Shown here: positions 1-30,559 of the stretch, in pieces
Position numbering within the stretch: the first letter of the stretch is position 1
Layout: each line of letters begins with the position of its first letter
IMG/VR virus record: IMGVR_UViG_3300025099_000090
Coordinates: 1-30,559 of that record
DNA from: a virus
Reading direction: 5' to 3' (one strand)
DNA: 30,559 nt
Position numbers and translations under genes: made by a program
The notes under the pieces: generated by a model
Database searches by the model: none
What the model saw: the letters and a program-made list of their open reading frames with translations, nothing else
What the model was told of the DNA's origin: nothing

Positions 1-2238
1 GTCATTATCGAGCATCGACAGTATCGTGGATTGCATGTGACACGCATCGAGGCTGTGGATGACGTTAGGGGCAATCCCGGCTTTCATCTTGCGGCTGTCG
101 ATAGCCCAAGGGTTTTCCTCTCGGAACGTAACCTGTGATCTGGTGCGCTTCATGAGAGTACGATCCCACATGCTTATCTTAATCTTGTGACCAGTCCACT
201 TGCGATATCTCTGGACGCATGGGAAGCCTATTGGCGTTCTCCATGAGACAGACTTGCCTTCCTTGGCGACCTCAGTGCAGCAGTCTTGCAGGAACTCCAT
301 GGCACCTGCGACGGACGCTAAGGTGTCCTGAATGGCGCTGTAGTTAATCTTAGCGAGGTAGTAGGCGGCCTTCTCTTGTAAATCCTCTTGCCCAAAAGGG
401 TGCTCTTTGATCTCACCATAGACCACCTGTCTGCTAAGGTCCTTCATAAGGTCTTCTTTTAGCTGATCCTTGAAGCCGTAGATGTTACTGGAGTAACCAA
501 AGGTCATCACGTTTCTCTTCACGTCCTTCCTGCCGATCCCATAGTCCAACCACAGCTTCGCTAAGGCAGGCTCTGCAGTTTCCGCTTGGAGCCTCTTTGT
601 GACCTCTTCGGCAACGTCCTGATAGACGTCGGCCATCCATGCGCTCGGCACAAGGTTGACCCTCGCAGCGTCGTCGGACGACAACATCAGACTGGAGTAG
701 TGCTGCACGCCGCTGTTGGTGCCATCTATGGATATCGGCAGGTAGCACCTGAAGTCGTCTGGTGATGCCACATAGTCAGCTATGGCGTAGCAGGCGGCAA
801 GAAACTGGAAGGGCTTGTCAGCGGACTGCCAGAAGTCCGTTGTCGCCCTGAAGTCATCAGCGACGGCCAGTATCTGCTGCAGGTGCTCCTCGGTCCACTG
901 GATGCGGTCCTCTAGGGGCTGCTTGCTGATCTTTCCGAAGTCGCCTGCGTTTGCCGCATGTATATACAGCCATCCGACGTTGTCAGGCGACACCTTACGT
1001 CCATTGGCAAACTGAAAGAGCGCCTTGCAGTGATCGTCACGCTGATAATGGAAGTGACTGACAGGGTACATGCGCCCTCGCCAGTCAAAGTTCCACGGTA
1101 GATAAAACTTGTCGTATCCTAAGAGCTCCTCGGCCTTTGCCATGGTCTGCTCAAAGCCTGTCTTGTCGCTTTTGATCTGCTGAAGCTGCTTAAAGTAATT
1201 ACGACGCTCTAGCACATAGCCCTTCTTCTGCTCTTTAGTGAGGCTGTCGAAGTCTTCTGGCATCTCCTGTTTCGTCGGTTCAACCTTAGTGGGAAACTTG
1301 GCGAATAAACTGTCAGCCTTCCAACAGTAATCGACAGCCTCATAGATGCGCCTATTGATCGACAAAGGTGTCCTCTGAACGGCATTTAAGGCTTCGACAT
1401 ATGGTGGTGTACCCATGCGCTTAAAGTCGTCCTCTATGAGCTTCTGTTGCTGTCTAGAGGCGTGCTTCACCAGAGGAACCGAAGAGGCTAAGAAGGGGTC
1501 TAAGTAGCAACCAGTAGAGAACGACGACCATGGTCTAGGCGGAACGACCATAGGGCTATAGCAGGGCTCAAGCCAACTCTCGTCAAACTTATGCTGCGCC
1601 ATGGCAGCCTCAGCCTCTTTGGTCAGCTGAATGAATATCTTGGTTTTGCCTCTGTGGTCGTTTGTCTCGAACTTCTGAAAGACGTCAGCACCCTTGAGGA
1701 TTGCATCGAGCACTGGGGCTCCTACCTGAATGCAGAACTTCTTGGACCACTTGTCGACCTTAAAGCCTTCTTTTGCAGCGACATTACGAATAGACTTATA
1801 GCGGTGCGGTTGGGAACTGTGGCTCACGGTAGCCCTATCGACAAGACGCTTATGCATAGACTTATCGTGTTTCTTCAGAGAGGTGCTGAAGCACTCTATC
1901 TCGACACGACGTCCAATCTTAACCAAAAGAGATGTCCGCTGCTCTTTCATGAGAATGCCGTCGAAACAACTATTGAGGCCAATGTATGCTAACAGGTCTG
2001 TCGACATGTCCTTTAGTGTCTCGTACCAAGCGGTCTTGGTTCCGACTTTAGATTGGCTCTTAATCGTTTCCGCAAGCTCTAAAGAGACTGCATCGAGAGC
2101 GCCAGAGATGACCTGATGTGGTACACCTTTAGCGCTCTCGGTCTTCATCTTACCGTCTCGATCAATGTATCTCTGACGGCCTTCTTCTAGTGCTTCCTGC
2201 TCTCGGCGCATCTGAAGTACGCTTAACGCAATAGTCAT
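1..2238 (-). CDS. T7-like single-subunit DNA-directed RNA polymerase (3' end beyond window)
   Basis: This is a phage-encoded RNA polymerase that would transcribe the middle and late phage genes from phage-specific promoters. 746 codons are present and the frame is open to base 1, so the C-terminal tail is missing (about 60-70 residues by comparison with T7 RNAP, 883 aa). The palm and fingers motifs are clear. A DWRGRMYP block is the T/DxxGR motif. Motif A is SIDGTNSGVQHYSS with catalytic D505. Motif B is DVKRNVMTFGYSS with K574 and Y582, the same K-to-Y spacing as T7 K631/Y639. Motif C is APNVIHSLDACHM with catalytic D731. The ATG at 2238 has GGGAG nine bases upstream. The gene follows the integrase, separated by a 193-base leader holding a nested hairpin. 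The A-to-B spacing is shorter than in T7, so the enzyme is divergent but appears intact. The family assignment is near certain. Confidence 0.97.
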   Translation of the reverse strand, partial: MTIALSVLQMRREQEALEEGRQRYIDRDGKMKTESAKGVPHQVISGALDAVSLELAETIKSQSKVGTKTAWYETLKDMSTDLLAYIGLNSCFDGILMKEQRTSLLVKIGRRVEIECFSTSLKKHDKSMHKRLVDRATVSHSSQPHRYKSIRNVAAKEGFKVDKWSKKFCIQVGAPVLDAILKGADVFQKFETNDHRGKTKIFIQLTKEAEAAMAQHKFDESWLEPCYSPMVVPPRPWSSFSTGCYLDPFLASSVPLVKHASRQQQKLIEDDFKRMGTPPYVEALNAVQRTPLSINRRIYEAVDYCWKADSLFAKFPTKVEPTKQEMPEDFDSLTKEQKKGYVLERRNYFKQLQQIKSDKTGFEQTMAKAEELLGYDKFYLPWNFDWRGRMYPVSHFHYQRDDHCKALFQFANGRKVSPDNVGWLYIHAANAGDFGKISKQPLEDRIQWTEEHLQQILAVADDFRATTDFWQSADKPFQFLAACYAIADYVASPDDFRCYLPISIDGTNSGVQHYSSLMLSSDDAARVNLVPSAWMADVYQDVAEEVTKRLQAETAEPALAKLWLDYGIGRKDVKRNVMTFGYSSNIYGFKDQLKEDLMKDLSRQVVYGEIKEHPFGQEDLQEKAAYYLAKINYSAIQDTLASVAGAMEFLQDCCTEVAKEGKSVSWRTPIGFPCVQRYRKWTGHKIKISMWDRTLMKRTRSQVTFREENPWAIDSRKMKAGIAPNVIHSLDACHMQSTILSMLDND

Positions 2239-2264
2239 CGTTCTAAACTCCCAGTATATCTAAA

Positions 2265-2307
2265 GGTGGACATAATATAACCCCTTGAAAAGAAAGGGTT
2301 TTCCACC
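2265..2307 (-). promoter_or_regulatory. Nested hairpin in the RNA polymerase leader
   Basis: On the minus strand GGTGGA (2307-2302) pairs with TCCACC (2270-2265). Inside it AACCCTT (2300-2294) pairs with AAGGGGTT (2286-2279), with one bulge and a TCTTTTC loop. The structure ends about 12 bases before the GGGAG ribosome site of the RNA polymerase gene. It could be a leader structure that affects polymerase expression or an RNA-processing site. It could also be a weak terminator for plus-strand transcripts, because TTTT follows the inner stem on that strand. The 193-base region between integrase and polymerase shows no gene. I found no convincing sigma-70 -35/-10 pair, although TATATT and TATACT hexamers occur. 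Confidence 0.4.
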
Positions 2308-2431
2308 ACGGTATTTTAGCAAAAACAGTGGTTAAATAGGGCTGTGTTCTGGTTCTGTTCTACTCCTTCAATCTAAGTGTGTAAATACTTGCGCACGTCT
2401 CGCTATCCGCAAAGTATGGAAAGCAATACCT

Positions 2432-3274
2432 TTAAGACCCCATTAGAGCCGTCGCTATATTTGCAAGGGCTTCAGGCTTCTCGTGCACGTACTTTTTGGT
2501 GGTAGCCTCAGACCGATGACCCAGTATCTTACCTATAAGTATAGTGTTGACGTTCAGGTCGTTAGCCAAGTTGGTTGCACAGGTGTGGCGCAGTGAGTGA
2601 AACACGAAGGTTTCGTCGTTGGGCGCAATGTACTTACGAGCGGCATCCCACCCATTGTAGAACGAGCGGTGCTTGTAGTGGTTCTCAGGCTTATCACCTA
2701 GAGCAGCGAGGGCCGCCCTAGCTTTCTCATTAAGAGGCACCCAACGCTCATCGCCGTTCTTAGTCTTCTCCAAATGCACCCACTCCTGAGAGCTCTCAGG
2801 AGCCTGCTGAGGGTGCCTTTTGATCATCGATGGGGTCACCTTGCGGATTTCCCCTAAGCGCATCCCTGTGTGCACTGCAAGCGTCACAAAGTGCAGCATC
2901 CACGGACGATAGAAGTCACGGCTGAACCAGTCGTTAAGCTTCTCCATTTCGTCCTTGGTCATGTACCGTGGACGACCTTCGCCCTCGTCCTGCCAACTGA
3001 CCTTGGGCGCATGTTCAATCAGGCGCATGTCCTGCGCCAACTTGAAGACGCTGCTGAGTGCGGCGGTGTATCTGTTGACCGTCGCAGGTGCCCTTCCATC
3101 AGCAAGCAGCGTGTCGAGGTATAGGTAGACATCAGACGCCGTGAAGGCCGAGATGTCACGCTTGCCGTATCCGCTGTAACGACAGACCTTCTCAAGCTTC
3201 TTGAGGTTGTCCTTAAGAGTTCTGTCTGACCAGATGCGGTGCGAGTGTAGTCGAATGAAATCTTCTAAAGTCAT
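2432..3274 (-). CDS. int: Tyrosine-family site-specific integrase
   Basis: This 280-aa recombinase would catalyse strand exchange between attP and attB through a 3'-phosphotyrosine intermediate. The N-terminal ~90 residues form a SAM-like core-binding domain. The catalytic domain shows R139 in TGMRLGEI, K172 in the beta-hairpin KTKNGDERW, H226-x-x-R229 in HSLRHT, H253 in LGHRS and nucleophile Y262 in TKKYVH. All expected active-site residues are therefore present, and the length is usual for a small phage integrase. ATG at 3274 has an AGAGAGGA ribosome site. The same leader-like string, CTTAGAGAGGACT-, precedes the gene starting at 4398. The gene lies about 1.2 kb from a tRNA-Cys 3' fragment that is the likely att core. 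Its presence next to a T7-like polymerase indicates a temperate T7-like phage. Confidence 0.97.
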   Translation of the reverse strand: MTLEDFIRLHSHRIWSDRTLKDNLKKLEKVCRYSGYGKRDISAFTASDVYLYLDTLLADGRAPATVNRYTAALSSVFKLAQDMRLIEHAPKVSWQDEGEGRPRYMTKDEMEKLNDWFSRDFYRPWMLHFVTLAVHTGMRLGEIRKVTPSMIKRHPQQAPESSQEWVHLEKTKNGDERWVPLNEKARAALAALGDKPENHYKHRSFYNGWDAARKYIAPNDETFVFHSLRHTCATNLANDLNVNTILIGKILGHRSEATTKKYVHEKPEALANIATALMGS

Positions 3275-3301
3275 CTTCTAGTCCTCTCTCTAAGTGTTGT
3301 G

Positions 3302-3448
3302 TTACCAAGGCGGCTCTTCGCCCTCGAAAGAAGGCTTCCACGGAACGTAGGTGTCAGCCCTCTCAGGAACGCGAGGCTCCTGCGCTGTGTCTCCATCGTG
3401 AGGAAACATCTGGCGCAGGAACGTCTGCAGGTCATTTGACCAGATCAC
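3302..3448 (-). CDS. Small hypothetical protein (48 aa, GTG start)
   Basis: This open frame runs from GTG at 3448 to TAA at 3302. It begins MIWSNDLQTF and ends with a Pro/Trp/Glu-rich tail, EGEEPPW. GAGG lies about eight bases upstream, within the end of the preceding gene, and the GTG follows that gene's TGA by two bases. This tight packing matches the rest of the cassette and argues for a real gene. It fills most of the gap before the integrase. I see no recognisable domain, and the function is unknown. Similar tiny acidic proteins are common among early genes of T7-like phages, which is context only. Confidence 0.55.
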   Translation of the reverse strand: MIWSNDLQTFLRQMFPHDGDTAQEPRVPERADTYVPWKPSFEGEEPPW

Positions 3449-3450
3449 TG

Positions 3451-3717
3451 TCACGCCTCACAGACGCAAAGACAGCCGGGGTTCTGCCACTCGGCATATA
3501 GATCGTACTTGTCCAAGATGCGGTTGATCTTACCGTTGACGCCAAAGTACCAGTCATCATGCTCCCAGTGCATGCAGTCGTAGAAATCAGCCCAAATCTC
3601 TTTGTCAGAGTTATCCTCGGCGCTGATCTTAAAGCGCTGCTCATCATCTGGGTCGACAAACACAGGGCAACCAATCTTCTTAAGTGCATTGTATGCGTAG
3701 TAATAATTCCTTTTCAT
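3451..3717 (-). CDS. Hypothetical protein (88 aa)
   Basis: I do not recognise this protein. It is acidic and aromatic-rich, with many D, E, W and Y residues in the centre (KEIWADFYDCMHWEHDDWYF), and ends in a Cys-containing tail, CLCVCEA. It has no membrane segment or signal peptide. The ATG at 3717 overlaps the previous gene's TGA as TGATG, which favours this start over a GTG one codon upstream. This is the third of four genes joined by one-base stop/start overlaps, so expression is likely coupled. A role as a small early protein that modulates host functions is conceivable but unsupported by homology. Confidence 0.7.
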   Translation of the reverse strand: MKRNYYYAYNALKKIGCPVFVDPDDEQRFKISAEDNSDKEIWADFYDCMHWEHDDWYFGVNGKINRILDKYDLYAEWQNPGCLCVCEA

Positions 3718-3938
3718 CACGCGTACTCCCAGTCATAAGTGTTGCTGTGGTAAGCTGAGGGCTGACCGAAGTAGTTGTCGAAGTAATCGTCGGTAAACAC
3801 TGGTTCGATCTTGCGGCTCTCCAGAGCGCAGGCGCTGCACATCTCGACAACGGTGCGCCATCCGTAGAGGCGCTCCTCTTCGTAGGTGTAGCAGCAGGAA
3901 CATGTGGGGGTCTTTGGTTGGGCTGAACGTAAAAACAT
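3717..3938 (-). CDS. Small cysteine-rich protein, possible zinc-binding (73 aa)
   Basis: This is a short protein with two cysteine clusters, TCSCCYTYEEE near residues 12-22 and MCSACALE near residues 33-40. The C-x-C-C and C-x2-C spacing is compatible with a small zinc ribbon or knuckle. The C-terminal half is acidic and Tyr/Phe-rich (DDYFDNYFGQ). The ATG at 3938 overlaps the upstream TGA as TGATG, and its own TGA overlaps the next ATG in the same way. I recognise no family. Metal binding is inferred from the cysteine spacing only. Confidence 0.7.
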   Translation of the reverse strand: MFLRSAQPKTPTCSCCYTYEEERLYGWRTVVEMCSACALESRKIEPVFTDDYFDNYFGQPSAYHSNTYDWEYA

Positions 3939-4192
3939 CAGATCATCTCCTTAGTCGTCTTGTGGTTTACAATGGGGTCAAAGATCGAGCGCTTGACGCG
4001 CACACGCACGTCAGACGAGGGGTACTCAACACGCACCCACTTCGAGCCATAGCTGAGACACTTGATGTGCCTCATGCCGCTGCCGAACTTGCTGATCTCA
4101 TCTAAAAGGTGGACACGGAATGATTTACCGCGTAGGTCAGCCGCTTTTTTGCTGATGGCAATCTTGGCTGTTTTAGCTCTGTGTCGTCTCAT
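3938..4192 (-). CDS. Small basic hypothetical protein (84 aa)
   Basis: This Lys/Arg-rich protein has a strongly basic N-terminus (MRRHRAKTAKIAISKKAADL) followed by short beta-like stretches (KWVRVEYPSSDVRVRVKRS). The charge suggests nucleic-acid binding, but I identify no known fold. ATG at 4192 overlaps the stop of the previous gene as TAATG, and the gene ends with a TGATG overlap into the next one. This arrangement implies translational coupling within one early transcript. The function is unknown. Confidence 0.7.
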   Translation of the reverse strand: MRRHRAKTAKIAISKKAADLRGKSFRVHLLDEISKFGSGMRHIKCLSYGSKWVRVEYPSSDVRVRVKRSIFDPIVNHKTTKEMI

Positions 4193-4398
4193 TAGAACGG
4201 CACCTCGCTAAGACGTGGGTCGCCTTGAAAGATTGGCTTGCCGTCACGAACGCACTCAATCAATGTGCAGGTGCCGTGTGAACGAAAGTGTACTGGCTGT
4301 GTTAAGGTGGTAACCTCATGCCACATCGCGTCCCAGTCGTCCTGAGCGGCAGATGTGCCGATGATTGACTGCATGTCGTCTTCGTGAATATAAGTCAT
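4192..4398 (-). CDS. Small acidic hypothetical protein (68 aa)
   Basis: This is the first gene after the putative attP site in transcription order. It is acidic at the N-terminus (MTYIHEDDMQ), contains single His and Cys residues, and ends in SEVPF. ATG at 4398 is preceded by GAGAGGA at about nine bases. The leader CTTAGAGAGGACTTAG closely resembles the one in front of the integrase gene, so the two transcription or translation starts may share an ancestor or control. A short inverted repeat, CTCTA/TAGAG, lies in the leader just upstream. I recognise no family, and the function is unknown. Confidence 0.7.
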   Translation of the reverse strand: MTYIHEDDMQSIIGTSAAQDDWDAMWHEVTTLTQPVHFRSHGTCTLIECVRDGKPIFQGDPRLSEVPF

Positions 4399-4462
4399 CG
4401 TCTAAGTCCTCTCTAAGTTAGTCTAGAGGGTCTTAAGCGATCTATCCGATGACCTTGGAGTG

Positions 4463-4519
4463 TGGAGGCGAGTACCGGAATCGAACCGGTGTACACGGAT
4501 TTGCAATCCGCTGCTCTAC
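4463..4519 (-). other. attP: Putative attP core: 3' portion of a tRNA-Cys(GCA) gene
   Basis: On the minus strand this stretch reads as the 3' part of a tRNA-Cys. It has a D-loop end (GTAGAGCAG), an anticodon arm with loop TTGCAAA (anticodon GCA), a short variable region, a T-arm ACCGG-TTCGATT-CCGGT, the 3' acceptor strand ACTCGCC, a discriminator T and CCA. The sequence upstream of GTAGAGC does not supply a matching 5' acceptor strand (GGCGAGT) or a D-stem, so it is not a complete tRNA. Phages commonly carry the 3' end of a host tRNA gene as attP, so that integration rebuilds the tRNA. The nearby tyrosine integrase supports this reading. Confidence 0.82.
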
Positions 4520-4557
4520 TAAGGTCGGGACTTTCGCTGCCCTCAGTAAGTACATAG

Positions 4558-4577
4558 GTAATCGGACCTCAGATTAC
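4558..4577. repeat. Short inverted repeat beside the putative attP
   Basis: GTAATC (4558-4563) is mirrored by GATTAC (4572-4577) around an eight-base spacer, about 40 bases from the tRNA-Cys fragment. Tyrosine integrases use arm-type sites flanking the core, and this repeat could be one. It is short and could be coincidental. Confidence 0.3.
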
Positions 4578-4593
4578 AAGGGGTCACTTTTAG

Positions 4594-4639
4594 AAAAAAC
4601 ACAGATCGAACCGATGACACTCGGAACAACCTGTGTTTT
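4594..4639 (-). terminator. Rho-independent-type terminator after the lysis cassette
   Basis: Reading on the minus strand, AAAACACAG (4639-4631) pairs with CTGTGTTTT (4604-4596), and the T-tract continues to 4594 (six T in all). An inner stem, CCGA/TCGG (4624-4621 with 4614-4611), lies within the loop. The element begins about 25 bases after the amidase stop and precedes the att site, so it would end the long virion/lysis transcript before the att site and early genes. The mirrored A/T arms could also let it act on plus-strand transcripts. Confidence 0.72.
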
Positions 4640-4663
4640 ATAGTCTGCCTCTGTTCTAGGCAG

Positions 4664-5113
4664 TTAACTTCCTTTGTTATACTCTTCGATAAACTCTTTG
4701 ATCTGGAAGCCGGGGCAGGCTTTAGACGCATAAGCGTTGTGGCCGCTGATCTCTTCGATCTCTGGGTATAGCCCTCGTAAATCCTTCAGAAGCTTCATCA
4801 GAGCGTCTGCCTGCTCATCAGTAAAATGCTGCTCGAACTTGTCGTTTGCCTCAGAGCCAAAGCCGCCAACCAAGGCGATACCGATGCTGCTCTTGTTGCG
4901 CCCCTTAGTGTGGGCCCCTGAGCGCTCGACAGGACGACCAAGGGCAACCGTACCGTCACGGTGGATGACCATGTGATATCCAATGTCTGACCATCCGCGC
5001 TCCTTGGTGTGCCACCCCCGGATAATCCTGACGATGTCTCCTGCTGATTTCTCTTTGTTCCAGTTGGGGCGTGTCGCTGTGCAGTGGACAATCACTTCGT
5101 TAATTTGCCGCAT
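4664..5113 (-). CDS. N-acetylmuramoyl-L-alanine amidase (T7 lysozyme-type endolysin)
   Basis: This 149-aa Amidase_2 enzyme would cleave the bond between N-acetylmuramic acid and L-alanine in peptidoglycan. Length and active site match T7 gp3.5. Zinc ligands are H10 (VHCTAT), H125 (SGHNAYA) and C133 (KACPGF), and the catalytic Y46 (IGYH) and K131 are in place. The T7 equivalents are H17, H122, C130, Y46 and K128. There is no signal peptide, so export depends on a holin. It is the last gene of the lysis cassette, starts 14 bases inside the end of the spanin-like gene, and is followed by a terminator. T7 lysozyme also binds and inhibits T7 RNA polymerase. A T7-like polymerase is encoded in this window, so a dual role is plausible but inferred. 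Confidence 0.96.
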   Translation of the reverse strand: MRQINEVIVHCTATRPNWNKEKSAGDIVRIIRGWHTKERGWSDIGYHMVIHRDGTVALGRPVERSGAHTKGRNKSSIGIALVGGFGSEANDKFEQHFTDEQADALMKLLKDLRGLYPEIEEISGHNAYASKACPGFQIKEFIEEYNKGS

Positions 5114-5534
5114 CTTCTTTGGCTCTCTTTCTACTAGTTACTAGAGTGGAAAACATGGAGCGGATGCCCCTCGATATCTCGCTTGGTGATGGCGCTAGCC
5201 AACCTGCGATCAGCAACAAGATGTACATCAGAGGCACTTCAGTGTTGTTGATGGTGAGCTCTTCGACGTCTCTGGTCTCGACAGGCTTGTCTAGCTCCTC
5301 GACACGGATCGTGGAGTTGTCACCTGCCTCGATGGTTTGCTGATTGGTTTGGACCGCCTGTGTGGCATTCTTCGCTGCCTGAGTGCCCACGACATTCGTC
5401 TGGACGCCGGGGGCTCCACCACCGCCTGACAGGAGAGATACGGCTGATCCTAAGACGCAGCCACTGGTCGATAAGACTACGACAGAGACTAAAAGTAAGC
5501 GCCTGCTTCTAGCGCTTGCTGTTGCCAAAGCCAA
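5100..5534 (-). CDS. Spanin-like membrane lipoprotein (u-spanin candidate)
   Basis: This protein of about 144 aa has an Arg-rich n-region, a hydrophobic stretch (LLLVSVVVL) and a lipobox STSGC near residue 26, so it is predicted to be lipidated and sent to the outer membrane. A Gly-rich linker and a polar Gln/Asn/Thr-rich middle follow. A C-terminal membrane helix near residues 103-115 (LMYILLLIAGWLA) is followed by a basic tail. A lipobox plus a C-terminal transmembrane segment in one chain is the u-spanin plan, which would fuse inner and outer membranes at lysis. It lies between the holin candidate and the endolysin. No ATG is available. TTG at 5534 (or 5528), overlapping the end of the holin gene, is the likely start and lacks a good ribosome site, which suggests translational coupling. 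Confidence 0.7.
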   Translation of the reverse strand: MALATASARSRRLLLVSVVVLSTSGCVLGSAVSLLSGGGGAPGVQTNVVGTQAAKNATQAVQTNQQTIEAGDNSTIRVEELDKPVETRDVEELTINNTEVPLMYILLLIAGWLAPSPSEISRGIRSMFSTLVTSRKRAKEDAAN

Positions 5535-5733
5535 AGAACGCGGCCACGAGCCCTGAAAGGGCGAGGTACTGGGTCATCAGGATGCTTTCTGCTGCAGCCA
5601 TTCTGGCAGGGTCATATAGAGTGCCTGCAGTTGTTACGATCATCATCACGAGAGCCGCCCAACACATGTAGCGTCGGTTCACTTGGTACTCGTGCATGTT
5701 GAAGTCGCTCTCTGAATGCTGTTGGTCGGTCAT
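5509..5733 (-). CDS. Holin candidate (two transmembrane segments, 74 aa)
   Basis: This small membrane protein has a polar N-terminus of about 20 residues. Two hydrophobic segments follow, roughly residues 25-42 (CWAALVMMIVTTAGTL) and 53-70 (MTQYLALSGLVAAFFGFG), with a short basic end (NSKR). Size and topology fit a class II-like holin that would permeabilise the inner membrane and release the amidase. The ATG at 5733 overlaps the preceding stop as ATGA. It sits directly before the spanin-like lipoprotein and the endolysin, completing a lysis module. The assignment rests on topology and position, not on a recognised sequence signature. Confidence 0.65.
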   Translation of the reverse strand: MTDQQHSESDFNMHEYQVNRRYMCWAALVMMIVTTAGTLYDPARMAAAESILMTQYLALSGLVAAFFGFGNSKR

Positions 5734-6173
5734 TGGAATTTACCCATGTAATACATTAACCCTAAGAGGCCGAACCCTGCGGTGAGGACCACCAGTAGAA
5801 TTATGCAGCCCCATAGGATTATCTGTTCGACAGTTTCTTGCTGTTTCTTTTTCTTGTCAGCTAAGTCTTTCTTCTTCTGTACTCGTATGTCCTTGCGTAA
5901 AGCGACGAGCTCAGTCCAAGCTGAGAAGCCCCTAGTGCTGATGACAATAGCCCTTAGCTGCTCCTCGATATCTTCAGCCTGCTTGCGCTTAACGAACGTG
6001 TCTAAGGCTTCTTCATTGGCTGACGAAAAAGGACTGCTTCTTTTCTTGTCGTGATCTGACTTAGCTGTATCGATAGCATCAAATAGGCTGCCTAAGTCTT
6101 TTGCTAGTGATGCTATCTCTTTGCCTGCAGCTATGCCTGCCTTGACGCCTGCGAATATCGTGAGTGGGTCCAT
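5730..6173 (-). CDS. Coiled-coil protein with C-terminal membrane anchor (147 aa)
   Basis: The N-terminus is Ala/Gly-rich and weakly hydrophobic (PLTIFAGVKAGIAAGKEIAS). Residues ~40-120 are highly charged and helical, with a Lys/Gln run (QKKKDLADKKKKQQE). One strong membrane helix lies at about 121-143 (LWGCIILLVVLTAGFGLLGL). Proteins of this shape often sit just upstream of the holin in marine podovirus genomes. A role in lysis or membrane association during infection is inferred from position. It could be an i-spanin-like partner, but the single membrane helix is C-terminal rather than N-terminal. The start ATG at 6173 follows the 77-aa gene closely. Confidence 0.68.
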   Translation of the reverse strand: MDPLTIFAGVKAGIAAGKEIASLAKDLGSLFDAIDTAKSDHDKKRSSPFSSANEEALDTFVKRKQAEDIEEQLRAIVISTRGFSAWTELVALRKDIRVQKKKDLADKKKKQQETVEQIILWGCIILLVVLTAGFGLLGLMYYMGKFQ

Positions 6174-6179
6174 AGGCTC

Positions 6180-6413
6180 TTAGGCGACCACGAAGTCTAC
6201 CAACAGACCTTCTTTGGTAGGATGCCTATGGTGCGGATGGTAGGCATAAGGGTCTTCGTGTCTGTATGTGTCTGCCTTCTTGTCGACAGCCGCATGTGTT
6301 TCCTGAACTCGAACTTCCTTGTCACTTTTGCCTTGCTCGAAGATAATGTTCTTGTGGGTATCAAAAGGCATCGAGGGTAGGGGAAAGTGAGCGACGAGGG
6401 TATTCTTCACCAT
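6180..6413 (-). CDS. His-rich hypothetical protein (77 aa)
   Basis: I do not recognise this protein. It has a histidine/tyrosine-rich segment near residues 51-65 (YRHEDPYAYHPHHRHPT), which might bind metal, and a short hydrophobic end (LLVDFVVA). There is no signal peptide or membrane helix. The ATG at 6413 is preceded by ATGGGG, a modest ribosome site. A 41-base AT-rich gap separates it from the gene upstream. It lies between two small membrane-protein genes in the run leading into lysis. The function is unknown. Confidence 0.55.
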   Translation of the reverse strand: MVKNTLVAHFPLPSMPFDTHKNIIFEQGKSDKEVRVQETHAAVDKKADTYRHEDPYAYHPHHRHPTKEGLLVDFVVA

Positions 6414-6454
6414 AGGTTAAACCCCATGTTATATAGTTATCGTTGGTCGTGTTC

Positions 6455-6706
6455 TTAAAGTCTGGTCTTTACGTTGAGCCAGATGGCCGCCCCGATAAAC
6501 AGGATGGTGCCTGTGGTTATAATGCGGACCGCAGTTCTGACGGCCTCTCTGCGCGTGTTTCTCCATGCGCTTATGAGGTCACGCATGTCGCGCACGTCAG
6601 CCGCTGCTTTCTCATCGTGGAGGCCGAGGTTGCTTAGGGCTTCCTTGGCTCCACGCTTGGCAGCACGGTCGATGATGGCTTCGAGTTCTTCCTCGGAGAG
6701 TTGCAC
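6455..6706 (-). CDS. DUF6127-like small membrane protein (83 aa)
   Basis: The first 55 residues are charged and helical, with the block LGLHDEKAAADVRDMRDLI followed by a basic segment. One transmembrane helix follows (IITTGTILFIGAAIWL, about residues 61-77). The LGLHDE-x-A-x-DVRD-x-RDL pattern matches the small phage/prophage family I know as DUF6127, seen near lysis genes in alphaproteobacterial elements. Its function is not established; holin-like or accessory lysis roles have been suggested by topology. The start is GTG at 6706 with AGGAG ten bases upstream. Confidence 0.72.
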   Translation of the reverse strand: MQLSEEELEAIIDRAAKRGAKEALSNLGLHDEKAAADVRDMRDLISAWRNTRREAVRTAVRIITTGTILFIGAAIWLNVKTRL

Positions 6707-6721
6707 CCTAGATTACTCCTG

Positions 6722-6985
6722 CTACGGCTTCGTCGGCCAAGTTACATCTGCGGGAAACCCTGCCTGACTTGTGATGTCCCTCAGTGCCTGACGGTATGTC
6801 TGCATGTCGTCTGACAGAGTGGTGTCGCTTAAAGCAAAGTAATCGGTTTCTGCGAGTAAGCTGTTGCGCTCAGAGCGTACCTCTTGAGGCAGTACATTCT
6901 GGTTGTACTCATTTAACTGGGCTGTCGCGCTGTCAATTTCCTCTGCGGTCATATCTGTGAGAACGCCGTTTACATACTTTTTCAT
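6722..6985 (-). CDS. Tail assembly chaperone-like protein (Phage_tail_APC type, 87 aa)
   Basis: The protein opens MKKYVNGVLTDMTAEE. Its C-terminus has the typical pattern RNSLLAETDYFALSD, then YRQALRDITSQAGFP, then TWPTKP. This matches the small proteins annotated as phage tail-assembly chaperone or fibre-assembly proteins, which usually lie just after tail-fibre genes, as here. I chose the ATG at 6985 (GGGGCAG just upstream, one base after the previous stop) over the ATG at 7003, which lies inside the preceding gene. A fibre-folding or attachment role is inferred from family and position. Confidence 0.78.
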   Translation of the reverse strand: MKKYVNGVLTDMTAEEIDSATAQLNEYNQNVLPQEVRSERNSLLAETDYFALSDTTLSDDMQTYRQALRDITSQAGFPADVTWPTKP

Positions 6986-6986
6986 T

Positions 6987-7562
6987 TTACTGCCCCAATC
7001 CATATAGTGAGAACCGACCGCTTTCTATTTCTGCTGTCCCTGCCGTGGTCGTAAAGTTGAACCCATCCACATCAGTAATCGAGTAGGTACTTTTCATACC
7101 ACCAGAGACCAGAATAAGATTTGCAATATCATTTGTACCTTCAAATCCACCGTAAGCCATTTCAATAGTTGCCCTTGGAGCGGCTGTAGAAATATCAAAT
7201 CTTCCAGTCTGTGATGTTACTCCTGTGGGGCCAATCCAACCAGTACTTGTAGTATCATAGCTGCTTCCCGAATCAATTTTAGCTCTCATCATTGAATAAT
7301 TACTGCCAGTTTCTAAACTGCCATTATCATATATTTGCATTTTAGGAATTTGCGCACCATCCATCGTGCAATCCCATAGCAAAACGTAGCGGTTGTATGA
7401 GCCGATAGACGTAAAGGCGACCGAGGCTACAGCGCTGCTAACAGTCGTCGTGCTGATCAGGTTCCACGAGCCACCGCCGCCCCCAACAGCGGCCCCATCA
7501 AGGGTCACGCTGCCAGAGGTAGCCGAGATATCATTAGTCTGATGATTAATTGTCAGGCTCAT
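6987..7562 (-). CDS. Putative tail-fibre-associated virion protein (191 aa)
   Basis: The N-terminus (LTINHQTNDISATSGSVTL) followed by a poly-Gly linker (AAVGGGGGSW) is typical of fibre-associated proteins of marine phages. The rest is Ser/Thr/Gly-rich and beta-like, with no catalytic motif. It lies between a 101-aa protein and the tail-assembly chaperone, downstream of the large fibre. Part of the gene (about 7040-7370) is visibly more AT-rich than neighbouring genes. This suggests recent exchange of a receptor-binding module. Receptor contact is inferred, not shown. Confidence 0.62.
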   Translation of the reverse strand: MSLTINHQTNDISATSGSVTLDGAAVGGGGGSWNLISTTTVSSAVASVAFTSIGSYNRYVLLWDCTMDGAQIPKMQIYDNGSLETGSNYSMMRAKIDSGSSYDTTSTGWIGPTGVTSQTGRFDISTAAPRATIEMAYGGFEGTNDIANLILVSGGMKSTYSITDVDGFNFTTTAGTAEIESGRFSLYGLGQ

Positions 7563-7565
7563 TGT

Positions 7566-7871
7566 TTACACCGCCGTTGATCCGTTCATTTCGTCTTGAG
7601 CCATGACCCAAGCGTAGCACTTGTCCAAGAAGGCATCGCCTGATGAACTGTTGATGTCCTCTAGGTTTGCGTTCATCCTTTTAAAATCGACCTCTCTGGT
7701 GTCATCTGTGGGTGAGTTGGTTGCGTAAGCACTTAAGTCAATCATAACGGTGAACTTGGGGTCTGACCCACGTTGACGAGAGATGCTTGCTGTGACGATG
7801 CGGTAGTAGGCGCCATTAAAGGCGATGCCGAATTGACTGTTTTCAGCCGTGATATTGTGTTGGATAGCCAT
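7566..7871 (-). CDS. Small fibre-adjacent protein (101 aa)
   Basis: The protein begins MAIQHNITAENSQFGIAFNG and contains a segment of short strands (AYYRIVTASISRQRG, KFTVMIDLSAYA). I recognise no family with confidence. ATG at 7871 has AAAGGAG six to seven bases upstream, so I chose it over a longer reading from 8099, which would lie inside the fibre gene. It sits directly after the large tail fibre and before another fibre-associated gene. It may be a small structural or chaperone protein, but the role is unknown. Confidence 0.65.
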   Translation of the reverse strand: MAIQHNITAENSQFGIAFNGAYYRIVTASISRQRGSDPKFTVMIDLSAYATNSPTDDTREVDFKRMNANLEDINSSSGDAFLDKCYAWVMAQDEMNGSTAV

Positions 7872-7882
7872 TGGATACTCCT

Positions 7883-10800
7883 TTAGGCGTAAATAAGTTC
7901 TGAGGTTGTGATGGTTCCGACAAAACGCACGTTGGTTGATGCTGCGCCGTTGACCGCAATCTTTAGGCATCCATTGGTTGTGTCGGCACTTAGTGCCATC
8001 CCCCAAGACGGTGTGTTGTCTAAGACAGTGGTTGCTGAGTTGACTAGGACTGTTGTCCCTGCGCTGCCCTCGCGTCTGATAAGACCCTCGACTTTCCAAG
8101 CCGCGCTTGCTGTGCCTTCGCTTGCTTTTTGTCGTGCGACGATAGTACCGCTAAATGCGTAGGCGCTGTTGTTGGGAAGGACTACTTGGTTCGATGTACC
8201 CGCTGTACTATTGTCAGTAGTTAAAGCCTCTGCGGTGGCATCTGTTGTGTTAGACGCAAGAACATAAATGCCTGATTGGTTTTGCCCTGCGCTTATTGCG
8301 TTGTAGCCACCAAAGTGGACACCACCCTTAGTTCTACTCTTTGCGCCACGGCCCAGAACTATACTTCTATCATGTCCACTATCAACTTGGCTTTCTCCAC
8401 CAAAACCCAGACTATTTGAAGCATTTAAATAAGTAGCTTGCAGCGCAACAGAGAATGTTGCATTTGAAGTGGTATCACCACCGTTTCCAAGACCCACAGA
8501 GTAGTCACCTGCAATAGTTCCCATTCTGCCAATTTTAACAGCGGCCGTACCTGTTGCTTTTGTCTGTTGACCTAAAGCAATACTATTAGCGCCCTGTGCG
8601 CCATAGCTGCTAGTGTTATTTGCAATGGCTCCTGCGAGGCTGTCACTTCCAGAGGCGTAAGAGTTATTTATGGCTGTTGCCCCTGCCCCTGCCGTCTTAG
8701 CATTATAACCAAGGGCAGTCTGGTAGTTTACGTTTCCTGTGCCATTGCTATCATCGCCGACAAACGTGTTGCTACTGCCACTGGTCACCGCACTACCTGC
8801 CGTCTGACCAATACCTACGTTGTTGGAGCCAGTAAGCTTATCTAAGTTAGTACCTTGAAGCGCGTTTTGACCCACGGCTGTGTTGGCTGTACCAGTGGTC
8901 AAATAAGAGCCAGTATTACGACCAATCAAAACATTGTCATCACCTGTTGTGATTGATGAATTACCTGTGTTCCAACCGATTGCAACGTTTCTGTAATGTG
9001 AGGAACCTGCAGAAAAGCTGTTAGTCCCGATGGACAGGTTTGAGCCGTCCCATTCTGCGTCACTTAGGTCGTCAATTGAACTAGCACCACCCCCTGAAGC
9101 AGCCGCCCAATTAGCAACTCCTGACCCATTTGTGGTAAGCACATAATTAGCGCTGCCATCGGAAGTAGGCAGGGTGTAAGCATTATTAACACTGACTGTA
9201 CCAGTCGTTTTTATTCCGCTGCTAGTCGTTTCGAGTTTCTTACTAGAATTATGGTATAACTCTACCGCTCCACCGTAAGTAGCTTTGAGATAATCATGGC
9301 CTGAGCTAGCCTTTAGCTCAAGGTTAGTTGCGTAGATTTGAAGATTGCCAGAGCCGCCTTCAATAATTTGGCTGTGATTGTTCGTACCATGAAAGATTTT
9401 GAGGTCATCACCATCACCAAAAACCAGTTCATTTACACCTGAACTTGAGCGGTCGCCAAATTTAATAGACTTGCTATTTGCGTCTAAATCGCCACCGAGT
9501 TGGGGGGTAGTATCCTCAACGACATTGCTTATCCCAGAGCCGCCGCCACTTGCCGCTGCCCACGTTAAACCGCCAGTATTACCTGATTGCGCAGTCAGCA
9601 CATAGCCGTTGGTGGGCGAGTTGCTGACCTTGAGGTTGGCTTCGTCCACCACGTTGTCGCTAATGACTGTAGCGCCATCGGCTGTGCTAGTGACCTCACC
9701 TGAGTGGTTTGGGTGGACATAGTTGTTTGCGCTTGCAGCAATGCCGTCTAGTTTCGTGTGGTCTGCATCAGTAAACGCATTGGTATCTGAGTTGCTTTCA
9801 TAGGCCGTTTTGATTTCACTCGCAGTTTGATCTGCGGTGGCATTAGCTTCGATGGCGTCAAGTTTTGACTTTAGCGTATTCGTAAAGTTGTTCTGAGTTA
9901 AGCCACCATCGCCAACGCTGTAAGTTGTGTTAGTGTCTGTAGAACTAATAGTACCATTTGCCGCAATAGAAACATTAGTCCCTGCTGTAAGTGCCGCCAC
10001 TACGTTTGCTGTATCTGTAACGTCTGCGGATGCTTCTATAGCATTTAACTTGCTGTGGTCTGCGTCAGTAAAGACATTACTGTCAGTCGCTGCTTCTACA
10101 GCCGCCCTGATTTGTGCATCAGTTTGATCTGCTGTGGCACTGGTTTCTATACCATCTAGCTTACTTTTCAGCGCGTCAGTAAAGTTGTTTTCAGTTAGCC
10201 CACCATCGCCAATGCTATAGGTGGTATTCGTATCAGTAACCGTAATAGTCTTGGTAGCCCCAGTGCCACTAGCGACAACACCGTTGCCTGTGAAGTTCAT
10301 CGTGGTTGCAGCCGTCGAAAGTGCAGAGCCTTCGTCTTGAACTGTCAGTGAAGAACCACCGCCACCACCACCAGATGCCGTGACAACACCACTGCCGTCT
10401 ATAGCCAAGCCGCTGCCAATCTTGATGCCGCCTAGTGTGCTGCTAGAGGCAGTGGGTAGGCTATAGTTGTTTGCACTGGTAGCTATCCCACCTAGCTTAC
10501 TGTGGTCGGCGTCGGTAAACACGTTGCTGTCTGTCGCAGCCTCGACAGCCGCTCTGATTTCAGCGTTAGATTGATCTGCTGTGGCATTGGCCTCGACAGC
10601 ATCTAGCTTGTTCTTCAAGGTCGTCGTGAAGTTCTTCTCAGTTAGACCGCCGTCACCCACAGAATACGTTGTGTTCGTATCCGTAGAACTGATGGTGAAG
10701 TTGGGGTACGTCCCTGAGACGCTGACGTTTGACCCTGCAGTGAGAGCCACAGTTTGGTCTGGGCTGTCATTCGTAATCGTCGTGCCAGACACAGTGATGC

Positions 10801-11113
10801 CTGTGCCGCCAGTGTAGTTATTCACCGACGAAGCTGATGCAGCAGCCGCTGTGGCTGAGGTTGCAGCAGCAGTCGCTGATGTTGATGCCGCTGTCGCTGA
10901 AGAAGCTGCAGCAGTCGCTGAGGTGGCTGCTGCTGTGGCCGAAGTATCAGCACCAGACTTTGCTGTATCTGCACCCGACTTTGCTGTCTCAGCAGCAGCT
11001 TGTGCAGTCTCAGCGGCTGTCTTTGCGTTTTCAGCGGCTGTCTTTAAGCCGTCGACGGCATCTACGTCGTTGCTCGTTGCGCCTGAACCTGAGTAGAAAC
11101 TTGTTTTTGCCAT
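7883..11113 (-). CDS. Large trimeric tail fibre with YadA-head-like repeats (1076 aa)
   Basis: This is the likely receptor-binding fibre. Residues ~20-100 are an Ala/Ser/Thr coiled coil. Three repeats of about 75 residues follow, each starting TNTTYS-x-GDGGLT and containing FTDADHSKL or a close variant, with Gly/Ser linkers between them. Near residues 700-900 there are YadA-head-like beta-roll repeats (NVAIGWNTG, NTAVGQNAL, NVGIGQTAG). The C-terminal ~100 residues look like a beta-sandwich found at the end of similar fibres (SAYAFSGTIVARQKAS). No peptidase-S74 chaperone domain is visible. ATG at 11113 follows the adaptor gene closely with GAGGA upstream. Segments around 8380-8500 and 9180-9430 are more AT-rich, consistent with mosaic exchange. 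Confidence 0.88.
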   Translation of the reverse strand: MAKTSFYSGSGATSNDVDAVDGLKTAAENAKTAAETAQAAAETAKSGADTAKSGADTSATAAATSATAAASSATAASTSATAAATSATAAAASASSVNNYTGGTGITVSGTTITNDSPDQTVALTAGSNVSVSGTYPNFTISSTDTNTTYSVGDGGLTEKNFTTTLKNKLDAVEANATADQSNAEIRAAVEAATDSNVFTDADHSKLGGIATSANNYSLPTASSSTLGGIKIGSGLAIDGSGVVTASGGGGGGSSLTVQDEGSALSTAATTMNFTGNGVVASGTGATKTITVTDTNTTYSIGDGGLTENNFTDALKSKLDGIETSATADQTDAQIRAAVEAATDSNVFTDADHSKLNAIEASADVTDTANVVAALTAGTNVSIAANGTISSTDTNTTYSVGDGGLTQNNFTNTLKSKLDAIEANATADQTASEIKTAYESNSDTNAFTDADHTKLDGIAASANNYVHPNHSGEVTSTADGATVISDNVVDEANLKVSNSPTNGYVLTAQSGNTGGLTWAAASGGGSGISNVVEDTTPQLGGDLDANSKSIKFGDRSSSGVNELVFGDGDDLKIFHGTNNHSQIIEGGSGNLQIYATNLELKASSGHDYLKATYGGAVELYHNSSKKLETTSSGIKTTGTVSVNNAYTLPTSDGSANYVLTTNGSGVANWAAASGGGASSIDDLSDAEWDGSNLSIGTNSFSAGSSHYRNVAIGWNTGNSSITTGDDNVLIGRNTGSYLTTGTANTAVGQNALQGTNLDKLTGSNNVGIGQTAGSAVTSGSSNTFVGDDSNGTGNVNYQTALGYNAKTAGAGATAINNSYASGSDSLAGAIANNTSSYGAQGANSIALGQQTKATGTAAVKIGRMGTIAGDYSVGLGNGGDTTSNATFSVALQATYLNASNSLGFGGESQVDSGHDRSIVLGRGAKSRTKGGVHFGGYNAISAGQNQSGIYVLASNTTDATAEALTTDNSTAGTSNQVVLPNNSAYAFSGTIVARQKASEGTASAAWKVEGLIRREGSAGTTVLVNSATTVLDNTPSWGMALSADTTNGCLKIAVNGAASTNVRFVGTITTSELIYA
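9715..10685 (-). repeat. Three protein-level repeats in the fibre shaft
   Basis: Three related coding units lie at about 10685-10455, 10240-10010 and 9942-9715. Each encodes TNTTYS-x-GDGGLT, an NFT-x2-LK-x-KLD segment, NATADQ or SATADQ, and a TDADH-x-KL block. DNA similarity is partial, so they are diverged duplications that could support recombination and changes in fibre length. Confidence 0.7.
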
Positions 11114-11118
11114 CTGGC

Positions 11119-11727
11119 TTAATCCTCGTAGGCTGTAGTTGGTCGCATGGCTTGCACCGTGCCAGACATCTCGGCGTCATTTGCTTGCTCTTGGACTTCT
11201 GCCATGCACTGGCTGTACCGCTGCTCGAACAGGGGGCCACGCTCGTCCAAATAGTAATCCGCTGCATACGACAGTGCGCCGTAGATTATCAGGTCACTGG
11301 ATGCAGCGGCCAAGGCATTCTCTGCGCTGTCAGTAGTCATGTCTGCAAATTGAGCATAGTAGTTCAGCTTGACCGAACCAGATGTTGGATATGGGTAAAT
11401 CAGCAGGCTGCTGCCTTCGCGAGTAAAGAACTTGGGAGTGCCGTTTTCGCCTGCATCCTTGTAGTCAACAATCTGACTTAGAGGGACACGAGTAAGACTT
11501 GTGCTGCCGTAGTACAAATCGATGATCTCAAGAAAGTCGTTGGGCAGCACAAGCAACGTGGTGGCTGCGCTGATAGTATACGACTGCTGCTTCTCCATGG
11601 ATGGAACCCGAAGGCTTCTCTGGATACGAGCGATACTCTGGTCAACAAAGGTGTCGGCTAGGGTGTCGCTGCAGTCGCTACGGTTTAGGAGCGCCTTGAA
11701 GTGGCTCCTGATGTCACCTTTGTTCAT
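11119..11727 (-). CDS. Head-tail adaptor protein (SU10 adaptor / T7 gp11-like, 202 aa)
   Basis: This protein would form the ring that joins the portal to the tail nozzle. Characteristic pieces are RIQRSLRVPSMEK, LVLPNDFLEIIDLYY, the FFTREGSSLLIYPYP strand pair and DLIIYGALSYAADYYLDE, in the order and spacing of the SU10-type adaptor family that replaces T7 gp11. It is all soluble, with no membrane segment. It follows the major capsid protein and the 115-aa protein and precedes the tail fibre, a usual adaptor position. ATG at 11727 has AAGGA somewhat far upstream. Confidence 0.82.
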   Translation of the reverse strand: MNKGDIRSHFKALLNRSDCSDTLADTFVDQSIARIQRSLRVPSMEKQQSYTISAATTLLVLPNDFLEIIDLYYGSTSLTRVPLSQIVDYKDAGENGTPKFFTREGSSLLIYPYPTSGSVKLNYYAQFADMTTDSAENALAAASSDLIIYGALSYAADYYLDERGPLFEQRYSQCMAEVQEQANDAEMSGTVQAMRPTTAYED

Positions 11728-11735
11728 ATCGGGGG

Positions 11736-12083
11736 TTAAATCCTTTTGTTGGTCGCCATGAAACCATCGAGGTTCTGGTCGCTCAGTCTTTTGACGATCT
11801 CAGCGCCTGTCGCTTCGTACAAGTTGAAGCCTTCGCGCACCCACTGCTCGTGTACGGCAACTGGGATACTGGCGACACGCATGAACTCGCCTTCCTTGGC
11901 GCTGTCCGATGCGTTGCGGCTGTCCTTCAGGTCGTCCAAGAACTCCTGAGTGATATTCTGTGTGTGATGCCTGACGACGTCGTTGCCTTCCTGAATGTAT
12001 CGTGTGTTGACACCCAGAAGGCTGCGCTCCACGTCGGCTTTATCACCAGAGACAATAGGCTCTGTTGGGTTATTACTGCTCAT
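11736..12083 (-). CDS. Conserved-type virion-region protein (115 aa)
   Basis: This is a helical, charged protein with an N-terminal Pro-containing tail. A central segment (NITQEFLDDLKDSRNAS) leads to the block GEFMRVASIPVAVHEQWVRE near residues 65-84. The FMRVASIPVAV pattern recurs in proteins between capsid and adaptor genes of marine podoviruses as I remember them, but I know no assigned function. It could be a head-completion or internal protein. ATG at 12083 has only a weak ribosome site. The 162-base gap upstream, after the capsid gene, holds a long hairpin. Confidence 0.68.
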   Translation of the reverse strand: MSSNNPTEPIVSGDKADVERSLLGVNTRYIQEGNDVVRHHTQNITQEFLDDLKDSRNASDSAKEGEFMRVASIPVAVHEQWVREGFNLYEATGAEIVKRLSDQNLDGFMATNKRI

Positions 12084-12164
12084 TATCGGGGGTACTCTCG
12101 TTAGGGGAAATCTTTAGGCCACTCAGCGGCGCTCTCAGGGGCTCTGAGGGTATTTAAAGAATGC

Positions 12165-12218
12165 CGCCCCTCTGTAGTCAGAAAGGAGAGCAGGAACTGA
12201 CTACTTTTAGTGGGGGCG
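12165..12218 (-). terminator. Two-part hairpin just downstream of the capsid gene
   Basis: On the minus strand CGCCCC (12218-12213) pairs with GGGGCG (12170-12165). Inside, GTAGTCAG (12204-12197) pairs with CTGACTAC (12181-12174) around a 15-base loop, with an asymmetric internal loop between the stems. A modest ATTCTTT tract follows. In T7 a terminator (Tphi) also lies directly after the major capsid gene. This structure could be a partial terminator or an RNase III-type processing site. The lack of a clean U-tract leaves its role open. Confidence 0.45.
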
Positions 12219-12245
12219 ACACTCAATCTTATGGGGGTCTAACTT

Positions 12246-12469
12246 TTACGACAGACCTGTGATCATATGATCAGCGCCCCAGTTCATGTGCTTGAGAGAG
12301 TACTCTCCTACCACATAGTGTTTATCGCTATCTCCATTTTTCGCGAGAAGTGTACGCGAGAACGGACGCAGCACTGCAGACCGCCACATGCTTGGTTCAA
12401 TCAAGAATGCGTGGGTCGACAACTGGTGGCGGTTTAGGACCACTTTGTATTCACCATCATTTATGTTCG
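12246..12469 (-). CDS. Major capsid protein, exon 2 (C-terminal 73 codons plus split codon)
   Basis: This is the 3' exon of the interrupted capsid gene. From C12469 it supplies the last two bases of split codon 225 (T|CG, Ser) and then NINDGEYKVVLNRHQ and so on to GLS and TAA. The segment LIEPSMWRSAVLRPF, followed by LAKNGDSDKHYVVGEYSL, is the recognisable C-terminal part of SU10-like (DUF5309-type) capsid proteins, whose N-terminal part is exon 1. Taken alone it has no ribosome site and only a GTG at 12443, so it is not a separate gene. Confidence 0.88.
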
Positions 12470-12711
12470 CCTTAGATCGCTAATCTAAGACCGTCTTTCG
12501 ACTGCTGTATGTCACCATACAGATCAGACCATATCACCATCCCAAGGGGATGCTCTGCGCTTCGAGCCGCTTGGCTCTACTCCACTGCCGTGGATGGTCG
12601 TTGCACCTTCCTCTTTCGAGGCTTGGCTCAGGATTATCTCATTGAGAGACTTCCCCTGAGTTCACAGAGTTCTTCAAAGTAGATTGCTCTACTAGGCCGC
12701 TAGGTTTGTTA
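12470..12711 (-). ncRNA. Self-splicing group I intron (subgroup IA) in the capsid gene, 242 nt
   Basis: All core helices can be drawn on the minus strand. P1 is CCGU|UA (12715-12710) with UAGCGG (12702-12697), including the U.G splice-site wobble. P2 is AGUAGA-GCAA-UCUACU. P3 is CUCUGUG (12669-12663) with CGCAGAG (12559-12553). P4 is CUCAGG (12660-12655) with CCUGAG (12632-12627). P5 is UCUC/GAGA and P6a is CCUC-GAAA-GAGG. P7 is GACCAU (12599-12594) with AUGGUC (12532-12527). P7.1 is CCAC/GUGG and P7.2 is GAGCC/GGCUC. P8 is CAUCCC/GGGAUG. P9 is CUGUAUG-GUGA-CAUACAG, followed by two more hairpins. The last base is omega-G (12470). The core strings AAUCCUGAGCC and GGUGCAACGACC are classic group I sequences. 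P7.1/P7.2 mark subgroup IA. It encodes no endonuclease. Confidence 0.94.
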
Positions 12712-13384
12712 ACGGGCTAACATAGAGGTCGATCACATTGACCAACTGCTTGGTCTGAGCGAACTCACGATTACGTCCAGATGACGCTGCAAATCCTGCG
12801 ACAATTTGGGCGTCGGCGGGCTTGATCATGAAGACACTTGGGTCTGACCCGGCGTTGAACGCAGCCTGACCTGCAACAAGCAACTTAGCTTCTGTAAGGG
12901 CATCTGTTGCATTGCTCCCGGCGTCGGTCGAATTTGAGATCATCTGAGTTGCAGATGCCATCTCACGAGCGGCACTTTCGGAGCCAGTGACGGCTGCATT
13001 GTCGACACCAACGTAAGCTCTCTCTAGATCGCGCTTGATCTCCTTCAAAGCTTTCCCAAGCTGATAAGCTGTTTCCTTGGCTCTACCGTAGGTTGCAATA
13101 GCGTCTGCTGTTGCACTTACTTGGAAAGCCTTGGATAGGATTTGCGTGTTGTTGGTACGACTTGTAGCGGCGGTCAATGTTGCCATTGATGCGTCCGCGC
13201 CTTCGATTGCCGCGTTATTTGCGGCTGCAGCTAGGCTGTCCTCAAGCCATTCAAAAGTACGAGCCGAAACCTTCTCGGAACGGATCATGCTGAAGAATGG
13301 GGTGTCTGTGGGCGTAATATCAGAAATGATATCTGAAACGTCCTCTTTCTTCCCGGTCTGGTCGTATGTGGAATATAGGGCCAT
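12712..13384 (-). CDS. Major capsid protein, exon 1 (SU10-like, joined product 298 aa)
   Basis: Exon 1 encodes residues 1-224 plus one base of codon 225. Its N-terminus (MALYSTYDQTGKKEDVSDII, then PTDTPFFSMI) is typical of DUF5309/SU10-like HK97-fold capsid proteins. The rest includes a helix (GKALKEIKRDLERAYVG) and ends VIDLYVSP at the splice site. Joined to exon 2 (12469-12246) the protein is 298 aa, a normal length for this family. Without splicing, the frame reads LTNLAA and stops at 12692, giving a 230-aa truncated product that lacks the conserved C-terminal strands. ATG at 13384 has AAAGGAG upstream and follows the scaffold gene. Family assignment and splice junction are mutually supporting. 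Confidence 0.92.
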
Positions 13385-13417
13385 CTTGATGGCTCCTTTC
13401 TTGATGTTGTTGTTGGG

Positions 13418-14515
13418 TTAGGATTGCTCCCACCGCGACATCAAGGCATCCGCTATGTCATCTAAGTCACCACTCATAGATGCGTTTGACCGTAGTTTAT
13501 TCTGAGCCTTCTTCTGGCGCTGAATACGGACATCTGCATCACTCGGTGGTGCCTTCTTCGATCTTAAGACTTTGTTACCTGTCTTGGTCTTCTTAATGCG
13601 CACTGCTTTCCCCTTTTTGGTTTCGGCAGCCGCTTTGGATTGGTCGTATAGTCTCGCTTTGTTGAGAACCATAATAACCTGTGGGTCGACGTATTGATCG
13701 ACCTGCTCCGATGGGAGACCAACTGAGACTGCATACTGGCGAATGTCGTTGTATAGATCATTGCCCCAGTCTGGCAGTTCATTCTGAAGAACCTTGACGC
13801 ACTCTTGGGCGGCAGTCTGATGCTGTTTAGAGTAATCAGTCTGTGCCTGTTTATAGAAGGCGTCTGCTTCTTCGGTTAAAAACTTAAGGTCTTGTTCTGC
13901 TTCGCTAGCCTCTTGGCGTAGTTTCGCAAACTCCGTAGCATCCATCTGTCGACTAGCGACTAACATGTCTACTTCAGAGTATGGCTTGAAACGCGCCTGA
14001 GCTCTTTCGATAAGCTTCTGGTATGACAAATCAGCCCTCTGAAGGGCTTCGTCTGCCTCTTTGCGCTTGGCAGCGGTTTCTTGAGACTTACGTGTCAGAC
14101 TTGCTTCTTGTCCGTAGAGCCGTTTGAGTTCCTTGATGGATGCCTGCTTAACATCACCATCGACTGGGATTTCAACCAAAGTCTCGTCAGTGAGCTCGAT
14201 AAGCTCTTCTTCTTCGGTTTCTTCTTCATCCGTGTCTTCGGCGGTGTCTTCTTTGTCAGGGTCCTCAAGGTTTTCCTCTTCTTCTGGGGTATCCTCTTCT
14301 GGCTCTTCGGCTTCGTTAGTTTCGTCCTCTTCGTATTCCTCGAAAGCATCAGTCTCTTTGATGTCTTCTTTCGAGGTTGCCTCTTCGTCCTCGTCAGTCG
14401 ATAGATCAGTTGCCTGATCGTCCGTCCAACGGCCCAAGATGGCTTCTGCCGCATCTTCGATGTCATCGAATGATTGATACGACTGTTGAGGTTGATTTGT
14501 TTGGTCGTTACTCAT
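13418..14515 (-). CDS. Capsid scaffolding protein (365 aa)
   Basis: This would be the internal scaffold that directs capsid assembly and then leaves. The first ~125 residues are extremely acidic, with long Glu/Asp runs. A predicted coiled coil follows (about 130-245: SQETAAKRKEADEALQRA, EASEAEQDLKFLTEEA). The C-terminal region is basic and helical (about 300-365: KKGKAVRIKKTKTGNK, QRQKKAQNKLRS), ending in a short helix, LDDIADALMSRWEQS. The N-terminus repeats a similar motif (DDIEDAAEAILGRW). An acidic N-terminus, coiled coil and basic C-terminus just before the capsid gene are the usual scaffold plan. The basic C-terminal helix would contact the capsid protein. Confidence 0.88.
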   Translation of the reverse strand: MSNDQTNQPQQSYQSFDDIEDAAEAILGRWTDDQATDLSTDEDEEATSKEDIKETDAFEEYEEDETNEAEEPEEDTPEEEENLEDPDKEDTAEDTDEEETEEEELIELTDETLVEIPVDGDVKQASIKELKRLYGQEASLTRKSQETAAKRKEADEALQRADLSYQKLIERAQARFKPYSEVDMLVASRQMDATEFAKLRQEASEAEQDLKFLTEEADAFYKQAQTDYSKQHQTAAQECVKVLQNELPDWGNDLYNDIRQYAVSVGLPSEQVDQYVDPQVIMVLNKARLYDQSKAAAETKKGKAVRIKKTKTGNKVLRSKKAPPSDADVRIQRQKKAQNKLRSNASMSGDLDDIADALMSRWEQS

Positions 14516-14522
14516 GATGGAC

Positions 14523-14807
14523 CTATTCTTCCTCTTGGCTGCTATCGCCTTCTTTATTAGTGCTCTCCATGATTTGATCTCTGATAGCGCAATGCTGCTT
14601 CAGAGTGTTCGCCACGTCGACTAATGCACGATAGTGGTTGTAAAGGTTTTCTCTGGCGCTGCTCTCATCAGGTTTCGTATTGACGAACTGCTGAAAAGTG
14701 CCTTCGACCAGAGCGTTTAAGACATTCTGAAATGCCGTTGTGCTAAGTAATGCTTCTGCGTCGTCACCTTGTTTAATCAGACGTTCCTGCTCATCAGTAC
14801 GATACAT
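14523..14807 (-). CDS. Hypothetical protein between portal and scaffold (94 aa)
   Basis: This is a small, mostly helical, acidic protein (MYRTDEQERLIKQGDDAEAL, FQNVLNALVEGTFQQF, LYNHYRALVDVANTL) that ends in Glu residues. ATG at 14807 has a strong AAAAAGGAGAG ribosome site. Its position between portal and scaffold is common for small uncharacterised head-assembly proteins in marine podoviruses. I recognise no functional motif. A 138-base gap with two hairpins lies upstream. Confidence 0.72.
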   Translation of the reverse strand: MYRTDEQERLIKQGDDAEALLSTTAFQNVLNALVEGTFQQFVNTKPDESSARENLYNHYRALVDVANTLKQHCAIRDQIMESTNKEGDSSQEEE

Positions 14808-14850
14808 CTGAACTCTCCTTTTTGCTCTTCTTATGCTTTGCTTTCCTTGG

Positions 14851-14871
14851 AAGGACTTTTGTTTGGTCCTT
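14851..14871 (-). repeat. Small hairpin before the 94-aa gene
   Basis: On the minus strand AAGGAC (14871-14866) pairs with GTCCTT (14856-14851) around a nine-base A-rich loop. It lies next to the larger hairpin at 14878-14932. It could be part of one processing or attenuation structure. No U-tract follows. Confidence 0.35.
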
Positions 14872-14877
14872 AAGGAT

Positions 14878-14932
14878 GCGCGGACGAAACCGTGGGGTGC
14901 GTAGCGCTTGGGCTATGGGGTTTCGTCTGCGC
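14878..14932 (-). promoter_or_regulatory. Long stem-loop between portal and downstream head genes
   Basis: Arms of 14 bases (14932-14919 and 14891-14878) pair with a single mismatch (GCGCAGACGAAACC against GGTTTCGTCCGCGC on the minus strand) around a 27-base loop. The element lies in the 138-base gap after the portal stop. It lacks a trailing U-tract, so it is not an ordinary terminator. T7-like phages cut their polycistronic mRNA at RNase III stem-loops between genes, and this could be such a site. It could also adjust the ratio of portal to scaffold and capsid. Confidence 0.5.
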
Positions 14933-14945
14933 GGTCGTAGGGTCA

Positions 14946-16967
14946 TCAGCCTGTTGGTGAGGCAATGGCCCTGACATCGTCGGCAGTCCGAGCTATCTCA
15001 AGCTCTGCTGTGTCTACCATTTGTTTGTGCTCCAACTGAGCCTCTTTGAGGTCCATGCTATCGCTCTGAATGGCGAAGCTCTGTTGTGCTTTCAACTGCT
15101 CAAGTTGGAGTTTCAATTGCGCGATCTGAGCGTCGGCTTGTGCCTTCATCTCAGCCACTGCTGTCTGACGTTCTTGTATCTCAAGCTGCTTCTGAGCGGC
15201 CTGCATCTGCATCTCTTGGGTAGGGTCAGGCTGAGGCTGCTGAGGTGGCGACAAGAAGTCACTGACGTTCTTAATGCCGTTGTTCTCTAGAACGGTGGAC
15301 ATGAGGTTAAATGCGTTCTCTGGTGTATACATCTGTGACAACACAGGGTCCTGAGACATCAGGCCGTGGATCGCTAGATACTTCTGAGCCTCTTGTTCTT
15401 GCTCACCGTATCCGAGGTGTAAGTCCACCTGCACGTCACGTTTGTCGGCCCAAGCACCGGGATTGACTGGCACAAAGTTACCTGCAAGCTCCACGATCTT
15501 TTGCTCATCTTCGTTCTCAACGACAAGCTGATAGATCATCTGATAGAGCGGCTTCAGGAAGTTATTTGCGAAGTTACGAGCGATGATCTTCTGGCGCTGC
15601 TGAGACATCGTCGCAAGCTGCTCAACCATTGCAGCACTGTTCTGTTTGCTGATGGCGTCCTTGTTGAGGCCTTGAGACAGGCGAGAGACACCAGTGGTAT
15701 CCTCTTTGTCTTCATCAAGCATCTGGATGGTCTGGAAGATAAACGGATTGAGTGCCGCCTGTGGCATTGGGCTGATAGCGTCGGGCCTAGTGACATTTAC
15801 TATGCCGCCCACGCGATTATCAATGAGCTCCCTTGGGTTCGATAGGCCGCCTTTGGTGACGACATAACGTGGGTTATTCGTAATCATCGCATGGTCAAGG
15901 ATCGACCGCGTGAGCACCGTTCTGGCGTTCTGTATTGGTATAACCTTGGCACCGAAGTTCGAGCCGTAGAAGGCATGGGCGATCGGCAGAGGCACAAAGG
16001 CGACGAAGGGGCGTCTCATGCACCTTTCGCACTCTAGCAAGCTGTTGCCTGCCTTGATGACCTTATAGAGCTCCGCAACTCCAGAGCCCATTTTGTCTAG
16101 CATTATGTATGCTTCGTAGACGGTCACTTGTCGCACTTGGTCTTGGTAACCCTTGACGTTGAACCCTCGATCACTGCCGATGTTCTCGTGACGGCTGATG
16201 ACCTCTGGGTCGGTCTCTAGGTCGACGTCGTCATGCTCACCAATGTCATCTAGGAGCTTCTCGTCATAGCCCATCTCGCGGAGCTCAGAGAGCGTCTTTT
16301 TGTATCTCTGTGCGCAGAACGTAATGCTGTCTAAGTCTTTTGCTTGAGGCTCAATTAGGAACTCTTCTGGGGCGACGGCGTCTACGCATACCTTAGATGT
16401 GTCGCGGTATATACGAAGGGTACCACTGTAGTTGCCCAAGGCGTCCTCTTCGACTTCCTCGATCTCGACGTTGTCTTCTGCAAGCATCATGTCGAAGTCG
16501 TCTGGCAGTACGTCCTCGATAGTCTGAAGGTAGCTGTCAGAGCTCTCCTCGTAGAACACTTTGGCAAGCCCGGCGCGTGCAATCAGGCCATCGTGGATGA
16601 CCGTCTGCATGACCTCGAACAGGTTGTTCTGGCGGTTTGCGACATAGTCCACATAAGACGTAGCGACGGCAGCCATAGGGACATCATCACTGTTCTGAGG
16701 GCTGAAGCGAACTGTCTTGTATCCTGTGGAGAATGTCTCTAGGAGCGCTGCCTTCATGCTCTCGACGGCGTCATAGACGTCCATAGAGACGTACTTGCTG
16801 TTTCCATCATGGGCAGGTTTTGGCAGGGCTGCGTTGTAGTGATCGACTACCTTACGGCGTTCTCTACTGATCTCGCTGTCATAGTACCCGATAGACTTGC
16901 GCACATTGTCGTCAACTAGAGCGACAATCTGCTCATCACTCAGTTTACTGTATTCATCCGTGCTCAT
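14946..16967 (-). CDS. Portal protein (673 aa)
   Basis: This would form the dodecameric vertex through which DNA is packaged and ejected. N-terminal features include DEQIVALVDDNVRKSIGYYD and a helix with SMDVYDAVESMKAALLETF. The core includes GVSRLSQGLNKDAISKQNS, a block typical of podovirus portals of the P22/SU10 type. The C-terminal ~110 residues are a Gln/Ala/Lys-rich coiled coil (MQAAQKQLEIQERQTAVAEM), consistent with a portal barrel. The gene starts four bases after terL ends, and the ribosome site is weak. It is followed by a hairpin-containing gap. Length and context are normal for a portal. Confidence 0.92.
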   Translation of the reverse strand: MSTDEYSKLSDEQIVALVDDNVRKSIGYYDSEISRERRKVVDHYNAALPKPAHDGNSKYVSMDVYDAVESMKAALLETFSTGYKTVRFSPQNSDDVPMAAVATSYVDYVANRQNNLFEVMQTVIHDGLIARAGLAKVFYEESSDSYLQTIEDVLPDDFDMMLAEDNVEIEEVEEDALGNYSGTLRIYRDTSKVCVDAVAPEEFLIEPQAKDLDSITFCAQRYKKTLSELREMGYDEKLLDDIGEHDDVDLETDPEVISRHENIGSDRGFNVKGYQDQVRQVTVYEAYIMLDKMGSGVAELYKVIKAGNSLLECERCMRRPFVAFVPLPIAHAFYGSNFGAKVIPIQNARTVLTRSILDHAMITNNPRYVVTKGGLSNPRELIDNRVGGIVNVTRPDAISPMPQAALNPFIFQTIQMLDEDKEDTTGVSRLSQGLNKDAISKQNSAAMVEQLATMSQQRQKIIARNFANNFLKPLYQMIYQLVVENEDEQKIVELAGNFVPVNPGAWADKRDVQVDLHLGYGEQEQEAQKYLAIHGLMSQDPVLSQMYTPENAFNLMSTVLENNGIKNVSDFLSPPQQPQPDPTQEMQMQAAQKQLEIQERQTAVAEMKAQADAQIAQLKLQLEQLKAQQSFAIQSDSMDLKEAQLEHKQMVDTAELEIARTADDVRAIASPTG

Positions 16968-16971
16968 TCAG

Positions 16972-18543
16972 TCACACCATTTCTATGTACATTTCATCTA
17001 CACTTTCTACTGGCTCCCAAGCGCCCTCGTGGACGTGATTAGCCAGTGCGAGGCTCATGACACAGTCGTCGTAGCAGCCTGCTTCAGCTTCCATCCCACC
17101 GCTTTCTGTCACGATGTATGTCAGCATCTCTCTAATAGTTGTCTTGTCGTTTAGCTCGATCTCACCGTCGCGCACTGACGCGCGTAACTGGTCGATGATC
17201 AGCGGTTTCGTCTTGGCAGTTGTCGCAAAGCCCAACTTGACAGTCTCACGATCTGTGAGCTTGTCCACTTCAGTGGTCGTATAAAAGTTAGCGTAAGCCA
17301 TATCTTTAGCCAGACGAGTGCATGTGAGAATGCCATGGCTGTTGTTCTCCACGATAATGTAAGCCTGATTGAAGAAGTCCCCTAAGTTATAGAGGACCGT
17401 AGCAAAGAAGTCGGGGTGCACATGGCCTCTCCAAGTAGCCACCTGCCGCTTCTTACTGTCGAGCACTTGGGCAACGCTGTAGTCACCGTTTCTGACACCC
17501 ATAGCGACGTCAGCACCTATGACATACTGCTCTCCGGGGTCGTGCGCTCTGTATAGCGTGAGCTCCCCCCTGACGTTGTTCTCCCAGTCGTCACCTTCGA
17601 GCGCTAGACGCTCTTTGACGTCTGCAGCATCTCCTAGGTTCTCCTGAAGTTGCTCAGGGTTAAACACTGGGCGACCTGTCGTCAGAAAGGCCTCTTCGGG
17701 TTCTGATGGGTACTCCTGTCGAAACAGGTCGATGCCATTCTGAGCAATCTTACGACGACGAAACATCAACTGGCCGTCATCTAAAGAATACTTTTCCGCT
17801 AGCTCTTCTTCCTCTGGAGTGCGTTGGAACTTCTTAGGGACCGTCTCTCGATACTCAGGGTTGACGTGCCAAGGGATAAACACAGGCACATAGCCGTTGG
17901 AGCCATCCACGGCACCTTTCCAGAGGTCATAAAAGACGCCTGTCACACCATTGGCCGTGCTTTCGACGAAGACGGCAGTGTTCTTTGTGTTTGGTACGGC
18001 CTGTGTGAGGGAGTTCCAGTTGTCGGCTGCTGTCGTCTTAGACCAAAAGGCAAGCTCTGAAGCATGAACGTGGGTCAGCGTCTCACCTCGGCCAATAGCA
18101 TCGCCACCTGCAGTCGCAACGACGTAAGAGCTATCGAGGACGTCAAACGACAACTCGCGCCGGGAGCTATACTTAGTGTGAGGCTTTAGGAGCTCAGGGC
18201 AGTTCTCGTGATACCTCTTTGTCATGTCGAAGAGGGCACGAGTGCTATCAGAGTGGTGCGTGATAACCATGGATTTACACGCGGCACGCTGAGAGACGCT
18301 GAAGTATAAGTAGCCGCCAACATAGGTCGAGAGACCCTGTTGACGCGCTTTTAAGATGATGACCCTGACTTTGCCTTCTGCTGCTAGCTGATCTTCGACA
18401 GCCGACTGCAGGATGGCTTGGGCAGGGTTCAGCTTTAGGGGCTGAACGTCACCTTCCTTAGTTCTGATCTTTAGGGCAGATTTAGAGTAGAACTCAAAGT
18501 CAGTGTATAGGCGTTTCCGTATCGCGGCTAACTTCGGGTTCAT
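16972..18543 (-). CDS. terL: Terminase large subunit (packaging ATPase/nuclease, 523 aa)
   Basis: This is the DNA-packaging motor. The ATPase half has a Walker A-like KARQQGLST (residues 65-73), a Walker B region LTHVHASELAFW with catalytic E163, and coupling motif VFVESTANG (191-199). The nuclease half is RNase H-like, with D345 (VIGADVAMG), E399 (IIVENNSHG) and D492/D493 (CYDDCVMSLA). All key residues are present. The start ATG at 18543 overlaps the end of terS by 44 bases, a usual coupling for terminase subunits. The portal gene follows after four bases. In this genome terL leads the head genes rather than ending the map as in T7. Confidence 0.96.
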   Translation of the reverse strand: MNPKLAAIRKRLYTDFEFYSKSALKIRTKEGDVQPLKLNPAQAILQSAVEDQLAAEGKVRVIILKARQQGLSTYVGGYLYFSVSQRAACKSMVITHHSDSTRALFDMTKRYHENCPELLKPHTKYSSRRELSFDVLDSSYVVATAGGDAIGRGETLTHVHASELAFWSKTTAADNWNSLTQAVPNTKNTAVFVESTANGVTGVFYDLWKGAVDGSNGYVPVFIPWHVNPEYRETVPKKFQRTPEEEELAEKYSLDDGQLMFRRRKIAQNGIDLFRQEYPSEPEEAFLTTGRPVFNPEQLQENLGDAADVKERLALEGDDWENNVRGELTLYRAHDPGEQYVIGADVAMGVRNGDYSVAQVLDSKKRQVATWRGHVHPDFFATVLYNLGDFFNQAYIIVENNSHGILTCTRLAKDMAYANFYTTTEVDKLTDRETVKLGFATTAKTKPLIIDQLRASVRDGEIELNDKTTIREMLTYIVTESGGMEAEAGCYDDCVMSLALANHVHEGAWEPVESVDEMYIEMV

Positions 18544-19042
18544 CTAATTGCTCTTCCTCGTTTAGTGCTTCTGCCATCAGAAGTGTCGCTAGGAACTCCT
18601 CGGCCTTGCCGACAGAAACTTCAGACTTGGTAACTGGTTTACTCTTGGTGAAGTCGAGGACCATACGAGCAGCCAAAAGCTTCTCTCTGGCTTGCCCCGG
18701 TTCGCGCATGATAATGACTGCAGTGCGAAGTGCTTCTTGGGCGAGTTCATCCTCGACGCCATAGTCCTTCTTCATGATCTCTAAGACGGTTTCTGCATCT
18801 TTCATCGCTTGTTCCCTCAACGGCTTTATTGTTTCGCGTGTGTATCCATCTGGCACGCCCTTTGGCCTGCCGGGGTTTTTACGCTTTTTTGTTGCCCACG
18901 CTTTTCTTTGGGCGCGGCCTTCTTCCGTTTGCATCATCAGCCAGAAGTGGTTCTTTTCCTTTGGGTTGCCCTTTTGGGGCATCTTTACCTCTTTTGGGGG
19001 CTTCTTCTGCCGACGTGCTCTTGGCTGCTTTTCGGTCGTCAT
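18500..19042 (-). CDS. terS: Terminase small subunit (180 aa)
   Basis: This would recognise phage DNA and regulate terL. The first ~60 residues are very basic (PRARRQKKPPKEVK, KAWATKKRKNPGRPKGVPDG), suiting DNA contact. A helical region follows (KDAETVLEIMKKDYG, EKLLAARMVLDFTKSKP) that resembles TerS oligomerisation helices, and the C-terminus is acidic. It lies immediately before terL and overlaps it by 44 bases, which supports the call. ATG at 19042 has GAGG about twelve bases upstream. A later ATG about 20 codons in is possible. Its first 164 bases also encode the end of the 118-aa ORF in another frame. Confidence 0.83.
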   Translation of the reverse strand: MTTEKQPRARRQKKPPKEVKMPQKGNPKEKNHFWLMMQTEEGRAQRKAWATKKRKNPGRPKGVPDGYTRETIKPLREQAMKDAETVLEIMKKDYGVEDELAQEALRTAVIIMREPGQAREKLLAARMVLDFTKSKPVTKSEVSVGKAEEFLATLLMAEALNEEEQLDEPEVSRDTETPIH

Positions 19043-19235
19043 TAGGTTTATACCTCGTCGATATCTCCGTGATTATCCGTGTCGAGTGAGGGTATTGGCG
19101 CTCGTACATCATCATGGGGATATTGCAGTACATCTCCCAGATCATTGCGCCTTTGTCGTCCTTCGACAGCGACTTGCTAGCCTCGATGTCCTCAAAGCCT
19201 TTTATGGCGGACATAAGCTCCATCATTAGCTTCAC
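18879..19235 (-). CDS. Small ORF overlapping terS in another frame (118 aa)
   Basis: GTG at 19235 has AAAGGAG seven to eight bases upstream, a better ribosome site than that of terS. Residues 1-64 lie before terS and read as a helical domain (MMELMSAIKGFEDIEASKSL, KGAMIWEMYCNIPMMMYERQ). Residues 65-118 overlap the start of terS and are low-complexity basic sequence (EAPKRGKDAPKGQPKGKEP), the kind of reading expected as a by-product of a basic-rich gene in another frame. The upstream portion is likely a real gene. The long overlapping tail could be either coding or tolerated read-on. The function is unknown. Confidence 0.6.
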   Translation of the reverse strand: MKLMMELMSAIKGFEDIEASKSLSKDDKGAMIWEMYCNIPMMMYERQYPHSTRIITEISTRYKPNDDRKAAKSTSAEEAPKRGKDAPKGQPKGKEPLLADDANGRRPRPKKSVGNKKA

Positions 19236-19268
19236 GGTTGCTCTCCTTTTCTCTCATATGTTCTTGCA

Positions 19269-22200
19269 CTAGGCGGCAGACAGCATACCTGCATTGGGCG
19301 ACAGTGCCCCCGGCTGCATTTGCTGACGCTGCTGCTCTTCTTGCTCATCCTCAGCCTGCTCAGAGGCCATAAGGGCCATCACGACGGCTATGGATATCGC
19401 AAGTGGGTGGGTGAAGAACTGGATGTCCTTGTTGCCTGCCTTGCGTAGCTCACCTCGTATCCACTTGGCCGTCTCTGGCATTACAAGCTTCGCCATCTTT
19501 GGGTTGACCGCGTAGACCCAGAACGGATCGACAGAGAACTCACCCTTTGACCTTATGTATTTCACATGAGCGTCAAGCTTGTTCTCGAAGTCCATTTGTT
19601 CTTCTGGGGTCATCTGGTTGCGGCGCTGATCGAACTTGTCCATGGCCGCCATCAGGCCACGCACTGGTCTGCGCTCTGTTGGCTTGCCTTCGACGTAAGC
19701 AGACAAGCTGTTCTGCAGGCGTGTAATCTCGCGGAGTATCTTGCGCTCTTGAGGTGTACGCTTGCCTTGCGGCTTGTCGATCATAGCGCCGATAGCATTC
19801 TCTACGGATGGCGTGCCGTTTCCGTTGCCGTTTAGCATAGGACCGACACCAGACATTGGAGCCATGGTCACGCCGTGGAATATCTCGTGAAGCAGCGTTG
19901 TGAGCGCTTCGATGTCTGTGAGATTGCGCCCACTTCCTATACTATCTGTTCCAAGGAAGTTTGTGCCCGGCTCTAGTGCGAAGACGTGACCAGATGCACC
20001 ATTAGAGGTCTTTGTGAAGCGACCTCTGAGGGTCTTGGCGTTGGACCCTAAAGTCTCAAGCATCTTTTGGTGGTCATTGAACATGTGCACTGTGATGCCA
20101 AGAGCTTTCGCAAGCGTCAGGGCGTCCTCGATGTTCGTAATGCCGTTCTCGTAAGGCGATCCCTTTTTGCCGATCTCGAAGAGTGCTTTTACGGCAGGGA
20201 ACTGGCCGACTACTTCTTGCTTGCTAGGTACTCGTCGGCTGAAGGCGCGTCGTAGTTGGGACGATCCATTGCGGATGAAATCGCTGAGGGCAGGGGCTTC
20301 CCTGTCGTCTGCTGTTTGCCCTGCGCCGACATCCGAGCGGCTAGGTTCGATATTCGAGCCATCGCTTCCCTCTCCGTCATCATTGAGGGGGATGCCTTTT
20401 TCTTTGAGGAGTTTCCTTGCGCCACTTGAGTTAGTCCCTTCTTTTGTTCTGAGCCCTTGCGAACCCCACAGTCTTTTCTCAAAGAACCACAGGACAGCTT
20501 GTGTGTCGCCGGGATCAAGAGAGTTTTGATCAGACAAATCTCCAGTTAATCGAAAGACTGCATTACGCTCTGCATCATTAGCAGGACCACCTGCAACACC
20601 TTCTTTTGCCACAGGTGTTTCAAGCAATCTACCAGTCCACCTACGGTATGATCGAGTGTACCATAAATCAATTACGCTGTCACCTGCGTCGATTTCGACG
20701 CCGTGGAGGCCCATAGAATAACGACCAAGCTTTTTACCGAATGCTAGGAAGCCATATTCTGGGGCCCCTGCTTTCTCTGCCTTAGTTGTGTATCTGCCTG
20801 CTTTATAAAGACCACTATCGAGCATAACATTGTTAATGTCTTCACGCGTCTGTGGTTGAAGTAGGAAGTCCATAGCAGGCGCTAAACCGCCTTTAGTTTC
20901 TACTAAGTATTTAAGCATCCCAAGCTGCTGCTCGTTAGCTTTGTTTCTTATGCCCCACCCTGCATCCTTAGTGACCATTTTGCCTGTTTTAGCGCTTTTA
21001 AAGGTTGTCTTTGGGGGCTCTAACCCTTGCTGCCTAAAACCCTCAGCGCGATTGACTGGCACTTCTCCTGTCCGAAGAAAGTCCTCAAACGCCCATGAAG
21101 ACATCATAAAGGCATTATCTGGGTCAGCACCGTTAGAGAATATACCTGCAAACGTAAGATAAAGCTGACGATGTGTTTGTTCTGTTGCTAATGATGGGTA
21201 GACACGAGATGCCATTGCCATCGCATCTTCAACATCTTTGCTATACCACCCAACACCACTATTTGGCTGCTCAAGTTGTGCCTTAAGCTCTTCAGAGGCC
21301 CTACCTAAAACTTGCTGATAATCATCTTCACTGTTTTCAGGGAATATCTGGCGACCATACTTTTTCTGGTGGTCGGCGTTCATAGCTTCGCCTATTTTGC
21401 GAACAGTAGGTTTTCCTTCTAAAGGCAAAGGTGTGTCGAAATAGTCTAGGTCGTCGCGCTGCAGTAAAGTCGGGTCAGACAATAGAGCAGGACGCGCAGG
21501 TGAGCTTTGGTCAACCTCTAGATCACGGCTGTCTTGCTGAAGTAGCGCAGGGGGTGCGGTTGTTTCTGCGTCGACTTTACTTAAAACTGTGTCGACGCCC
21601 TCTTGTACCAAACTTTTAAATTCTAAGAAATCTATTCTTGATCCATAGTAGCCTTCTATATCTTCTAAATGTTCTAAAGTTTTGCTTTGGTCAAATCTTA
21701 TAGTTTTGTCAGATGCTAAGTATTGTTGATAATCTGGATGGTCAGAAAACCGCAGCTTAAACTCATCTTCTATATCAAGATATTCTTTATACTCAGGGTC
21801 CCAAGACGCTTCATCCAATATTTGAACTTGCACATAAGACGAAGGAGAAACATTTGATATATCAGTTCTGACTTCTATGTTTCTAATGTTAAGCTCATCA
21901 ATACTTTCTTTAACGGCATCTGCTAAATCAGAACTAAGATTACTTACGCTTTCAAAAGCGATATGGTCTTTATTACCTGACAGCTTACCATACAGCAGGC
22001 TGCCTTCAATTACTTGGTCTTTTACTTTACGGCCTGCCTCAGATGTCGAGAGTAGCACAGGTGAGCTTTGGTCAACCTCTAGATCACGGTCGTCTTGCTG
22101 CCTTGGTGGCCTCACTAGGGCTTCGCGTTTGCCTACATGGTTTGGAGCGCTGATATAACCTTCAGCTTCCATCCTGTTTACTAAAGTCTCAGCCTCAGAA

Positions 22201-25200
22201 TAAGGCATACCTAGTTTTCTCTGGAGCCACGAAATAGACACTTTGCCTTCTTCTGCAAGCAAGTTTAAAGCTTGAGAGTAGTTATCAGGAGACAACGCAG
22301 GAGCAGCAGGTGCTTCAGTCAATGCAGGAGCAGCAGGTGCTTCAGGTGGCAATGCAGGGGTCTCAGCCAATGCAGGAGCAGCAGGTGCTTCAGGTGGCTG
22401 ACGATTAACAATAGCTTCGATCTTGGCGCGAATGCCGGGGGTTGACGCTTCGAGAGACGACAGCATCGCATCGACACTCTCAGGAGCCATAGTGCCCTCT
22501 GAGATCGCCCTCACAGCACCCTCAATGATGCTGCCCTCAGCAACCATCTCGCCTGCCGTTTGTGGCACCACTGGAGCCTCAGTCATTGCCTCAGTTGGCG
22601 CAGGTGCTTCTGTTTGTGTGCTTGTTGGCTTCTTAGGGGCGTCCTGCAGACGCTGCAGTCTGCTTTTCTGCTCACGCTGATTGGTGACGCGGTCGAGATA
22701 CGGACGCACATACTTGTCGATGGCCTCAGAGCTCACCTCGTTTCTCTGCAGTGCCTCTATGTCAGTCTGTAGTTGGGCGACAATATCTGGGCTCCGCTTC
22801 TTTGCTCTGCCTAAGACGGACAGCAGTTGGCCTTTGTCTGTCACGGAGACGTCGAGGTCTGCAGACAGTGTAGACTGCAGGGTGTCAGCCACTTCGATGT
22901 TGGCATCTTCGCCTGCCTGATAGTTCTCAGGAGATGTAAACTGGCGGCCTGACTGCTGTGGACCTGTTGTCTGCTGTGGTGCACCTGATGAAACTTCAGG
23001 TGAAGCTGACGGATCAAATGAGCGCAGAAGTGATGGGCTGTCAGGTTGAAACTTAATGAGGTGAGGGGCGTTTTCTTGTGCATATGCACCAACAGCTAAT
23101 ATTGCGTCACTTAAGGCTTCTATCTGGTTTTCGCCGCCTGCAAGGTTCTCATTGATTTGATCTATCAGCGCCAACATGCCGGGGTCATTGGCAATGTCAG
23201 GGTCCTTAGACATCATACTTACGACATCGATAAGACCCTGCTTGTCCAATCCAGTGCGGAACAGGAAGTTACCTATGGGTGACTGCTCGAAGTCAGCGAC
23301 GTTCATCTTAGTGTTGAACTGCGCCAAAGATGCACGGATTGCCTTAGCTTGGTTTTTAGAGGCTGCTGCCTTTTTCTCCTTAAGTTGCTCTGCAGCAATT
23401 ATGGAAGGACCTTCGGGCGTAGGCAGTCCAAACTTACCTGTGTTTTGCCTCACAAACCGAGCAACCTTAGAGCGGCGACCAGTCATAGCGTCCGTAAGTC
23501 TTCCCATGACCCAAAGAGCACCCTGAGCAGGGATAGTGCCGCCTTGAGTTATCATAGGGAGACCAGAGCCAAGCATAGCATTAGCTGCTATCTTTGGAGC
23601 GTTATAACCTGCGCCTGCCATGGAAATAGGGTTGAACAAGTCAGTAAACCTACTGACGCCGCCCTGAACGCCTCTCTTAAAGAGGTCTGTAATTACGTTG
23701 GATTTCTGCAGGGCGTTTAAAAGCTCTTGGCCTTCTTTCAGACCACCTACCAGACGACGTGCAGCATCTAGCTGATCCTGCGTTACTCTGGATGAGACCT
23801 TTTTCTTTGCGCCCTTTATGCCTGCACTTGCTTGCGTGTAGTTAAGCAGCAAGTCTTCTAATGACTTTGCATTCTTAGGGCTCAGTAGAGGCTTTAGTAC
23901 AGCTACAAGGCCTGTGATTGTTTCGTTATTGCCCTGACGAAGGTCCTCTAAGGCCTGCTTTGCGCCTCCTTCAGAGCTATTGTCGATGTCTTTAAGATTA
24001 TAGCCGTTTGCTTTCGCAAGTTCCTGAAGCTGCCTTGCGACGTCTCCTGCAGCGCCTCGGTAGCTCTCCTCTAGCGTCGTTGGGTCAGCTAGGGTGCCAT
24101 CTGAGGTGTACAAGCTGCGTGACTTTTGCACGGCCATCTGACCTGCAGTCTGCCCTGCAATCATAGGGCCTGCACCAAAGACTTCAGCAAAGAGTTCACC
24201 GGGGTTTTGCTCTTTGCCCTCTGCTTGTAGTGCAGCACTTTCACCTAAGCCCTCACCGACAGCACCAACAGTACCGCCTGCGATTAATCCTGCGCCCTTT
24301 CGTACCTTGCCGCCTTGGTTGGCTGCTCTTGCTATACGGCCAGTAACCCCACCTGTTGCAGCGTCGACAGTACCAATAGCTAAAGCACGCTTACGAGCAT
24401 TCATGAGCATGTCTGTGATTAGCTCAGGGTTTGCCTCAGACCACGCCTTGACTGCGTTGGGGTCCTCGACGTTGACACCTCTAGAGCCCAACTCTTGTGT
24501 GAGCTCCTGAGACAACGCGATGCCGAGCTCTGTGCTGCCACCGACTAAACCTGCCAAGGTGCCGCCTGCTGCAGGACCACCTACAGCAGTCCCTGCGATA
24601 GCTGCTGCGACTGTAGGGATCATGGCAGGCAGTGAGCGTAAGAATACCGTCCGTGTTATCTCACCGGGGGCCTCACGAAACGTATCGAAGACGTCGCCAG
24701 TCTGCTGCAGGAATGTGTCGCCCTCTGGGTTAAACATCTCCTGAGCTTTTGCGCTCATTGGTATCTGAGAGGAACGACGTTGCAGGTCCATCAGGTTTGG
24801 AAGGACGTCTGTGGCTAATGTCTGGGCCGATCTGCCTGCAGCGGCGTCAAGTGACGCCTGCGTGTTTTGAGCCGTAGGTGTCGCAGCGGTGCTTTGGATA
24901 TTAGCAGCTTGATTTCTTAGGTCAGCAATCTGGTCAGCTAAGGTTGCTCTTTCGTCTGGGTCTTCAAGTAAATTAAGGTCTGCCTCGTAAGACTTGGCGA
25001 GGTCGAGAAGATACTGAGCGTTTTGCGCGAAGTTACCCTGCGACAGGTTGCCAGTCTGGGCATTCTGCATGATATCAAGGTGCTTGTTTGCGCGTACACC
25101 GGGGATAACCATCTGCGCCTGCAGCATACCTGCACGAAAGTCGCCAGATGCGCTGCCTGTTTCTGGGCCTTGTGGCTGCTTTGCCTTGGCAAGTCTCGCT

Positions 25201-25283
25201 TGAATGGCTGCTGCCATTTGCTCACGGCTCATGGTGTCAGGAAACTGGTATACCTGACCATCAGGGGTGCTGACTGTCTGCAT
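19269..25283 (-). CDS. Giant internal virion/ejection protein with FtsK-gamma-like and HExxH domains (2004 aa)
   Basis: By size and position this is the gp16-like ejection protein. It begins with the GQVYQFPDTMSREQMAAAI motif seen at the start of such proteins. Gly/Ala-rich hydrophobic segments at ~219-257 and ~335-355 may enter membranes. A Pro/Ala/Glu linker with repeats precedes a winged-helix segment at ~1000-1058 (ISWLQRKLGMPYSEAE, RMEAEGYISAPNHVGKRE), closely similar to the FtsK gamma DNA-recognition domain. The region from ~1260 to 1650 (GWYSKDVEDAMAMASR, DLWYTRSYRRWTG, AVLWFFEKRLWG) resembles phage polyvalent proteins. HEIFH at 1799-1803 is a zinc-peptidase-type HExxH. A hydrophobic segment lies near 1960-1975. 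ATG at 25283 has GAGGG upstream, better than the ATG at 25304. Ejection with the DNA is inferred. Confidence 0.85.
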   Translation of the reverse strand: MQTVSTPDGQVYQFPDTMSREQMAAAIQARLAKAKQPQGPETGSASGDFRAGMLQAQMVIPGVRANKHLDIMQNAQTGNLSQGNFAQNAQYLLDLAKSYEADLNLLEDPDERATLADQIADLRNQAANIQSTAATPTAQNTQASLDAAAGRSAQTLATDVLPNLMDLQRRSSQIPMSAKAQEMFNPEGDTFLQQTGDVFDTFREAPGEITRTVFLRSLPAMIPTVAAAIAGTAVGGPAAGGTLAGLVGGSTELGIALSQELTQELGSRGVNVEDPNAVKAWSEANPELITDMLMNARKRALAIGTVDAATGGVTGRIARAANQGGKVRKGAGLIAGGTVGAVGEGLGESAALQAEGKEQNPGELFAEVFGAGPMIAGQTAGQMAVQKSRSLYTSDGTLADPTTLEESYRGAAGDVARQLQELAKANGYNLKDIDNSSEGGAKQALEDLRQGNNETITGLVAVLKPLLSPKNAKSLEDLLLNYTQASAGIKGAKKKVSSRVTQDQLDAARRLVGGLKEGQELLNALQKSNVITDLFKRGVQGGVSRFTDLFNPISMAGAGYNAPKIAANAMLGSGLPMITQGGTIPAQGALWVMGRLTDAMTGRRSKVARFVRQNTGKFGLPTPEGPSIIAAEQLKEKKAAASKNQAKAIRASLAQFNTKMNVADFEQSPIGNFLFRTGLDKQGLIDVVSMMSKDPDIANDPGMLALIDQINENLAGGENQIEALSDAILAVGAYAQENAPHLIKFQPDSPSLLRSFDPSASPEVSSGAPQQTTGPQQSGRQFTSPENYQAGEDANIEVADTLQSTLSADLDVSVTDKGQLLSVLGRAKKRSPDIVAQLQTDIEALQRNEVSSEAIDKYVRPYLDRVTNQREQKSRLQRLQDAPKKPTSTQTEAPAPTEAMTEAPVVPQTAGEMVAEGSIIEGAVRAISEGTMAPESVDAMLSSLEASTPGIRAKIEAIVNRQPPEAPAAPALAETPALPPEAPAAPALTEAPAAPALSPDNYSQALNLLAEEGKVSISWLQRKLGMPYSEAETLVNRMEAEGYISAPNHVGKREALVRPPRQQDDRDLEVDQSSPVLLSTSEAGRKVKDQVIEGSLLYGKLSGNKDHIAFESVSNLSSDLADAVKESIDELNIRNIEVRTDISNVSPSSYVQVQILDEASWDPEYKEYLDIEDEFKLRFSDHPDYQQYLASDKTIRFDQSKTLEHLEDIEGYYGSRIDFLEFKSLVQEGVDTVLSKVDAETTAPPALLQQDSRDLEVDQSSPARPALLSDPTLLQRDDLDYFDTPLPLEGKPTVRKIGEAMNADHQKKYGRQIFPENSEDDYQQVLGRASEELKAQLEQPNSGVGWYSKDVEDAMAMASRVYPSLATEQTHRQLYLTFAGIFSNGADPDNAFMMSSWAFEDFLRTGEVPVNRAEGFRQQGLEPPKTTFKSAKTGKMVTKDAGWGIRNKANEQQLGMLKYLVETKGGLAPAMDFLLQPQTREDINNVMLDSGLYKAGRYTTKAEKAGAPEYGFLAFGKKLGRYSMGLHGVEIDAGDSVIDLWYTRSYRRWTGRLLETPVAKEGVAGGPANDAERNAVFRLTGDLSDQNSLDPGDTQAVLWFFEKRLWGSQGLRTKEGTNSSGARKLLKEKGIPLNDDGEGSDGSNIEPSRSDVGAGQTADDREAPALSDFIRNGSSQLRRAFSRRVPSKQEVVGQFPAVKALFEIGKKGSPYENGITNIEDALTLAKALGITVHMFNDHQKMLETLGSNAKTLRGRFTKTSNGASGHVFALEPGTNFLGTDSIGSGRNLTDIEALTTLLHEIFHGVTMAPMSGVGPMLNGNGNGTPSVENAIGAMIDKPQGKRTPQERKILREITRLQNSLSAYVEGKPTERRPVRGLMAAMDKFDQRRNQMTPEEQMDFENKLDAHVKYIRSKGEFSVDPFWVYAVNPKMAKLVMPETAKWIRGELRKAGNKDIQFFTHPLAISIAVVMALMASEQAEDEQEEQQRQQMQPGALSPNAGMLSAA
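21497..21539 (-). repeat. Direct repeat copy A within the giant protein gene
   Basis: The first 32 bases are identical to 22058-22089. After two changed bases a further nine match. It encodes the DLEVDQSSP motif. The copies are 561 bases apart (187 codons, in frame) and bracket an AT-rich segment, which suggests insertion or duplication of a domain. Confidence 0.9.
22058..22100 (-). repeat. Direct repeat copy B within the giant protein gene
   Basis: This is the partner of 21497-21539 and again encodes RDLEVDQSSP. It lies immediately after the FtsK-gamma-like domain in the protein. Between the copies the sequence is clearly richer in A and T than the flanking gene. Confidence 0.9.
22303..22392 (-). 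repeat. Short tandem repeats coding a Pro/Ala/Glu linker
   Basis: The unit GCAGGAGCAGCAGGTGCTTC occurs three times (plus-strand view), with GGTGGCAATGCAGGG-type spacers. It encodes alternating EAPAAPAL-like units just before the winged-helix segment. This is probably a flexible linker whose length can change by slippage. Confidence 0.75.
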
Positions 25284-25285
25284 TG

Positions 25286-26464
25286 TTATCCCTCGTCGCT
25301 CCATTTGCCAGTGGCATCGTCAAAGACTAGGGGCGCTGCTTGTTGTGAAGGGCCTGCATCTGAGGTTGAAGACATAGGTGCAGGAGCCTCAATGCCGTGG
25401 ATACGTCGGTATTCAACTTGCTGTGCTCTGATAGCCTCGACTGCAGCCATGTAGTGTCTCTTGACTGCTCTAAGGTTCTTCTCGAACTGATCCCTTGTTG
25501 CAGACTGTTTAAGGCTGCCCAAAGAGGCATTAAGTTGCGAAAGTTCTCTCTCACTGACCTGACCTAATGCGCCACCTGTTGGAGATGCATCACGCATAGC
25601 TTGGAGCCTGTCGAAACCGATGGATGACTCGATGGTCGTGATGGCATTCGCTACGTCGTGGGCAGGTGTCCCCGGCATAGCACTCATGATGCTGCCTGCG
25701 AGGCCTGTCGTCCACGAGGTGGGCCACCAAGTCTCGTCGCCTAAGTTGCGCTCGATGTCTCGTATGGCTTCTAGAGCAGCCTCACTGTATGCCGCCGTTG
25801 GCATCGTCGGAGCGCCCTTTTTCTTAGCTTTTGCATCAGCAAGCTCTCGTTTTAACATGCGGTCAGCTATAGACTTGCGGCGTGCTTCCTCGATGGCAAA
25901 GGCTTCCATGTCAGCCTGCCTGTTTACGTCTTGTACCTGACCATATGCATTCGTAGCTGCACCTATGGCCGCCAAGCCGCCTTGTCCTGATGCTGCGACA
26001 CCTGCTCCACCGATGCGCATTAGGGCTTCACCCATAGGGATGCGTTGGTTGGGGATCGACAGTGCTGCAGGGGGCTTCATAGAGCCGCGTGCGTTGCCTG
26101 TTATGAGCGCAGGGGTTGCTGCAGGGGCTGCTGCAGGGGCAGGGGCTGCTGCAGGGGCAGGAACTGACGCAAGGTCTATTGACTGCGAGTGGAGCGCAGG
26201 GTCGCTTTTGTACGTTGCATCGTCGGCACTGCCACCATGCAGCATGTTTCCAGTTGTCATCCATGGCGTACGCCAGTCTTCACCTGCTCCACCATAACTA
26301 GGGTCCACTACTGGACCAACAAGGCTTGGGTTTGCAGGAGACGACATTGGAGCGCTACGGAAAACGTCATGGTTGTAGCGTGGGATGTCACTGACGTAGG
26401 TGTCCAAGACGCCTGCGTTGGCGTGCCTTGGGTCATGGGTCATGCGGTTGTTTGCGAGGATCAT
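25286..26464 (-). CDS. Internal virion/ejection protein candidate (392 aa)
   Basis: The protein starts MILANNRMTHDPRHANAG. It has an Ala/Pro tandem-repeat linker (about residues 100-125) and an Ala/Gly-rich helical segment (GEALMRIGGAGVAASGQGG). A helical charged region follows (DMEAFAIEEARRKSIADRML), and the C-terminal half is helical (LKQSATRDQFEKNLRAVKRH). I assign no named family. Its position between a 345-aa and a 2004-aa protein matches the second of three ejection proteins in podoviruses (gp14/15/16 order in T7). ATG at 26464 has GGAGG eleven bases upstream and overlaps nothing. The longer reading from 26677 would lie inside the upstream gene. Confidence 0.7.
   Translation of the reverse strand: MILANNRMTHDPRHANAGVLDTYVSDIPRYNHDVFRSAPMSSPANPSLVGPVVDPSYGGAGEDWRTPWMTTGNMLHGGSADDATYKSDPALHSQSIDLASVPAPAAAPAPAAAPAATPALITGNARGSMKPPAALSIPNQRIPMGEALMRIGGAGVAASGQGGLAAIGAATNAYGQVQDVNRQADMEAFAIEEARRKSIADRMLKRELADAKAKKKGAPTMPTAAYSEAALEAIRDIERNLGDETWWPTSWTTGLAGSIMSAMPGTPAHDVANAITTIESSIGFDRLQAMRDASPTGGALGQVSERELSQLNASLGSLKQSATRDQFEKNLRAVKRHYMAAVEAIRAQQVEYRRIHGIEAPAPMSSTSDAGPSQQAAPLVFDDATGKWSDEG
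26105..26165 (-). repeat. GC-rich tandem repeat coding an Ala/Pro linker
   Basis: GCTGCAGGGGC-type units repeat about five times and encode alternating PAPAAAPA residues in the 392-aa protein. This is likely a flexible linker and prone to copy-number change. Confidence 0.75.
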
Positions 26465-26465
26465 C

Positions 26466-27503
26466 TTAGATTGGCCCTCCGTAACTTGTGGGCCGTGAAG
26501 GGGGAGCGCCACCGCCGTAGCTGCCGTAGCCGCCCATGTTTGTCGGGAGCTTATTCTGTATCTGCTGACCGTACTGCTGACCGAAGCCAAACCCTTGCAT
26601 ACCGCCGAAGACTGCAGCAGCGCCGGGGCTGACGGTGTTCGCTTGGTACTGGTTAGCTGTCGACGGAGCTCGGCCAAGCATACCGCTCATGTAGTCTTTG
26701 TAGCGGTTATACGCGAAGTCTCTGTTGCCCTCGAAGCGTGCTCTGTCGTCAAGCATCTTGGCTTGCTCTTGCTGCTGTAGGAAGCTGCCTGCGTTCATAC
26801 CGAAGTCACCGCCTGTTCCCATGGCACCCATGCCTGTGGTGAAGGCACCTTGCATACCTTGGTTGGCTGACATGGCATCAGCAAACTGGCGGCCCTGTTG
26901 GTTCAACGAGCGGTCAATCATCTGGTCACGCACCTGAGCGCCTGTGGCTGCTGTACGACGTGCCAAGTCGCCCTGAAGTGCTGCGTCTGCAATACCTGCG
27001 CGGCTTGAGTTGGCGTTGCCTGTGCCAGACGCAGACATGTTGTTGCCCTGCATGGCTAGCTGAGTGTTGCGACGTGCGTCACTCATGATGCTGTCCGTCA
27101 GAGCGCCTGCGTTCTCGTTGGCGTACCCTATGGCATTACCGAGGCGGTCTTCTTGGGTCTGATCGTAAAGGTTCTGATAGTTCTGACCGAAGCCTGCACC
27201 AGTGTTCATCATGTTGAACCCAGTGTTCATCACGCTTGGACTGTAGCCGCCCATGGTGTTCGCAGTGCCAGTCTGGAAGGCGTTAGGGCCTGCTAGGGTT
27301 GGGCCTTGGTAGTAACCTGCGTTCACCGCGTTGTTGAATGCACCTTGACCACCTGAGAGGCCTGCGTCGACGAAAGGCTTGTACTGATTGAAGCCTGCCA
27401 TGTTAGCTGCGTTGGCTTTATCTTGAGCCTTCGACTGCTCTTTTGCGCCTAGATAGCTACCGCCTGCGCCGATAACAGCAGAACCAATCATGATCCAAGA
27501 CAT
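26466..27503 (-). CDS. Internal virion/DNA-ejection protein candidate (345 aa)
   Basis: The protein begins with a short hydrophobic Gly-rich helix (MSWIMIGSAVIGAGGSYLGA) followed by charged helical sequence (KEQSKAQDKANAANMAG). The body is rich in Gly, Asn, Gln, Met and Ala (NTMGGYSPSVMNTGFNMMNT), and the C-terminus is Gly/Pro/Tyr-rich (MGGYGSYGGGAPP). This composition and the N-terminal membrane-active helix recur in small ejection proteins of marine podoviruses, comparable to T7 gp14. The gene precedes the other two ejection candidates. ATG at 27503 has AAGGG upstream and follows the cupin gene's TAA by two bases. The role is inferred from order and composition. Confidence 0.68.
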   Translation of the reverse strand: MSWIMIGSAVIGAGGSYLGAKEQSKAQDKANAANMAGFNQYKPFVDAGLSGGQGAFNNAVNAGYYQGPTLAGPNAFQTGTANTMGGYSPSVMNTGFNMMNTGAGFGQNYQNLYDQTQEDRLGNAIGYANENAGALTDSIMSDARRNTQLAMQGNNMSASGTGNANSSRAGIADAALQGDLARRTAATGAQVRDQMIDRSLNQQGRQFADAMSANQGMQGAFTTGMGAMGTGGDFGMNAGSFLQQQEQAKMLDDRARFEGNRDFAYNRYKDYMSGMLGRAPSTANQYQANTVSPGAAAVFGGMQGFGFGQQYGQQIQNKLPTNMGGYGSYGGGAPPSRPTSYGGPI

Positions 27504-27505
27504 GT

Positions 27506-28045
27506 TTATCTACCCTTGTTGTTTTTATTATTATTGTTAGGTGAGAGGTCTTCTAAGACTTCGTTGAAGCGCCTCATGTCGGGCTCTTCTAGTCCCATAG
27601 CCTCGTAGGTTGGGCTGATGACCTCTTCTTCGACCTTGTCTAGGTCGTCTTCTTTTGTTTCTTTCGTTAGGTGCACCGTCGTTAAAATGGTGTCCTCTTC
27701 AATGTAAAACACGCGCTTTACACCTGCAGGCGACACAAACGTGGTGGGCCCCTGCAGCCTTTGCTTACCGCCGTTTTCTGATACGACTAAAACAGTGCCA
27801 GACATCAGGAATGTCAGGTGAGGCTTCTTGTGAAGCTTCCCAACGACAACCATGCCCTTTGGCATGTACAACTGACGTGCGTATGTTGAGCATCCGTAGT
27901 CCTCATCTAGAGGCGTAAAGAAGTGCTCAAGCTCTGTTTGGTCGCTGTCGTCAGTAATCTCGCCCTGCTCAACGCCTTCCATTAGCAACTCTTGCATTGC
28001 CATGATGGACGACCGAATGCTCAGGTCAGTCTTAACTAATAACAT
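27506..28045 (-). CDS. Cupin-like protein in the tail/ejection cluster (179 aa)
   Basis: Residues ~55-130 look like a single small beta-barrel of the RmlC-like cupin type. A segment YARQLYMPKGMVVVGKLHKK is followed by HLTFLMSGTVLVVSENGG, then TTFVSPAGVKRVFYIEEDTI and TVHL. Histidines in KLHKKPH and TVHLTK occupy positions where cupins bind metal or sugars. The C-terminus is acidic, then Asn/Lys-rich. Comparable cupin proteins occur in several podovirus structural regions, but their role is not settled. It may bind a sugar, a host factor or a virion component. ATG at 28045 was chosen; a later ATG (MAMQELLMEG) is possible. Confidence 0.72.
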   Translation of the reverse strand: MLLVKTDLSIRSSIMAMQELLMEGVEQGEITDDSDQTELEHFFTPLDEDYGCSTYARQLYMPKGMVVVGKLHKKPHLTFLMSGTVLVVSENGGKQRLQGPTTFVSPAGVKRVFYIEEDTILTTVHLTKETKEDDLDKVEEEVISPTYEAMGLEEPDMRRFNEVLEDLSPNNNNKNNKGR

Positions 28046-28048
28046 CTG

Positions 28049-28333
28049 TTAAACTGCGGCCCAAGCGGTGCCATTGTAGACGACAAGGCCACTGAAGCCG
28101 TTGCTGAGGGGGTCCCATGGAGACACAGCGTAGCGCACCATGCCCTTCCGAGGGCTGCTAGGGGCTGCATCAGCCACCTGTATTGATGCATCTGCAAGCG
28201 TCTGTATAGACTTCTCGATGGCCTGAAGCTCGTCTCTGAGATATAGCTTTAGGCTGTCTTCTAGGGACGGCATCTGGCGTCTTACATAAGGGAACACAAG
28301 CGTGTTCTGTTTGTCGCTTAAAGTTGATGACAT
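28049..28333 (-). CDS. Small tail-associated protein (94 aa)
   Basis: This is a helical segment (SLKLYLRDELQAIEKSIQTL) followed by a short C-terminal beta unit, PRKGMVRYAVSPWDP, ending GLVVYNGTAWAAV. The ending resembles small tail-fibre tip units in which a short helix precedes a Gly/Tyr/Trp beta hairpin. It lies between the nozzle and cupin genes and has GAGGT upstream of ATG 28333. A minor tail component is likely; the role is inferred from the ending and context. Confidence 0.68.
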   Translation of the reverse strand: MSSTLSDKQNTLVFPYVRRQMPSLEDSLKLYLRDELQAIEKSIQTLADASIQVADAAPSSPRKGMVRYAVSPWDPLSNGFSGLVVYNGTAWAAV

Positions 28334-28341
28334 CGTGGGTG

Positions 28342-29982
28342 CTACCTCTTGCCTGTGATGACGACATCAATGTCCATGCCTGAGAACTTAAAGTCCTTGT
28401 CTGTGGCAGCGTCTGTGAGCTTGTAGCTGAGGTATCTGCCACTGCTCCGTGTGTCGACTTTATGGTCGGTAGACATATCATAGGTAACTGCAGAACCATA
28501 AGATGGAACACCAGAAGGCAAGTCACTGGCACCAAAAGTAAACGTGAGTGTGCTGCTGCTGCTGTCATCCGTGGTGACCTGTGGGTAGAACCCTCTGAGC
28601 ACCTTGTAGCCACTGAGGGGGCTGCCTGCTTCCTGATCGAGGTCTATGCCTTTGCGCTCCAAGAAGATGCTTTGGGTGGCGGCGGTGTCTATAGGTGCAG
28701 CAATGGCACCAACTGTAGCGCCGTCCATGGCTAGCAGCTTGTCACATGAGGGCAGGCCGTTGGCGACAGTCTTCGAGAAGAAGATGTTGTGACGACCAAA
28801 GGAGCTCTCTTGGTCATGATAGGAGCCGCCTGTGTTGGCGTAAGTTGTACTCGCAGCGGCGTAGGTCGACACAGTGTTGACGTTGGCTGTGGTGCCTGCG
28901 ACGGCGTTAGGCAGATCGATGAACGACCAAGTGTTTGCCTTGTAGTTATACACGGCTGCCCGGTTGCAGTGACTGGCGTCCTCTAGGGTGACCATGTCGT
29001 CACCTGTGTGATAGCAGAAGTATACCTCTTCTAGTGCAGCGTTGTGATGCACAAAGCAGGCAGAGCTTTTCGAGGTGTCTAAGCCTGATGCAAACACATA
29101 GTCACGCACGCGCTGATCACAGATGGACTGGCGTGTGTTACCGTCGTGGACGTAGATGTCGTCATTGTCGAACACAAAGTGTTTGCCCTCGACCTCGACA
29201 ACACAGTTCTGGCTGATCACACCGCAGTCATCAAAGAGCTTGCGGAAGTTAAATATAAAGGTGCCGCCGACGAACTCCATGTTATACACACTGTCGCTGC
29301 TGTAGATGACGAAGTTGGTGCCGAGGGTGGCACCGTCGACAATCGGCGTGTCCATCTGGACGAGGTCGTTAAAGCCTGAACTCTTGGTGGCGTCAGTGGC
29401 ATCCCAACTGCTTGGCACGCTGTTTGCCAAGGCGATGTCACTAAAACGAACACGATTAGGATAGCTGCTGCTGCCCTCGGTCAACCCTAGTGCAATCAGG
29501 AAGTCACCGTATGACCTCAAGGAGACACAGCGGTGCGTCGACGGCCAATTCGTTAGGTTGGCGAAGGTAGTGCCAGAGGGACCCAAGAAGACAGGCACGC
29601 GGTCAGGCCTGTTGATATACTGGACGTCAGCTAAAGTTGTCGACGTGAAAGGCACCGTAGAGGCTGAGGTCGCAAAGTCGACGTTAGATGTCAAAGCGCC
29701 GTTGCTGAACGTGTACACATGGTAGACGTCAGTCACGAGGGTCACACTGTCGTAGCCTGAAGAGCCGCCGAAGACGCCTGTGATGTGCGCAGGGTTGCCG
29801 TCTAATGATGACGACAAGTCACCGCCTGAGACGTCACGGAATACTGGGGAGCGCTCTACGTTGCCGTCCTGAGTAAAGCGGACGTTCTTTGCGCGTGTGA
29901 AGCCGTTGATAGGCAGGTTAAACGGATCGAGGTCTGTAACTACGCCTGCGCTACCTAACTGACGGACTGGGAGTAATGGCAT
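28342..29982 (-). CDS. Tail nozzle / tail tubular protein B-like (546 aa)
   Basis: This would form the hexameric tail nozzle below the adaptor. The N-terminus, LGSAGVVTDLDPFNLPINGF followed by AKNVRFTQDGNVERSP, is typical of nozzle proteins (P22 gp10 / T7 gp12-like). A long Ser/Thr/Val-rich all-beta region follows, with recurring short strands compatible with a beta-propeller. It also has segments such as NFVIYSSDSVYNMEFVGG and KHFVFDNDDIYVHDG. No enzymatic motif is seen. It lies between the collar/fibre protein and small tail genes. ATG at 29982 lies ten bases after the preceding stop. Confidence 0.84.
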   Translation of the reverse strand: MPLLPVRQLGSAGVVTDLDPFNLPINGFTRAKNVRFTQDGNVERSPVFRDVSGGDLSSSLDGNPAHITGVFGGSSGYDSVTLVTDVYHVYTFSNGALTSNVDFATSASTVPFTSTTLADVQYINRPDRVPVFLGPSGTTFANLTNWPSTHRCVSLRSYGDFLIALGLTEGSSSYPNRVRFSDIALANSVPSSWDATDATKSSGFNDLVQMDTPIVDGATLGTNFVIYSSDSVYNMEFVGGTFIFNFRKLFDDCGVISQNCVVEVEGKHFVFDNDDIYVHDGNTRQSICDQRVRDYVFASGLDTSKSSACFVHHNAALEEVYFCYHTGDDMVTLEDASHCNRAAVYNYKANTWSFIDLPNAVAGTTANVNTVSTYAAASTTYANTGGSYHDQESSFGRHNIFFSKTVANGLPSCDKLLAMDGATVGAIAAPIDTAATQSIFLERKGIDLDQEAGSPLSGYKVLRGFYPQVTTDDSSSSTLTFTFGASDLPSGVPSYGSAVTYDMSTDHKVDTRSSGRYLSYKLTDAATDKDFKFSGMDIDVVITGKR

Positions 29983-29992
29983 GTGAGGGCTA

Positions 29993-30559
29993 TCAGGTCT
30001 TCATGATGTAGCAGAGGGCGTAGTACGGCGGCCTGTTCTCGTGTGCACCGCCGCCACCTGTGGATGCATTGGTGGTTGCGACAGTAATTCCTGTGGTGGC
30101 GCTGTTGGTTGTACTGCTGTTACCGTTGCCGTCCCAACCGTCGCTTTCGCCACCAGAGTCGCCATACGGCAGGACGTGGCTGTGACCGGGGTCAGTAACC
30201 GTCGAGGTGGCCGTGTGGGTGTGCGACGGCATCTCGGCAGTCGTGAGTGTATGCGTTGCGGACCCACCAGTATCACCGACGTCGTAGGTGTTGCCGCTGT
30301 CACCTTGGGCACCGATGACGAACCTGCCGCGTAGGTCAGGTGTACTGTTGCTGCCGTTGCAGAGCACATAGCCGCTAGGGATGGCTGAGGTTGCGCCAGA
30401 CCACATCATGATGACACCAGAGGGGACTGCAGCGCTGACAGACGTGGTCAATGTGTTCAACTGCGTCTGTATGGCTGATGTCACGCCATTGACGTGCTGT
30501 AGCTCTGCTGCAGAGACACCTGCTGCTGATGCTCCTGTCAGTATGTTTAGGTCGTCTTC
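29993..30559 (-). CDS. Tail collar/fibre protein, 5' end beyond window
   Basis: The frame is open to the right edge, so the gene starts outside. The visible part begins with a fibre-type repeat (LNILTGASAAGVSAAELQ, then VTSAIQTQLNTL). It ends with a phage tail-collar domain: SGVIMMWSGATSAIPSGYVL, TPDLRGRFVIG, a His-containing MPSHTHT loop and the terminal ENRPPYYALCYIMKT. This domain is found at the tips of short tail fibres and in microcystin-dependent-like proteins. A GTG at 30484 lies within the repeat and is not the true start. Receptor contact is likely. Confidence 0.88.
   Translation of the reverse strand, partial: EDDLNILTGASAAGVSAAELQHVNGVTSAIQTQLNTLTTSVSAAVPSGVIMMWSGATSAIPSGYVLCNGSNSTPDLRGRFVIGAQGDSGNTYDVGDTGGSATHTLTTAEMPSHTHTATSTVTDPGHSHVLPYGDSGGESDGWDGNGNSSTTNSATTGITVATTNASTGGGGAHENRPPYYALCYIMKT

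Follow-up and report, generated by a model that had tools for sequence, protein, structure and literature searches.

The giant gene and its neighbourhood

The DNA analysed here, called the window below, is the whole 30,559-base stretch of an IMG/VR virus record. Its minus strand carries an open reading frame with its first ATG at 25304 and its end at 19269, which encodes a giant protein of 2011 aa. In the original prediction this frame began at 25283, which is Met8, so that its residue numbers are 7 lower than ours (HEIFH at 1799 is 1806 here).

25286..26467, minus strand: upstream gene, probable second ejection-type protein (weak phrog_2534 match; ATG inferred from the overlap with its own upstream gene)
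19269..25304, minus strand: giant protein, 2011 aa, probably of the polyvalent ejection type (ORF calling and relatives)
16972..18543, minus strand: terminase large subunit, downstream of the giant gene

In minus-strand order, the genes for a phrog_3287 virion structural protein and the phrog_2534-like protein precede the giant gene, after which come an ORF of 180 aa and the genes for terminase large subunit, portal and major head protein. Further along, the window encodes a tyrosine integrase as well as an amidase endolysin. The annotation of phrog_2534 reads 'released from the phage upon host infection', and the upstream protein matches it weakly. With virion and packaging genes around it and this ejection-type neighbour, the giant gene has the context of a podovirus ejection protein. 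The phage is probably short-tailed and temperate. The nearest annotated relatives of its portal are about 30% identical and come mainly from Pseudomonas and Escherichia phages. When genome contigs were searched with the family alignment for a prophage or host, no relative was found.

Relatives of the giant protein were gathered by two viral scans, and the following conserved parts were identified.

23385..24053, minus strand: conserved core of the N-terminal half, residues 418–640 (alignment of relatives)
20385..21416, minus strand: conserved middle region, residues 1297–1640 (part common to the 3125-aa protein of Limnohabitans phage DC33)
19359..19427, minus strand: conserved hydrophobic segment, residues 1960–1982

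Residues 1344–1563 match the giant protein of phage DC33 (E 8e-5), in agreement with the polyvalent-protein-like region that had been proposed. Hydrophobic stretches are present at 219–243 and 1960–1982, as expected from the predicted membrane-prone segments; the former is not conserved across the relatives. The label 'virion-type' is probable, given the gene position and the family. A Pfam scan of the giant protein revealed no RecA-like motor with Walker motifs of the kind that marks an FtsK translocase, and an NCBIfam search returned a partial FtsK match only.

The FtsK-gamma domain

22113..22283, minus strand: FtsK-gamma winged helix, residues 1008–1064 (Pfam, six-frame search, PDB sequence, fold)

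Residues 1008–1064 score 52.8 bits against Pfam FtsK_gamma (PF09397; E 3.3e-14, cut-off 30.6) and were also recovered by a six-frame search of the window. The top PDB sequence match of this region is E. coli FtsK-gamma (2j5p, E 4e-7). An AlphaFold2 model of residues 998–1295 is confident over the gamma part only (pLDDT 92–94). With this part, the leading Foldseek matches are all FtsK-gamma structures, the first being that of P. aeruginosa (2ve8_G, TMt 0.90, rmsd 0.9 Å); the KOPS-bound FtsK-gamma 2ve9_A reaches a TMt of 0.89. The predicted likeness to the FtsK gamma domain thus held in the structural comparison as well as in the family score, and residues 1008–1064 are a genuine FtsK-gamma winged helix, far beyond chance. 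Judging from the modelled fold, the module should bind double-stranded DNA.

The wing sequence NHVGKRE resembles that of alphaproteobacterial FtsK, a similarity by which an alphaproteobacterial host is only suggested. A tree of gamma domains groups those of the phage giants with a support of 0.65; with 59 columns it is too short to be relied on, and one Rhodobacter sequence in it, trimmed by hand, was not used as evidence.

An exchangeable cassette

21567..22382, minus strand: exchangeable cassette, residues 975–1246, gamma plus low-GC domain (breakpoints against L003, alignment; absent or replaced in relatives)
22055..22100, minus strand: 46-nt linker repeat, copy 1, coding for DDRDLEVDQSSP (direct repeat, 93% identical to copy 2)
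21494..21539, minus strand: 46-nt linker repeat, copy 2 (direct repeat)

The giant gene of relative L003 is 97.4% identical to that of the window from residue 1247 onward and 91% over residues 775–974. Between them, over residues 975–1246, there is no likeness to L003 except for the linker, and L003 carries an unrelated domain at this place; the borders of the replaced stretch are sharp. The first 42 residues of the giant protein are likewise exchanged. The two linker copies lie 561 nt apart and flank the second part of the cassette, whose GC content is low (0.40); L003 and L007 contain a single copy. While the exchange pattern itself is plain from the alignment, the process would be recombination, perhaps via the repeated linker DNA.

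In the other relatives the slot is essentially empty (L004, L005, L010, L012), holds a methyltransferase domain (three members; Pfam 28.5 bits in L025, cut-off 27) or is occupied by domains without assignment. An ADP-ribosyltransferase identity was considered for the cassettes of L006 and L015; Pfam gave no match and it is not claimed. The second domain of the present cassette (residues about 1085–1250) has homologues only in near-identical contigs, and its model is poor. In short, the giant protein is a large chain in which disparate domains are joined and differ from one relative to the next, as is typical of polyvalent proteins.

FtsK_gamma was found in 3 of the 29 family members scanned, the protein of the window included. 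A further scan, aimed at gamma itself, brought in L052, L058 and L055, the last being near L016. The same gamma type, 58% identical, is present in an unrelated protein of 1731 aa (L044/L045; L056/L057 are similar), and a more distant gamma occurs in a 2036-aa protein (L059), so that two giant proteins of unrelated kinds carry the domain as well.

The L044-type genes directly precede the gene of the terminase large subunit. This order raises the alternative that gamma works in the capsid and not in the host, either anchoring the giant protein to phage DNA at packaging or coupling to the neighbouring terminase. The giant gene of the window also stands just ahead of the terminase genes, and a fusion of FtsK-gamma to a terminase has been published (PMC8190038). 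On the other hand, most relatives that share this gene order lack gamma, which is therefore not needed for packaging, so we regard this alternative as unlikely, though worth keeping in mind.

KOPS-reading residues

The original prediction went beyond the fold and proposed that the domain binds oriented host-chromosome motifs. Contact residues were taken from PMC2680272 and PMC5052618 only and are given in E. coli FtsK numbering by alignment to 2j5p. Single alanine mutants of R1300 or E1303 are KOPS-defective, and R1300, E1303 and E1306 mutated together give a 'blind' triple mutant (PMC2680272). In the giant protein these three residues are T1040, N1043 and E1046, so that just one of them is kept.

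As a reference we used 67 motor-bearing cellular FtsKs. They were retrieved with patterns covering about 1285–1293 and from about 1307, where constancy is partly selected; positions 1294, 1297 and 1303 lie outside the patterns. R1300 is present in just 39 of the 67, and since it varies among cellular FtsKs its change alone is a weak argument. G1294, R/K1297 and E/D1303, all in the area of helix 3, are each found in 67/67, and the giant protein has P1034, E1037 and N1043 instead. All eight distinct phage-giant gammas lack both G1294 and R/K1297; position 1297 is E in seven of them and A in L059. The recognition helix of the giant's gamma is, by this sequence comparison, rebuilt and not built like a KOPS reader.

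The octamer GGGNAGGG occurs six times in the phage contig against 2.4 expected, five times on the plus and once on the minus strand. Six of 100 shuffled sequences reach six, and the enrichment is not significant.

It could still be argued that gamma reads KOPS-like oriented host motifs after injection, locating the terminus or dif, orienting DNA entry or competing with FtsK. The model superposes on KOPS-bound 2ve9, the wing is like that of alphaproteobacterial FtsK, the L059 giant retains N1296, R1300 and E1303, and the small terminase of Bacillus phages is a precedent for a host-like gamma in a phage (PMC8190038). We nevertheless consider this improbable: the giant has T and N at the two positions where either single alanine mutant is KOPS-defective, E and P at two positions that are constant in cellular FtsKs, and a contig in which KOPS octamers are not significantly enriched.

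XerD contacts

FtsK-gamma contacts XerD through Q1288, R1289, R1292, I1293, G1294 and N1296 (PMC5052618, Table 1). Two of the six are kept in the giant's gamma (Q1028 and R1029), which is short of the set expected of a XerD-activating domain; the other four differ, with G for R1292, M for I1293, P for G1294 and S for N1296. That the module acts on a tyrosine recombinase, be it host XerD or the phage integrase, as FtsK-gamma does on XerD, is very improbable. The idea draws on the retention of Q1288 and of R1289, the critical salt-bridge residue towards XerD, and on the tyrosine integrase encoded by the same phage. Against it stand the four altered contacts and an integrase that is only weakly similar to solved Xer proteins. 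Moreover, the QR pair is present in 67/67 cellular FtsKs (the retrieval pattern having partly selected for QR) and may thus be structural and its retention unrelated to XerD.

With the KOPS residues replaced and four of six XerD contacts different, the proposed binding of oriented host-chromosome motifs and the roles in finding dif and the terminus, in antagonising FtsK and in KOPS-oriented DNA entry are not supported. What stands of the original interpretation is a gamma fold in a probable virion giant with a conserved HExxH motif.

The C-terminal HExxH region

19272..20237, minus strand: C-terminal HExxH region, putative zincin, residues 1690–2011 (family alignment, model)
19875..19889, minus strand: HEIFH motif, residues 1806–1810 (HExxH invariant in 27/27 sequences)
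19728..19730, minus strand: E1859, nearly invariant Glu in a helix that follows the HExxH helix; one of two candidates for the third zinc ligand

The motif that had been pointed out, HEIFH, is indeed present, and its two His and the Glu do not vary among the 27 otherwise divergent family sequences. E1859 lies in a later helix of the model; E1922 further on is invariant and is the other candidate for the third ligand. The published plan of polyvalent zincins is a HEXXH helix followed by a helix with a Glu (PMC5512222). The conserved pattern and the modelled helices agree with this plan, with no family or fold match to go with them: Pfam gave no polyvalent-zincin match for the HExxH region, and the middle and HExxH regions matched neither a sequence nor a fold in the PDB. 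For this reason catalysis by the domain is putative only.

This same lack of a Pfam, PDB sequence or PDB fold match is what speaks for the region being a structural remnant or another metal site and not a working protease. Such a reading, which is compatible with the others, is rather unlikely in view of the H/E/H retained in 27/27 divergent sequences and the nearly invariant Glu in the following modelled helix. We retain the putative zincin. Self-processing is the role proposed first for polyvalent zincins (PMC5512222), and by analogy it is more likely here than the cutting of host proteins.

A probable polyvalent ejection protein with a putative DNA-binding cargo

A polyvalent protein is consistent with the place of the gene, with the size and modular exchange of its product and with the HExxH domain. 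We favour, at a probability of roughly two in three, a polyvalent ejection protein that consists of a conserved frame, an exchangeable cassette with a DNA-binding gamma module, and a HExxH processing domain. What counts against ejection is that some of the known polyvalent proteins are carried by plasmids and do not belong to a virion.

The giant chain, encoded just ahead of the terminase genes, would be packed into the capsid and enter the host together with the DNA. Its conserved frame comprises residues about 400–880, the middle module, the C-terminal HExxH domain and the hydrophobic tail, and carries the swappable cassette, here the gamma-type winged helix and the unassigned second domain. 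The gamma module, judged by its model, is best read as DNA-binding cargo or as a clamp whose specificity has been altered. As the recognition helix is rebuilt, it most likely grips either incoming phage DNA or some sequence, other than KOPS, that is specific to phage or host. In the former case it would hold the entering DNA much like the C-terminal, DNA-binding part of T7 gp16. The HExxH domain would probably process the chain and so free the cassette in the capsid or in the host, as published polyvalent zincins suggest.

A more far-reaching proposal, which we put forward tentatively and think possible but not probable, is that there is a phage-domesticated FtsK-gamma lineage, marked by the loss of G1294 and of R/K1297 (the latter mostly to E). 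It would be a mobile DNA-reading module spread across unrelated giant ejection proteins, reading a new phage or host sequence at genome entry.

The family offers a testable set of probably injected proteins in which one slot is filled now by a putative DNA-binding module, now by a methyltransferase or yet another domain; the close pair of this phage and L003 could reveal what the cassette cargo does. When a phage protein matches FtsK-gamma, helix 3 should be checked before KOPS binding or chromosome targeting is concluded.

Comparison with known systems

That FtsK_gamma occurs outside FtsK in phages is already known (PMC5512222; PMC8190038). Iyer et al. (2017) list the FtsK wHTH among the rare DNA-binding domains of polyvalent proteins, with Cupriavidus WP_029307715 as an example (PMC5512222). 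What is new is that one altered gamma type recurs among unrelated giant proteins, and that the cassette is cleanly swapped.

With polyvalent proteins the giant shares the giant multidomain chain of phages and plasmids, a HExxH domain that is putatively zincin-like and the swappable effector or DNA-binding domains, including the FtsK winged helix. It differs in a family-specific frame outside Pfam and in its gamma, whose recognition helix is rebuilt and which lies in a cassette shown to be exchanged. Compared with FtsK gamma itself (PF09397; 2ve8, 2ve9, 2j5p), the fold, the family score, the QR of helix 2 and the wing are the same, whereas the FtsK motor is absent and G1294, R/K1297, R1300 and E1303 are P, E, T and N.

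T7 gp16 is an ejection protein whose C-terminal part, gp16-C, binds DNA on the cytoplasmic side in a sequence-independent manner (PMC8954989). Like T7-type gp16, the giant would be a large ejected virion protein of mosaic make-up, its ejection being suggested by the genes around it. However, gp16-C binds DNA without a gamma domain, and the parallel is functional and not derived from sequence.

In the Bacillus phages Sam46 and Sam112 FtsK_gamma is fused to the small terminase (PMC8190038). Here too a structural or packaging protein of a phage carries FtsK-gamma, but the DNA-binding residues are bacterium-like there and altered in the giant. Finally, RdgC-like recombination proteins of Vibrio phages and proteins of Rhodobacter phages also show that gamma is portable outside FtsK. 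In contrast to the giant, these are products of non-virion early genes, and their recognition residues (GYSRAAE, GYNAAAR) are nearer to those of FtsK.

Linker repeat and phage lifestyle

Within the giant gene of the window, a 46-nt linker-coding repeat borders an inserted domain of low GC content on both sides.

21494-21539, within the giant gene, linker repeat
22055-22100, within the giant gene, linker repeat

Two copies are found in the window, whereas the relatives in the phage sequences L003 and L007 have a single one, suggesting that recombination may have occurred through the linker DNA. In the relatives from L040 and L041, additional unassigned domains between conserved anchors fill the same slot as the cassette of the window.

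An integrase gene in the window points to a probably temperate phage, yet relatives of the giant protein in prophages did not turn up in the genome collection.

2432-3274, minus strand, tyrosine integrase (Phage_integrase, 67 bits)

Limnohabitans phage DC33 (PQ492659.1) is assigned to the Inoviridae in its record. Judged by its 39-kb genome and the giant gene for a 3125-aa protein it looks like a tailed phage, and the label is possibly a taxonomy error.

FtsK-gamma domains in other phage proteins

FtsK-gamma-like modules occur in Rhodobacter phage proteins, at two places in the record, and at the C-terminal end of Vibrio phage RdgC-like recombination proteins.

L048:3680-5005 and L049:918-2183, Rhodobacter/Vibrio phage proteins with FtsK-gamma-like modules
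L044:2953-8148, L057:2592-7661 and L059:6660-12767, FtsK-gamma-bearing giant proteins
L059:8001-8177, gamma domain of the L059 giant protein

In these giant proteins low-complexity linkers flank the gamma domain. An altered FtsK-gamma type is common to two unrelated giant protein families, the L059 version being more distant. Since the latter retains N1296, R1300, E1303 and E1306 (E. coli FtsK numbering), the L059 protein is a better candidate than that of the window for an injected protein that would read KOPS.
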